Below are positions 1 to 48,965 of a stretch of DNA of 48,965 nucleotides, in pieces (positions within the stretch are counted from its first letter, which is position 1; every line of letters starts with the position of its first letter). The DNA is from Streptomyces coryli (GTDB taxonomy: Bacteria > Actinomycetota > Actinomycetes > Streptomycetales > Streptomycetaceae): contig NZ_JAAKZV010000031.1 in assembly GCF_011044975.1 (NCBI RefSeq), positions 1 to 48,965 of the forward strand, in the 5' to 3' direction. The notes under the pieces were generated by a model. It made no database searches and had not been told where the DNA came from. It was given only the letters and a program-made list of their open reading frames with translations. The position numbers and the translations under genes were made by a program.

Positions 1-326
1 GGCCCGGTGCCCTCGGGGGAGGGGTAGAGGACGACGCCGAAGCCGTGCTCCGCCGCGACCCGGGACGCGCCCGCGTAGACCCGGGCGAAGAACTCGTTCG
101 TCAGCGCCGGGACCACCAGCAGCGCCGTCCGGGTGCCGCCCATGCGGAGGCTGCGGGCGGCGAGGTTGGGGCGGTAGCCGAGGTCGGCGGCGGCCTGGCG
201 GACGGTGGCGGCGGTGCGTTCGGAGACGCGGCCGCGCCACTTCCCGCCGAGCACGAGCGAGACGGTGGCCTGCGAGACGCCGGCGCTGCGCGCGACATCG
301 CGGCTGGTCACGGCCGGTGGAGCCAT
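1..326 (-). CDS. LacI-family transcriptional regulator, N-terminal part (cut by window edge)
   Basis: Translating the minus strand from the ATG at 326-324 gives a LacI-type DNA-binding domain. The helix-turn-helix lies at about residues 7-26, with AGVSQATVSLVL as recognition helix, and the hinge segment YRPNLAARSLR follows. The start of the periplasmic-binding-like sensor domain is visible (TALLVVPALTNEFFARVY). About 108 residues are present and the C-terminal two thirds run off the left edge, so the effector cannot be guessed. The gene is divergent from the MFS transporter at 434, and the repeated palindromes between them are its most likely operators. Family assignment is firm; the target is inferred. 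Confidence 0.9.
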   Translation of the reverse strand, partial: MAPPAVTSRDVARSAGVSQATVSLVLGGKWRGRVSERTAATVRQAAADLGYRPNLAARSLRMGGTRTALLVVPALTNEFFARVYAGASRVAAEHGFGVVLYPSPEGTG

Positions 327-361
327 GCTGCACCGCCTTTACGAATAGACCCGGGAACGGA

Positions 362-409
362 CGCCATGGTACGTATACGTACAGCAAGTTATACGTACAA
401 CGTCATGGC
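362..409. promoter_or_regulatory. Divergent operator cluster between LacI regulator and MFS gene
   Basis: The decamer TATACGTACA occurs twice in direct orientation, at 374-383 and 390-399 (16-bp period). The first copy is part of a perfect 14-bp palindrome, GTACGTATACGTAC, at 369-382. An outer inverted repeat, GCCATG (363-368) and CATGGC (404-409), frames both. Both decamers carry a central CpG, as LacI-family operators usually do. Binding by the adjacent regulator is inference. Confidence 0.65.
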
Positions 410-433
410 ATCACCAGGGTGAGGGGCGGGCCG

Positions 434-1693
434 ATGTCCACCGGTTACATGCAGCTGCTGCGCACGAGACATGCCGCGCGGCTGCTCGCCGGCACCCTCC
501 TGGGCCGGCTGCCGAACGCCACCGCCGCCCTGGCGATCGTGCTGTTCACCCGGGCCGAAGGCGGCTCGTACACGCTCGCCGGCATCCTCTCCGCCGTGTA
601 CGGCGTGGGCACGGCCGTCGGGCAGCCGCTGCTCGGCCGGGCCGTCGACCTGTGGGGGCAGCCGCGCGTCATGCTCCCCGCCGCGATCCTGTCGGGCCTC
701 GGCATGGCGCTGTACGCCGCTGTGGGCCTCGAGCCGCTGCCGGTCGCCTACGCCGCCATGGTGATCGCCGGCGTCTTCACACCGCCGCTGGAGGGCGGGC
801 TGCGGGCGCTGTGGCCGAGCGTGGTGGGGCGCGGCGAGAAGGTGCACGCCGCGTACGCGCTGGACGCCGTCGCGCAGGAGCTGATGTTCGCGCTCGGCCC
901 GCTGTTCCTGACGCTCCTGGTCGGCGCCTGGAGCGAGGCCGCCGCGCTGCTCGTCATCAACGCCGCCGGCGTCCTCGGTGCGCTGTCCGTCGTCATCTCG
1001 GGGCCGTCCCGCCGCTGGCGCTCCGAGCCGCGGGAGGCGCACTGGCTCGGCGCGCTGCGCTCCAAGGGCCTGCTCGTGCTGCTCGGCACCTTCTTCTTCG
1101 TGGGGCTCGCGCTCGGCTCCATCGCCGTCGCGGCCGTGGCGTACGGGACCGAGGAGCACAACGACGCGGCCGCCAGCTATCTGCTCTCGGCGCTCGGCTT
1201 CGGCGCCCTCATCGGCGGCCTGACCTACGGGGCGCGGCAGTGGGCGGGGCGGGCGGAGAAGCGGCTGCTGCTGCTGATCGGCTGTCTGGCGGTGGGCTAT
1301 CTGCCGCTCGCGCTGACGCCCGGCGTGGCGGCCATGACCGTACTGGCCGCCGTCTCCGGGGTGTTCCTGGCGCCCGCGCTCGCCTGCTCCTTCGTCGTCG
1401 TGGACCGGGTCGCGCCCACGGGGACGGTGACGGAGGCGTTCTCGTGGCTCGTGACCACCTTCGGCGTCGGCGCCGCGGTCGGCACCGGGGTGGCGGGACC
1501 GGCCGTGGAGACCGGCGGCGCGCCCGGCGGTTTCCTGGTCGCGGGGGCCGGCGGGATCGCCGCACTGGCCGTCCTGCTGGCCGCCGTTCCGGTACTCATG
1601 CGCCCCGTAGGCACCGCCGGACCAGGAGTGTTGCCGGAAAATGATCGAATCGGTGCGGTCGAACCCGGTTTCACGACCGGGCATCAGGCGTAA
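434..1693 (+). CDS. MFS transporter
   Basis: This 419-residue, very hydrophobic protein has about 12 membrane segments and the layout of a major facilitator exporter. A loop after the second helix reads GRAVDLWGQPRVML, a degenerate version of the family's motif A (G-x-x-x-D-R). The ATG at 434 is preferred because a purine-rich GAGGGGCGGG box lies just before it; an in-frame ATG at 317 would run through the operator cluster. It is divergent from the LacI regulator and ends 9 bp before pafA. The substrate cannot be read from the sequence. MFS fold is secure, exporter role probable. Confidence 0.85.
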   Translation: MSTGYMQLLRTRHAARLLAGTLLGRLPNATAALAIVLFTRAEGGSYTLAGILSAVYGVGTAVGQPLLGRAVDLWGQPRVMLPAAILSGLGMALYAAVGLEPLPVAYAAMVIAGVFTPPLEGGLRALWPSVVGRGEKVHAAYALDAVAQELMFALGPLFLTLLVGAWSEAAALLVINAAGVLGALSVVISGPSRRWRSEPREAHWLGALRSKGLLVLLGTFFFVGLALGSIAVAAVAYGTEEHNDAAASYLLSALGFGALIGGLTYGARQWAGRAEKRLLLLIGCLAVGYLPLALTPGVAAMTVLAAVSGVFLAPALACSFVVVDRVAPTGTVTEAFSWLVTTFGVGAAVGTGVAGPAVETGGAPGGFLVAGAGGIAALAVLLAAVPVLMRPVGTAGPGVLPENDRIGAVEPGFTTGHQA

Positions 1694-1696
1694 TGT
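1669..1696 (+). promoter_or_regulatory. Candidate leaderless promoter of pafA
   Basis: A -10 hexamer TAATGT at 1691-1696 sits six bases before the pafA ATG, with a weak -35 (TTTCAC, 1669-1674) 16 bp upstream. No Shine-Dalgarno sequence is visible between the MFS stop codon and the ATG. Together this suggests a leaderless pafA transcript. Confidence 0.5.
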
Positions 1697-1702
1697 TCAG
1701 TC

Positions 1703-3064
1703 ATGGACCGCCGCATCTTCGGGCTGGAGAACGAGTACGGCGTCACATGCACGTTCAGGGGGCAGCGCCGGCTGTCGCCGGACGAGGTGGCGCGGTACCT
1801 CTTCCGCCGAGTCGTTTCCTGGGGCCGCAGCAGCAACGTCTTTCTCCGTAACGGGGCCCGTCTCTATCTCGACGTGGGCTCGCACCCGGAGTACGCCACT
1901 CCTGAATGCGACAACGTCATCGAGCTCGTCACCCACGACAAGTCCGGTGAGCGCATTCTCGAGGGGCTGCTGGTGGACGCGGAGCGCCGGCTGCACGAGG
2001 AGGGCATCGCCGGCGACGTCTACCTCTTCAAGAACAACACCGACTCCGCCGGGAACTCCTACGGCTGCCACGAGAACTATCTGGTGGCCCGGCACGGCGA
2101 GTTCTCCCGGCTGGCCGACATCCTGATCCCCTTCCTGGTGACCCGCCAGCTGATCTGTGGCGCAGGGAAGGTGCTGCAGACCCCCCGCGGCGCCGTCTAC
2201 TGCGTGAGCCAGCGCGCCGAGCACATCTGGGAGGGCGTGTCGTCCGCGACCACCCGCTCCCGGCCGATCATCAATACCCGCGACGAGCCGCACGCCGACG
2301 CCGAGCGCTACCGGCGCCTGCACGTCATCGTGGGCGACTCCAACATGTCCGAGACCACGATGCTGCTGAAGGTCGGGGCCACGGACCTCGTCCTGCGCAT
2401 GATCGAGGCAGGCACGGTCATGCGCGACCTCACTCTGGAGAACCCGATCCGGGCCATCCGCGAGGTCAGCCATGACATGACAGGGCAGCGCAAGGTGCGG
2501 CTGGCCAGCGGGCGCGAGGCGTCCGCGCTGGAAGTCCAGCAGGAGTACTACGAAAAGGCCGTGGACTTCTGCGAGCGCCGCGGTATCCGCAGCGGCACCA
2601 TCGAGCGGGTCCTGGAGCTCTGGGGCCGTACGCTCGAGTCCATCCGCAATGAGGAACTGGACAAGATCTCCACCGAGATCGACTGGGTGATGAAGCACCA
2701 GCTCATCGAGCGCTACCGGGCGAAGAACAACATCACGCTGTCGCACCCCCGGATCGCCCAGATAGACCTCGCGTATCACGACATCCACCGCCGCCGCGGC
2801 CTGTACTACCTGCTGGAGCGGAAGGGCCAGGCGGCCCGGGTGTGCAATGACGTGAAGATCTTCGAGGGCAAGTCGGTGCCACCCCAGACCACCAGGGCGC
2901 GGCTGCGCGGCGACTTCATCCGCCGGGCACAGGAGCAGCGCCGGGACTTCACGGTGGACTGGGTGCATCTGAAGCTGAACGATCAGGCGCAGCGCACCGT
3001 GCTGTGCAAGGACCCGTTCCGGTCGGTCGACGACCGGGTGGAGAAACTGATCGCCGGGATGTGA
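1703..3064 (+). CDS. pafA: Pup--protein ligase PafA
   Basis: PafA joins the C-terminal glutamate of the prokaryotic ubiquitin-like protein Pup to lysines of target proteins using ATP, marking them for the actinobacterial proteasome. The 453 residues match the usual length. The N-terminal [13 protein letters not shown] carries the metal/ATP-binding glutamate (Glu9), and the [15 protein letters not shown] stretch (about residues 54-68) carries the likely catalytic aspartate (Asp57). The fold is of the glutamine-synthetase/gamma-glutamyl-cysteine ligase type. Upstream in-frame starts are blocked by the MFS stop, so 1703 is the start. Pup, Dop and proteasome subunit genes are not in this window and would be expected to the left. 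Confidence 0.97.
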
Positions 3065-3246
3065 GTCCGTACCTGCGTCCGTAACGGGCCGGAAGGGGTC
3101 TGTGACCGAGGGTGTGAGGGCCGTAATGGCCGCATAAAGGGATACGCCATCCGGGCCCGGCCCAGGCGTGTGACCTTCAGGGGCCGGGCAGTCGAGGCCG
3201 TACAGTGGCAGGACTGCCTGGCCCCTCACATTCGGTTTGGACCTCC

Positions 3247-4236
3247 ATGAACCTCCGTAAGACGACGCGCCTGGGCGCGGCCCTGGTCGTTCCTGCCCTC
3301 CTCTTCACCGCTGCCTGCGGCTCCGACGACGGCTCCGACTCCGGGAAGGGCTCGGGCGCCACGGTGTCCCAGGTGTCCGGGAAGTTCGGGCAGCAGCCGA
3401 AGATCAGCGCGCCCAAGGACGCCAAGGCTCCGGACGAGGTGGCGGTCAAGACCCTCGTCGAGGGCAAGGGCGACAAGATCGCCAAGGGTGACCAGGTGCG
3501 CCTGGACATCGCCGGGCAGGCGATGAAGGACAAGCGCGACCTCGGCTCCACCTGGGCCACCGCCAAGAAGGGCGACAAGGGCCCGCACCAGCAGCTGATC
3601 GAGAAGATCGGCCAGCCGAGCCAGAGCCTGCCCCCGAAGGTGCAGGAGGCGCTCGTCGGCGCCAAGCCCGGCAGCCGGCTGCTCGTCGAGGGCACCGCGG
3701 GCGCCATCGTCGGCAAGGCGCTGAACCCGCAGGCGGGCATCAAGAAGACCGACGGCCTCACCTGGGTGCTCGACGTCCAGGGCGCCGCCAAGGTCGACTC
3801 CAAGGCCGAGGCCGAGGGCAAGAACGCCGCCGTGAAGGCCGGCCTGCCGAAGGTCGAGAGCCCGGCGCAGAAGCCCGCCAAGATCACCATCCCGAAGGGC
3901 GAGGACGCCCCGGAGAAGCTCGAGCAGCAGACGCTGATCAAGGGCGACGGCAAGACGGTCAAGGCCGGCGACGGCGTCATCGCGCAGTACACCGGCGTGG
4001 CGTGGGAGGACGGCAAGAAGTTCGACTCCTCCTGGGACAACGGCGGCGCCACCCCGTTCCAGATCGGCACCGGCGCGGTCGTCAAGGGCTGGGACAAGGC
4101 GCTGGTCGGCAAGAAGGTCGGCGACCGGGTGCTGATGGTCGTCCCGCCGAAGGACGCCTACGGCACCGACAAGAAGGCGCACAAGCTGGGCGGCAAGACC
4201 CTGGTCTTCGTCGTCGACGTCGTCGGTACGGTCTGA
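3247..4236 (+). CDS. Secreted FKBP-type peptidyl-prolyl isomerase lipoprotein
   Basis: Starting at ATG 3247 gives 329 residues: basic N-terminus, hydrophobic stretch (LGAALVVPALLF) and the lipobox TAAC followed by a Gly/Ser/Asp linker, so an exported lipoprotein. Two FKBP-like modules follow. The first (about residues 60-185) is degenerate and lacks the usual pocket residues. The second (about 220-329) is typical, with IAQYTGV, KFDSSWD, VVKGWDKAL and DAYG. It probably catalyses proline isomerisation of proteins outside the membrane. An in-frame ATG at 3205 would put 14 residues ahead of the signal peptide and is less likely. It lies directly upstream of a cytosolic FKBP. Confidence 0.9.
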   Translation: MNLRKTTRLGAALVVPALLFTAACGSDDGSDSGKGSGATVSQVSGKFGQQPKISAPKDAKAPDEVAVKTLVEGKGDKIAKGDQVRLDIAGQAMKDKRDLGSTWATAKKGDKGPHQQLIEKIGQPSQSLPPKVQEALVGAKPGSRLLVEGTAGAIVGKALNPQAGIKKTDGLTWVLDVQGAAKVDSKAEAEGKNAAVKAGLPKVESPAQKPAKITIPKGEDAPEKLEQQTLIKGDGKTVKAGDGVIAQYTGVAWEDGKKFDSSWDNGGATPFQIGTGAVVKGWDKALVGKKVGDRVLMVVPPKDAYGTDKKAHKLGGKTLVFVVDVVGTV

Positions 4237-4305
4237 GCCGGGCCTGTTCGGGAAAGCGGCGGCGGGTCTGGAAGACTTGGCCCGTCATCGCATTGAGGAG
4301 TATTC

Positions 4306-4680
4306 GTGAGCATCGACAAGCCCGAGGTCGACTTCCCCGGCGGCGAGCCCCCGGCCGACCTGGAGATCAAGGACCTGTGGGAGGGCGAAGGCCCGGTGGC
4401 GAAGGCCGGCGACAACGTCGCCGTGCACTACGTCGGGGTCTCGTTCTCCTCCGGTGAGGAGTTCGACGCGTCCTGGAACCGCGGCCAGCCGCTGCGCTTC
4501 CAGCTCGGCGCCGGCCAGGTCATTCCCGGCTGGGACAATGGCGTGCAGGGCATGAAGGTCGGCGGCCGCCGGCAGCTGATCATCCCGCCGCACCTGGCGT
4601 ACGGCGACACCGGCGCCGGCGGCGGCCGGATCAAGCCGGGCGAGACGCTGATCTTCGTCTGCGACCTGGTGTCCGTCTGA
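4306..4680 (+). CDS. Cytosolic FKBP-type peptidyl-prolyl cis-trans isomerase
   Basis: This 124-residue protein is a single FKBP domain with no signal peptide. The pocket residues of FKBP12-type enzymes are all visible in order: HYVG (Tyr), EFDASW (Phe-Asp), RFQLG (Phe), VIPGW (Val-Ile-Trp), AYGD (Tyr) and LIFVCDL (Phe). It should isomerise X-Pro bonds in the cytosol and bind FK506/rapamycin-type ligands. The GTG at 4306 has the ribosome binding site TGAGGAG ending six bases before it. It lies 69 bp after the lipoprotein FKBP and is followed by an intrinsic terminator. Confidence 0.95.
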   Translation: MSIDKPEVDFPGGEPPADLEIKDLWEGEGPVAKAGDNVAVHYVGVSFSSGEEFDASWNRGQPLRFQLGAGQVIPGWDNGVQGMKVGGRRQLIIPPHLAYGDTGAGGGRIKPGETLIFVCDLVSV

Positions 4681-4697
4681 CCACAGACGTACCCAGC

Positions 4698-4732
4698 GGC
4701 CCCCGTCCTGTGAGGCGGGGGCCTGCGCTTTT
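4698..4732 (+). terminator. Intrinsic terminator after FKBP gene
   Basis: GGCCCCC (4698-4704) pairs with GGGGGCC (4717-4723). The stem extends inward by further pairs around a 6-nt loop, and a short T run (CTTTT) follows at 4728-4732. Confidence 0.8.
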
Positions 4733-4813
4733 GCGGCGGGCCGCGGTAGCGGTACCGTCGAGGTTTGCAGCCGCCCGGGCGCGGCTGACGGGCGAAGGGG
4801 ACAAGGGACGTCG

Positions 4814-5806
4814 ATGGCGATCGCCAAGGCAGAGCGGTTGATGAACCTGGCGCTGTGCCTGCTCAGCACGCGTCGCCCGCTCACCAAGCGTGAGCTGCGC
4901 GGCTCCATCGAGGCGTATGTCGAGGCCTTCGGCCAGGGGCAGTACCGGCCGGAGCCCGATGCCGCCGATGAATCCTTCAACCGGATGTTCGAGCGCGACA
5001 AGGACGATCTGCGCGAGCTCGGCATGGTCATCGAGACGGTCGAGAGCCTCGACGGCGAGACCGGCTATCTGGCCCGCCGCGACCGCAACACCCTGCCGCC
5101 CGTCGCCCTCGACCCGGAGGAGGCCGCCGCGCTCGGCCTCGCCGCGAAGGTGTGGCAGCACGCCCGGCTGGCGGGCGCCGCGAGCGGCGCGCTGCAGAAG
5201 CTGCGCGCGGGCGGCATGCCGGACGGCGGCGACCCGTACGAGGGTGGACACAGCGCCATCGAGCCGCGGATCCCGGCGCGGGAGGCCGCCTTCGAGCCGC
5301 TGATGCTCGCCTGCCGGGACCGGCGTCCGGTCGTCTTCGACTACCGCAAGTCCAACTCCCCGCAGCCCCAGCCGCGCCATGTCGAGCCGTGGCAGCTGGA
5401 GTGCTGGCGGGGGCAGTGGTATCTCGCCGGGTACGACCGGGACCGGAGCGCCGAGCGGGTGTTCCGGCTGTCCCGGATCACCGGCAAGGTGCGCAACCGC
5501 GGCCGTGGTTTCACCGCCGAGGTGCCCGACCGGGTCACCGTGCGCGAGACGGTGGCGGCCTGGGCGGGCGAGCTCACCGACCGTACGGCCCGGATCCGGC
5601 TGCGGACCGGGGCCGGCTATCCGCTGCGGGCCAAGGCGCTGTCGGCGCGGGAGGCGGCCCAGCCGGGGTGGGACGAGCTGGAGATTCCGTACGGGCACGG
5701 GCTCGACGCCTGGCTGGTGGAGTTCGGTCCCGATGTGGTGGTGCTGGAGCCGGCGGAGCTGCGCGCCGATGTGATCGACCGGCTGCGCGCGGTCGCCAAG
5801 GGCTGA
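4814..5806 (+). CDS. pafB: WYL-domain transcriptional activator PafB
   Basis: PafB pairs with PafC to form a transcriptional activator of the LexA-independent DNA-damage response in actinobacteria, and the genes normally lie near pafA. The 330-residue product begins with a winged helix region (KAERLMNLALCLLSTRRPLTKRELR) and carries a central WYL domain with the name-giving residues at 202-204 (GQWYLAGYD). It ends with a WCX-type C-terminal domain. The ATG at 4814 follows a purine-rich box (GAAGGGGACAAGGGA). It is followed 20 bp later by pafC, and the pair is probably co-transcribed from the gap after the terminator at 4698. Confidence 0.95.
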   Translation: MAIAKAERLMNLALCLLSTRRPLTKRELRGSIEAYVEAFGQGQYRPEPDAADESFNRMFERDKDDLRELGMVIETVESLDGETGYLARRDRNTLPPVALDPEEAAALGLAAKVWQHARLAGAASGALQKLRAGGMPDGGDPYEGGHSAIEPRIPAREAAFEPLMLACRDRRPVVFDYRKSNSPQPQPRHVEPWQLECWRGQWYLAGYDRDRSAERVFRLSRITGKVRNRGRGFTAEVPDRVTVRETVAAWAGELTDRTARIRLRTGAGYPLRAKALSAREAAQPGWDELEIPYGHGLDAWLVEFGPDVVVLEPAELRADVIDRLRAVAKG

Positions 5807-5826
5807 AGGGGAGCGACGTAACGGCC

Positions 5827-6783
5827 ATGGCCAATGCCATCGATCAGACCCGGCGGATGCTGTCGCTGGTCACGTATCTGCGGGAGCGGAACGGGGCCCG
5901 GGTGGGCGATGTCGCCCGCGCCTTCGGGATCAGCGAGGACGAGCTGATCTCCGATCTTGATGTGCTGCCGATGTGCGGCACCTCCTTCCGCGGCGGCGAT
6001 CTGCTGGACATCGACACGGACGGGGAGCGGATCTGGTTCCGCAACCCCGGCGCCACCGACACCGGCGAGCCGCTGCGGCTCGCGGCCGACGAGGCGACGG
6101 CGCTGCTGGTCGCGGCGCGGGCGGTGGCCACGCTGCCCGGGCTGCGGGCGGGGGACCGGGACGCGCTGGTACGGGCGACGGCGAAGCTGGAGGCGGCCGC
6201 GGGGGAGGTGGCTTCGGCATCGTCGCGGCTCTCGGTCACCTTCGAGTCGGAGGGCGGCGTCTTCGCGGATGTCGACCGGGCGATCTCGGAGGGGCGGCGG
6301 CTGTGGCTGCGCTACTACTCGCCGGCCCGGGACGAGCTCACCGAGCGCGAGGTCGACCCGATCCGGCTGTTCGCGGTGGGGCACACGTACGTGGAGGCGT
6401 GGTGCCGGCTGACGGAGGCGCGGCGGACCTTCCGGCTCGACCGGGTCGCGGAGATCAAGATCCTCGACGAGCCGTCGGATCCGCCGCCGATCGAGCCGCG
6501 GGACCTGTCCGAGGGGATCGTGCGGACCACGGACGAGGATCCGGAGGTCGTGGTCGAGGTGGGGCCCGGCGGGCGCTGGGTCGCCGAGTACTACCCGCAC
6601 GACAGCGCCGAGGAGCTGCCGGACGGCGGGCTGCGGGTGACGCTGCGGGCGCCGGACCCGTCGTCGCTGCGGCGGCTGGCGCTGCGGCTCGGGCGGGACG
6701 GCCGTATCACGGCGCCGAGCGATCTCGCCGATGCGGCGCGGGAAGCGGCGGTCAAGGCGCTGGCGGCGTACGAGGACGCGTAG
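5827..6783 (+). CDS. pafC: WYL-domain transcriptional activator PafC
   Basis: Partner of PafB. The 318 residues start with an HTH segment (IDQTRRMLSLVTYLRERNG, then VGDVARAFGISEDEL) and contain a WYL-type domain in which the WYL tripeptide is replaced by WCR (YVEAWCRLTEARRTFRLDR), as in many PafC proteins. The start at ATG 5827 is set by the AGGGGA box just after the pafB stop and by the HTH beginning right there; the open frame extends further upstream only as a shadow inside pafB. It is followed within 10 bp by a small membrane-protein gene. Confidence 0.94.
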   Translation: MANAIDQTRRMLSLVTYLRERNGARVGDVARAFGISEDELISDLDVLPMCGTSFRGGDLLDIDTDGERIWFRNPGATDTGEPLRLAADEATALLVAARAVATLPGLRAGDRDALVRATAKLEAAAGEVASASSRLSVTFESEGGVFADVDRAISEGRRLWLRYYSPARDELTEREVDPIRLFAVGHTYVEAWCRLTEARRTFRLDRVAEIKILDEPSDPPPIEPRDLSEGIVRTTDEDPEVVVEVGPGGRWVAEYYPHDSAEELPDGGLRVTLRAPDPSSLRRLALRLGRDGRITAPSDLADAAREAAVKALAAYEDA

Positions 6784-6793
6784 GGTGACCGTC

Positions 6794-6979
6794 ATGTTCT
6801 GGGCCATGATCGCCGTCGTGCTCGGGTTTGCCGGGATCGCCGTGCTCGGGGTGCTCGCCATCCGCGTCGGGATCGAGGTGCGGCGGCTCGCGCGGGAGGT
6901 CGCGGCCTCCGAGCGGGCCGTGTCAGCTGCGGCGGAGTCACTGGAGCGGGCCGCAACGCCACTGGTGAAGCGGAGGTGA
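6794..6979 (+). CDS. Small single-pass membrane protein between pafC and tatA
   Basis: The 61 residues comprise one strong transmembrane helix (residues 2-25, MIAVVLGFAGIAVLGVLAI core) followed by an amphipathic, heptad-like helix rich in Ala/Glu/Arg and a basic tail ending VKRR. I see no catalytic motif. ATG 6794 has AGGGTG at a suitable distance; a GTG at 6785 in frame is the alternative. It overlaps nothing and starts 10 bp after pafC, so it is probably in the same transcript. Similar small proteins sit at this place in other Streptomyces; the role is unknown to me. Confidence 0.75.
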   Translation: MFWAMIAVVLGFAGIAVLGVLAIRVGIEVRRLAREVAASERAVSAAAESLERAATPLVKRR

Positions 6980-7072
6980 CCCTCCCCACCAAGGGGTAGT
7001 GGGGGGTACGCTTCAAGCTGGCCGTGGCCCTGCGAGCGAGGCGGGGGCCGCAACCAGGTGTCCGCACAGGCA

Positions 7073-7103
7073 TTGCCGGGCGTTCACCCAGTCGGGTTAC
7101 GAT
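7073..7103 (+). promoter_or_regulatory. tatA: Candidate tatAC promoter
   Basis: TTGCCG at 7073-7078 and TACGAT at 7098-7103 are spaced by 19 bp, about 42 bp before the tatA start. The spacing is longer than ideal. The 166-bp gap after the small membrane-protein gene supports a promoter here. Confidence 0.4.
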
Positions 7104-7144
7104 CCCAGCCAGACCCACGCCGCCTCGGTGAGAAGGTATAGCCA

Positions 7145-7426
7145 ATGTTTGGACGGCTCGGAGCACCCGAGATCATCCTGATCCTCGTTGTCATCATCCT
7201 GCTGTTCGGCGCGAAGAAGCTTCCCGACATGGCCCGGTCCCTCGGCAAGTCCGCGCGGATCCTCAAGAGCGAGGCCAAGGCGATGAAGAAGGACGGCAAG
7301 GACGACGACGCCGCCCCGTCGGACCCGCCGGCCAACGAGGCCCCGAAGACCATCCAGGCCGCTCCTGGCGACGTCACCAGCTCCCGTCCCGTCACCGAGC
7401 CGTCCGACCAGACCACGCAGCGCTAG
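7145..7426 (+). CDS. tatA: Sec-independent protein translocase subunit TatA
   Basis: TatA subunits polymerise to form the membrane pore through which the twin-arginine system exports folded proteins. The 93-residue product shows the standard order: short N-terminus (MFGRLGAPE), one transmembrane helix (IILILVVIILLF), the conserved F-G hinge, then an amphipathic helix (AKKLPDMARSLGKSARILK) and a charged, disordered tail. RBS GAGAAGG lies just upstream. tatC follows 52 bp later. No tatB-like gene is adjacent; in Streptomyces tatB is usually elsewhere. Confidence 0.96.
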   Translation: MFGRLGAPEIILILVVIILLFGAKKLPDMARSLGKSARILKSEAKAMKKDGKDDDAAPSDPPANEAPKTIQAAPGDVTSSRPVTEPSDQTTQR

Positions 7427-7478
7427 TACGCTGCGCACGGTGGTCGTACCGGACATGCGCATGAGATGAGGACGTGGG

Positions 7479-8453
7479 TTGCTGAAGGTTGCCCGCCGCA
7501 GCGAACGCGAGGACAGGGACCCCGAGGGGCGGATGCCACTCGCGGAGCACCTGCGCGAGCTGCGTAACCGCCTGGCGAAGGCGTTGCTGGCGATCGTGCT
7601 GGTCACGATCGTGGCGGCGTTCTTCTACATGGACATCGTCGACTTCTTCACGAAGCCGGTGCTCGATTCGGTCGGCTGCAGTCAGTCGTTCGAGCAGCTG
7701 GCCAAGATGGAGGAAGGTGAGCGCTGCGCGCAGATCACCATCAATGGTCTGCTGACGCCCTTCACCCTCGCCCTGAAGGTGTCGCTGATGGCCGGCCTCG
7801 TCCTGGCCTCGCCGATCTGGCTGTACCAGCTGTGGGCCTTCCTCGCGCCCGGCCTGCACCGGCACGAGAAGAAGTACGCGCTCAGCTTCGTCGCCGCCGG
7901 TTTCCCGCTGTTCCTGCTCGGCGGCCTCTTCGCGTACCTCGTCCTGCCGACCACCGCGTCGGTGCTGATCGAGTTCACGCCCTTCGGCGTGGACAACCTG
8001 CTGCCGCTCGACGACCTGCTCGACCTGATCGTCCGCATGGTGGTCGTCTTCGGTCTCTCCTTCGAGATGCCGCTGCTGCTGGTCATGCTGAACATCGGCG
8101 GCGTCATCACAGGGCGCCGGATGATCGGCTGGTGGCGCGGCATGATCATGGGCATCACGGTCTTCGCCGCGATCGCCACCCCCTCCACCGACCCGCTGAC
8201 GATGCTGGCGCTGGCGCTGCCGATCGTGATCCTCTACTTCGGCGCGTCGTTCTTCTCGCTCGCCAATGACCGGCGCCGGGACCGTATCGAGGCGGCCAAG
8301 ACCGACCCGGACGAGGCCGAGGACCTGGACCTGCCGGAGGACGTCGGCGACGTCGAGACGGTGGCGGCGGCGCCGGTGCTGCCCGAGCAGTCCACCGGCA
8401 GCTCCGACGACGACGGCCCGGCCCGTCGCAACGGCTACGACGACATCACCTGA
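7479..8453 (+). CDS. tatC: Sec-independent protein translocase subunit TatC
   Basis: TatC recognises twin-arginine signal peptides and organises the Tat receptor complex. The 324-residue protein has six membrane helices and the signature N-terminal cytosolic motif MPLAEHLRELRNRL at residues 19-32, followed by conserved loops such as LASPIWLYQLWAFLAPGL. A charged, acidic tail of about 60 residues follows the last helix. The start codon appears to be TTG at 7479, with GAGG ten bases before; upstream in-frame codons run into a stop, and no ATG is available before the conserved N-terminus. Confidence 0.95.
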   Translation: MLKVARRSEREDRDPEGRMPLAEHLRELRNRLAKALLAIVLVTIVAAFFYMDIVDFFTKPVLDSVGCSQSFEQLAKMEEGERCAQITINGLLTPFTLALKVSLMAGLVLASPIWLYQLWAFLAPGLHRHEKKYALSFVAAGFPLFLLGGLFAYLVLPTTASVLIEFTPFGVDNLLPLDDLLDLIVRMVVVFGLSFEMPLLLVMLNIGGVITGRRMIGWWRGMIMGITVFAAIATPSTDPLTMLALALPIVILYFGASFFSLANDRRRDRIEAAKTDPDEAEDLDLPEDVGDVETVAAAPVLPEQSTGSSDDDGPARRNGYDDIT

Positions 8454-8537
8454 TCCGCGCCGGGCGCGGCAGCCGCGGGCGGTCACCGTAAAAGATCGCG
8501 TGCACTGTCACACCCGGCCGGTAGGCTCGGTTCCAAG

Positions 8538-11366
8538 ATGACCGACGACGAGACCCTCGCGCCCGCCGAGGCGTACGCCGCATCCCGGCGTCGCGCCGTA
8601 GAGCAGGCCACCGACCTGTACGCCTTCCGCGAGCTGTACGACTTCGCTCTGGACGAATTCCAGGTCGACGCGTGCCAGGCCCTCGAGGCCGGGAAGGGGG
8701 TGCTGGTCGCGGCCCCCACCGGCTCGGGCAAGACGATCGTCGGCGAATTCGCCGTGCACCTCGCCCTGGCCCAGGGCCGCAAGTGCTTCTACACCACACC
8801 CATCAAGGCGCTGTCGAACCAGAAGTACGGCGATCTGGTGAAGCGCTACGGCGCCGACAAGGTCGGCCTGCTGACGGGGGACAACTCCGTCAACTCCGAG
8901 GCCCCGGTGGTGGTGATGACCACCGAGGTGCTGCGGAACATGCTGTATGCCGGTTCCCAGACCCTCACCGGACTCGGCTATGTGGTCATGGACGAGGTGC
9001 ACTACCTCTCCGACCGCTTCCGCGGCGCCGTCTGGGAGGAGGTCATCATCCACCTCCCGGAGTCGGTCACGCTGGTCTCCCTGTCGGCGACCGTCTCCAA
9101 TGCCGAGGAGTTCGGCGCCTGGCTCGACACCGTCCGCGGCGACACCGAGGTGATCGTCTCCGAGCACCGCCCCGTGCCGCTGTGGCAGCACGTGATGGCC
9201 GGGCGGCGGATGTACGACCTGTTCGAGGAGAAGGCCGGCAAGAAGGGCGGCACCGCCCGCGAGGTCAATCCCGATCTCGTACGGCTGGCGCGGATGGAGG
9301 CCTCCCGGCCGTCGTACGGGCGGGACCGCGGCGGCCGCCGCCGGATGCGCGAGGCGGACCGCGAGCGGGAGCGGCGCGCCCGCAGCCGCGTCTTTACGCC
9401 CAGCCGGGTCGAGGTCATCGAGCGGCTCGACGCCGAGGGGCTGCTGCCCGCGATCACCTTCATCTTCAGCCGCGCCGGCTGCGCGGCCGCCGTGCAGCAG
9501 TGCCTGTACGCCGGGCTGCGGCTCAACGACGAGGCGGGCCGGGTGCAGGTCCGCGAGATCGTCGAGGAGCGTACGGCCGACATCCCCCGCGAAGACCTCC
9601 ATGTGCTGGGCTACTTCGACTGGCTGGAGGGCCTGGAGCGGGGCATCGCCGCGCACCACGCCGGGATGCTGCCGACCTTCAAGGAGGTCGTCGAGGAGCT
9701 CTTCGCCAAGGGCCTGGTCAAGGCGGTCTTCGCGACCGAGACGCTGGCCCTCGGGATCAACATGCCGGCGCGCTCGGTGGTGCTCGAGAAGCTGGTGAAG
9801 TGGAACGGCGAGCAGCACGCCGACATCACTCCGGGTGAGTACACGCAGCTGACCGGCCGCGCCGGGCGCCGTGGCATCGATGTCGAGGGCCACGCGGTGG
9901 TGCTCTGGCAGCGGGCGATGAGCCCGGAGCATGTCGCGGGTCTCGCCGGCACCCGCACGTATCCGCTGAAGTCCTCCTTCCGGCCGTCGTACAACATGGC
10001 GGTCAACCTGGTCTCGCAGTTCGGGCGGCACCGTTCCCGGGAGCTGCTGGAGACGTCGTTCGCGCAGTTCCAGGCGGACCGGTCGGTCGTCGGGATCTCG
10101 CGGCAGGTGCAGAAGAACGAGGAGGGGCTGGCGGGCTATCGCGAGGCGATGACCTGCCATCTCGGCGACTTCGACGAGTACGCGCGGCTGCGCCGCGATC
10201 TGAAGGACCGCGAGACGGAGCTGGCGCGGCAGGGTGCGGCGCAGCGGCGGGCCGCGGCCGCGGTCGCGCTGGAGAAGCTGAAGCCGGGCGATGTCATCCA
10301 CGTGCCGACGGGGAAGTTCGCGGGACTCGCGCTCGTCCTCGACCCCGGCGTGCCGGCCGGGCGCAGCAATGGCGGCCACCGCGGTTACGACCACCACGAC
10401 GGCCCGCGGCCGCTGGTGCTGACCGTCGGCCGCCAGGTGAAGCGGCTGGCCTCCGGTGACTTCCCGGTGCCGGTGGAGCCGCTGGAGCGGATGCGAATCC
10501 CGAAGTCGTTCAATCCGCGCAGCCCGCAGTCCCGCCGCGACCTCGCCTCCGCGCTGCGTACGAAGGCGGGGCACTTCGAGCCGAACCGGCACCGCAAGGA
10601 CCGCTCGGCGGCCGCCGACGACACCGAGATCGCCCGGCTGCGGACCGCCATCCGCGCCCACCCCTGCCACGGCTGCGACGAGCGCGAGGACCACGCCCGC
10701 TGGGCCGAGCGCTATCACCGGCTGCGCCGCGACACGCGCCAGCTGGAGCGGCGCATCGAGGGCCGTACGAACACCATCGCCAAGACCTTCGACCGGGTCT
10801 GCGCGCTGCTGACCGAGCTCGGCTACCTGGAGGGCGAGAAGGTCACCGCCGACGGCAAGCGGCTGGCCCGGCTCTACGGCGAGCTCGACCTGCTCGCGTC
10901 CGAGTGCCTGCGCGAGGGCGTCTGGGAGGGGCTCGGCGCGGCCGAGCTGGCCGCCTGCGCCTCGGCGCTGGTCTTCGAGGCCCGGCAGTCCGACGACGCG
11001 ATGCCGCCCAAGCTGCCGACGGGCAACGCCCGGCACGCACTGGGGGAGATGGTGCGCATCTGGGGCCGCCTCGACGCCCTGGAGGAGTCCCACAAGATCG
11101 ACGAGGCGGAGGGTGTCGGGCAGCGCGAGCCGGACCTCGGCTTCGCCTGGTCCGCGTATCAGTGGGCGTCCGGGGCCAGCCTGGACACGGTGCTGCGCGA
11201 CTCGGAAATGCCGGCGGGCGACTTCGTGCGCTGGTGCAAGCAACTCGTCGACGTCCTCGGCCAGATCGCGGCGGCGGCGCCGCCCGACGGCACGGTGGCG
11301 CGCGCCGCGCGCAAGGCCGTGGACGAGGTGCGGCGCGGGGTAGTGGCGTACAGCTCGGTCGGCTGA
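8538..11366 (+). CDS. helY: Ski2/Mtr4-like DEVH-box RNA helicase (HelY type)
   Basis: A superfamily-2 helicase of 942 residues. Walker A is APTGSGKT (59-66), the Walker B/DEVH box is at 152-155, motif III LSAT at 182-185 and motif VI QLTGRAGRRG at 437-446. Downstream come an arch/insertion-like region and a helical C-terminal domain, as in Ski2, Mtr4 and mycobacterial HelY. It should unwind RNA in an ATP-dependent way, probably feeding an exonuclease in RNA decay. A TAGGCT hexamer (8522-8527) ends ten bases before the ATG and no clear ribosome binding site is present, so the transcript leader is very short or absent. Confidence 0.92.
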   Translation: MTDDETLAPAEAYAASRRRAVEQATDLYAFRELYDFALDEFQVDACQALEAGKGVLVAAPTGSGKTIVGEFAVHLALAQGRKCFYTTPIKALSNQKYGDLVKRYGADKVGLLTGDNSVNSEAPVVVMTTEVLRNMLYAGSQTLTGLGYVVMDEVHYLSDRFRGAVWEEVIIHLPESVTLVSLSATVSNAEEFGAWLDTVRGDTEVIVSEHRPVPLWQHVMAGRRMYDLFEEKAGKKGGTAREVNPDLVRLARMEASRPSYGRDRGGRRRMREADRERERRARSRVFTPSRVEVIERLDAEGLLPAITFIFSRAGCAAAVQQCLYAGLRLNDEAGRVQVREIVEERTADIPREDLHVLGYFDWLEGLERGIAAHHAGMLPTFKEVVEELFAKGLVKAVFATETLALGINMPARSVVLEKLVKWNGEQHADITPGEYTQLTGRAGRRGIDVEGHAVVLWQRAMSPEHVAGLAGTRTYPLKSSFRPSYNMAVNLVSQFGRHRSRELLETSFAQFQADRSVVGISRQVQKNEEGLAGYREAMTCHLGDFDEYARLRRDLKDRETELARQGAAQRRAAAAVALEKLKPGDVIHVPTGKFAGLALVLDPGVPAGRSNGGHRGYDHHDGPRPLVLTVGRQVKRLASGDFPVPVEPLERMRIPKSFNPRSPQSRRDLASALRTKAGHFEPNRHRKDRSAAADDTEIARLRTAIRAHPCHGCDEREDHARWAERYHRLRRDTRQLERRIEGRTNTIAKTFDRVCALLTELGYLEGEKVTADGKRLARLYGELDLLASECLREGVWEGLGAAELAACASALVFEARQSDDAMPPKLPTGNARHALGEMVRIWGRLDALEESHKIDEAEGVGQREPDLGFAWSAYQWASGASLDTVLRDSEMPAGDFVRWCKQLVDVLGQIAAAAPPDGTVARAARKAVDEVRRGVVAYSSVG

Positions 11367-11379
11367 TCGCCGGAGCGTC

Positions 11380-11385
11380 TACCCT
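11380..11385 (+). promoter_or_regulatory. Leaderless-type -10 box for the beta-helix membrane protein
   Basis: TACCCT ends six bases before the GTG start at 11392, which places transcription initiation at the start codon itself. No Shine-Dalgarno sequence is present. The -35 is not obvious. Confidence 0.5.
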
Positions 11386-11391
11386 GCTGGG

Positions 11392-12867
11392 GTGCTGAGC
11401 TACGACGATCTCACCGCGCCGGAACGGGAGTTGTGGGACGCCTTCCCCGAGGGCCGCGAGGTCGACCTGTCGGGCGGTGAGCCGCAGCGGGAGGCTCTGG
11501 GCGCTGCCGAGTGGGGCGCGGACCGCACCGTACGGGCCGCCGTCCTGTCGGCCCTGCTGCTGGGCGCCAACCCCGCCCGGCCCGGGGCGGTTGCCGGGCT
11601 GCGGCTGCGGGGCGCGCGGATAACAGGGCCGCTGGACCTGGGCGGTGCCGAGGTCACGCACCTGTTCTGGCTGCGTGGCTGCCGGCTCGACGAGCGAATC
11701 GCGCTGCAGGGTGCCACGCTGGCGTCGGTCCGTATGCACGACTGCCGCATCCCCGGCATCGACGCCCACCTGTGCCGCATCGAGGGCAGCCTCAATCTCT
11801 ACGGGACCCAGCTGGACGGCCAGCTCGGTCTCAACGACGCGCGGATATCAGGGCAATTGCACCTGACGGGGGTGCGGATCACCGCCCCGGGGGACTGGGC
11901 GCTGCCCGCGGGGGGCCTGGAGATGGGCGGCGGTGTCTTCTGCCGGCTGGGGTTCTCTGCGCACGGCAGCGTGCGGTTCGCAGGTGCGCGGCTGGGGGGC
12001 GGGCTGTTCATGGAGGGCGCCCGCATCATTGCCCCGGGCCGGCTTGCGCTGTCCGCGGACGGCGCGAGCGCGTCGGTGATGGACCTGACGGACGGCTTCG
12101 CAGCGGCCGGCACGCTGGACTTCACCGGCGTACAGGTCACCGACCAGTTGTCGCTGGCGCGCGCGGACCTGTCGGAGACCGACACCGTCGTGTGCCGCCG
12201 GCTGCAGGGCGGCGACCTGGATTTCACTCCCGCGGCGGCGCCCGCGAAGTCCGTGGACCTGCGCGGCGCCAAGGTCGCCACGCTGCACCACGGGCCCGAC
12301 TCCTGGCCCGCCGAAGTGCGCCTCGGCGACCTGCAGTACGAGTCCCTGCACCACACCGACCCCGAGAACGTGGGCATGCCGGAGCGCATCGCCTGGCTGC
12401 GCCGCTCGCGCGGCTACAGCCCGCAGCCGTACGAGCAACTCGCCGCCTGGTACCGGAGGATCGGGCATGACCACAACGCCCGCGGAGTGCTGCTGGAGAA
12501 GCAGCGGGCCCGCCGCCGGACCCTGCGCCCGCTCGCGCGCCTATGGGGCTATCTGCTCGACGGCGCCGTCGGCTACGGCTACCGGCCCTGGCTGGCCGGG
12601 CTGTGGCTGGCGGTGGTCGCGGCGGCGGGGTCGGTGGTGTTCGGGCTGGCGGAGCGTATCCAGGTCAAGCCGGACGACGAGCCCGGCTTTCACTCGCTCG
12701 TCTACACCCTCGACCTCCTCGTCCCCATCGGCGGCTTCGGCATGCGGGACGAGTGGCGGTGGGAGCACGGGGGAGTGCAGGCGCTGGCGTATGTGCTGGT
12801 GGCGGTGGGGTGGATTCTCACCACCGCCGTCGTCGCCGGGGTCAGTCGGACTCTGAACCGGACCTGA
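11392..12867 (+). CDS. Right-handed beta-helix membrane protein (annotated in Streptomyces as pentapeptide-repeat or oxidoreductase-like)
   Basis: The first 300 or so residues of this 491-residue protein are a series of short repeats of the type LRGARITGPLDLGGAEV, with small or aliphatic residues recurring about every 5-10 positions. This is a pentapeptide-like beta-helix. A short charged helical segment (YEQLAAWYRRIGHDHNARGVLLEKQ) then leads to two transmembrane helices near the C-terminus, separated by a re-entrant-looking loop (HSLVYTLDLLVPIGGFGMRDEW). That two-helix/pore-loop layout resembles a small ion-channel module, but no K+ filter signature is seen. Its 3' end overlaps the convergent MFS gene by 26 bp. 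Function unknown. Confidence 0.7.
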   Translation: MLSYDDLTAPERELWDAFPEGREVDLSGGEPQREALGAAEWGADRTVRAAVLSALLLGANPARPGAVAGLRLRGARITGPLDLGGAEVTHLFWLRGCRLDERIALQGATLASVRMHDCRIPGIDAHLCRIEGSLNLYGTQLDGQLGLNDARISGQLHLTGVRITAPGDWALPAGGLEMGGGVFCRLGFSAHGSVRFAGARLGGGLFMEGARIIAPGRLALSADGASASVMDLTDGFAAAGTLDFTGVQVTDQLSLARADLSETDTVVCRRLQGGDLDFTPAAAPAKSVDLRGAKVATLHHGPDSWPAEVRLGDLQYESLHHTDPENVGMPERIAWLRRSRGYSPQPYEQLAAWYRRIGHDHNARGVLLEKQRARRRTLRPLARLWGYLLDGAVGYGYRPWLAGLWLAVVAAAGSVVFGLAERIQVKPDDEPGFHSLVYTLDLLVPIGGFGMRDEWRWEHGGVQALAYVLVAVGWILTTAVVAGVSRTLNRT

Positions 12868-14389
12868 CCGCCGCGTCGTCCGGCTCGGCGTCCGCGGCGG
12901 CGTCGGAGACCGCCGGGCCCGTCCCGTGCACCGGGCCGCCGTTGACCAGGACCGCCGCGGCCACCGCCGCCAGCAGCAGCGCGCCTGCCGCCCACCACGT
13001 CGCGGTGTGGAAGCCCTCCACGGTCGACTTCAGGCCCAGGGCCCGCTGCTGCGCCGGGCCCATGCCCGGCACCGCGTGGTCTTTCGCGTACGCCGTCGTC
13101 GCGCTCGTCGCGATCGTGTTCAGCAGCGCGGTGCCGACCGAACCGCCCACCTGCTGGGCGGTGTTCAGCGTCGCCGAGGTGACGCCTGAGTCGTGCGGCG
13201 CCACGCCGGAGGTGGCGGTGGCGAAGACCGGCATGAAGGTGCAGCCCATGCCGAAGCCCAGGATCATGATCGCGGGCAGCACGCGGCTCGCGTAGGCCGG
13301 CTCCACGCCGATGCGGGTCAGGAGCACCAGCCCGAGCGAAGCCAGCAGCAGGCCCGGCACCATCAGCGCGCGCGGCGGCAGCCGGTCCAGCAGCCGGGCG
13401 GAGACCTGCGTCGAGCCGATGATGATCATCGCGGTCATCGGCAGGTACGCGAAGCCGGTCTTCAGCGGCGAGTAGCCGAGGACGCCCTGCAGGTAGTACG
13501 TGAGGAAGAGGAAGACGCCGAACATGCCGATCGTCGTCAGGCCCATCGCCAGGAAGGCGCCGGCACGCTGCCGGTCCTTCACGATGTGCAGGGGCAGCAG
13601 CGGGTGGCGGGCACGCGTCATCCAGAACGTGAACAGCGCCAGCAGCACCACGCCGCCGATGAGCATGCCGAGGACGAGGCCGTCGTCCCAGCCGCGCGGC
13701 TCGGCCTCGCTGAATCCGAAGACGATGGCCAGCAGGCCGCCGCAGCCGAGCAGCACGCCGGGTACGTCGAGCCGCGCGCCCGGGCGGCCGGGGGAGTCGT
13801 GCAGCAGCCGGAGGGCACCTGCCGCGGCGACGATCGCGATGGGGATGTTGACGTACAGGCACCAGCGCCAGTCCAGGTACTCGGTCAGCAGCCCGCCCGC
13901 CATCAGGCCGATCGCCGAGCCGCCGCCCGCGATCGCGCCGAAGATGCCGAAGGCCTTGCCGCGTTCCTTGGGGTCGGTGAACGTCGTCGTCAGCAGCGAC
14001 AGCGCGGCCGGCGCGAGCAGTGCCGCGAAGACGCCCTGCAGGGCGCGGGCGGCGTACAGCATGCCCTCGCCGGTGGCCGCGCCGCCGAGCGCGGAGGCGG
14101 CGGCGAAGCCGATGAGGCCGATGATGAACGTCCGCTTCCGGCCCGCGAGATCCGCGATGCGGCCGCCGAGGAGCAGCAGGCCGCCGAAGGCGAGCGTGTA
14201 GGCGGTGATGACCCACTGCCGGTTGTTGTCGCTCATGCCGAGCTCGCGCTGCGCGGAGGGGAGCGCGATGTTCACGATGGTCATGTCGAGCACGACCATC
14301 AGCTGGGCGAGGGCGATGACGACGAGCGCCCACCAGCGGTTCGGGTCCGGCTCGTCCGGCTGGGTCGGCCGTATGCCTTGATCGCTCAT
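12842..14389 (-). CDS. DHA2-type (14-TM) MFS drug exporter
   Basis: The product has about 14 membrane helices and clear drug:H+ antiporter signatures: motif D1 near the N-terminus (LMVVLDMTIVNIALPS), motif A (GGRIADLAGRKRTFI) and motif C in helix 5 (GPxxGG-like, here AIGLMAGGLLTE). This places it with EmrB/QacA-type multidrug and antibiotic exporters. The ATG at 14389 gives 515 residues; an in-frame ATG at 14410 would add seven and lacks a better ribosome binding site. It is divergent from the padR gene with a shared regulatory gap, so it is the likely target of that repressor. Confidence 0.9.
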   Translation of the reverse strand: MSDQGIRPTQPDEPDPNRWWALVVIALAQLMVVLDMTIVNIALPSAQRELGMSDNNRQWVITAYTLAFGGLLLLGGRIADLAGRKRTFIIGLIGFAAASALGGAATGEGMLYAARALQGVFAALLAPAALSLLTTTFTDPKERGKAFGIFGAIAGGGSAIGLMAGGLLTEYLDWRWCLYVNIPIAIVAAAGALRLLHDSPGRPGARLDVPGVLLGCGGLLAIVFGFSEAEPRGWDDGLVLGMLIGGVVLLALFTFWMTRARHPLLPLHIVKDRQRAGAFLAMGLTTIGMFGVFLFLTYYLQGVLGYSPLKTGFAYLPMTAMIIIGSTQVSARLLDRLPPRALMVPGLLLASLGLVLLTRIGVEPAYASRVLPAIMILGFGMGCTFMPVFATATSGVAPHDSGVTSATLNTAQQVGGSVGTALLNTIATSATTAYAKDHAVPGMGPAQQRALGLKSTVEGFHTATWWAAGALLLAAVAAAVLVNGGPVHGTGPAVSDAAADAEPDDAAVRSGSESD

Positions 14390-14438
14390 TGCTCCATGGT
14401 CGCTCCGCATGGGGGAAGGCGCTTGGCGGCAGGTTGCG

Positions 14439-14479
14439 ATGTATCGCGTGTTGACCGAAGCCTGCCATCGCGATATGTT
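14439..14479. promoter_or_regulatory. padR promoter with flanking dyad operator
   Basis: TTGACC (14451-14456) and TATGTT (14474-14479) are spaced by exactly 17 bp, a strong match to a housekeeping promoter reading toward padR. An imperfect inverted repeat surrounds it: ATGTATCGCG at 14439-14448 and CGCGATATGT at 14469-14478 (8 of 10 positions pair). The right arm covers the -10, suiting autorepression, and the left arm lies toward the MFS gene. Confidence 0.65.
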
Positions 14480-14515
14480 CGGTTACGGATATACGGCTAC
14501 GAGGAGGTGGGCGAC

Positions 14516-15157
14516 ATGGCCCGGTTCAGGCGCGGCAATCCGCTGGCGCTGGCCGTACTGGCCTTCCTCAGCGAGCGGCCGATGCATCCGTACGAGATCG
14601 GGCAGCTGCTGCGGCAGCGGGGCAACGCCGAGACCATCAAGATCAACTATGGCTCGCTCTATACCGTCGTGCAGAGCCTGGAGAAACACGGCCTCGTGGA
14701 GGTCGCGGGTGTGCAGCGGCAGGGCAACCGGCCCGAGCGCACCGTCTATGCGCTCACCGACCCCGGCCGCGCCGAGCTGCACGAGTGGCTGACCGAGCTC
14801 GTGTCGGTGCCCGCCAAGGAGTACCCGCTCTTCGGGGCCGCGCTCTCGCTGATGGGGGTGCTCGGCCCGGACGAGGTGTGCGAGCTGCTCACCTCGCGGG
14901 CCGCGGAGCTCGAAGTGCGGGCCGCCGGCGTGCGCGGGGTGGCCGAGGGGCTCGGCACGAAGCTGCCGCGGCTCTTCCTCGTCGAGACCGAGTATCAGGC
15001 CCACATGATGGCGGCCGAGGCCGCCTGGGTGCGGGGGCTGGTCAAGGAGATCGAGTCCGGCTCGCTGGACGGGGTCGAGGAGTGGCGGCAGATGCGCGCG
15101 ACGGGCGAAGTGCCCGAGAAGTGGAAGGACTTGGAGGAGCCCGGCACGGACACGTAA
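14516..15157 (+). CDS. PadR-family transcriptional regulator
   Basis: A 213-residue winged-helix repressor. The PadR N-terminal domain is clear: NPLALAVLAFLSERPMHPYEI, then INYGSLYTVVQSLEKHGLVE and the wing with GNRPERTVYALTDPGRAEL. The C-terminal half is an alpha-helical dimerisation domain of the PadR-s2/Vir type. The start at ATG 14516 follows an excellent GAGGAGGTGG box. It is divergent from an MFS drug exporter and upstream of a DrrAB-like ABC exporter, so a drug-responsive repressor of one or both is the likely role. The ligand is unknown. Confidence 0.93.
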   Translation: MARFRRGNPLALAVLAFLSERPMHPYEIGQLLRQRGNAETIKINYGSLYTVVQSLEKHGLVEVAGVQRQGNRPERTVYALTDPGRAELHEWLTELVSVPAKEYPLFGAALSLMGVLGPDEVCELLTSRAAELEVRAAGVRGVAEGLGTKLPRLFLVETEYQAHMMAAEAAWVRGLVKEIESGSLDGVEEWRQMRATGEVPEKWKDLEEPGTDT

Positions 15158-15172
15158 GAGCACAAGAGAAAA

Positions 15173-15204
15173 CCCGGCGGCGCTGCGGCAACAGCCCCGC
15201 CGGG
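15173..15204 (+). terminator. Terminator-like hairpin after padR
   Basis: CCCGGCGG (15173-15180) pairs with CCGCCGGG (15197-15204). After a single C/C mismatch the stem continues as GCTG/CAGC around a CGGCAA loop. There is no T run. A second small hairpin (CCCGCC/GGCGGG, 15230-15244) follows before the ABC operon. Confidence 0.5.
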
Positions 15205-15332
15205 GAACGACCCGAGACATTTCCAAGAACCCGCCGGAGGCGGGCGCCGGACGTCCGAGACGCAGCACTTCCAGGATAGCCCGGCGCCGCTCGGCGGAGA
15301 TCACCCATCTTCGTAGGAAGCGGAGCTTTGTC

Positions 15333-16322
15333 ATGCCCGGAAACGATGCGCTTGCAGTGGATGCGCGCGAACTGATCAAGACCTATTCCGGAGGCGTCAC
15401 GGCCCTGGACGGCATGTCCGTCCAGGTGGCCGCCGGCACCGTCTTCGGCCTGCTCGGCCCGAACGGCGCCGGGAAGTCCACCACCGTGAAGATCCTCACC
15501 ACCCTGGCCCGCCCCGATTCCGGCGCCGCCAGCGTGGCGGGGCACGACGTGGCGAAGAAGCCCGGCAAGGTGCGGCGCGCGATCGGCGTCGTATCGCAGA
15601 AGTCCGGCGCCGATCCGGTGGCGACCGGGCGGGAGAATCTGATCCTGCAGGGGCGGCTCTACGGGCTGCGCGGGCCTGAGCTGCAGCGGCGGGCGGACGA
15701 GCTGCTGGAGCGGTTCGACCTGACTGACGCAGGGAAGCGGCCCGTCAAGGGCTACTCCGGTGGCATGCAGCGGCGCCTCGACGTCGCACTCGGGCTCGTC
15801 CACCGGCCCGAGGTGCTCTTCCTCGACGAGCCGACCACCGGGCTCGACCCGGAGGCCCGGCAGGCGATGTGGGACGAGATCGCGCGGCTGGCCGGGGACG
15901 AAGGGCTGACCATCCTCCTCACCACCCACTATCTGGAGGAGGCCGACAAGCTCGCCGAGCGGATCGCCATCGTCGACCGCGGCCGGGTCGTGGTCGAGGG
16001 CACCCCGGACGCGCTGAAGGGTGAACTGCGCGGCGACGCCGTGCATGTGGAGCTGCGCGATCCGGTGGGGGAGGTGGACGCGCGGCTGCTGACGACCGCG
16101 CTGACCGAGTTCGCGGGCGTGCGGGACGCCGCCATCGACGGGCGCCGGCTGAGCGCCCGCGCCGACGACGGGGCGGCCGCCGTGCCGCAGGTGCTCGCCG
16201 TGCTGGAGCGGGAGGGCGCGAAGGTCGCGGCCGTCACCGTGGCGCGGCCGTCGCTGGACGACGTGTATCTGCGGTACGCGGGCCGGCGCTTCCCCGACGT
16301 GGACGCCGGGGGTGCGCGATGA
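15333..16322 (+). CDS. DrrA-like daunorubicin-resistance-type ABC exporter ATPase
   Basis: ATP-binding subunit of an ABC-2 exporter, 329 residues. Walker A is GPNGAGKST (about residues 44-52), the Q-loop is VVSQKSG, the signature reads YSGGMQRRLD, Walker B is VLFLDEPTTGLD and the H-loop is TTHYLEEAD. The C-terminal extension after about residue 230 ends with SLDDVYLRYAGR, typical of DrrA proteins. It drives efflux of a drug or lipid with the permease whose start codon overlaps its stop (ATGA). The ATG at 15333 has AGGAAGCGGAG upstream. Confidence 0.92.
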   Translation: MPGNDALAVDARELIKTYSGGVTALDGMSVQVAAGTVFGLLGPNGAGKSTTVKILTTLARPDSGAASVAGHDVAKKPGKVRRAIGVVSQKSGADPVATGRENLILQGRLYGLRGPELQRRADELLERFDLTDAGKRPVKGYSGGMQRRLDVALGLVHRPEVLFLDEPTTGLDPEARQAMWDEIARLAGDEGLTILLTTHYLEEADKLAERIAIVDRGRVVVEGTPDALKGELRGDAVHVELRDPVGEVDARLLTTALTEFAGVRDAAIDGRRLSARADDGAAAVPQVLAVLEREGAKVAAVTVARPSLDDVYLRYAGRRFPDVDAGGAR

Positions 16323-17095
16323 GCAACTCCCTTACCCAGACCTGGTTCATGACCCAGCGGCAGCTGATGGCGCTCGTCCGTCAGCCCGCCTTCCTGGTCA
16401 TCACGCTCATCCAGCCGGTGATCTGGCTGTTCCTCTTCGGCAACCTCTTCAAGAAGGTCACCGAGCTGCCCGGCTTCGGCTCCGGCTCGTATCTCGACTA
16501 TCTGGTGCCCGGCGTCGTCGTGATGAGCGCGCTGAGCTCCAGCATGTGGGCCGGGATGGGGACGCTGGAGGAGATCGAGCGCGGCACGCTCAACCGCTTC
16601 CTGACCACGCCGGTCAGCCGCGGCGCCATCATGAACGGCAACGTGGTGCAGAACGCGCTGAGCGTCGCCCTGCAGTCCGTGATCATCGTGGTGCTGGGCA
16701 AGCTCGGCGGGGCCGACTACCCGGGCGGGGCGGCCGGCCTGATCATCCTCGTCGTGGCGGGCGTGCTGCTCGGCACCATCTTCGGGGCGATGTCGAACGC
16801 GATCGGCATGACCGTCCGCCAGCGAGAGTCGATCATCGGCATCAACACCTTCCTGCTGCTGCCGCTGACCTTCCTCTCGTCGGCCTTCATGGCGCCGGAG
16901 CTGATGCCGTCGTGGATGCGGCACATCGCCGACTTCAACCCGGTCAACTGGGCGATCGTGGCGGGCCGTTCCGCCATGGCCGCGGATCCGGACTGGGGTG
17001 ACGTCCTGACCCGCGGCGGGGCGCTGCTGGCGCTGGCGGTCGCGGCGGTGTGGCTGTCGACGCGGACGTTCCGGACGTACCAGCGGTCCGTCTGA
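16319..17095 (+). CDS. DrrB-like ABC-2 transporter permease
   Basis: The 258-residue integral membrane protein has six predicted helices and the ABC-2 family region GTLEEIERGTLNRFLTTPVSRG (split here by its conserved E-x-G-x-L core), followed by a long hydrophobic stretch and LPLTFLSSAFM near the fifth helix. It partners the preceding ATPase, to which it is translationally coupled by a 4-bp ATGA overlap. Substrate unknown; proximity to PadR and the MFS exporter suggests a shared detoxification role. Confidence 0.92.
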   Translation: MSNSLTQTWFMTQRQLMALVRQPAFLVITLIQPVIWLFLFGNLFKKVTELPGFGSGSYLDYLVPGVVVMSALSSSMWAGMGTLEEIERGTLNRFLTTPVSRGAIMNGNVVQNALSVALQSVIIVVLGKLGGADYPGGAAGLIILVVAGVLLGTIFGAMSNAIGMTVRQRESIIGINTFLLLPLTFLSSAFMAPELMPSWMRHIADFNPVNWAIVAGRSAMAADPDWGDVLTRGGALLALAVAAVWLSTRTFRTYQRSV

Positions 17096-17107
17096 GCCGT
17101 CCCCGCG

Positions 17108-17139
17108 GGAGGGTGTGGCCTTACGCGGCCACGCCCTCC
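17108..17139. terminator. Bidirectional terminator between ABC exporter and siderophore-interacting protein
   Basis: A 13-bp stem: the left arm starts GGAGGG at 17108 and the right arm ends CCCTCC at 17139. It has one G-U pair and a 6-nt loop. It overlaps the last codons of the convergent gene. No T run is seen on either side. Confidence 0.6.
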
Positions 17140-17966
17140 TGCTCCGCCTCGACCTCGGCGTTCCAGTCCTTCTTCGACGCCTGCCAGCCGTCCTCGTTGT
17201 GGCCCAGGCGCCAGTAGCCGGAGATGGACAGCTGCTCGCGCGGGATCTCGTGGTCGACCCGCAGGTGGCGGCGGAGCTGCTTGACCATGCCCGCCTCGCC
17301 GTGCACGAAGGCGTGCACCCGGCCCTCGGGGAAGTCGAGGGTGCGGACGGCGTCGACCAGGGCGGCGCCGACCGGCATGCCGTTACGGAACAGCCAGGTG
17401 ATGTCCGCGCCGGCGGGCGCGGGCAGCGGCTGGCGCTCCTCGCGGTCGGCGACCTCGACGAAGCAGTGCACCTTGGCGCCGGCCGGCATGGCCTCCAGCG
17501 CGGCGGCGATCGCCGGGAGCGCGGACTCGTCGCCGGCGAGCAGATGCCAGTCGGCGTCGGGGTTCGGGGCGTACGCGCCGCCGGGGCCGAGGAAGAGCAC
17601 CTCGTCGCCGGGCACGGCCTTGTCGGCCCACGGGCCCGCCAGGCCCTCGTCGCCGTGGACGACGAAGTCGACGGTGAGCTCGAGGAGTTCGGGGTCCCAG
17701 CTGCGGACCGTGTACGTGCGGGTGACCGGCCACTCGGCGCGCGGGAACTCCTCGCGGATCTGCGCCATGTCGAACGGCTCCGGGTACGTGACGTCCGGGA
17801 GCGGGAAGACGATCTTGATGTAGTGGTCGGTGTACTCGCCGGCCCCGAAGCCGGCCAGCCCTTCCCCGCCGAGCACCAGCCGCACCATGTGCGGCGTGAG
17901 CCGCTCGGTGCGTACCACTCGGGCGCGGTTGACCTTGGGCTTCTTGCGGGCTGGACGGTCTGCCAC
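17121..17966 (-). CDS. Siderophore-interacting FAD protein (ferric-siderophore reductase, ViuB/SIP family)
   Basis: These enzymes reduce Fe(III)-siderophore complexes in the cytosol to release iron. The 281-residue protein has the FAD-binding motif RTYTVR at residues 83-88, the family's GPGGAYAPNPDADWHLLAGDE stretch (about 127-147, split between FAD and NAD(P)H domains) and the C-terminal GYWRLGHNED signature. The GTG start at 17966 follows GGGGAGG. An iron box lies 27 bp upstream, so the gene should be repressed by a DtxR/DmdR-type regulator when iron is plentiful. No siderophore uptake genes are adjacent. Confidence 0.93.
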   Translation of the reverse strand: MADRPARKKPKVNRARVVRTERLTPHMVRLVLGGEGLAGFGAGEYTDHYIKIVFPLPDVTYPEPFDMAQIREEFPRAEWPVTRTYTVRSWDPELLELTVDFVVHGDEGLAGPWADKAVPGDEVLFLGPGGAYAPNPDADWHLLAGDESALPAIAAALEAMPAGAKVHCFVEVADREERQPLPAPAGADITWLFRNGMPVGAALVDAVRTLDFPEGRVHAFVHGEAGMVKQLRRHLRVDHEIPREQLSISGYWRLGHNEDGWQASKKDWNAEVEAEQEGVAA

Positions 17967-17992
17967 CAGGGGCCTCCCCGACGCGATGTTAG

Positions 17993-18011
17993 TTAGGTGA
18001 CCCTAACCTAA
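17993..18011 (-). promoter_or_regulatory. Iron box (DtxR/DmdR operator)
   Basis: Read on the minus strand, the 19-bp site starts TTAGGTTAGGG and ends TCACCTAA. It is an almost perfect match to the actinobacterial iron-box palindrome and lies 27 bp before the GTG of the siderophore-interacting protein. It also sits just past the 3' end of the exonuclease gene. Confidence 0.9.
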
Positions 18012-18015
18012 CAGT

Positions 18016-18942
18016 TCAGGCCTGCAGAGTGGAGAGCACCCGGTCAAGAGAGCCGCCGAGACCCCATCGCTTTGCCAGCGCCTGGAGCCGCTCCGGGTCC
18101 TTCGGCGTGCGGGGGAGGGCCGGGTCGTACGGGGGGAGCGGGATGTCGGCGGCGACCTTGACCACTGTCGGGGCCACCGCGATGTAGGGGCGGGACTCGT
18201 CCAGCTTGCGGCGCTGGGACGGGGTGAGGCCCGACTTCGGGTCGTCGACCGCCGCCATGATCCCGGCCAGGTCGCCGTACGCGTCGAGCAGCCGCGCGGC
18301 CGTCTTCTCGCCGATGCCGGGGACGCCGGGCAGGCCGTCGCTGGGGTCGCCGCGCAGCAGGGCGAGGTCCACGTAGCCGGGGCCGTTGACGCCGTACTTC
18401 TCGTGCAGGGCCGCCTCGTCCATCACCGTCGCGTTGCCCACGCCCCGTACCGGATAGATGACGCGGATGCCGCGGGCGTCGTCGATCAGCTGGAAGAGGT
18501 CGCGGTCGCCGGTGACGATGTCGACCGGTCCGGTGGCCTTGGCGGTCAGCGTGCCGATGACGTCGTCCGCCTCGTAGTGCGGGACGCCGACGCGGGCGAT
18601 GCCGAGCGAGTCGAGGACCTCCTCGATCACCGGCACCTGCGGGGAGAGGGTGTCCGGCACCTCCTCGACGTCCGGGTCCTCCTCGCCCGGGTGCTCCTCG
18701 ACGACGCGGTGCGCCTTGTAGGAGGGGATGAGGTCCACCCGCCACTGCGGGCGCCAGTCGGCGTCCATGCAGGCGACGAGGTCGTCAGGGTGGTGGTCCG
18801 CCGTGAGCCGGGCGATGAAGTCGAGCAGGCCGCGGACGGCGTTCACCGGGGTGCCGTCGGGGGCCTTGATCGACTCGGGGACGCCGAAGTAGGCGCGGAA
18901 GTACAGGCTGGCGGTGTCGAGAAGCATCAGGCGTCGGGTCAC
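18016..18942 (-). CDS. 5'-3' exonuclease (flap-endonuclease/XPG-like, stand-alone)
   Basis: A 308-residue homologue of the 5'-nuclease domain of DNA polymerase I without any polymerase part. Metal-binding acidic residues appear in LLDTASLYFRAYF (N-terminus), ACMDADW, YEADDVIGTL and DIVTGDRDLFQL. The DNA-binding helix-hairpin-helix reads GLPGVPGIGEKTAARLL. It should remove RNA primers or 5' flaps alongside PolA. The start is GTG at 18942; no clear Shine-Dalgarno sequence precedes it. Its stop lies next to the iron box of the downstream gene. Confidence 0.92.
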   Translation of the reverse strand: MTRRLMLLDTASLYFRAYFGVPESIKAPDGTPVNAVRGLLDFIARLTADHHPDDLVACMDADWRPQWRVDLIPSYKAHRVVEEHPGEEDPDVEEVPDTLSPQVPVIEEVLDSLGIARVGVPHYEADDVIGTLTAKATGPVDIVTGDRDLFQLIDDARGIRVIYPVRGVGNATVMDEAALHEKYGVNGPGYVDLALLRGDPSDGLPGVPGIGEKTAARLLDAYGDLAGIMAAVDDPKSGLTPSQRRKLDESRPYIAVAPTVVKVAADIPLPPYDPALPRTPKDPERLQALAKRWGLGGSLDRVLSTLQA

Positions 18943-19286
18943 GCGACCGATGATGCCTTACGGCGTCGCGCCCTGCGGGGGTGTGACGCAGTTCGCTCGC
19001 GGCGGCGCGGTTCCGTGCGCGCGCTGTGAAGTCGATCACCGGCGCGAGGGGGTGTCCGTGGCCGCGCGCGGCTGTCGGTCCGTACCCGTGACGAGGTCGT
19101 CATACCCCTTCCCACCGGGGAGTTCGGCCTGCCGGGGGCAAGGCGGATGACCCGGATGAGGGTCGCGCCCGGCGGGGCCCGCGCCTCAGGGGCCCAGGGT
19201 TCAAAGGTGTAAAACTTGGTGCAGTTGCCAACGAAGGCGTTTGGCGACGGGTGCGGAAACCTCCCGGAGGGACGCGTGTGTTGAGC

Positions 19287-19300
19287 GTGACGCGCGTCAC
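19287..19300. promoter_or_regulatory. CRP-like palindrome upstream of betaine-type ABC operon
   Basis: A perfect 14-bp palindrome, GTGACGCGCGTCAC, of the form GTGA-N6-TCAC, the core of CRP/FNR-family operators. Its centre is about 28 bp upstream of the TAAGTC hexamer, near the position of a class II activator site. The regulator is not in the window. Confidence 0.5.
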
Positions 19301-19404
19301 CGATGTGTTTGAGACACATAAGTCTGGGCAGCGGCGCATCCGGAGTGGATCCGGCCTGCCTTAGGGCAGAACGGGGCAAAACGGGCAGAACCCGCACCAC
19401 TCTG

Positions 19405-19435
19405 CGACCCGCCGGCGGGGGAGGCGGGTCGTTTT
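19405..19435 (+). terminator. Leader terminator (attenuator candidate) before betaine-type ABC operon
   Basis: GACCCGCC (19406-19413) pairs with GGCGGGTC (19423-19430), plus one outer C-G pair, around a 9-nt loop; TTTT follows at 19432-19435. The T run exists only in the forward direction. No forward gene ends upstream within 2 kb, so the terminator lies in the 5' leader of the ABC operon and implies conditional readthrough. Confidence 0.7.
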
Positions 19436-19457
19436 ACGTACGACTCGTGAGGTGTAT

Positions 19458-20546
19458 GTGAGCAGGCTGCAAGCCGAGCACTTGTACAAGGTGTTCGGCA
19501 AACAAGCGGAACAGGCGGTGAGCCGGCTCGAATCCGGCGTCGACCGCGACGAACTGCGCAAGAACGGCACCACCGCCGCGGTCATCGACGCTTCCTTCGA
19601 GGTCGAGTCCGGCGAGATCTTTGTCGTCATGGGTCTGTCGGGCTCCGGCAAGTCCACCCTGCTGCGGCTGCTGAACGGGCTCCTCGAGCCCACGTCCGGC
19701 GCCGTGAAGTTCGACGGCGAGGATCTGACGAAGCTCAGCCCCGCCGCCCTCCGCGCGGTCCGCGCCAAGAAGATCTCCATGGTCTTCCAGCACTTCGCCC
19801 TCTTCCCGCACCGCAGCGTTCTGGAGAACGCCGGGTACGGGCTCGAGGTGCAGGGTGTCGAGAAGAAGGAGCGCGAGGAGCGCGCCACCGAGGCCCTGCA
19901 TCTCACCGGTCTCGAGGGCTGGGAGAAGTCCTGGCCCGACGAGCTGTCCGGCGGCATGCAGCAGCGCGTCGGCCTGGCCCGCGCGCTGGCCACCGACGCC
20001 GACCTGCTCCTGATGGACGAGTCCTTCTCCGCCCTGGACCCGCTGATCCGCCGCGATATGCAGGACCAGCTCCTTGAACTGCAGGAGAAGCTGAAGAAGA
20101 CCATCGTCTTCATCACCCACGACCTGAACGAGGCCATGCGCCTGGGCGACCGCATCGCGGTCATGCGCGACGGCGAGATAGTTCAGATAGGCACCCCCGA
20201 GGACATCCTCGTCCGCCCGGCGAACGACTACGTCCGCCGCTTCGTCGAGGACGTCGACCGCACCCGCGTGCTCACGGCCGGCTCGATCATGGAGCAGCCG
20301 CAGGACGGCGGGATCAAGGGCTTCACGGCCGCGGTCAGCGTCCCCGAGGACACCCCGGTCGCCGAGCTGTTCGCGCCCTTCGCGGGCGGCGACTCGGCCG
20401 TCGGCGTGACCGGCGACGACGGCGACCTGGTCGGCCGCGTCGAGCGGGACCGGCTGCTGTCCGTGCTGGGTGAGTCGGTCACCGGCGCCGAGGGCGACAC
20501 GGACGCCGACGAGGGTGAGAGCGAAAAGGTGACGGCCGGTGCCTAG
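19458..20546 (+). CDS. Glycine betaine/proline-type ABC transporter ATPase (ProV/OpuAA-like)
   Basis: ATPase of an osmoprotectant uptake system, 362 residues. Walker A is GLSGSGKST, the signature [16 protein letters not shown], and Walker [21 protein letters not shown], the last being characteristic of the ProV/OpuAA group. A C-terminal CBS-like region follows ([12 protein letters not shown] onward). The GTG at 19458 fits the GAGG box at 19449-19452; a GTG at 19452 in frame overlaps that box. The stop overlaps the permease start by 8 bp. Expression is probably controlled by the leader terminator and perhaps the CRP-like palindrome. Confidence 0.93.
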
Positions 20547-23160
20547 GATCGACTTCGGGTCGAAGGTCGAGTCGTTCATCGACTGGCTGCAGACCCATCT
20601 GACGTGGCTGTTCGATGCGATCAGCACCGTACTGACCAACTGCTTCGACGGCGTCAACGCCGTTCTCAGCGGCCCCGAGCCGCTGCTCATGGGCGGCATC
20701 CTCGCCGTCATCGCGTTCTGGCTGCGCGGCCTGTTCCCGGCGATTCTCGCCATGATCGGCTTCATGGTCATCGACTCGGTCGAGCTGTGGGAACACGCGA
20801 TGATGACGCTGTCCCAGGTCCTCGTCTGCGCCGTGATCACGCTGATCATCGCGGTGCCGCTGGGCATCTGGGCCGCGCGCAGCAAGACGGTCTCCGCGGC
20901 CGTGCGCCCGGTGCTCGACTTCATGCAGACGATGCCGGCGATGATCTACCTGCTGCCGGGTGTCGTCTTCTTCGGCGTCGGCGTCACGCCGGGCTTGCTG
21001 GCCACCGTCATCTTCGCGATGCCGCCGGCCGTGCGCATGACCGAGCTGGGCATCCGGCAGGTCGACCCCGAGCTCGTGGAGGCCGCCGAGGCCTTCGGTA
21101 CGACGCCGGGCAACACCCTGCGCCGGGTCCAGCTGCCGCTCGCGCTGCCGACGATCATGGCCGGTGTCAACCAGGTCATCATGCTCGCCCTGTCCATGGT
21201 CGTCATCGCCGGTATGGCCGGTGGCGAGGGCCTCGGTGAGGACGTCTACAACGCGGTCACCCGCGTCGAGATCGGCGCCGGCTTCGAGGCGGGCCTCGGC
21301 GTCGTCATCCTGGCGATGTACCTGGACCGCATGACCGCCGCGCTGAACCAGCGCGTCTCCCCGCTCGGCCGCCGCGCCCTGGCCAAGGCCGCGGCCATGG
21401 CCAGCGGCTGGAAGCTGGTGCACTACCGTCCGGCCACCTCGGTCGCCGGCGTCGGCGTCATCGTCCTCGCGCTCGTCGCGGGCGGCATGAGCTTCGCCGG
21501 CTCCGACGACGACAGCCAGCAGGCCTCGGCGTCCACGAACGTCGGCAAGGGCAAAGAGATCAAGATGGGCTACATCCCGTGGGACGAGGGCATCGCCTCC
21601 TCGTACCTCTGGAAGGAAGCCCTGGAGCAGCGCGGCTACAAGGTCGACCTGCAGCAGCTCGACCCGGGCCCGATGTTCACCGCCCTCTCGAAGGGCGACC
21701 TGGACTTCCAGACCGACACCTGGCTGCCGACCACCCACGAGCAGTACTGGAAGAAGTACGGCAGCAAGCTCGAGGACCTCGGCGACTGGTACGGCCCCAC
21801 CTCGCTGGAGCTGTCCGTGCCCTCGTACATGAAGGGCATCAAGTCCCTCGAGGACCTGAAGAAGAACGAGGACAAGTTCGGCAAGAAGATCATTGGCATT
21901 GAGGCCTCGTCCGGCGAGATGGGCATCCTCAAGGACAAGATCGTCAAGGAGTACGGCCTCGAGGACTGGAAGATCGTCTCCTCGTCGACCGCGTCGATGC
22001 TCGCCGAGCTCGACCGTTCGTACAAGCAGGAGAAGCCGATCGTCACCACCCTGTGGTCGCCGCACTGGGCGTACAGCAAGTACGACCTGACCAAGCTCAA
22101 GGACCCGAAGGGTGCCTGGGGCAAGGGCGACAAGATCCACACGGTGGCCCGGAAGGGCTTCAGCCAGGACGACCCGACGGTCGCCAAGTGGCTGAAGGGC
22201 TTCAAGATGTCCGAGAAGGACCTCACCGACCTCGAGGGCATGATCACCGACGCCGGTAAGGGCAAGGAGCAGGACGCGGTCAAGGAGTGGCTGAAGAAGC
22301 ACCCCGGCTACGTCAACAAGATGGCTCCGGTCGCCGGCGGCGGTGGTGACACCGCCAAGGGCAAGGACGCCGGCAAGACCGTGAACCTCGGCTACTTCCC
22401 GTGGGACGAGGCCATCGCCTCGACCTACCTGTGGCAGAACATCCTCGAGGACCGCGGCTACAAGCCGAACGTCAAGCAGCTCGACCCGGGTCCGCTGTAC
22501 ACGGCGCTGTCGAAGGGCGACATGGATGTCCAGATGGACTCCTGGCTGCCGACGACGCATAAGCAGTACATGGACAAGTACGGCGACAAGCTGAGTGATA
22601 TCGGCAAGTGGTACGGCCCGACCTCGCTCGAGCTGTCCGTGCCGTCGTACATGAAGGACGTGAACTCCCTCGAGGACCTGAAGGACCACAAGGGCGAGTT
22701 CAAGGGCAAGATCATCGGCATTGAGGCCTCCGCCGGCATGATGGGGATCCTCAAGGACAAGGTGGTCAACGAGTACGGCCTGAAGGACTGGAAGGTCGTC
22801 TCGTCCTCCACCGCGTCGATGCTCTCCGAGCTCGACCGCTCCATCAAGAAGAAGGAGCCGGTCGTGGTCACCCTTTGGTCGCCGCACTGGGCCTACGCCC
22901 AGCACGACCTGAAGAAGCTCAAGGACCCGAAGGGCGCCTGGGGCAAGGGTGATGACATCCACATCACCGGCAAGAAGGACTTCAAGAAGGACTTCCCCGA
23001 GCTGAACGGCTGGCTGAAGAACTTCAAGATGTCCGAGAAGGACCTCGCCTCCCTGGAGGCCGAGATCCAGAAGGGCGGCCAGGGCAAGGAGAAGGAGTCC
23101 GCCCGCAAGTGGATGGACGCCCACCCCGGCATCGTGGACAAGCTGGCTCCGGTCGGCTGA
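20539..23160 (+). CDS. Glycine betaine-type ABC permease fused to two tandem substrate-binding domains
   Basis: The 873-residue protein combines three modules. Residues about 50-290 form an OpuAB/ProW-like permease with an EAA loop ([20 protein letters not shown], 181-200). A further helix (about 301-320) anchors the rest outside the membrane. Two OpuAC-type binding domains follow, at about 338-595 and 612-873, each with the ligand-pocket tryptophan in a PWDE motif and further conserved [23 protein letters not shown]-like and SPHWAY segments. Fused binding domains are known in OpuA-type systems; two copies should give four receptors per dimeric transporter. Start is GTG 20539, inside the end of the ATPase gene. 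Confidence 0.92.
21553..23157 (+). repeat. Tandem duplication encoding the two binding domains (period about 822 bp)
   Basis: The two halves are recognisably the same at nucleotide level. For example, TGGTACGGCCC begins at 21787 and again at 22609, and an AAGGACCCGAAGGG block recurs near 22100 and 22921. Long blocks differ only at third positions. The units are about 21553-22330 and 22375-23157. Confidence 0.85.
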
Positions 23161-23201
23161 CGCCACTTGCCCGCGGCTGCTGACGCCGCATCTCACCGAG
23201 G

Positions 23202-23246
23202 GGCCCCGCCCCGGTCGTCATCGCGACGGCCGGGGCGGGGCCTTCG
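23202..23246 (+). terminator. Strong terminator ending the betaine-type ABC operon
   Basis: An 18-bp GC-rich stem starts GGCCCCGCCCCGG at 23202 and closes with CCGGGGCGGGGCC ending at 23242. The loop is about 5 nt and TTCGG follows. It separates the transporter from the Y RNA promoter region. Confidence 0.85.
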
Positions 23247-23258
23247 GCGTTTATTCGG

Positions 23259-23287
23259 ATGACACCGACTCCCGGCGCTCGTACGGT
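23259..23287 (+). promoter_or_regulatory. Candidate promoter of the Y RNA-rsr unit
   Basis: ATGACA (23259-23264) matches the -35 consensus at five of six positions and is 17 bp from TACGGT (23282-23287). Predicted initiation near 23294 lies a few bases before the closing stem of the structured RNA. Confidence 0.6.
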
Positions 23288-23302
23288 ATTTACCGGAGAG
23301 AG

Positions 23303-23450
23303 CGGAGCGCCCGGTGCGCAGGCTGCGGTTACTTCTCTGGATCCAAAGGTTGCGGGTTCGAGTCCCGTCGTCACCTCTGGGGTGGCGTAGCTCAAATCGG
23401 ATAGAGCATTGGAATGAATCCGCCGCCGAATTCTGAACTCGGGCGCTCCG
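23303..23450 (+). ncRNA. yrlA: Bacterial Y RNA (YrlA-like) with circularly permuted tRNA-like module
   Basis: A 12-bp closing stem joins 23303-23314 to 23439-23450. Inside lies a complete tRNA core in permuted order. CCAA (23343-23346) is followed by variable loop AGGTT, T arm GCGGG-TTCGAGT-CCCGT (23352-23368), acceptor strand CGTCACC (23369-23375), a TCTGG loop in place of the CCA end, and acceptor strand GGTGGCG (23381-23387, seven pairs). Then come TA (positions 8-9), D arm GCTC/GAGC with A14, G18G19 and A21 in its loop (23390-23407), A26, and TTGG (23409-23412), which pairs with CCAA. A further GGAT/ATCC helix (23339-23342, 23418-23421) has a 5-nt bulge and leads to an irregular helix, the presumed Ro60 site. 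YrlA RNAs of other bacteria have this architecture and bind Ro60. The 3' end and any processing are inferred. Confidence 0.87.
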
Positions 23451-23468
23451 GAAAATGACGGGGGAATC

Positions 23469-25019
23469 ATGGGCAAGTTCACGTACGAGGGCGGCGCGGC
23501 CTATACCCGTGACAGCAAGTCCGATCTCGTGCTGCTCGCCGTCGTCAACATGGTCGGCGAGGGCACCTTTTACGAGAAGGCCGCCGACCGCGACGACCGG
23601 TTCCGCGATCTGGTGCGTACCGTCGCCGTGGCCGACGGCGCGTGGACCGCGGGCTTCGTGGCCTGGCTGCGCGGCGAGGCCAACATGCGGTCGGCCTCGC
23701 TGGTCGCCGCCGCCGAGGCGGTCGCGGCCCGGCTGGCCGAGGGGCTGCACGGCGGTAACCGCGCCATCGTCGCCGCCGCGTGCCGGCGCGCCGACGAGCC
23801 GGGCGAGTTCCTCGCGTACTGGATGGGTGCGTACGGCCGCACGCTGCCGAAGCCGGTCAAGCGTGGCCTCGCCGACGCCGTCCGCCGCCTCTACACCGAG
23901 CGTGCGCTGCTGAAGTACGACACCGGCGGCGCCCGGGACTTCCGCTTCGCGGACGTGCTGGAGCTGGTGCACGCGGCGCCCGACGCGGGCAAGCCGTGGC
24001 AGGGTCCGCTGTTCCAGCACGCGCTCGACCGGCGGCACGGCCGCCGCGAGGGCGCGGTGCCGGAGGCGCTGCGGACCGTACGGGCGCGGGGCGAGCTGAT
24101 GGCGCTGCCCGAGGCCGGGCGGCGGGAGCTGCTCGCCGCGCCGGACGCGCCCGCGCGGCTGCGTGCGGCCGGCATGACCTGGGAGGCGCTGGCCGGCTGG
24201 CTGCAGGGGCCGATGGACGCGGAGGCATGGGAGGCCGTGCTGCCGTCGATGGGGTACATGGCGAAGCTCCGTAACCTGCGGAACTTCGACGAGGCCGGGC
24301 TGAGCGACGAGGCCGCCGCGCAGGTGGCCGAGCAGCTCGCCGACCCCGCGGAGGTCGCGGCGTCGCGGCAGTTCCCGTACCGCTTCCTGTCGGCGTACCG
24401 GGCCGCCCCTTCGCTGCGCTGGGGCCACGCGCTGGACAAGGCGCTGACCGCGGCCACGGGCAACGTGCCGGTGCTGCCGGGGCGTTCGCTGGTGCTCGTG
24501 GACACCTCGGCGTCGATGGGCGGCCGGCTCTCGCGGCGGTCGGAGGTCCGGCACGTGGACGTCGGCGCGCTCTTCGGGGCGGCGCTGGCGCACCGGGGCT
24601 GCGATGTCGACCTGGTCGGCTTCGCGAACGGGCACTTCCGGCACGGACTGACGCCGGGGGGTTCCGTGCTGCGGGACATCGAGGCGTTCTGCGCGCGGAT
24701 CGGCGAGGTCGGGCACGGCACGGAGACGGTGGCGGCGCTGCGCGCGACGTATCGCGGGCACGACCGGGTCGTGATCGTCTCGGATATGCAGGCGTTCGCG
24801 TACCCCGGCTACGGGCTCGGGAATGTGTCGGTGTCGGACGCGATCCCGGCGCAGGTGCCGATGTTCGGGGTCAACACCACCGGCTACGCCACCGTGTCGA
24901 TCGACGCCACCCGGCGGAACCGGTACGAGATCGGCGGCTTCAGCGACAAGCTGTTCAGCATGGTCGGGCTGCTCAGCGACGATCGCGTGGCCGCTTGGCC
25001 GTGGGAGACCGCGGCCTGA
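23469..25019 (+). CDS. rsr: TROVE-domain Ro60 orthologue Rsr (Y RNA-binding protein)
   Basis: Ro60 proteins form a ring of helical repeats that binds the ends of misfolded RNAs and, on its outer surface, Y RNAs; bacterial Rsr works with exonucleases such as PNPase. The 516-residue product has the TROVE HEAT-like region (about 1-335) and a C-terminal von Willebrand A domain (about 338-516). The MIDAS motif DTSAS lies at 345-349, with a conserved Thr in GHGTET and Asp in IVSDMQAF. GGGGG at 23460-23464 is the ribosome binding site for ATG 23469. The gene follows the Y RNA by 18 bp, so one transcript could give both. No rtcA/rtcB genes are adjacent. Confidence 0.93.
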   Translation: MGKFTYEGGAAYTRDSKSDLVLLAVVNMVGEGTFYEKAADRDDRFRDLVRTVAVADGAWTAGFVAWLRGEANMRSASLVAAAEAVAARLAEGLHGGNRAIVAAACRRADEPGEFLAYWMGAYGRTLPKPVKRGLADAVRRLYTERALLKYDTGGARDFRFADVLELVHAAPDAGKPWQGPLFQHALDRRHGRREGAVPEALRTVRARGELMALPEAGRRELLAAPDAPARLRAAGMTWEALAGWLQGPMDAEAWEAVLPSMGYMAKLRNLRNFDEAGLSDEAAAQVAEQLADPAEVAASRQFPYRFLSAYRAAPSLRWGHALDKALTAATGNVPVLPGRSLVLVDTSASMGGRLSRRSEVRHVDVGALFGAALAHRGCDVDLVGFANGHFRHGLTPGGSVLRDIEAFCARIGEVGHGTETVAALRATYRGHDRVVIVSDMQAFAYPGYGLGNVSVSDAIPAQVPMFGVNTTGYATVSIDATRRNRYEIGGFSDKLFSMVGLLSDDRVAAWPWETAA

Positions 25020-25028
25020 CTGGGGGCG

Positions 25029-25034
25029 TACGGT
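25029..25034 (+). promoter_or_regulatory. Leaderless-type -10 box
   Basis: TACGGT ends six bases before the GTG start at 25041, in the nine-base space after the rsr stop. No Shine-Dalgarno sequence is seen, which suggests a leaderless transcript independent of rsr. Confidence 0.45.
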
Positions 25035-25040
25035 GCCGGG

Positions 25041-25784
25041 GTGGACAACTCCGGCACCGTACGCGTGCGTCGCGTCGTTTCCCTGGTTCCGTCGCTGACC
25101 GAGGCGGTCGCGGAGACCGCCCCCGGCCTGCTGGTCGGGGCCACCGACTGGTGCAGCCATCCGGCGGACCTGGACGTGGAGCGCGTAAAGGGCACGAAGA
25201 ACCCGGATGTCGAGCGGATCATCGAGCTCGGACCCGACCTGGTCATCGCCAACGAGGAAGAGAACCGCGAGCCCGACCTCGCCGCGCTGCGGGAGGCCGG
25301 GCTGGACGTGCTGGTGACCGAGGTGCGGACCCTGGAGCAGGGCTTCGCGGAGCTGCATCGCGTGCTGGTGGACGGCTGCGGACTGCCGCGGCCTTCCTGG
25401 CTGGATGCTGCCGAGGCGGCCTGGGCGGCGGTGGTACGGGCGGAGCCGCCGCGGCGGGCCGTGGTGCCGATCTGGCGGCGGCCGTGGATGGTGCTGGGAC
25501 GGGACACGTTCGCCGCGGATCTGCTGGCGCGGCTGGGCGTGGAGAACGTATACGCGCACCATCCCGAGCGCTATCCGAAGATCCCCCTGCCCGAGCTCCA
25601 GGCCGCCGACCTCGTCGTCCTGCCGGACGAGCCCTACGCCTTCGCCGCGGACGACGGCCCGGAGGCCTTCCCCGGCCTTCCCGCCGCGCTCGTCAGCGGC
25701 CGGCACCTGACCTGGTACGGGCCGTCGCTGGTGGAGGCGCCGGAGGTGCTGCGGGCCGCGCTGGCCGCCGCCCGTCCCGGATAA
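25041..25784 (+). CDS. Helical-backbone metal receptor (BtuF/FepB fold) without signal peptide
   Basis: The 247-residue protein matches the periplasmic-binding-protein family of vitamin B12 and siderophore receptors: RRVVSLVPSLTEAVAE at the N-terminus, then VGATDWCSHP, NPDVERIIELGPDLVIANEEEN and a C-terminal lobe with ADLVVLPDEPYAF. Known receptors are exported or lipid-anchored, but this one starts directly with the fold: no hydrophobic leader, no lipobox. It has no permease or ATPase neighbour. It may bind a cobalamin- or metal-like ligand in the cytosol, or be a repurposed fold; the ligand is not readable. It converges on the TDT transporter. Confidence 0.8.
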   Translation: MDNSGTVRVRRVVSLVPSLTEAVAETAPGLLVGATDWCSHPADLDVERVKGTKNPDVERIIELGPDLVIANEEENREPDLAALREAGLDVLVTEVRTLEQGFAELHRVLVDGCGLPRPSWLDAAEAAWAAVVRAEPPRRAVVPIWRRPWMVLGRDTFAADLLARLGVENVYAHHPERYPKIPLPELQAADLVVLPDEPYAFAADDGPEAFPGLPAALVSGRHLTWYGPSLVEAPEVLRAALAAARPG

Positions 25785-25788
25785 GGCC

Positions 25789-26880
25789 TCAGCTGTACGG
25801 GAGCAGCGCTCCGGAGGCGACCCCGCGCACCGTGCGCACCAGGGCGATCAGCCAGGCCGCCACCAGGAAGGCGTAGAGCGCGGCCGACAGCCAGAACAGC
25901 GCGTCCAGACCGGTATGCCGGGCCAGCCCCGCCGCGCCGGTGACGCAGGTGCCGACCGGGAAGGTGAAGCCCCACCAGGTCATGGCGAAGGTCATGCCGT
26001 CCCGGACCGCCCCGACCACCAGCGCGGCGGCGAAGGCGAACCAGAGCAGCGCGAAGCCCATCACCGGGGCGCCGTAGAGGAAGGCGAAGGCCTGCGCGGC
26101 CCCGGCGTACTCCGGGGACCCGAGCGGGGCCGCGGCGGCGATGTTGTTGAGCGCCGTCGTCGACTGCCCCAGCGGGCCGAGAACCAGGAAGAGCGTCGGC
26201 GTCAGGGTGAGCGGCAGCGGCCCGCCGTGCAGCAGCCGGGAGAAGACGACGGGCAGGATGATGAGGGTGGCGAACAGGCTGATGCCGAAGAACGCGTAAC
26301 AACCCATGATCATCGCCAGCCGCCACTGCCCTTCCGGCAGGTGCGGGACGAAGGCCGGGCCGGTGGCGGCGGACACCATGGGCGCCACCACCGGCAGCAG
26401 CCACACGGGGGAGGCGGAGCCGGTCTCGATGCGATGGCGGGCCACCATGAGATACGGGACGGCGGCCGCGGCCACGACGCCGATGACGGTGCCGGCGATC
26501 CACAGGACCGCGTCGAGGACGACGGCGGCGTGCTCGCCGAGGAGGTCGACGCCGACAGCGCTGGTGGCGGCGCCGACCGCGAGCAGGGCCATGGAGAGGC
26601 AGCCGTAGAAGGGCGCGACCCCCGGGTCCAGCAGGTGCAGCCGGGCCTGGTCGCGGTGGCGCGTCCAGTGCACGGCGCGGCCGGCGAGGATGGTCGCGAG
26701 CATCAGCAGGGACAGGGCCCAGACGGCGTGCAGCAGCAGTCCGGGGACCTGGAAGCGCTGGGCCGCGCCGGCCGTCGCCACGATGGCGGTGCCCATGACC
26801 GCCGCGTACCAGTTCGGGCCGAGGTTGCGGACCGAGAGACGGTGGCCCGTGAGCGGGCCCGCCGTGGCGGGGGCGATCAT
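25789..26880 (-). CDS. TDT/SLAC1-family transporter (TehA-like)
   Basis: With the ATG at 26880 the product is 363 residues with ten membrane helices, the layout of the tellurite-resistance/dicarboxylate transporter (TDT) family that includes TehA and plant SLAC1 anion channels. The N-terminal SVRNLGPNWYAAVMGTAIVA is typical of the family's first helix, and WWGFTFPVGT lies in a late helix. Substrate could be a C4-dicarboxylate, sulfite or small anion. The frame is open much further upstream, but that part is antisense to the kinase gene at 26962. Divergent from that gene. Confidence 0.82.
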   Translation of the reverse strand: MIAPATAGPLTGHRLSVRNLGPNWYAAVMGTAIVATAGAAQRFQVPGLLLHAVWALSLLMLATILAGRAVHWTRHRDQARLHLLDPGVAPFYGCLSMALLAVGAATSAVGVDLLGEHAAVVLDAVLWIAGTVIGVVAAAAVPYLMVARHRIETGSASPVWLLPVVAPMVSAATGPAFVPHLPEGQWRLAMIMGCYAFFGISLFATLIILPVVFSRLLHGGPLPLTLTPTLFLVLGPLGQSTTALNNIAAAAPLGSPEYAGAAQAFAFLYGAPVMGFALLWFAFAAALVVGAVRDGMTFAMTWWGFTFPVGTCVTGAAGLARHTGLDALFWLSAALYAFLVAAWLIALVRTVRGVASGALLPYS

Positions 26881-26925
26881 GAGTACAGCTTGCGGCCAGG
26901 CGGTCGGCAGGGCGCGCGTTATTCG

Positions 26926-26955
26926 TTCGACCGAGTCCCGGGGCGCTGCCACGAT
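26926..26955 (+). promoter_or_regulatory. Candidate leaderless promoter of the APH-like gene
   Basis: TTCGAC (26926-26931) and CACGAT (26950-26955) are 18 bp apart, and the -10 ends six bases before ATG 26962. There is no clear ribosome binding site. The match is moderate. Confidence 0.35.
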
Positions 26956-26961
26956 TGATCG

Positions 26962-27903
26962 ATGAGCCACACCATCGTCCCCGCCGAAGGCGTCCGGCTT
27001 CCCTGGGAAGGGGTCCCGGACCACGTCCGGCGTGCCGTCGAGGCCGAACTCGGCGCCGCCGTCGTCGCGGCCGTGACGCAGACCGGTGGGTTCTCCCCGG
27101 GTGTGGCCGCCCGGCTCCGGCTCGACGACGGGCGCCGGGTGTTCGTCAAAGCCGTCAGCGCCGAGACCAACGACATCTCCGCCCGGATGCACCGCAAAGA
27201 GGCCCGGAAGGTCGCCCTCCTGCCGCCCGGGACCCCCGCGCCGCGGCTGCTCGGGTCGTACGACGACGGGACCTGGGTCGTGCTCGTCTTCGAGGAGGTC
27301 GAGGGGCGGCAGCCCCATATCCCCTGGGAGCGCGACGAGTTGCGGCGCGTGCTGGCGGCCCTCGGCGAACTTGCCCGTATCCCCGCGCCCGACGGCGTCC
27401 ACGCGCCGCGCGAGGACGGGTTCGGGCGATGGCGCGAGATCGTCGCCGCGTACGACGCCGGCGAGGACGACTTGCACGGGCTCGACCCCTGGGTGCGGGA
27501 CCGTATCCACGAACTCGCCGAGCGCGAGGACCGCTGGGCGGTGGCCGCCGCCGGTGACACGCTCGCCCACGGCGACGTGCGCGCCGACAACATCCTTCTG
27601 ACGGCCGACGGCGCCGTCTTCGTCGACTGGCCGCACACGCTGCGCGCCGCGCCCTGGTTCGACCTCCTCATCTCGCTGCCCTGCATCGCCATGCAGGGCG
27701 GGCCGGACCCGGAGGAGACGTTCGCCGCGCACCCGCTCGGGCGGGACGCGGACCCGGACGACGTCACCACCGTCCTCGTCGCCGTCACCGGCCTGTTCCT
27801 CGGCGGCGCCCGTCTCCCCGCGCCGCCCGGGCTCCCCACCCTGCGCGCCTTTCAAAAGGCGCAGGGGGACCAAGCCCTGGCCTGGCTCAGGAAGCGGCTC
27901 TGA
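26962..27903 (+). CDS. Aminoglycoside-phosphotransferase-like small-molecule kinase
   Basis: A 313-residue protein of the APH/choline-kinase fold. The catalytic loop is AHGDVRADNILL (Brenner motif, with Asp and Asn) and the metal-binding Asp follows in VFVDWPHT. An N-lobe lysine is visible in RVFVKAVSAE, and the hinge is VVLVFEEVEG. It should transfer phosphate from ATP to a hydroxyl of a small molecule; such Streptomyces proteins are often called resistance enzymes, but the substrate cannot be deduced. The 3' end overlaps the convergent amidotransferase-like gene by 17 bp. Confidence 0.85.
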   Translation: MSHTIVPAEGVRLPWEGVPDHVRRAVEAELGAAVVAAVTQTGGFSPGVAARLRLDDGRRVFVKAVSAETNDISARMHRKEARKVALLPPGTPAPRLLGSYDDGTWVVLVFEEVEGRQPHIPWERDELRRVLAALGELARIPAPDGVHAPREDGFGRWREIVAAYDAGEDDLHGLDPWVRDRIHELAEREDRWAVAAAGDTLAHGDVRADNILLTADGAVFVDWPHTLRAAPWFDLLISLPCIAMQGGPDPEETFAAHPLGRDADPDDVTTVLVAVTGLFLGGARLPAPPGLPTLRAFQKAQGDQALAWLRKRL

Positions 27904-28573
27904 CCAGCCCTTGCATGACCCGCAGGTCGTCGCCCATCTCCGGGTGCCACTGCACGCCGAGGACGAAGGCGTCGCCGGGGCGCTCCAGGCCCTCCACCGT
28001 GCCGTCGTCCGCGTGCGCCGAGACCACCAGGCCCTCGCCCACGCGGTCCACCGCCTGGTGGTGATACGTCGGGACCACCGTCCCGGCGTCCTCAAGCAGC
28101 GCCGCGAGCCGCGTGCCGGGGACCGGCTTCACCGCGTGCTCGGCGAAGACGCCGGGCGGGCCGTCGTGTCCGTCCAGGTGCTGCAGCAGCGTGCCGCCGC
28201 AGGCCACGTTCAGCAGCTGGGAGCCGCGGCAGATCCCCAGCAGCGGCAGCTCGCGCTCCAACGCCGCCTCGATCAGGGCCAGTTCCCAGGCGTCCCGCTC
28301 CGGCGCGGGCGGGCCCGTACGCTCCTCGGGCGAGGCCCCGTAACGTCCCGGCTCCACGTCCGGACCGCCCGCCACCACCAGCCCGTCCAGCCGCGCGACG
28401 GCCTCATGGGCCGCGCCTGGCACGGAGTCCGGCGGCAGCAGCGCCGCCATCCCGCCCGACCGCTGCACGAGGCGGTGATAGCCCGACGGCAGCAGCGCGG
28501 CGGGCAGCCGCCAGTGCGACCAGGCGGCCTCGTCCACGAGGTAGGTCGAGATGCCGATCAGCGGACGTCGCAT
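27887..28573 (-). CDS. PuuD-like gamma-glutamyl amide hydrolase (class I glutamine amidotransferase fold)
   Basis: The 228-residue protein has the class I amidotransferase triad: nucleophile Cys in GICRGSQLLN (about residues 113-122) and His/Glu in LGVQWHPEM. Peptidase C26 enzymes of this kind cleave gamma-glutamyl amides such as gamma-glutamyl-GABA. Being divergent from a gamma-glutamyl-amine ligase (glnA4-like) and its dehydrogenases, it probably releases the product from its glutamyl carrier at the end of that route. The ATG at 28573 follows GGGGAGAA. Specificity is inferred from context. Confidence 0.88.
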   Translation of the reverse strand: MRRPLIGISTYLVDEAAWSHWRLPAALLPSGYHRLVQRSGGMAALLPPDSVPGAAHEAVARLDGLVVAGGPDVEPGRYGASPEERTGPPAPERDAWELALIEAALERELPLLGICRGSQLLNVACGGTLLQHLDGHDGPPGVFAEHAVKPVPGTRLAALLEDAGTVVPTYHHQAVDRVGEGLVVSAHADDGTVEGLERPGDAFVLGVQWHPEMGDDLRVMQGLVRAAS

Positions 28574-28589
28574 GAGTTCTCCCCGGCGT

Positions 28590-28629
28590 GGGAATGCCCG
28601 TTCCCGATCAAGGGTAGTCAGGATTACCT
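28590..28629. promoter_or_regulatory. Divergent regulatory gap between hydrolase and glnA4-like operon
   Basis: A dyad GGGAA (28590-28594) and TTCCC (28601-28605) with 6-bp spacing lies midway between the start codons. TTCCCG (28601-28606), 17 bp, TTACCT (28624-28629) is a possible promoter for the synthetase. An operator overlapping the -35 would control both directions. Confidence 0.4.
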
Positions 28630-28680
28630 TTCAGTGGCCTCCCGGCAGCTCCACCTCCCCGAAAGAGGAAGGCGATTGCA

Positions 28681-30048
28681 GTGCCAGACCGCACACCTCC
28701 GCTCACCGTCGACGAGCTGCGCCGGCGTGCCGACGACGGCAGCATCGACACCGTCGTCGTCGCTTTCGCCGATATGCAGGGGCGCCTCCAGGGCAAGCGC
28801 TTCGCCGTCCGCCACTTCCTCGACGACGTGCTCGGGCACGGCACCGAGGGGTGCAACTACCTCCTCGCCGTCGACGCCGACATGAACACCGTCGACGGCT
28901 TCAAGATGTCCTCCTGGGACCTCGGCTACGGCGACTTCGCCATCCACCCGGACCTGGACACCCTGCGCTTCACCCCCTGGAACGAGGGCAGCGTCCTCCT
29001 CATCGCCGACCTCGCCTGGCACGACGGCGCGCCCGTCGCCCCCGCGCCCCGGCAGATCCTGCGCCGCCAGCTCGACCGCCTCGCCGACCGCGGCTGGACG
29101 CCGTACGTCGGCACCGAGCTCGAATTCATCGTCTTCCGGGACTCGTACGAGGAGGCCTGGTCGAGCGGCTATCGCGAGCTGACGCCGGCCAATCAGTACA
29201 ACATCGACTACTCGATCCTCGGCACCGGCCGCATCGAGCCGCTGCTGCGCCGGATCCGCAACGAGATGGGCGACGCCGGCATGCGCGTCGAGTCCGCCAA
29301 GGGCGAGTGCAATCTCGGGCAGCACGAGATCGCCTTCCGCTACGAGGACGCGCTGACGACATGTGATCAGCACAGCGTCTACAAGACCGGTGCCAAGGAG
29401 ATCGCCTCGCAGGAGGGCATGTCGCTCACCTTCATGGCGAAGTACAACGAGCGGGAGGGCAACTCCTGCCATATTCACCTGTCGGTGCGGGACGGCGACG
29501 GCGCGCCGGTCTTCGCCGGGGACCGGCCGGGCGGGATGTCGGAGGTCATGGAGCACTTCCTCGCCGGACAGCTCGCCGCGCTGCGCGAGTTCTCGCTGCT
29601 GTACGCGCCCAACATCAACTCCTACAAGCGCTACCAGCCCGGCTCCTTCGCCCCCACCGCCGTCGCCTGGGGCCCCGACAACCGCACCTGCGCGCTGCGC
29701 GTCGTCGGCCACGGCCACTCGCTGCGGCTGGAGAACCGGATGCCGGGCGGCGACGTGAACCCGTACCTCGCCGTCGCCGGGATGATCGCCGCCGGGCTGC
29801 ACGGCGTCGAGCAGAAGCTGGCGCTGCCGGAGCGGGTGACCGGCAACGCGTACGACCTCGACGGCATCGCCCACGTCCCCACCACCCTCCGCGAGGCCGC
29901 CGAGCTGTGGAACGACAGCGCGCTCGCCCGCGAGGCCTTCGGCGAGGACGTCGTCAAGCACTACCTGAACATGGCGCGGGTGGAGCAGGAGGCGTACGAC
30001 AGCACGGTCACGGACTGGGAGCGGTTCCGGTCCTTCGAGCGGATGTGA
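28681..30048 (+). CDS. glnA4: Glutamine-synthetase-like gamma-glutamyl-amine ligase, probably GlnA4 (gamma-glutamylethanolamide synthetase)
   Basis: A 455-residue member of the type I glutamine synthetase fold. Metal-binding glutamates are in GTELEFIVF, ESAKGECNLGQHE and the following FRYED; the His/Arg catalytic segments are SCHIHLSV and LRLENRMPGGDVNPY. It lacks the strict features of GlnA and belongs with the GlnA3/GlnA4 group, which glutamylates polyamines or ethanolamine. The order with an aldehyde dehydrogenase, an SDR and a PuuD-like hydrolase matches what is reported around S. coelicolor glnA4, where the substrate is ethanolamine. GTG 28681 follows GAAAGAGGAAGG. Substrate assignment rests on context. 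Confidence 0.85.
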   Translation: MPDRTPPLTVDELRRRADDGSIDTVVVAFADMQGRLQGKRFAVRHFLDDVLGHGTEGCNYLLAVDADMNTVDGFKMSSWDLGYGDFAIHPDLDTLRFTPWNEGSVLLIADLAWHDGAPVAPAPRQILRRQLDRLADRGWTPYVGTELEFIVFRDSYEEAWSSGYRELTPANQYNIDYSILGTGRIEPLLRRIRNEMGDAGMRVESAKGECNLGQHEIAFRYEDALTTCDQHSVYKTGAKEIASQEGMSLTFMAKYNEREGNSCHIHLSVRDGDGAPVFAGDRPGGMSEVMEHFLAGQLAALREFSLLYAPNINSYKRYQPGSFAPTAVAWGPDNRTCALRVVGHGHSLRLENRMPGGDVNPYLAVAGMIAAGLHGVEQKLALPERVTGNAYDLDGIAHVPTTLREAAELWNDSALAREAFGEDVVKHYLNMARVEQEAYDSTVTDWERFRSFERM

Positions 30049-31421
30049 GCAGGCAGTTGGAACTCGAGATCGTCAACCCCGCCACCGGGGAGCCCGTCAC
30101 CACCGTCCCCGGCACCACCCGCGAGGAGGTGGACGCCGCCGTCGCCCGGGCCGCCAAGGCGCAGCAGGCCTGGGCCGCCCTCGTGCCCGGCGACCGGGCC
30201 TGGCTGCTGCGCAAGGTCGCCGACGCCATCGATACGCACCTGGAGGAGCTGGCGCAGCTGGAGGTGCGCGAGGCCGGGCACCCGATCGGCAGCGCCCGCT
30301 GGGAGGCGGGCAATGCGCGCGACCTCTTCGAGTACGCGGCCGGGGGAGTGGAGCGGCTGACGGGGCGGCAGATCCCGGTGACCGGCGGGGTGAACCTGAC
30401 CTTCGCCGAGCCGCTCGGCACCGTCGCCGTCATCGCACCCTGGAACTTCCCGCTCCCGATCGCCTCCTGGGGCGTCGCCCCGGCGCTGGCGGCGGGCAAC
30501 GCGGTCATCCTCAAGCCCGCCGAGACCACGCCGCTGACGGCGCTGCTGCTGGCCGAGCTGGCGCTGCAGGCGGGGCTGCCGGAGGGGCTCTTCCAGGTGC
30601 TGCCGGGGCCCGGGTCCGTAACCGGGGACGCGCTGGTGGAGCATCCAGGCGTCGCCAAGGTCGTCTTCACCGGGTCCACCGCCGTCGGCAAGCAGATCAT
30701 GGCCAAGTGCGCCGCCCAGGTGAAGCGGGTGACGCTCGAACTGGGCGGCAAGAGCCCCAACATCGTCTTCGCCGACGCCGATCTGGAGCGGGCCGCGGCC
30801 GCAGCGCCGTCCTCGTTCCTCGACAACACCGGGCAGGACTGCTGCGCCCGCAGCCGCATCCTGGTGGAGCGCTCCGTCTACGACCGCTTCGTGGAGCTGC
30901 TGGAGCCGGCCGTCCTCGGCTTCACGGTCGGCGACCCGGCCGACCCGGCCACGGAGATGGGGCCGCTCATCTCCGCCGCGCACCGGGAGCGGGTGCGTTC
31001 CTACGTACCCGAGGACGCGCCCGCCGCCATCCGCGGCAGCGTGCCCGACGGGCCCGGCTTCTGGTACCCGGCCACCGTCCTCACCGACATCCCGGCCGAC
31101 GACCGGCGGTCGGTCGAGGAGATCTTCGGCCCGGTCGCCATCGTCACCCCTTTCGACGACGAGGCCGAGGCGGTACGGCTCGCCAACGCAGGGCCGTACG
31201 GGCTCTCCGGCTCCATCTGGACCCGCGACGCCGGCCGGGCGCTGCGCGTCTCGCAGGCGGTCGAGGCGGGGAATCTGTCCGTCAACTCCCATGGCAGCGT
31301 GCGCTATTGGACCCCCTTCGGGGGCTATAAGCAGTCTGGACTCGGCCGCGAGCTGGGCCCGGACGCGCTGCATGCCTTCACCGAGACGAAGAACGTGTTC
31401 ATCAGCACCGAGGAGAGCTAA
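30045..31421 (+). CDS. NAD(P)-dependent aldehyde dehydrogenase
   Basis: A standard 458-residue aldehyde dehydrogenase. Cofactor region APWNFPL, general base Glu232 in LELGGKSPN, catalytic Cys266 in NTGQDCCARS and the C-terminal PFGGYKQSGLGRE are all present. In this operon it probably oxidises a gamma-glutamyl aldehyde to the acid. The GTG start at 30045 overlaps the last codon and stop of the ligase (GTGA), so translation is coupled; an in-frame upstream start would lie inside the ligase gene. The SDR start follows its stop directly. Confidence 0.93.
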   Translation: MSRQLELEIVNPATGEPVTTVPGTTREEVDAAVARAAKAQQAWAALVPGDRAWLLRKVADAIDTHLEELAQLEVREAGHPIGSARWEAGNARDLFEYAAGGVERLTGRQIPVTGGVNLTFAEPLGTVAVIAPWNFPLPIASWGVAPALAAGNAVILKPAETTPLTALLLAELALQAGLPEGLFQVLPGPGSVTGDALVEHPGVAKVVFTGSTAVGKQIMAKCAAQVKRVTLELGGKSPNIVFADADLERAAAAAPSSFLDNTGQDCCARSRILVERSVYDRFVELLEPAVLGFTVGDPADPATEMGPLISAAHRERVRSYVPEDAPAAIRGSVPDGPGFWYPATVLTDIPADDRRSVEEIFGPVAIVTPFDDEAEAVRLANAGPYGLSGSIWTRDAGRALRVSQAVEAGNLSVNSHGSVRYWTPFGGYKQSGLGRELGPDALHAFTETKNVFISTEES

Positions 31422-32207
31422 GTGTCTGAAGCAGCCCCCGTCTGCCGCCGCCTGGTCGGCCGCACCGCCGTCGTCACGGGCGCGGGCAGCGGCATCGGCC
31501 TCGCCGCCGCCCGCCGGCTCGCCTCCGAGGGGGCGAGGGTCGTCTGTGCCGACGTCGACGTCCGGGCCGGGAAGGCGGCCGAGGAGGCGACCGGCGGCCT
31601 GTTCGTACGGGCCGATGTGACGAGCGAGGAGGATGTGGCGACCCTCTTCCAGACCGCCTACGACACGTACGGCTCGGTCGACGTCGCCTTCAACAACGCC
31701 GGCATCTCACCGCCCGACGACGACTCGATCCTCACCACCGACCTGGCCGCCTGGAAGCGGGTCCAGGACGTCAACCTCACCTCCGTCTACCTGTGCTGCA
31801 AGGCCGCCATCCCGTACATGCAGCGCCAGGGCCGCGGCTCGATCATCAACACCGCCTCCTTCGTCGCCCGCATGGGCGCCGCCACCTCGCAGATCAGCTA
31901 CACCGCCTCCAAGGGCGGCGTGCTGGCGATGTCGCGGGAGCTGGGCGTGCAGTTCGCCCGCGAGGGCATCCGGGTCAACGCGCTGTGCCCCGGGCCCGTG
32001 AACACCCCGCTGCTGCAGGAGCTCTTCGCCAAGGACCCGGAGCGGGCGCAGCGCCGCCTCGTGCACATCCCGGCGGGCCGCTTCGCGGAGGCGGACGAGA
32101 TCGCCGCCGCTGTCGCCTTCCTCGCCAGCGACGACTCGTCCTTCGTCAATGCCGCCGACTTCCTGGTCGACGGAGGAATTTCCGGCGCGTATGTGACGCC
32201 GGTCTGA
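31422..32207 (+). CDS. Short-chain dehydrogenase/reductase
   Basis: The 261-residue classical SDR has the nucleotide-binding TGAGSGIG at 19-26, NNAG at 91-94 and the catalytic Ser146, Tyr160 and Lys164. Asp45 at the end of the second strand (CADVDV) favours NAD(H). In the operon it could oxidise the alcohol of the gamma-glutamyl conjugate to the aldehyde used by the preceding enzyme. The GTG start follows the aldehyde dehydrogenase stop with no gap. Confidence 0.93.
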   Translation: MSEAAPVCRRLVGRTAVVTGAGSGIGLAAARRLASEGARVVCADVDVRAGKAAEEATGGLFVRADVTSEEDVATLFQTAYDTYGSVDVAFNNAGISPPDDDSILTTDLAAWKRVQDVNLTSVYLCCKAAIPYMQRQGRGSIINTASFVARMGAATSQISYTASKGGVLAMSRELGVQFAREGIRVNALCPGPVNTPLLQELFAKDPERAQRRLVHIPAGRFAEADEIAAAVAFLASDDSSFVNAADFLVDGGISGAYVTPV

Positions 32208-32272
32208 CAAATGGATGTACGGTGCATGGGTTTCGATCCGTAAGACGATGACGTACGTACGGAGGCACCACC

Positions 32273-33538
32273 TTGCGCACCGCACCGCTGCTGTCCGCCC
32301 TGAGCCTGGCCGCGGCCGCCACCCTGACGGCCGCGCCGGCGGGCGCCGCAGCCCCGCAACAGGAGGGGCGTGACTGCCCGCAGCTCTCCCGCGAGCTCGC
32401 CTGGCACGGCGACAACCGGGAGCAGCTGCAGCAGGCGATCGACGAGGCCGGAAGCTGTTCCGGCGGCCACCGCGCCCGGCCCGTCGCCGCCTTCGACTGG
32501 GACAACACGATCACCAAGAACGACGTCACCGACGCGGTCATCGCCTGGTCGCTGCGGCACGACAAGATCCTCCGGCCCGAGCGCTGGAGCGACACGAGCA
32601 AGTGGCTCACCCCGGCCGCCGAGAAGGCGCTGACCGAGGCGTGCGGCACGGAGGTGCCGGTCGGCGAGCCGCTGCCCACCTCGACCGACACCGACTGCGC
32701 CGACGAGATCTTCGAGATCCGCGCCGAAGCCAAGACCATGGCCGGCGACGAGGCTTTCGAGGGCACCTGGAACCACCGCCGCACCGTCCCCGAGTACGCC
32801 TGGGTGCCGCAGCTGTTCGTCGGCCACACGGTGGCGGAGCTGCGCTCGTACGCCGCGAAGTCGCGCGCCGAAGCGCTGGCCGCGCCCGTCGGGGCGAAGC
32901 AGACCGTCGGCACCCACGAGATCCCCGCCTACGTGCGCTACTACGACCAGCAGCGCGACCTGCTGAAGACCCTGAAGAAGGCGGGCTTCGACGTCTACAT
33001 CGTCTCCGCCGGGTCCGAGCCGGTGACCGAGGTGTGGTCGAAGGGCGTCGGCATCGACCGCAAGCACACCATCGCGATCCGCAGCGTGCTGAAGGACGGC
33101 CGGATCACGCCGTACAACTACGGCTGCGGCGATGTGGGCGTCACCGAGGGCGAGTACATCCCGTACATCGACGGCAAGCGCTGCGCGGTGAACCAGGAAA
33201 TCTTCGGCGTGCAGGGCGCCGATGCCTGGAAGAAGCAGGGGGAGAAGCACCGCATCGCGATCGGCGGCGGCGACGCGGACACCGACGTCACCTTCGTCGG
33301 CGACGCGACGGCCGCGCACCTGGTCCTGAACCGTAACAAGCCGGAGATCATGTGCCGCGGCTACGACGACGCCGACGGCAAGTGGGTGGTGAACCCGATG
33401 TTCATCGAGCCGCTGCCGCAGCAGCAGGCGCCGTATCCGTGCGCCACCAGCGCGTACGCGAACGAGGACGGCACCCACGGGCCGGTGCTCCGGGAGAACG
33501 GCGACGTGGTCCCGGACCAGGAGGACAAGGCGTACTGA
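32273..33538 (+). CDS. Secreted HAD-superfamily phosphatase, phosphorylcholine-phosphatase-like
   Basis: The 421-residue product opens with a signal peptide (residues 1 to about 26, ending AGAA) and has the HAD nucleophile motif DWDNT at 75-79. Motif II Ser is in YIVSAGSE and the acidic motif IV in GGGDADTDVTF. Its size and the large cap between motifs I and II resemble bacterial phosphorylcholine phosphatases, which release choline outside the cell. That would fit the nearby ethanolamine and betaine genes, but the substrate is inferred. The start appears to be TTG 32273, with GGAGG seven bases upstream. Confidence 0.8.
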   Translation: MRTAPLLSALSLAAAATLTAAPAGAAAPQQEGRDCPQLSRELAWHGDNREQLQQAIDEAGSCSGGHRARPVAAFDWDNTITKNDVTDAVIAWSLRHDKILRPERWSDTSKWLTPAAEKALTEACGTEVPVGEPLPTSTDTDCADEIFEIRAEAKTMAGDEAFEGTWNHRRTVPEYAWVPQLFVGHTVAELRSYAAKSRAEALAAPVGAKQTVGTHEIPAYVRYYDQQRDLLKTLKKAGFDVYIVSAGSEPVTEVWSKGVGIDRKHTIAIRSVLKDGRITPYNYGCGDVGVTEGEYIPYIDGKRCAVNQEIFGVQGADAWKKQGEKHRIAIGGGDADTDVTFVGDATAAHLVLNRNKPEIMCRGYDDADGKWVVNPMFIEPLPQQQAPYPCATSAYANEDGTHGPVLRENGDVVPDQEDKAY

Positions 33539-33551
33539 GCGCGGGCGCTCA

Positions 33552-33590
33552 TTGACGGACACGGGAACTGTAACTAGCCTGATTGCAGTT
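33552..33590 (+). promoter_or_regulatory. rrf2 promoter with 25-bp operator copy 1
   Basis: TTGACG (33552-33557), 17 bp, TAGCCT (33575-33580) forms a good promoter. The operator AACTG-N15-CAGTT at 33566-33590 covers the -10 and the expected initiation site, as for an autorepressor. Its reverse complement matches copy 2 at 34111-34135 in 22 of 25 positions. Confidence 0.75.
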
Positions 33591-33613
33591 TGGTCGGCGC
33601 CGAGGGAGTGGTG

Positions 33614-34063
33614 ATGGCGGTCAGTACCCGTACCGCGGTGGCGGCGCACGCGCTGACGTTCCTGGCCGGCCGGGAAGCGGACGGGCTGCAGTCGTCGGCG
33701 CGGATCGCGGAGAGCCTGGAGAGCAACCCGGTGCTGGTGCGCCGGGTGCTCGGGCAGCTGCGGAGCAAGGGCCTCGTCGATGCCGTCGAGGGCAGCGGAG
33801 GCGGCTGGCGGCTCGCGAAGCCGGCCGCGGAGATCAGCCTGCTCGACACGTATGCCGCCGTCGAGGACGACCTCACGCTGCTGCCGACGCACGCCCATCC
33901 GCCCAGCCGTAACTGCGCGGTGGGCCGGCATATGCAGTCCCTCCTGGAGGAGGAGTTCTGCGCCGCGCGCCGCGCGATGGAGCGGCAGCTTGCCGAGACG
34001 AGCATCGCCGACATGCACCGCCGCATTCAGCGGCGCGAAAGCGCACCGCCGATAAGCGGTTAG
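33614..34063 (+). CDS. Rrf2-family transcriptional regulator
   Basis: A 149-residue winged-helix protein of the Rrf2 family: STRTAVAAHALTFLAGRE, SSARIAESLESNPVLVRRVLGQLRSKGLV and GGGWRLAKPAAEISLLDTY are the conserved N-terminal blocks. It has only two cysteines (in SRNCAVG and EEFCAAR) rather than the three of the iron-sulfur IscR/NsrR type, so it is of the YwnA-like, cluster-free kind. The ATG at 33614 follows GAGGGAG. It should repress itself and the following MFS gene through the two operator copies. Confidence 0.9.
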   Translation: MAVSTRTAVAAHALTFLAGREADGLQSSARIAESLESNPVLVRRVLGQLRSKGLVDAVEGSGGGWRLAKPAAEISLLDTYAAVEDDLTLLPTHAHPPSRNCAVGRHMQSLLEEEFCAARRAMERQLAETSIADMHRRIQRRESAPPISG

Positions 34064-34110
34064 CCGCCGGGAATTGGCCGGAGTCCAGCTCCGGTCTATT
34101 TCTTTGCCTT

Positions 34111-34135
34111 AACTGCAACCAGTGTAGTTACAGTT
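34111..34135 (+). promoter_or_regulatory. 25-bp operator copy 2 before MFS gene
   Basis: AACTG (34111-34115) and CAGTT (34131-34135) are separated by 15 bp, the same geometry as upstream of the regulator. The site ends three bases before the MFS ATG and overlaps -10-like TACAGT (34129-34134), with TTGCCT (34104-34109) as a weak -35. Confidence 0.75.
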
Positions 34136-34138
34136 TCG

Positions 34139-35602
34139 ATGAACGGAGTAGCTGTGCAGCCAACGACCGTCCCGCTCTCGCGTCTGCTGAGTGCGCTGAT
34201 CCCGGCGATGCTGCTGATCCCCATCGCCGCCGACATGGTCTCGCTCCTGCTGCCCCGGATCGCGGCGGAGTTCTCGGCCTCGACCGCGCAGGCCGCCTGG
34301 GTGGTGACCGGCTTTCTGCTGGCGTGCGCCATCGGGATTCCCGTTTACGGGCGGCTGGCCGACCGGTTCAGCCTGCGCCGGCTGTTCACGGTGGCGCTGG
34401 TGGTCTTCGCGGCCGGCAGCCTGATCTGCGCCGTGGCGCCGAGCCTGATCGTCCTGGTGGCGGGCCGGGTCGTCATGGGGGCGGGCGGCGCCGCCATCCC
34501 GGTGCTCGCGATCGTGTCCGCGGCGCGGCTGCTGTCCGGGCGCGAGGCCGCGGTCGGCATCGGGTTCCTCGGGGCGGCGGCGGGCGCCGGTACGGCGGCT
34601 GGGCCCGCCGTCGGCGGGATTCTCGGGGACGCGCTGGGGTGGTCGGCGCTCTTCTGGCTGATGACGGCCGTCGCGCTGGTGCTGGTACCGGTGGTCCGGC
34701 GGATCCTCACCGACGCGACCCCGGACGACCGGCGGTCGATCGACCTGCTCGGCGGCGTCGTGCTCGGGGCCGGCGTCGGTCTCGCGCTGTTCGGGATCAC
34801 CCGGATCGAGAGCGCGGGGCTCGGCTCGGCGTCCTCCTGGGGCTCGATGGCCGCCGGGGCCGGCCTGCTCGCGCTCTTCGGCTGGCGGATCCGCGCCGCC
34901 GAGCACCCCTTCGTACCGCCCTCGCTCTTCGCGAACCGCGGCTATGTCGCGGCCGTCCTGGTGATCTTCCTGGCCATGGTCGTGAACCTGGCGACGCTCG
35001 TCCTGGTGCCGATCCTGCTCATCGACGAAGGCGGCCTGACACCGACCGAGGGCAGCCTGGTCATGATCCCCGGAGGGCTGGCGCTGGCGGCGACCTCGCC
35101 GCTGGCCGGACGGCTCAGCAGCCGCGGCGCGGACGCGGGGACCCTGATCGTGACCGGGCTCGCCGTGATCGGTGCGTCGATGCTGCTGCTGTCCACGCTG
35201 GCCGACGGCGGCTCGCCGGTGCTCGCCGGGGTGGCGGTGTTCGCGCTCGGCGCCGGGTTCGCGATCGTCGTCACCCTCACCACCACCGCGGTCAGCCAGG
35301 TGCTGCCGCCCGACCAGGTCGGGGTCGGCGTCGGGATCTTCCAGGGCGCCCAGTTCCTGGGCGCCGGTGCGGGACCCGCCCTCTTCTCCGCCCTGCTCTC
35401 GGCCCGGCTGAGCGGCGCGGACGACGCGGTGAATCCCCTCTATACGGACGCGGCGCCGCCGTATTCCGACACCTTCCTCGCCCTCGCCGCGGTGGCCGTC
35501 CTGGCCGTGCTCGCCGCCCTGCGCCTGCGGAGGGCCTCCGGGCGGGCCCGCGGCGGCGAGCCGGCCGCCGGCTACAAGAAGGTGCGCCCCTCGCCCCGGT
35601 AG
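34139..35602 (+). CDS. MFS exporter controlled by the Rrf2 regulator
   Basis: The 487-residue protein has 14 predicted helices and MFS signatures: YGRLADRFSLRRLF (motif A) after helix 2, and a drug-exporter-like helix 5 (GAAAGAGTAAGPAVGGILGD, motif C type GPxxGG). It resembles DHA2 exporters. ATG 34139 lies just after the operator; GTG 34154, with GGAG before it, is an alternative start that would shorten the protein by five residues. Its 3' end overlaps the convergent PLP enzyme gene by 31 bp. The inducer and substrate are unknown. Confidence 0.88.
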   Translation: MNGVAVQPTTVPLSRLLSALIPAMLLIPIAADMVSLLLPRIAAEFSASTAQAAWVVTGFLLACAIGIPVYGRLADRFSLRRLFTVALVVFAAGSLICAVAPSLIVLVAGRVVMGAGGAAIPVLAIVSAARLLSGREAAVGIGFLGAAAGAGTAAGPAVGGILGDALGWSALFWLMTAVALVLVPVVRRILTDATPDDRRSIDLLGGVVLGAGVGLALFGITRIESAGLGSASSWGSMAAGAGLLALFGWRIRAAEHPFVPPSLFANRGYVAAVLVIFLAMVVNLATLVLVPILLIDEGGLTPTEGSLVMIPGGLALAATSPLAGRLSSRGADAGTLIVTGLAVIGASMLLLSTLADGGSPVLAGVAVFALGAGFAIVVTLTTTAVSQVLPPDQVGVGVGIFQGAQFLGAGAGPALFSALLSARLSGADDAVNPLYTDAAPPYSDTFLALAAVAVLAVLAALRLRRASGRARGGEPAAGYKKVRPSPR

Positions 35603-36780
35603 GTCGGCACCGTCTCGACGACCCCGTCGCCGTCGATGAGGTGCAGCTCGTCGAAGCGCTCGCACAGCTCGCCCGCCTTGGCGTGCCGGAACCACACCCG
35701 GTCGCCGACCAGCAGGTCGTCCGCGGGCGCGCCGAGCAGCGGCGTCTGCACCTCCCCGGCTCCCTCCTGCGGGTCGTAGCGCAGGCCCTCCGGGAGATAC
35801 GGAACGGGCAGCCGGTCCGCGCCGGCCGCGCCCGACGCCGGGTAGCCGCCGCCGAGCACCGTCACCACGCCGACGCCCGGGCGCCGCACCACCGGGTGCG
35901 CGAACAGCGCCGCGGGACGGCCCCGGTACGACGTGTAGTTGTCGAACAGCCGCGGCTGGAACAGGCCGGAACCCGCCGCCACCTCCGTCACCGCGTCCTC
36001 GGCCGCGGTGTGCTGCACGCTCCCGGTGCCGCCGCCGTTGACGAACTCGAGCCCGTCGGGCCCGGCCACCGCCCGCACCGCCGCGACCGCCTCCGCCCGC
36101 CGGTCGGCCAGCTCCTTGCGCGCCTTGGCCTGCATCAGCCGGATCGCCCGGGAGCGCAGCGGCCGCCCGGCGACCGCGTCGCCGACGCCGGCGATATGGC
36201 CCTCGTACGCCATGATGCCGACGAGCTTGAAGCCGGGGCGGCGGACCACCGAGCGGGCCAGCTCGGCCAGTTGGGCGGGGGTGGCGAGGGGGGAGCGGCG
36301 GGCGCCGACGCGTATCCGGCCGCCGAGCATGCGCAGGGCGGTGTCGAGCTCGATGCAGACCCGGATCTCCTCGCGGCCGCCCTCCCGCGCCGCGTCGATG
36401 AAGTTCAGCTGCGACGGGTCGTCGACCATCACGGTGACGGCCTCGGCGAGCTTCGGGTCGGCGGCCAGCTCGGCGAAGCCGGTGCGGTCCGCGGAGGGAT
36501 AGGCGAGCAGCACGTCGTCGAAGCCGGAGCGGGCCAGCCACAGCGACTCGGCGAGGGTGAAGCTCATGATTCCGGCGAATCCGGGGCGTTCCAGGACGCG
36601 TTCCAGCAGCGCCCGCACCCGCACCGACTTGCTCGCCACCCGGATCGGCTTGCCGCGCGCCCGTCGTACGAGATCGTCGGCATTGGCGTCGAAGGCCTGG
36701 AGGTCGACGATCGCCAAGGGGGCGTCGAGGTGCGCGGTGGCCCGGTCGTACCGTGCCCGGTCTGCTGTCGGTCCGTGCAT
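35572..36780 (-). CDS. PLP-dependent alanine-racemase-fold enzyme (D-threonine aldolase/amino-acid deaminase-like)
   Basis: A 402-residue protein with an N-terminal alanine-racemase-type barrel. The PLP lysine is Lys51 in IRVASKSVR. Barrel segments such as GIMAYEGHIAGVG and FVNGGGTGS are family features, the latter contacting the PLP phosphate. A C-terminal beta domain ends with GDRVWFRHAKAGELCERFDELHL. Relatives act on D- or hydroxy-amino acids (D-threonine aldolase, D-serine dehydratase). The product and substrate are not readable here. The start at 36780 lacks a clear ribosome binding site. Confidence 0.83.
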   Translation of the reverse strand: MHGPTADRARYDRATAHLDAPLAIVDLQAFDANADDLVRRARGKPIRVASKSVRVRALLERVLERPGFAGIMSFTLAESLWLARSGFDDVLLAYPSADRTGFAELAADPKLAEAVTVMVDDPSQLNFIDAAREGGREEIRVCIELDTALRMLGGRIRVGARRSPLATPAQLAELARSVVRRPGFKLVGIMAYEGHIAGVGDAVAGRPLRSRAIRLMQAKARKELADRRAEAVAAVRAVAGPDGLEFVNGGGTGSVQHTAAEDAVTEVAAGSGLFQPRLFDNYTSYRGRPAALFAHPVVRRPGVGVVTVLGGGYPASGAAGADRLPVPYLPEGLRYDPQEGAGEVQTPLLGAPADDLLVGDRVWFRHAKAGELCERFDELHLIDGDGVVETVPTYRGEGRTFL

Positions 36781-36949
36781 GCGTGCAGCGTGCCAGAGTA
36801 TCCGTACCGGCCGGTAGAGGCCGGAAAGAGCGGTGTCATCGAGTCAAGGGGTGGACTGGGTGCCCATCGGCGCCGAGACCTAAGTAAAGTGTCCGAGCGC
36901 ATCGGGGAGCAGGTGCCGCAGGTCAGAGGGGACAGAGGGGAGGGCTGCG

Positions 36950-37906
36950 GTGAGCACGGATACCGGGGAGGCGTCCGCGGAACAGTCACCCGAGTCACAA
37001 CTCGAGCCGCCGCCCGCGCCGCCGCGCCCCTTCGCGCCGCCGAAACCCGTCGAACCGCCCGCCCGCGTCGGCGCCCCGCTGCACATCGCCGCGGTGCTGC
37101 CGAAGGACGCCCCGAAGCCGGCCGAACCCGATGAGGAGCCGCAGGGCCGCAGCCTGCGCCGCACGATCATCGCGGTGGCCTGCGCCATCCTGGGCCTCGG
37201 CCTGCTCGCAGGATCGGTGGCCGGCACCTGGCTCAGCGGCGGCGACGAGAACCCGGACCAGGCCGCGTACGAGACCGCGCGCGAGCTGTGGCACACCGCC
37301 GAGGTCGGCACCCTCTTCCCGCGCACGCTGCGCGGCGAGGCGGCCGGGCCCGGCGACGCGGACCGCACCTGGAAGCGGATCGGGGTGGCCGGGGACGGCG
37401 ACTGCCGCCGCGCCTTCGACCCGAATCTCGCCAAGGCGCTCGCCCCCGTCGGCTGCGAGCGGCTGCTGCGGGCCACGTACGCGGATGCCACCGGGACCCA
37501 TGTGACCACGGTCGGGATGCTGTTCACCAAGGCAGGCCCCGAGCGGATGCAGGCGCTGCGCGCCCGCTTCGCGGACGAGGACCTGGGCGAGCGCAAGGAC
37601 CTGCTGCCGCTGCCGTACGCCGTGCCGGGCACCCCGGCCGCCGACTTCGGGAAGCGGCAGCGGGCCAGCTGGACGGTGGGCGTGGTGACGGACGCGCCGG
37701 TGGTGGTGTATTCGGTGAGCGGCTTCGCGGACGGGCGTGAGGTGTCCGATCCGCAGCCGGCCCAGACGGCCGTGCGCGCCGGGCAGACCACCGCGCCCGC
37801 GCAGGCCGGTCTCGGCCATGACGCGCAGGGCATCGCCGACCGGATCGAGAGCAAGCTGCGCAGCCAGGCGGGCGAGGCGGCGGCAGAGGCCGGGGGCGTC
37901 AAGTGA
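36950..37906 (+). CDS. Proline-rich single-pass membrane protein, unknown function, coupled to mycosin-like protease
   Basis: The 318 residues show an acidic, Pro-rich cytosolic N-terminus (about 1-70, with PPPAPPRPFAPPKP), one transmembrane helix (about 75-95, IIAVACAILGLGLLAGSVAG), and an extracytoplasmic domain of about 220 residues. That domain contains two cysteines that could form a disulfide (GDCRRAF and VGCERLL). No enzymatic motif is seen. GTG 36950 follows AGAGGGGAGGG. The stop overlaps the protease start by 4 bp (GTGA), so the two act together; a partner, substrate or inhibitor of the protease are all possible. Confidence 0.8.
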   Translation: MSTDTGEASAEQSPESQLEPPPAPPRPFAPPKPVEPPARVGAPLHIAAVLPKDAPKPAEPDEEPQGRSLRRTIIAVACAILGLGLLAGSVAGTWLSGGDENPDQAAYETARELWHTAEVGTLFPRTLRGEAAGPGDADRTWKRIGVAGDGDCRRAFDPNLAKALAPVGCERLLRATYADATGTHVTTVGMLFTKAGPERMQALRARFADEDLGERKDLLPLPYAVPGTPAADFGKRQRASWTVGVVTDAPVVVYSVSGFADGREVSDPQPAQTAVRAGQTTAPAQAGLGHDAQGIADRIESKLRSQAGEAAAEAGGVK

Positions 37907-39111
37907 GCCGTATCTTCCGTATCGGAGCTTCCCGTACGCGCCGGGCCGCCCGCGCCGCGAGCGTGCTCGCCCTCGCCGGCGCCCTGCTCGCGCCCACGTC
38001 GGCGCACGCCGACAGCGTGCGCGACCTGGAGTGGGGCCTGGACGCCGTACGGGCGCCGCAGGCCTGGGCCACGACCAAGGGCGAGGATGTCACGGTCGCC
38101 GTGCTGGACACCGGCGTCGACGACCGGCATCCGGACCTGACCGGCTCCGTGCTGCCCGGCAAGGACCTGGTCGGCTTCGGCGCCGAGCGCGGCGACCAGT
38201 CGTGGGCCCGGCACGGCACGGCGATGTCCGGGATCATCGCGGGCCACGGACACGGGTCCGGCGATACGGAGGGCGTCACCGGCGTGGCACCCGAGGCGAA
38301 GATCCTGCCGATCCGCGTCATCCTCGAGGACAGCGACTCGGAGCGTAAGAAGGCACGGTCGCAGCGGGGCGGCGCGCTCGCGGAGGGCATCCGCTGGGCG
38401 GTCGACCACGGGGCGGATGTCATCAACCTCTCGCTCGGCGACGACAGCCGCTCCGCGCACCCCGAGCCGGGGGAGGACGCGGCGGTGCAATACGCGCTGC
38501 GCAAGGGCGTCGTGGTGGTCTCCTCGGCCGGCAACAGCGGCGAGAAGGGCGACCACATCTCGTACCCGGCGGCGTATCCGGGCGTGATCGCGGCGACGGC
38601 GGTGGACCGCGGCGGCATCCGGGCACCGTTCTCCACCCGGCGCTGGTACGCGACGGTGTGCGCGCCGGGCGTCGACGTGGTCATCGCCGACCCGGACCGC
38701 AGCTACTACGAGGGCTGGGGCACGAGTGCGGCTGCCGCCTTCGTCTCCGGCGTGGTGGCCCTGGTCCGCTCGGCCCACCCGAAGCTGACCCCGGCCCAGA
38801 TCCGCGATCTGCTCCAGGACACCGCGCGGTATCGGCCGGAGGGCGGCCGGAGCGACTCGCTGGGCGCGGGCCTGGTGGACGCGGCGGCGGCGATCAGCGC
38901 GGGCGGGAAGCTCTCGACGCGAGCGTCGAAGCCCCGCGCGGCCTCGCAGCCCCCGCGCTACTTCGGCGCGGGTCCCGCGCTGGCGGGCGTGGGCACGTCC
39001 GACAGCGGCCCCGGCCCCGTGGCGCTGGCGGCGGGCTTCGTGGGCGTGGGCCTGCTGGGCGGCGCGTGGATCGTGTGGCGGGGGCCGCGGCGGGATCCGG
39101 ACGAGGACTGA
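37903..39111 (+). CDS. Mycosin-like subtilisin serine protease (S8 family), membrane-anchored
   Basis: The 402-residue protease has a signal peptide (cleavage likely after AHA, residue 36), the catalytic triad Asp69 (VLDTGVD), His104 (HGTAMSG) and Ser275 (GTSAAAAFVSG), and a C-terminal transmembrane helix (about 366-390, VALAAGFVGVGLLGGAWIVW) with a short charged tail. This layout is that of MycP mycosins of ESX/type VII secretion systems. No EccB-E or WXG100 gene is in the window, so it is an orphan mycosin. It is translationally coupled to the preceding membrane protein. Confidence 0.92.
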   Translation: MSRIFRIGASRTRRAARAASVLALAGALLAPTSAHADSVRDLEWGLDAVRAPQAWATTKGEDVTVAVLDTGVDDRHPDLTGSVLPGKDLVGFGAERGDQSWARHGTAMSGIIAGHGHGSGDTEGVTGVAPEAKILPIRVILEDSDSERKKARSQRGGALAEGIRWAVDHGADVINLSLGDDSRSAHPEPGEDAAVQYALRKGVVVVSSAGNSGEKGDHISYPAAYPGVIAATAVDRGGIRAPFSTRRWYATVCAPGVDVVIADPDRSYYEGWGTSAAAAFVSGVVALVRSAHPKLTPAQIRDLLQDTARYRPEGGRSDSLGAGLVDAAAAISAGGKLSTRASKPRAASQPPRYFGAGPALAGVGTSDSGPGPVALAAGFVGVGLLGGAWIVWRGPRRDPDED

Positions 39112-39223
39112 CGCCGCCGTCCGGGTCCGGTGCCCTCACGTCGGCGGCCGCCGGAACATCCGGGCCCACCCGTCCCGCCTTGCGGGACGCCTGCCCCCGA
39201 GCGGCAGCCTCATGGCCGCCGGA

Positions 39224-39229
39224 TACCCT
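39224..39229 (+). promoter_or_regulatory. Leaderless-type -10 box before sseB-like gene
   Basis: TACCCT ends seven bases before GTG 39237, as in other leaderless genes of this window. The alternative GTG at 39231 is too close to the box to be transcribed. Confidence 0.45.
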
Positions 39230-39236
39230 CGTGCGC

Positions 39237-39995
39237 GTGGCAGCGCCCAAGAACATCCCGGATTCTCCCTTCGCCGCTGACGACGGCACCGCCGACCCTC
39301 GCCTGGCCGAAGCTCTCGCCGCGCATGCGAAGGAGCCCACCGCCGGCAATCACGCCGCCGTCCTCGCGGCGCTGCGCGGCGCCCGCCTCCTCGTGCCGGT
39401 CGTCGCGCTGCTGACCGAGGCCGAGACCGGGTCGGACGGGCTGCGGCGGGACAAGACGAGCGAGATGGCGATCCCGACCCTGAAGGGCCCCGGCGGCCGC
39501 AAGGCCCTCCCCGCCTTCACCTCCACCGAAGCCCTCACCCGCTGGGACCCCGAGGCCCGCCCCGTGGCCGTACCGCTGCACCAGGCCATCCAGGCCGCGG
39601 TCAGCGAGCGCGCCGACACCCTCGCGCTCGACATCGCGGGCCCGGCCCCGTACGAGCTCAGCGGCCCGGCCCTGCTGGCCGCCGCCGAGGGCCGCGACAG
39701 CGCCGACCCGCTGACGGATCCGGCCGTGCGGGAGGCCGTACGGGAGGTGCTGGCCGGGGACGAGGCGGTACGGCTGGCCCATCTCGGGCCCGGCGGGGCG
39801 GACGCGGACGGCACTTTGGCGCTGGTGCTGGAGCCCGGCACACAGGAGCAGACCGCCGAGGCCGCCCAGCGCATCGCCCGGGCGCTCGCCTCCCACGAGG
39901 CGCTGCGCGCGCGGCTGGGGCGGGGCATGACGCTGGCGCTGCTCCCGCCGGAGGCGGCGGCCAGGCTCACGGGGGAACCGATCTACGAGCGCTGA
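39237..39995 (+). CDS. SseB-family protein
   Basis: A 252-residue soluble protein with an SseB N-terminal-type domain. The first block is DPRLAEALAAHAKEPTAGNHAAVLAALRGARLLVPVVA, and the second is a KTSEMAIPTLKGPGGRKALPAFTSTEALTRWDP segment typical of Streptomyces SseB-like proteins (each longer than quoted in other entries; key residues are GARLLVPV and LPAFTS). The C-terminal half is Ala/Glu-rich and ends at TGEPIYER. No catalytic motif is present and the role is unknown. The start is set by the leaderless-type box; the open frame upstream is a shadow of the protease gene. Confidence 0.75.
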   Translation: MAAPKNIPDSPFAADDGTADPRLAEALAAHAKEPTAGNHAAVLAALRGARLLVPVVALLTEAETGSDGLRRDKTSEMAIPTLKGPGGRKALPAFTSTEALTRWDPEARPVAVPLHQAIQAAVSERADTLALDIAGPAPYELSGPALLAAAEGRDSADPLTDPAVREAVREVLAGDEAVRLAHLGPGGADADGTLALVLEPGTQEQTAEAAQRIARALASHEALRARLGRGMTLALLPPEAAARLTGEPIYER

Positions 39996-40000
39996 CCTCG

Positions 40001-40065
40001 TTTCAAGCCCGGCCGGCGCTTGAGGCCGAGCGCCGCAGGCGCGATATCCGCGCGCAGCGCGGCAG
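40001..40065. repeat. Streptomyces-type intergenic repeat
   Basis: The segment beginning TTTCAAGCCCGGCCGGCGCT and continuing with GCGCCGCAGGCGCG resembles a short palindromic element found many times between genes in Streptomyces genomes. It contains nested inverted repeats (GCGCCGCAGGCGC). It lies just after the sseB-like stop. The identification is from memory of the motif, not from a search. Confidence 0.6.
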
Positions 40066-40148
40066 AGCCCGACAGGCAGCCGCCAGGCATCCATCGCACA
40101 ATGCAGAGAGCGGCAAAACGATCTCCACACGTCCACAAGGGAGAGGTC

Positions 40149-40883
40149 ATGGAGACGCGCAAACTGGTATCCGAGTTCATCGGCACACTGCTGCTGGTGC
40201 TCTTCGCCGTAGGCGCGGCCGTCCTCGCCGCCGAATACATCGGCACCCTCGGCATCGCCCTGGCCTTCGGCTTCACCCTGCTGGCCCTGGCGTACGCCCT
40301 CGGCCCGGTCTCGGGCTGCCACGTGAACCCGGCCGTCACCCTCGGCATGCTGCTCTCGAAGCGGATCGGCGTGAATACGGCCGTCGGCTACTGGATCGCC
40401 CAGTTCCTCGGCGGCATCGCCGGCGCCGCGCTGCTGTACCTGCTGGCGAAGCAGGTGCCGGGCCTGCAGACCTCCGAGGCCTTCGGCAGCAATGGCTTCG
40501 CCGACCGCTCGGCCGTGCACATCAACACCGGCGGCGCCTTCATCGCCGAGGTGCTGCTGACGTTCCTGCTGGTCTTCGTGGTGCTGGCGGTCACCCACCG
40601 GTCCGCGAAGCTGACCGCGGGCTTCGGCGGCCTGGCGATCGGCATCTCGCTCGCCGCCATCCACCTGATCGGCATCCCGCTGACCGGCACCTCCGTGAAC
40701 CCGGCCCGCAGCCTCGGCCCGGCGCTCTTCGCCGGCGGGCAGGCGCTGTCGCAGGTGTGGCTGTTCATCCTGGCGCCGCTGGTCGGCGGCGCGCTGGCCG
40801 CGGCGGTGCACGCCGTCGTCCACGGCGACGACACGGCGGACACGGCGGACGAGCCGGAGCCGGCCGCCGCCGCCAAGGCGTAA
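40149..40883 (+). CDS. aqpZ: Aquaporin Z-like water channel (MIP family)
   Basis: The 244-residue protein has six helices and both NPA motifs: HVNPAVT at 60-62 and SVNPARS at 184-186. The selectivity-filter residues fit water-specific AqpZ: Phe near 40, His172 (AAIHLIG), Thr181 (LTGTS) and Arg187. It should carry water across the membrane and help with osmotic change. ATG 40149 follows AAGGGAGAGG; the open frame extends upstream through the intergenic repeat and should not be included. The acidic C-terminal tail (DDTADTADEPEP) is a local addition. Confidence 0.93.
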   Translation: METRKLVSEFIGTLLLVLFAVGAAVLAAEYIGTLGIALAFGFTLLALAYALGPVSGCHVNPAVTLGMLLSKRIGVNTAVGYWIAQFLGGIAGAALLYLLAKQVPGLQTSEAFGSNGFADRSAVHINTGGAFIAEVLLTFLLVFVVLAVTHRSAKLTAGFGGLAIGISLAAIHLIGIPLTGTSVNPARSLGPALFAGGQALSQVWLFILAPLVGGALAAAVHAVVHGDDTADTADEPEPAAAAKA

Positions 40884-40891
40884 TCGCCCGA

Positions 40892-41260
40892 TCAGCCGAA
40901 GACCGGGCCGGTAAGCTTCTCGCCCGGCCCCTGGCCCGGCTCGTCCGGCACCGTCGAGGCCTCGCGGAAGGCCAGCTGCAGCGACTTCAGCCCGTCCCGC
41001 AGCGGTGCCGCGTGATACGAGCCGATCTCCGTCGCGCTCGCCGTGACCAGGCCGGCCAGGGCCGTGATCAGCTTCCGGGCCTCGTCCAGGTCCTTGTGCT
41101 GCTCGCCCTCCTCGGACAGGCCGAGGTTCACCGCGGCGGCGCTCATCAGGTGCACCGACAGGGTCGTGATCACCTCGACCGCCGGCACATCCGCGATGTC
41201 ACGGGTCATGGCGTCGAAGTTCGGCTGCGCGTCAGCGGCGGGAGGGGTGGGCTCACTCAT
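40892..41260 (-). CDS. DUF1844 protein
   Basis: The start at ATG 41260 gives 122 residues: a Pro/Ala-rich N-terminal tail, then a helical DUF1844 domain (VPAVEVITTLSVHLMSAAAVNLGL, with DLDEARKLITALAGLV) and a short tail. No catalytic residues are evident. The family commonly sits next to infC in actinobacteria, as here; function is not known to me. A further-upstream frame would run past the leaderless-type box at 41268-41273 and is rejected. Confidence 0.85.
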   Translation of the reverse strand: MSEPTPPAADAQPNFDAMTRDIADVPAVEVITTLSVHLMSAAAVNLGLSEEGEQHKDLDEARKLITALAGLVTASATEIGSYHAAPLRDGLKSLQLAFREASTVPDEPGQGPGEKLTGPVFG

Positions 41261-41267
41261 GCCCCGT

Positions 41268-41273
41268 AGCCTA
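41268..41273 (-). promoter_or_regulatory. Leaderless-type -10 box of the DUF1844 gene
   Basis: On the minus strand TAGGCT ends seven bases before the ATG at 41260, and no Shine-Dalgarno sequence intervenes. The 17 bases upstream of the box are exactly one arm of the inverted repeat at 41274-41370. Confidence 0.5.
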
Positions 41274-41370
41274 GATGAGCGGGGCCGAGCCCCCGCCTGC
41301 GCCCCGACGCCCGGCACGCACGCTCGCCGCTCGGCCGGATAGGCCGCTGGCGCGCTCGGCCCCGCTCATC
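41274..41370. repeat. Perfect 17-bp inverted repeat between DUF1844 gene and infC leader
   Basis: Arm 1 at 41274-41290 starts GATGAGCGGGGCC. Arm 2 at 41354-41370 is its exact reverse complement and ends CCCCGCTCATC. The spacer is 63 bp and GC-rich. No transposase, target duplication or coding sequence is present, so it is not an obvious insertion element. Confidence 0.85.
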
Positions 41371-41385
41371 CGCGAGACCGCCGAT

Positions 41386-41671
41386 GTGCTTGCTTCCGCC
41401 CCGGCCTGCTACTCTTGGGTGTCAGACCGGCCGGATACGTGTGTGTCCGGCCCGCAAGTGGAGGCTCCGAACTCCCACCTGATCGGCCTTACGGTCGGCA
41501 GGTCACCGGTCAAGATGCGCCCCGCGGCCTGCCGTGGCGGTGCTCCCCCGGCAGGAGCCCCGTCACTTGTGTCCCGTTCGGGGCATTTTTCATGCCCCGC
41601 AGCGAGTGGTCACCACAGACGATTACGCGGCTGTCCGCCAGGCATCCGCGTAGGAAGCCCGAGGAGGCCCC
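41386..41671 (+). promoter_or_regulatory. infC: infC operon promoter and long 5' leader
   Basis: TGTGCT (41386-41391), 18 bp, TACTCT (41410-41415) is a plausible promoter; initiation near 41422 would give a leader of about 250 nt with no coding sequence. Hairpins include GCTCC/GGAGC (41542-41558) and CGGGGCAT/ATGCCCCG (41579-41599, TTTTC loop). infC-rpmI-rplT operons in other bacteria are autoregulated through leaders by IF3 or L20; which applies here is not visible. Confidence 0.6.
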
Positions 41672-42289
41672 ATCAGCGCCGAGCCCCGCATCAACGACCG
41701 GATTCGCGTCCCCGAGGTGCGACTCGTCGGTCCCAGTGGCGAGCAGGTCGGCATCGTGCCGCTTGCCAAAGCCCTGGAGCTTGCGCAGGAGTACGACCTC
41801 GACCTGGTCGAGGTCGCGGCGAACGCCCGTCCGCCCGTGTGCAAGCTCATGGACTACGGGAAGTTCAAGTACGAGTCGGCCATGAAGGCCCGTGAAGCGC
41901 GCAAGAACCAGGCGCACACGGTCATCAAGGAGATGAAGCTCCGGCCGAAGATCGACCCGCACGACTATGACACCAAGAAGGGTCACGTCGTCCGGTTCCT
42001 CAAGCAGGGTGACAAGGTCAAGATCACGATCATGTTCCGTGGTCGCGAGCAGTCCCGCCCCGAGCTGGGCTACCGACTGCTGCAGCGGCTCGCGGACGAC
42101 GTCCAGGACCTGGGTTTCGTCGAGTCGAACCCCAAGCAGGACGGCCGCAACATGATCATGGTCCTCGGTCCGCACAAGAAGAAGACCGAGGCCATGGCAG
42201 AGGCCCGCGAGGCGCAGGCCGCCCGCAAGGCGGAGCGTCGCGGGGATGCCCCCGCTGAGGCACCCGCCGAGGAGCCCGCCGAGGCGTGA
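41672..42289 (+). CDS. infC: Translation initiation factor IF-3, starting at ATC
   Basis: IF-3 binds the 30S subunit, prevents premature joining of subunits and checks start codons. The conserved N-terminus [20 protein letters not shown] extends upstream of the first ATG/GTG/TTG-type codon and begins at ATC 41672, directly after GAGGAGG (41661-41667). The next in-frame codons upstream reach a stop at 41651 without a standard start. A non-standard start is typical of infC and underlies self-discrimination by IF-3. The protein is 205 residues with an Ala/Glu/Pro-rich tail. A GTG at 41717 would delete 15 conserved residues. Confidence 0.95.
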
Positions 42290-42291
42290 GT

Positions 42292-42311
42292 CTTCCGGGG
42301 TGCCCCGGAAG
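42292..42311 (+). terminator. Hairpin just after infC
   Basis: CTTCCGGGG (42292-42300) and CCCCGGAAG (42303-42311) form a compact perfect stem three bases after the infC stop. There is no T run, and rpmI/rplT lie downstream, so partial attenuation or RNA processing is more likely than full termination. Confidence 0.45.
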
Positions 42312-42408
42312 GGGTCGCCCCGAGCGAGCAGTAACGAACAGCAGCTGACGCTTCAGCCTGCCGGTTTACGGCCGGATGGAGCGCCAACACTGAGGAGAGA
42401 CGGCCACC

Positions 42409-42603
42409 ATGCCGAAGAACAAGACCCACAGCGGCACCAAGAAGCGCTTCAAGATCACCGGCTCCGGCAAGGTGCTCCGCCAGCGCGCCGGCCGTCGCCA
42501 CTACCTCGAGCACAAGCCCTCCACCCTGACGCGTCGCCTTGCCGGCACCGTCGAGGCGGCCCCGGGCGACGCCAAGAAGGTCAAGAAGCTTCTCGGCAAG
42601 TGA
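42409..42603 (+). CDS. rpmI: 50S ribosomal protein L35
   Basis: The 64-residue basic protein has the L35 signature [20 protein letters not shown] near the start and KPSTLTRRL further on. It is a component of the large ribosomal subunit. It lies in the standard infC-rpmI-rplT order. The ATG at 42409 follows GAGGAGA. Only 71 bp, holding a strong hairpin, separate it from rplT. Confidence 0.98.
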
Positions 42604-42634
42604 GGCGAGGCGCCCCCGACCGGGGCGCCGCCTC
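42602..42634 (+). terminator. Hairpin between rpmI and rplT
   Basis: GGCGCCCC (42609-42616) pairs with GGGGCGCC (42622-42629). The stem continues outward as GAGGC/GCCTC (42602-42606, 42630-42634) with a 2-nt bulge. CTTA follows but no real T run, so this is a stability or attenuation element inside an essential operon rather than a full stop. Confidence 0.5.
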
Positions 42635-42674
42635 TTACGCGACCGGGACCCATTCGTACTAGGAGAAGATCAAA

Positions 42675-43061
42675 GTGGCACGCGTCAAGCGGGCAGTGAA
42701 CGCCCAGAAGAAGCGCCGGGCAATCCTCGAGCAGGCCAGCGGCTACCGCGGCCAGCGCTCGCGCCTGTACCGCAAGGCCAAGGAGCAGGTCACCCACTCC
42801 TTCGTCTACAACTACAACGACCGCAAGAAGCGCAAGGGCGACTTCCGTCAGCTGTGGATCCAGCGGATCAACGCCGCTGCCCGCGCCAACGGCATCACCT
42901 ACAACCGCTTCATCCAGGGTCTGAAGGCCGCCAACATCGAGGTGGACCGCAAGATGCTGGCCGACCTCGCGGTCAACGACGCGAACGCCTTCACCGCCCT
43001 CGTCGAGGTGGCCCAGAAGGCCCTTCCGAGCGACGTGAACGCGCCGAAGTCGGTTGCCTGA
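42675..43061 (+). CDS. rplT: 50S ribosomal protein L20
   Basis: The 128-residue basic protein is a clear L20: [20 protein letters not shown] at the start, then [17 protein letters not shown] and [19 protein letters not shown]20 helps assemble the large subunit and in some bacteria represses its own operon. Start is GTG 42675 with AGGAGA upstream. A strong terminator follows. Confidence 0.98.
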
Positions 43062-43084
43062 CCCGCTGGCAGGTCAGAATTGAC

Positions 43085-43120
43085 GGACCCGCAGGGCTTG
43101 CCCTGCGGGTCCTGTTGTTG
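43085..43120 (+). terminator. Terminator of the infC-rpmI-rplT operon
   Basis: A perfect 13-bp stem, GGACCCGCAGGGC (43085-43097) with its complement (43100-43112), is followed by TGTTGTTG. It lies 24 bp after the rplT stop. Confidence 0.88.
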
Positions 43121-43164
43121 CCGTATCCCTTTGCCGGGATCACTTCGTCGAGGCCAGGAGCGTC

Positions 43165-44022
43165 GTGCAGACCCCCCAGATCACGTCCGTGCGGTCCGCG
43201 CGCGTGACCGCCGCGCGCAAGCTGCAGAAGCGGAGCGCCCGCGGCAAGGAGCGCCGCTTCCTCGCCGAGGGGCCGCAGGCCGTGCGGGAGGCGGTGGCGT
43301 GCGTACGGGGCGGGGAGCCGGTGCTGGACGAGCTGTTCGCGACGCCCGAGGCCGCCGAGCGGTACGCGGAGATCGTCGAGGACGCCCGTAAAGCCGGGGC
43401 GCGGGTGCATCTCGCCGTCGACGAGGTCGTCGAGGGGCTCTCGGACACCGTGACGCCGCAGGGCCTGGTCGGGGTGTGCCGCTTCCTGGACACGCCGTAC
43501 GCCGACATCCTCGCCGCGCGGCCGAAGCTGGTCGCCGTCCTCGCCCACGTCCGCGACCCGGGGAACGCCGGCACCGTGCTGCGCTGTGCCGATGCCGCGG
43601 GCGCGGACGCCGTGGTGCTCACCGACGCCTCCGTGGACCTGTACAACCCGAAGGCGGTACGGGCCTCCGCAGGGTCCGTCTTCCACCTACCGGTGGCGGT
43701 AGGCGTGCCCGTGGCCGAGGCCGTCGCCGGGCTGCGCGGGGCCGGGGTGCGGGTGCTCGCCGCCGACGGGGCGGGGGAGCGGGACCTGGACGCCGAGCTG
43801 GACGACGGGGCCCTCGGCGGCCCGACCGCGTGGGTCTTCGGCAACGAGGCCTGGGGGCTGCCCGAGGAGACCCGGGCGCTGGCGGACGAGGTGGTGCGCG
43901 TCCCCATCCACGGGCGGGCCGAGAGCCTCAACCTCGCCACGGCCGCCGCCGTGTGCCTCTACGCCTCCGCGCGCGCACAACGCCCGGCCGGCGGCTCCCG
44001 GTTCGCGCCGACGACCGAGTAA
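43165..44022 (+). CDS. SpoU/TrmH-family RNA 2'-O-methyltransferase
   Basis: A SPOUT methyltransferase of 285 residues. An N-terminal RNA-binding segment (QKRSARGKERRFLAEGPQAV) precedes the three SpoU motifs: RDPGNAGTVLRCADAAGAD, then VFGNEAWGL, and VPIHGRAESLNLATAAAV. It transfers methyl from SAM to a ribose 2'-hydroxyl in rRNA or tRNA. Its position between rplT and pheS is conserved in Streptomyces. GTG 43165 is preceded by AGGAG. The exact RNA target is not evident. Confidence 0.93.
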   Translation: MQTPQITSVRSARVTAARKLQKRSARGKERRFLAEGPQAVREAVACVRGGEPVLDELFATPEAAERYAEIVEDARKAGARVHLAVDEVVEGLSDTVTPQGLVGVCRFLDTPYADILAARPKLVAVLAHVRDPGNAGTVLRCADAAGADAVVLTDASVDLYNPKAVRASAGSVFHLPVAVGVPVAEAVAGLRGAGVRVLAADGAGERDLDAELDDGALGGPTAWVFGNEAWGLPEETRALADEVVRVPIHGRAESLNLATAAAVCLYASARAQRPAGGSRFAPTTE

Positions 44023-44091
44023 GGTGTGCCTGATCGGGGGGACCGGGCGAATTCCGGGACCAATCCCCGTGTCAGGAGAGGGGGTTGCGAG

Positions 44092-45171
44092 GTGGACATC
44101 TCACATGGTGAGAGCGCTTCCACGGCGTCCTGCGACCCCGATGATCTGCCCGACGGACTCGTGGTCGCCGACGCGGAAGGCCGCGTGGTGATCTTCAACG
44201 CCGCGGCTGCGAAGATCACCGGCCAGGACGCGGCGAAGGCGCTCGGCAGCCGCTTCGAGGAGGCCCTCGCGCTCGAGGATCTCAAGGGCCGCAGCTGGTG
44301 GTCGATCACCGATCCGTACGGCGGGCTCGCGGTCCGTACCGGACAGCCGGAACGCAATCTGCTGCTGCCGGGCAATCACGAGGTGCTGGTCGCCGCCAAG
44401 TACGTCCGCCGCCGGCCCGCGGGGCCGCTGCACCGGCTCGTCGTCACGCTCCGCTCCACCGAGGCGCGGCGGCGCGACGAGCGCAGCCATGCCGAGCTGA
44501 TCGCCACCGTCGCGCACGAGCTGCGGTCGCCGCTGACGTCAGTGAAGGGCTTCACGGCCACGCTGCTGGCCAAGTGGGAGCGGTTCACGGACGACCAGAA
44601 GCGGCTGATGCTGGAGACCGTGCACGCCGACGCCAACCGCGTCACCCGGCTGATCGCGGAGCTGCTGGACATCTCCCGGATCGACTCAGGACGGCTCGAG
44701 GTGCGGCGGCAGAAGATCGACATCGCGGCGGCGATCCGGCGCCATGTCGAGGCGCAGATCACCGCGGGGGAGGACCCGGTGCGGTTCGCCGTGCAGGTCT
44801 CGGAGGGGCTGCCGGAGCTCTGGGCCGATCCCGACAAGATCGACCAGGTGCTCGGGAACCTGCTGGAAAATGCCGTGCGGCACGGCGCGGGCACTGTCAC
44901 GATCGAGGTGACCCGGACTGTACGGCGCGATGAGGAAGGGACGACCGTCACCGTGAGCGACGAGGGCCCCGGCATCCCCGAGGAGTCGATGAGCCGCGTC
45001 TTCACCCGCTTCTGGCGGGGCTCCAAGCGCGGCGGCACCGGGCTTGGGCTGTACATCGTCAAGGGGATCGTCGAGGCCCACGGCGGGACCATCGCGGTCA
45101 CCAGGGCCGACGGCGGCGGTGCCCGGTTCCGATTTACCTTGCCCGTCGGGGCCCCGGCCTATCTGGCCTGA
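44092..45171 (+). CDS. PAS-domain sensor histidine kinase (orphan)
   Basis: Starting at GTG 44092 gives 359 residues without membrane helices. A PAS domain comes first (LPDGLVVADAEGRVVIFNAAAAKITG), then a HisKA dimer domain with the phosphorylated His142 in VAHELRSPLTSVKG, and an HATPase_c domain with N box (LGNLLENAVRHGAG), G1 (DEGPGIPEES) and G2 (GGTGLGLYIV). It should sense a cytosolic signal and phosphorylate a response regulator, but none is adjacent. A purine-rich AGGAGAGGGGG lies before the start; an in-frame GTG at 44026 would add 22 residues of low conservation. Confidence 0.92.
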   Translation: MDISHGESASTASCDPDDLPDGLVVADAEGRVVIFNAAAAKITGQDAAKALGSRFEEALALEDLKGRSWWSITDPYGGLAVRTGQPERNLLLPGNHEVLVAAKYVRRRPAGPLHRLVVTLRSTEARRRDERSHAELIATVAHELRSPLTSVKGFTATLLAKWERFTDDQKRLMLETVHADANRVTRLIAELLDISRIDSGRLEVRRQKIDIAAAIRRHVEAQITAGEDPVRFAVQVSEGLPELWADPDKIDQVLGNLLENAVRHGAGTVTIEVTRTVRRDEEGTTVTVSDEGPGIPEESMSRVFTRFWRGSKRGGTGLGLYIVKGIVEAHGGTIAVTRADGGGARFRFTLPVGAPAYLA

Positions 45172-45198
45172 GCGGCGCGACGGGCTCAGCACACTCTC

Positions 45199-45216
45199 TC
45201 GAGGCTCTAGACTCGA
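45199..45216 (+). promoter_or_regulatory. pheS: Candidate pheST promoter with small dyad
   Basis: TAGACT (45208-45213) is a good -10. It lies inside the inverted repeat TCGAG (45199-45203) and CTCGA (45212-45216). The -35 is unclear. About 75 bp of leader would precede pheS, containing a GGCACC/GGTGTC hairpin but no leader peptide rich in Phe codons that I can see. Confidence 0.4.
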
Positions 45217-45289
45217 CCTTTGGCACCAGCGGTGTCCCATGCGTCGGGCGAGGACGCCACAGCCAGCCAATCGGAAGACACGGGAAGAG

Positions 45290-46414
45290 ATGTCGGCACC
45301 CAATAAGTCGTACGACCCTGTCGAGGTCGAGGCACTGAAACCGGAGCAGGTCGAGCGGATGCGCGACGAGGCGATTGCCGCCTTTGCCGCCGCCGGTGAC
45401 CTCGAGGAGCTCCAGGAGGCCAAGACCGCCCACACCGGCGGCACCTCCCCGCTCGCCCTCGCCAACCGCGAGATCGGCGCCCTCCCGCCGTCCGCCAAGG
45501 CGGACGCCGGCAAGCGCGTCGGCCAGGCCCGCGGCGCGGTGAACCAGGCGCTGAAGAAGCGCCAGGAGGAGCTGGAGGCGGAGCGCGACAGCCGCGTGCT
45601 GGTCGAGGAGGCGGTGGACGTCACGCTGCCGTACGACCGCGTCCCGGCCGGCGCCCGGCACCCGCTGACCACGCTCTCCGAGCGGATCGAGGACATCTTC
45701 GTGGCCATGGGCTACGAGGTGGCCGAGGGCCCGGAGGCGGAAGCCGAGTGGCTGAATTTCGACGCCCTCAACATCGGCCCCGACCACCCGGCGCGCGGCG
45801 AGAGCGACACCCTCTTCGTGCAGGGCCAGGACCCCGAGCAGGACTCCGGCGTCGTGCTGCGCACGCACACCTCGCCGGTGCAGATCCGCTCCCTGCTGGA
45901 GCGCGAGCTGCCGGTGTATGTCATCTGCCCCGGCCGTACGTACCGCGCGGATGAACTGGACGCGACGCACACGCCCGTCTTCTCGCAGGTCGAGCTGCTC
46001 GCCATCGACGAGGGCCTGACCATGGCCGACCTGAAGGGCACGCTCGACCACATGGTCCAGCAGCTCTTCGGCGGCGAAGGCATGAAGACCCGGCTGCGGC
46101 CGAACCACTTCCCGTTCACCGAGCCGTCCGCCGAGATGGACATGGTCTGCTACGTCTGCCGCGGCGAGTCCGTCGGCAACCTGGACCGCCCCTGCCGCAC
46201 CTGCTCCTCCGAGGGCTGGATCGAGCTCGGCGGCTGCGGCATGGTCAACCCGAAGGTGCTCATCGCCTGCGGCGTCGACCCCGAGAAGTACAGCGGATAC
46301 GCCTTCGGCTTCGGCATCGAGCGGATGCTGATGTTCCGCCACAACGTTCAGGACATGCGAGACATGGTCGAGGGTGACGTCCGCTTCACCCGGCCCTTCG
46401 GGATGGAGATCTGA
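45290..46414 (+). CDS. pheS: Phenylalanyl-tRNA synthetase alpha subunit
   Basis: The 374-residue catalytic subunit charges tRNA-Phe with phenylalanine. An N-terminal coiled-coil arm (about 20-110) is followed by the class II core: motif 1 near [20 protein letters not shown], motif 2 in [20 protein letters not shown] and motif 3 in [14 protein letters not shown]. Four cysteines in VCYVCR and RPCRTCSS look like a small zinc knuckle, found in some bacterial PheS. ATG 45290 follows GGGAAGAG; earlier in-frame codons lie inside the kinase gene. pheT starts on its stop codon (TGATG). Confidence 0.96.
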
Positions 46415-48965
46415 TGCGAGCCCCGCTTTCTTGGCTGCGGAGTTACGTGGATCTCCCGGCCGACGTCACCGGTCGTGACGTCCAGGAAAAGCTGATCTCC
46501 GCGGGTCTCGAGGTCGAGACCGTGGAGCAGCTCGGCGCGGGCCTGACCGGCCCGCTGGTGGTCGGCAAGGTGCTGGCCATCGAGGAGCTGACCGAGTTCA
46601 AGAAGCCGATCCGCTACTGCCAGGTCGACGTCGGCGACGCCAACGGCACCGGCGAGCCGCAGAACATCGTCTGCGGCGCGACCAACTTCGTCGTCGGCGA
46701 CAAGGTCGTCGTGGTGCTGCCGGGCGCCGTGCTGCCCGGCGACTTCAAGATCGCCGCCCGTAAGACCTACGGCCATGTCTCCGAGGGCATGATCTGCTCG
46801 GCCAGCGAGCTGGGCATGGGCGACGACCACGACGGCATCATCGTGCTGCCGCCGGAGTACGAGCCGGGCACCGACGCCATCGAGCTGCTCGAGCTCAAGG
46901 ACGAGGTCCTGGACATCGCGGTCACCCCCGACCGCGGCTACTGCCTGTCGATGCGCGGCATCGCCCGCGAGACGGCGACCGCGTACGGGCTGCCGCTGCA
47001 CGACCCGGCGCTGCTCGACGTGCCGACGCCCAACGACCAGGGCTACCCGGTCAAGGTCGAGGACCCGGCCGGCTGCGACCGCTTCACGGCCCGCGTCGTC
47101 ACCGGCGTCCGCCCGGAGGCGCGCTCGCCGCTCTGGCTGCAGCGCCGGCTGCAGAAGGTCGGCATGCGCCCGATCTCCCTGGCCGTCGACATCGCCAACT
47201 ACGTGATGATGGAACTCGGCCAGCCGCTGCACACGTACGACAAGGAGCGCCTGCAGGGCCCGATCGTGGTCCGGCGCGCCCGGCAGGGCGAGCAGGTGAC
47301 CACGATCGACGACGCCGAGCGCACGCTCGACGAGGCCGATCTGCTGATCACCGACGACCGCGGCCCGATCGGCATCGCGGGTGTGATGGGCGGCCAGAAC
47401 ACCGAGATCGCCGACGTGGAGGAGAACGACCACCTCTTCGGCGAGGCCACCGGCACCACCGAGATCGTCATCGAGGCGGCGCACTTCGCCCCGGTGTCGG
47501 TCGCCCGCACCGCCCGCCGGCACAAGCTGTCGTCCGAGGCCTCCCGCCGCTTCGAGCGCGGCGTCGACCCGGAGGCGGGCCCCGCGGCCGCGCAGCGCGC
47601 CGTGGACCTGCTGGTGCTGCTCGCCGGCGGCACCGCTGACCCCGGCGTGACCGAGGTCGTCACGCCCAGCGGTCCGCACACCATCCAGATGCGCGTCGAT
47701 CACCCCGACCGGGTGGCGGGTGTCGTGTACGGCCGGGAGATCGTCGTACGCCGCCTGCAGGAGGTCGGCTGCGATGTCTACGGCACCGACGAGCTGACCG
47801 TCACGGTCCCGTCCTGGCGCCCGGACCTGCGCGAGATCAACGACCTGGCCGAGGAGGTGCTGCGGCTCGAGGGCTACGAGAACCTGCCCTCCACGCTGCC
47901 GAAGCCGCCGCCTGGCCGTGGCCTGACCGCGCGCCAGCGGCTGCACCGCCGGGTGGGCCGGGCGCTGGCCGGGGCCGGTTACGTGGAGGCGCCGAACTAC
48001 CCGTTCATCGGCGACGCCGCCCTCGACCAGCTCGGTCTCGACGCGGACGACGCCCGCCGCTCCACGGTCAAGCTGGTCAACCCGCTCAGCGACGAGGAGC
48101 CGGCGCTGCGCACCACGATGCTGCCGGGCCTGCTGGCGGCGCTGCGCCGCAACGTCAGCCGCGGCGCGAGTGACCTGGCGCTCTTCGAGACCGGCCTGGT
48201 CTTCCACCCGGCATCGGGTCCGGCCGCGGCCGCGGCCTCGCCGCGGCTGCCCGTGGACCGGCGGCCGACGGACGCGGAGATCAAGCAGCTCGGCGCCGCG
48301 CTGCCGGACCAGCCGCGCCGGGTCGCGGCCGTCCTCGCGGGCGCCCGCGAGCAGGCCGGCTGGTGGGGCAAGGGCCGGCCGGAGAGCTGGGCGGACGCCG
48401 TGGAGGCGGCGCGTACGGTGGCCCGCGAGGCGGGCGTCGAGCTCGTCATCGAGGCCGACCAGCACGCCCCGTGGCATCCGGGCCGGTGCGCCGCGCTGTA
48501 CGCGCAGGTCGGCGGCGCGAAGACGCTCATCGGCCACGCCGGCGAGCTGCACCCGCGGGTGGTCAAGTCGATGGGGCTGCCGGAGCGCACCAGCGCGATG
48601 GAGCTGTCCCTCGACCTGCTGCAGCGGGCGGGCGGCGATGTGCGGATGACCGCGCCGGTCATCTCCACGTACCCGGTGGCGACGCAGGATGTGGCCCTCG
48701 TGGTCGACGCGTCCGTGACCGCGGCGTCGGTCGAGGCGGCCCTGCGCGCTGGCGCGGGGGAGCTGCTGGAGTCGGTGCGGCTGTTCGACGTATACGAGGG
48801 CGAGCAGGTCGGCGAGGGCAAGAAGTCGCTGGCCTACGCGCTGCGCTTCCGCGCGGCCGACCGGACGCTGACGGTCGAGGAGGCCTCGGAGGCCCGGGAC
48901 GCCGCTGTCGCTGTCGCGACGGAGCGGACGGACGCTGCTCGACCACTGGCGGGACGGCTTCGACT
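46414..48965 (+). CDS. pheT: Phenylalanyl-tRNA synthetase beta subunit, 3' end missing or altered
   Basis: The 850 codons present cover the usual length of this subunit. An N-terminal OB-fold tRNA-binding domain (about 40-150) contains [13 protein letters not shown], then come the B3/B4 editing domain, the B5 region ([22 protein letters not shown]), a catalytic-like domain and the C-terminal anticodon-binding FDX-ACB domain ([18 protein letters not shown] onward). The editing domain should hydrolyse Tyr-tRNA-Phe. After [19 protein letters not shown] (residue 839) actinobacterial PheT normally stops within a few residues, but here the frame stays open to the window edge. ATG 46414 overlaps the pheS stop. 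Confidence 0.93.

Follow-up and report, generated by a model that had tools for sequence, protein, structure and literature searches.

Our comparative analysis indicates that the RNA encoded just upstream of the Ro60 gene in the window, by which we mean the whole stretch of 48,965 nucleotides analysed, is very probably a divergent YrlA-like Y RNA gene of the Ro60 locus; this is the best explanation for its anatomy, its covariation and its association with Ro60. An initial annotation, made from the sequence alone, had proposed a YrlA-type Y RNA at this place, which is also our best reading. At the level of sequence comparison, the fold, the modularity and the Ro60 association are established. 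Moreover, as judged from related sequences, the window RNA is one member of a multi-copy modular family, which goes beyond what that annotation had claimed. We use the label "YrlA-like" because the RNA has the anatomy of YrlA but fails the cut-off of the Rfam YrlA model (RF02553), which was not reached in any of the 15 Ro60-relative loci scanned either.

Anatomy of the RNA and its genomic setting

The unit occupies window positions 23303-23450 on the forward strand and measures 148 nt from stem to stem, Y RNAs being about 90-150 nt long. The start codon of Ro60 (TROVE) lies 18 nt 3′ of the end of its closing stem (23450). In the following list, A1 denotes an alignment of 38 long units from Ro60 loci and A2 the short units.

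23199-23248, forward strand: GC-rich inverted repeat, a probable terminator after the upstream transporter gene, which it separates from the Y RNA and Ro60
23259-23287, forward strand: promoter-like element seen in the sequence, ATGACA (23259-23264), a 17-nt spacer and TACGGT (23282-23287)
23303-23313, forward strand: 5′ strand of the outer (Ro60-type) closing stem, 9 of 11 pairs with two-sided change in A1
23314-23320, forward strand: GUGCGCA, internal-loop side between the two outer stems, conserved in A1 and A2
23321-23328, forward strand: 5′ strand of the inner stem, 7 of 8 pairs formed with 23420-23427
23330-23335, forward strand: conserved UACUUC, with U, C, U, U and C invariant in A1 and A2
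23342-23346, forward strand: 3′ strand of the anticodon stem, UCCAA, tRNA positions 39-43, pairing with UUGGA
23347-23351, forward strand: variable loop of five bases, AGGUU, tRNA positions 44-48
23352-23368, forward strand: T arm with UUCGAGU, tRNA positions 49-65 (anatomy and A1)
23369-23375 and 23381-23387, forward strand: acceptor strands 66-72 and 1-7 around the UCUGG joining loop, 7 of 7 pairs
23388-23389, forward strand: U8 and A9 (anatomy and A1)
23390-23407, forward strand: D arm with G18G19 (anatomy and A1)
23408, forward strand: A26 (anatomy)
23409-23413, forward strand: 5′ strand of the anticodon stem, UUGGA, tRNA positions 27-31, pairing with UCCAA
23420-23427, forward strand: 3′ strand of the inner stem, pairing with 23321-23328
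23440-23450, forward strand: 3′ strand of the outer closing stem, pairing with 23303-23313
23460-23465, forward strand: GGGGGA, Shine-Dalgarno-like, 9 nt after the closing stem
23469-25019, forward strand: Ro60/Rsr (TROVE) protein of 516 aa with a conserved DxSxS; Pfam TROVE 4e-14 over residues 250-311

The elements of a permuted tRNA that had been described from the sequence were all recovered in place, and the tRNA numbering works. Its T arm, acceptor stem and D arm follow one another in the permuted order, with a 5′/3′-end stem beneath the tRNA-like domain as in YrlA-type RNAs, and the window's A15 and U48 are able to form the Levitt-type pair that had been suggested. The closing stem, given before as 12 bp, consists of 11 Watson-Crick pairs between 23303-23313 and 23440-23450, with the twelfth only as a possible G-U. 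G15, C16 and G17 of GUGCGCA are invariant in both the long units of A1 and the short units of A2; the one inner-stem mismatch, U23324-C23424, is likewise non-standard in 24 of the 38 A1 units. The T-loop UUCGAGU presumably resembles a TruB target. As for a functional tRNA, ARAGORN reports none in the window, there is no anticodon and the acceptor ends are joined by a loop.

The next gene had been named as Ro60, and this holds: in addition to the TROVE match, a profile of the Ro60 alignment matches solved Ro60/Rsr proteins over the whole length. These include the TROVE proteins 9l5y and 9kop (3.2e-45), RO60 9nen, SS-A/Ro 1yvp and the "Ro sixty-related protein, RSR" 2nvo (1.2e-8, positions 3-500), which we take to be from Deinococcus. 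TROVE was found in all 11 aligned Ro60 relatives, and the DxSxS motif is presumably the metal-site motif of vWA domains. The Ro60 neighbour protein matched no NCBIfam family. A few genes after Ro60, an APH-type phosphotransferase-family protein is encoded at 26962-27903, for which no NCBIfam resistance family reached its cut-off. The window also carries the Streptomyces sRNA Scr1601 (Rfam RF02830, 115.5 bits) at 41422-41591 on the forward strand.

Upstream of the unit, a terminator scan found a stem at 23229-23248 with a T-rich tail (1 found vs 0.5 expected by shuffles), and the inverted repeat at 23199-23244 was seen through chance Rfam matches. The element ATGACA-17-TACGGT was missed by a strict consensus promoter scan. 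In 109 of 129 loci, the first unit was preceded at a distance of 0-30 nt by a TANNNT box, vs 32 of 200 mononucleotide-shuffled upstream regions.

Comparative evidence for the tRNA-like fold

The initial annotation had suggested the Rfam YrlA model as a check, and the outcome is divided: RF02553 matches 23322-23432 significantly (E 5.2e-8, 801 bases searched), but at 42.6 bits against a gathering cut-off of 69, and a gathering scan of the whole window reports only Scr1601. The match omits the outer 11-bp stem with the GGUGCG/CUCGG frame, in which the window RNA also differs from YrlA; the permuted order is common to the window RNA and the RF02553 consensus, and so is a helix of 4 bp below the T arm. 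With an E limit of 1, a control search with RF02553 gave matches in 13 of 14 genomes. Since tandem tRNA-Asn genes (loci L020, L024 and L034) score as high, at 38.4-43.4 bits, the Rfam score alone is weak evidence, and we rejected it as sole proof.

Folding of the single sequence, also suggested before, did not bear out the expectation. The minimum-energy fold of the full RNA (-64.5 kcal/mol) is not tRNA-like, the tRNA-like fold lying 6.1 kcal/mol above it at -58.4, and the folding energy is ordinary (z -0.66; 49 of 200 shuffles at least as stable). Predicted pair probabilities are high for the acceptor (0.92-0.99), D (0.95) and closing (0.97-1.0) stems, and about 0.05-0.13 for the inner, anticodon and T stems of the tRNA-like fold. 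In isolation, the tRNA-like domain folds nearly as named (-25.1 for the named structure vs -26.0 for the minimum). Since the minimum-energy fold of the full RNA departs from the tRNA-like one and does not outperform shuffles, we base the case on comparison.

For this comparison we assembled 105 Ro60 loci, made up of the window, 15 Ro60 relatives, 60 hand-picked upstream regions and 29 from an automatic set of 30, in which L049 was a repeat of L001. Within the Streptomyces genus group, 148 of the 295 genomes searched had a Ro60 match. A scanner, that is a motif-and-stem search for the outer frame, was run on the 105 Ro60 upstream regions and found 169 units in 102 of them, against a single unit in 105 dinucleotide shuffles. 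It expected CTCGG; the most upstream long units of many loci carry CTCTGG and were recovered by R1, a covariance model built from A1 with the window included. R1 gave matches in 104 of the 105 loci at E up to 0.01, the exception being L012. The window scored 135.8, being itself in the training set, and held no second Y unit by R1 (next best E 0.024); R2 matched the same place at E 0.00066 and elsewhere at 0.41 or worse.

The definition of a complete permuted tRNA applied to 62 of the 169 scanner units, among them that of the window, and to none of 8100 dinucleotide shuffles (81 inner parts of >=60 nt, 100 each). When the T arm was kept and the remainder shuffled, 178 of 7700 sequences agreed with it. 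In A1, 33 of the 41 named pairs show two-sided change and 89.4% of cells are paired; the covariation score is 0.498 vs 0.163 in shuffles, and none of 500 shuffles reaches any of five measures. The counts for the closing, inner, T, acceptor and D stems, including two-sided change in all 7 acceptor pairs, are inflated because the A1 rows were picked for pairing there. The anticodon stem and the contact 15-48 were not used in this choice, and in the anticodon stem 5 of 5 pairs show two-sided change with 70.5% of cells paired. Unaided, RNAalifold recovered the closing, inner, T, acceptor and D stems from A1. The minimum-energy fold was also considered as the real structure and rejected: its covariation in A1 is weaker (two-sided change in 23 of 48 pairs, reached by 52 of 500 shuffles), and most of its support comes from helices that the tRNA fold also contains. 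The covariation proposed as a check in the initial annotation was thus found for the closing, inner, anticodon, T, acceptor and D stems as well as for 15-48.

Positions 15 and 48 are unpaired in the secondary structure, and their partnership is, as far as sequences can tell, the strongest sign of a real tRNA elbow. A regular-expression parser handled 155 of 170 model-matched units (15 remained unparsed); in these, 15-48 is G-C in 89, A-U in 63 and other in 3. Among 60 parsed units of the 62 from the scanner, which overlap with the 155, it is A-U in 44, G-C in 15 and other in 1. In A1 the partners are standard in 38 of 38 rows (U-A 23, C-G 14, U-G 1). On a Ro60 tree of 45 rows with one unit per locus, the A-U label changes 8 times and the G-C label 7 times, counts that include switches to and from loci without a complete parsed unit; the 15-48 pattern is therefore not one inherited event. 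Furthermore, position 8 is U and position 14 is A in 152 of the 155 parsed units.

It is very unlikely that the RNA is instead left over from a tandem pair of tRNA genes, in which the 3′ half of the first gene beside the 5′ half of the second would imitate a permuted tRNA. Like RF02553, R1 catches such pairs: the tRNA-Asn pairs of L020, L024 and L034 score 47.6-57.8 bits, those of L172 and L173 give full-length matches of 55.9 and 55.6 bits, and short true units score within the tandem-tRNA range. However, L020, L024 and L034 match the core of R1 only (model positions 34-116), the window is free of ARAGORN tRNAs, and its RNA has an outer module with covarying stems, such units standing at 104 of 105 Ro60 loci.

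A modular family of units at Ro60 loci and elsewhere

Long and short units have the outer frame of GGUGCG, UACUUC and CUCGG in common, with a variant AAGCG...UACUCGC in L004-L006, and differ in the inner part, which is missing (short unit of about 85 nt), a T arm only, or a permuted tRNA. By the scanner, 40 of the 105 loci have one unit, 57 two and 5 three. R1 detects more, and several Streptomyces loci, such as L077, have a long-short-long order before Ro60.

The permuted inner parts fall into three types. The first, to which the window RNA belongs, has an open anticodon loop like the Rfam YrlA consensus. The second carries an anticodon arm (83 of the 155 parsed units), and 73 of its units have five pairs and a seven-base loop. 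The third has a D arm that we take to be Leu/Ser-like; of its 30 units, 25 have a long variable region, which is found in 6 of the 125 other units, at least two of the six through a misplaced anchor. The parser labelled 83 units as hairpin, 33 as open and 39 as other, with the Leu/Ser-like ones within "other".

In the 73 complete arms, U33 is present in 73, C32 in 68, A or G37 in 71 and A38 in 70, while 19 different anticodons occur; U33 is also found in 31 of 31 distinct anticodon arms. As the loop keeps Y32, U33, R37 and A38 and the anticodon drifts, selection may act on the tRNA body and anticodon loop and not on decoding. Permuted tRNA genes occur in some algae and archaea, and the complete arms with U33 and a purine at 37 in the kin of the window copy would suit a gene of this sort, from which a working tRNA is made by circularising the product and cleaving it at the acceptor loop. 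Nevertheless, the window copy is without an anticodon, its kin have 19 triplets at that place, and a working tRNA would account neither for the outer stems nor for the link with Ro60, which makes this explanation extremely improbable.

Among 55 distinct examples with complete arms, coordinated changes are seen at the pairs 28-42, 30-40 and 31-39. The strand that follows the D arm suits pairs 27-43 and 28-42, whereas the one following UACUUC suits 30-40 and 31-39. The open pairing 27-31/39-43 is hardly above shuffles in these units (3.56 vs 3.41 pairs, 68 of 2000), and the hairpin, which was selected for in the definition of the class, is above them (5.00 vs 4.13 pairs, 0 of 2000). Because a good fit to the open strand is confined to the outer pairs 27-43 and 28-42, we read the complete-arm units, on sequence grounds, as tRNAs split within the anticodon stem around the Ro60 stem.

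By its Ro60, the window groups with seven other rows of the tree, in a clade of eight with support 100/98. The initial annotation would have regarded its proposal as refuted if closely related rsr loci lacked the segment. The Ro60-binding-type frame is present at the seven other rsr loci of this clade; the complete permuted tRNA is absent there by the scanner, which finds only reduced units. In L001 and L002 the frame of the second unit is nearly that of the window (GGAGCGCCCGGTGCG). Inner modules would therefore have been lost, gained or exchanged on a kept frame, and we read the reduced rsr units of the clade as the outcome of such exchange or loss.

That tRNA finders usually miss such RNAs, as had been stated, applies to the window copy but not generally, as ARAGORN reports a tRNA overlapping a Y unit in 7 of 15 loci (L004, L005, L007, L008, L009, L010 and L013), in 5 of them wholly within the unit. 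Phage annotations place a tRNA gene on a Y unit in 2 of 5 opened, for example a tRNA-Arg, in the phages GiJojo and VanLee (L174 2188-2262, L178 2126-2197). The tRNA genes called on Y units are probably misannotated permuted tRNA mimics.

The link to Ro60 was also followed through 80 Streptomyces genomes, in a comparison that is partly circular because R1 was built from A1. R1 matches with E below 1e-10 were found in 39 of 40 genomes with Ro60, the exception being G171 with 5.2e-9. None of the 40 Ro60-free genomes had a match below 1e-10; 5 were without any, and 35 had matches at E up to 0.01, none of them better than 1.5e-9. Among the matches listed, from 19 of these 35, 17 were core-only (model 34-116) and those of G094 and G035 full-length, the latter being tandem tRNA-Asn genes (L172, L173) by sequence. 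We read the core-only matches as tandem tRNAs as well, judging from the part of the model matched and from L020, L024 and L034, which come from Ro60-bearing genomes.

Ro60-bearing genomes also carry units away from Ro60. Some of these have a promoter-like element, recognised by eye, and an inverted repeat just downstream; this repeat was found in 7 of 8 tested (L158, L159, L161, L163, L165, L017 and L028; not L164). L017, L022 and L028 come from genomes of the window's own Ro60 clade. These units bear on the unlikely alternative that the window RNA is a cis-acting leader of the Ro60 mRNA, which would bind Ro60 or a tRNA-related ligand to control translation and would never be released. The closing stem ending 18 nt before the start codon and the terminator-like stem upstream of the unit would fit such a leader, as would scans that show neither terminator nor promoter between the unit and Ro60, although the promoter scan also missed the upstream element. 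Against it stand the free-standing sister units with their promoter-like element and downstream inverted repeat (7 of 8), from which a trans-acting form probably exists in the family. A cis-acting leader and a released RNA can both hold.

Further Y-like units were noted in other settings. In the Ro60-bearing Streptomyces L166 and L167 they lie directly before priA (by NCBIfam above cut-off), and similar sequence occurs in L168-L171; Leu/Ser-like D arms run across L166-L171, and L166 and L171 have paired units. L157 carries a complete long-short-long Y array at 3603-4001 with no Ro60 in the 8 kb covered; the Ro60 of this genome lies elsewhere and has units of its own. Two tandem permuted tRNA-like cores with a conserved spacer were seen in L036 1524-1726 and L039 1524-1745 (minus strand); this RNA-like stretch is common to Nocardia takedensis and Dactylosporangium siamense and lies off the Ro60-locus contig found. 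On a Bifidobacterium longum plasmid, a Y-like match (L182 4004-4091, 46.8 bits) lies just downstream of a Ro60-like gene.

Possible roles and relation to known Y RNAs

The closest known counterpart is Salmonella YrlA (RF02553, PDB 6CU1) which, according to PMC8394870, has D, T and acceptor arms above a 5′/3′-end stem and is linked to rsr, like the RNA described here. Unlike YrlA, the window RNA has sister units that include tRNA-free, T-arm-only, Leu/Ser-like and anticodon-arm versions. In Deinococcus radiodurans, the Y RNA/Rsr/PNPase complex RYPER likewise combines an RNA with a Ro60 orthologue, the RNA being the presumed tether; we liken the two by description (PMC8394870 and PMC8058203). 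Loci with Ro and Y RNA also occur in phages, namely mycobacteriophages and Streptomyces, Gordonia and Arthrobacter phages: Ro was matched in 211 phage records, and each of the 5 loci examined among them had R1 matches near Ro. The phage Ro60 proteins are at most 47% identical to that of the window among the 20 matches listed and below 60% in all 211. Y RNAs in mycobacteriophages are cited as reported in PMC12282133. Within the literature covered, our search returned no title on Streptomyces Y RNAs and nothing joining Y RNA, Ro60 and Streptomyces, or permuted tRNA and Y RNA; an earlier description of actinobacterial arrays may exist.

Based on published work in Deinococcus and Salmonella (PMC8394870, PMC8058203 and PMC7790460), from which Ro60 binding and the recruitment of PNPase or other enzymes are drawn, the outer double stem with GGUGCG...UACUUC/CUCGG would be the Ro60-binding module. 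Ro60 would most likely grip this outer stem, and the inner part would display a tRNA elbow and acceptor arm without a free 3′ end and without an anticodon. The tRNA-like part may then gate the Ro60 ring or tether a partner that recognises tRNA or structured RNA, such as PNPase or tRNA-handling enzymes. Most simply, the Y RNA would form the 5′ leader of the Ro60 transcript and be freed by processing or early termination; since it would make up most of this leader, it would be excised from, or end early within, the transcript. Bound there, Ro60 would be placed 9 nt from the ribosome-binding site, and autoregulation would be possible.

Published work on YrlA offers further leads. TruB and DusA, enzymes that modify the T and D loops, act on YrlA as described in PMC8394870, and PMC7790460 raises YrlA as a possible competitive inhibitor of anticodon nuclease. 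For the latter role, the complete-arm units would be better candidates than the window copy. A wider proposal, which we consider possible but doubtful, is that actinobacterial Ro60 carries a library of tRNA mimics on one frame, used as decoys or adaptors for tRNA-handling enzymes or anticodon nucleases, with the window copy regulating Ro60 as its leader. As part of the same tentative proposal, the library would be found in cells and phages and would cover Leu/Ser (class II)-like tRNAs as well as tRNAs permuted within the anticodon stem, where one side of the Ro60 stem would supply 27-28/42-43 and its other side 29-31/39-41.

Overall, the family has a practical and a biological meaning. On the practical side, the Rfam cut-off misses YrlA-like units, and ARAGORN as well as phage annotations call tRNA genes there. 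According to PMC7790460, the function of bacterial Ro60 and Y RNAs has been studied only in Deinococcus, and the purpose of the tRNA-like part of Y RNAs is left open. Our family provides natural tests in which one Ro60 frame is seen without any tRNA, with a half, open or Leu/Ser-like tRNA, or with a complete tRNA whose anticodon drifts; two or three units per locus are frequent, and the genus is genetically tractable.
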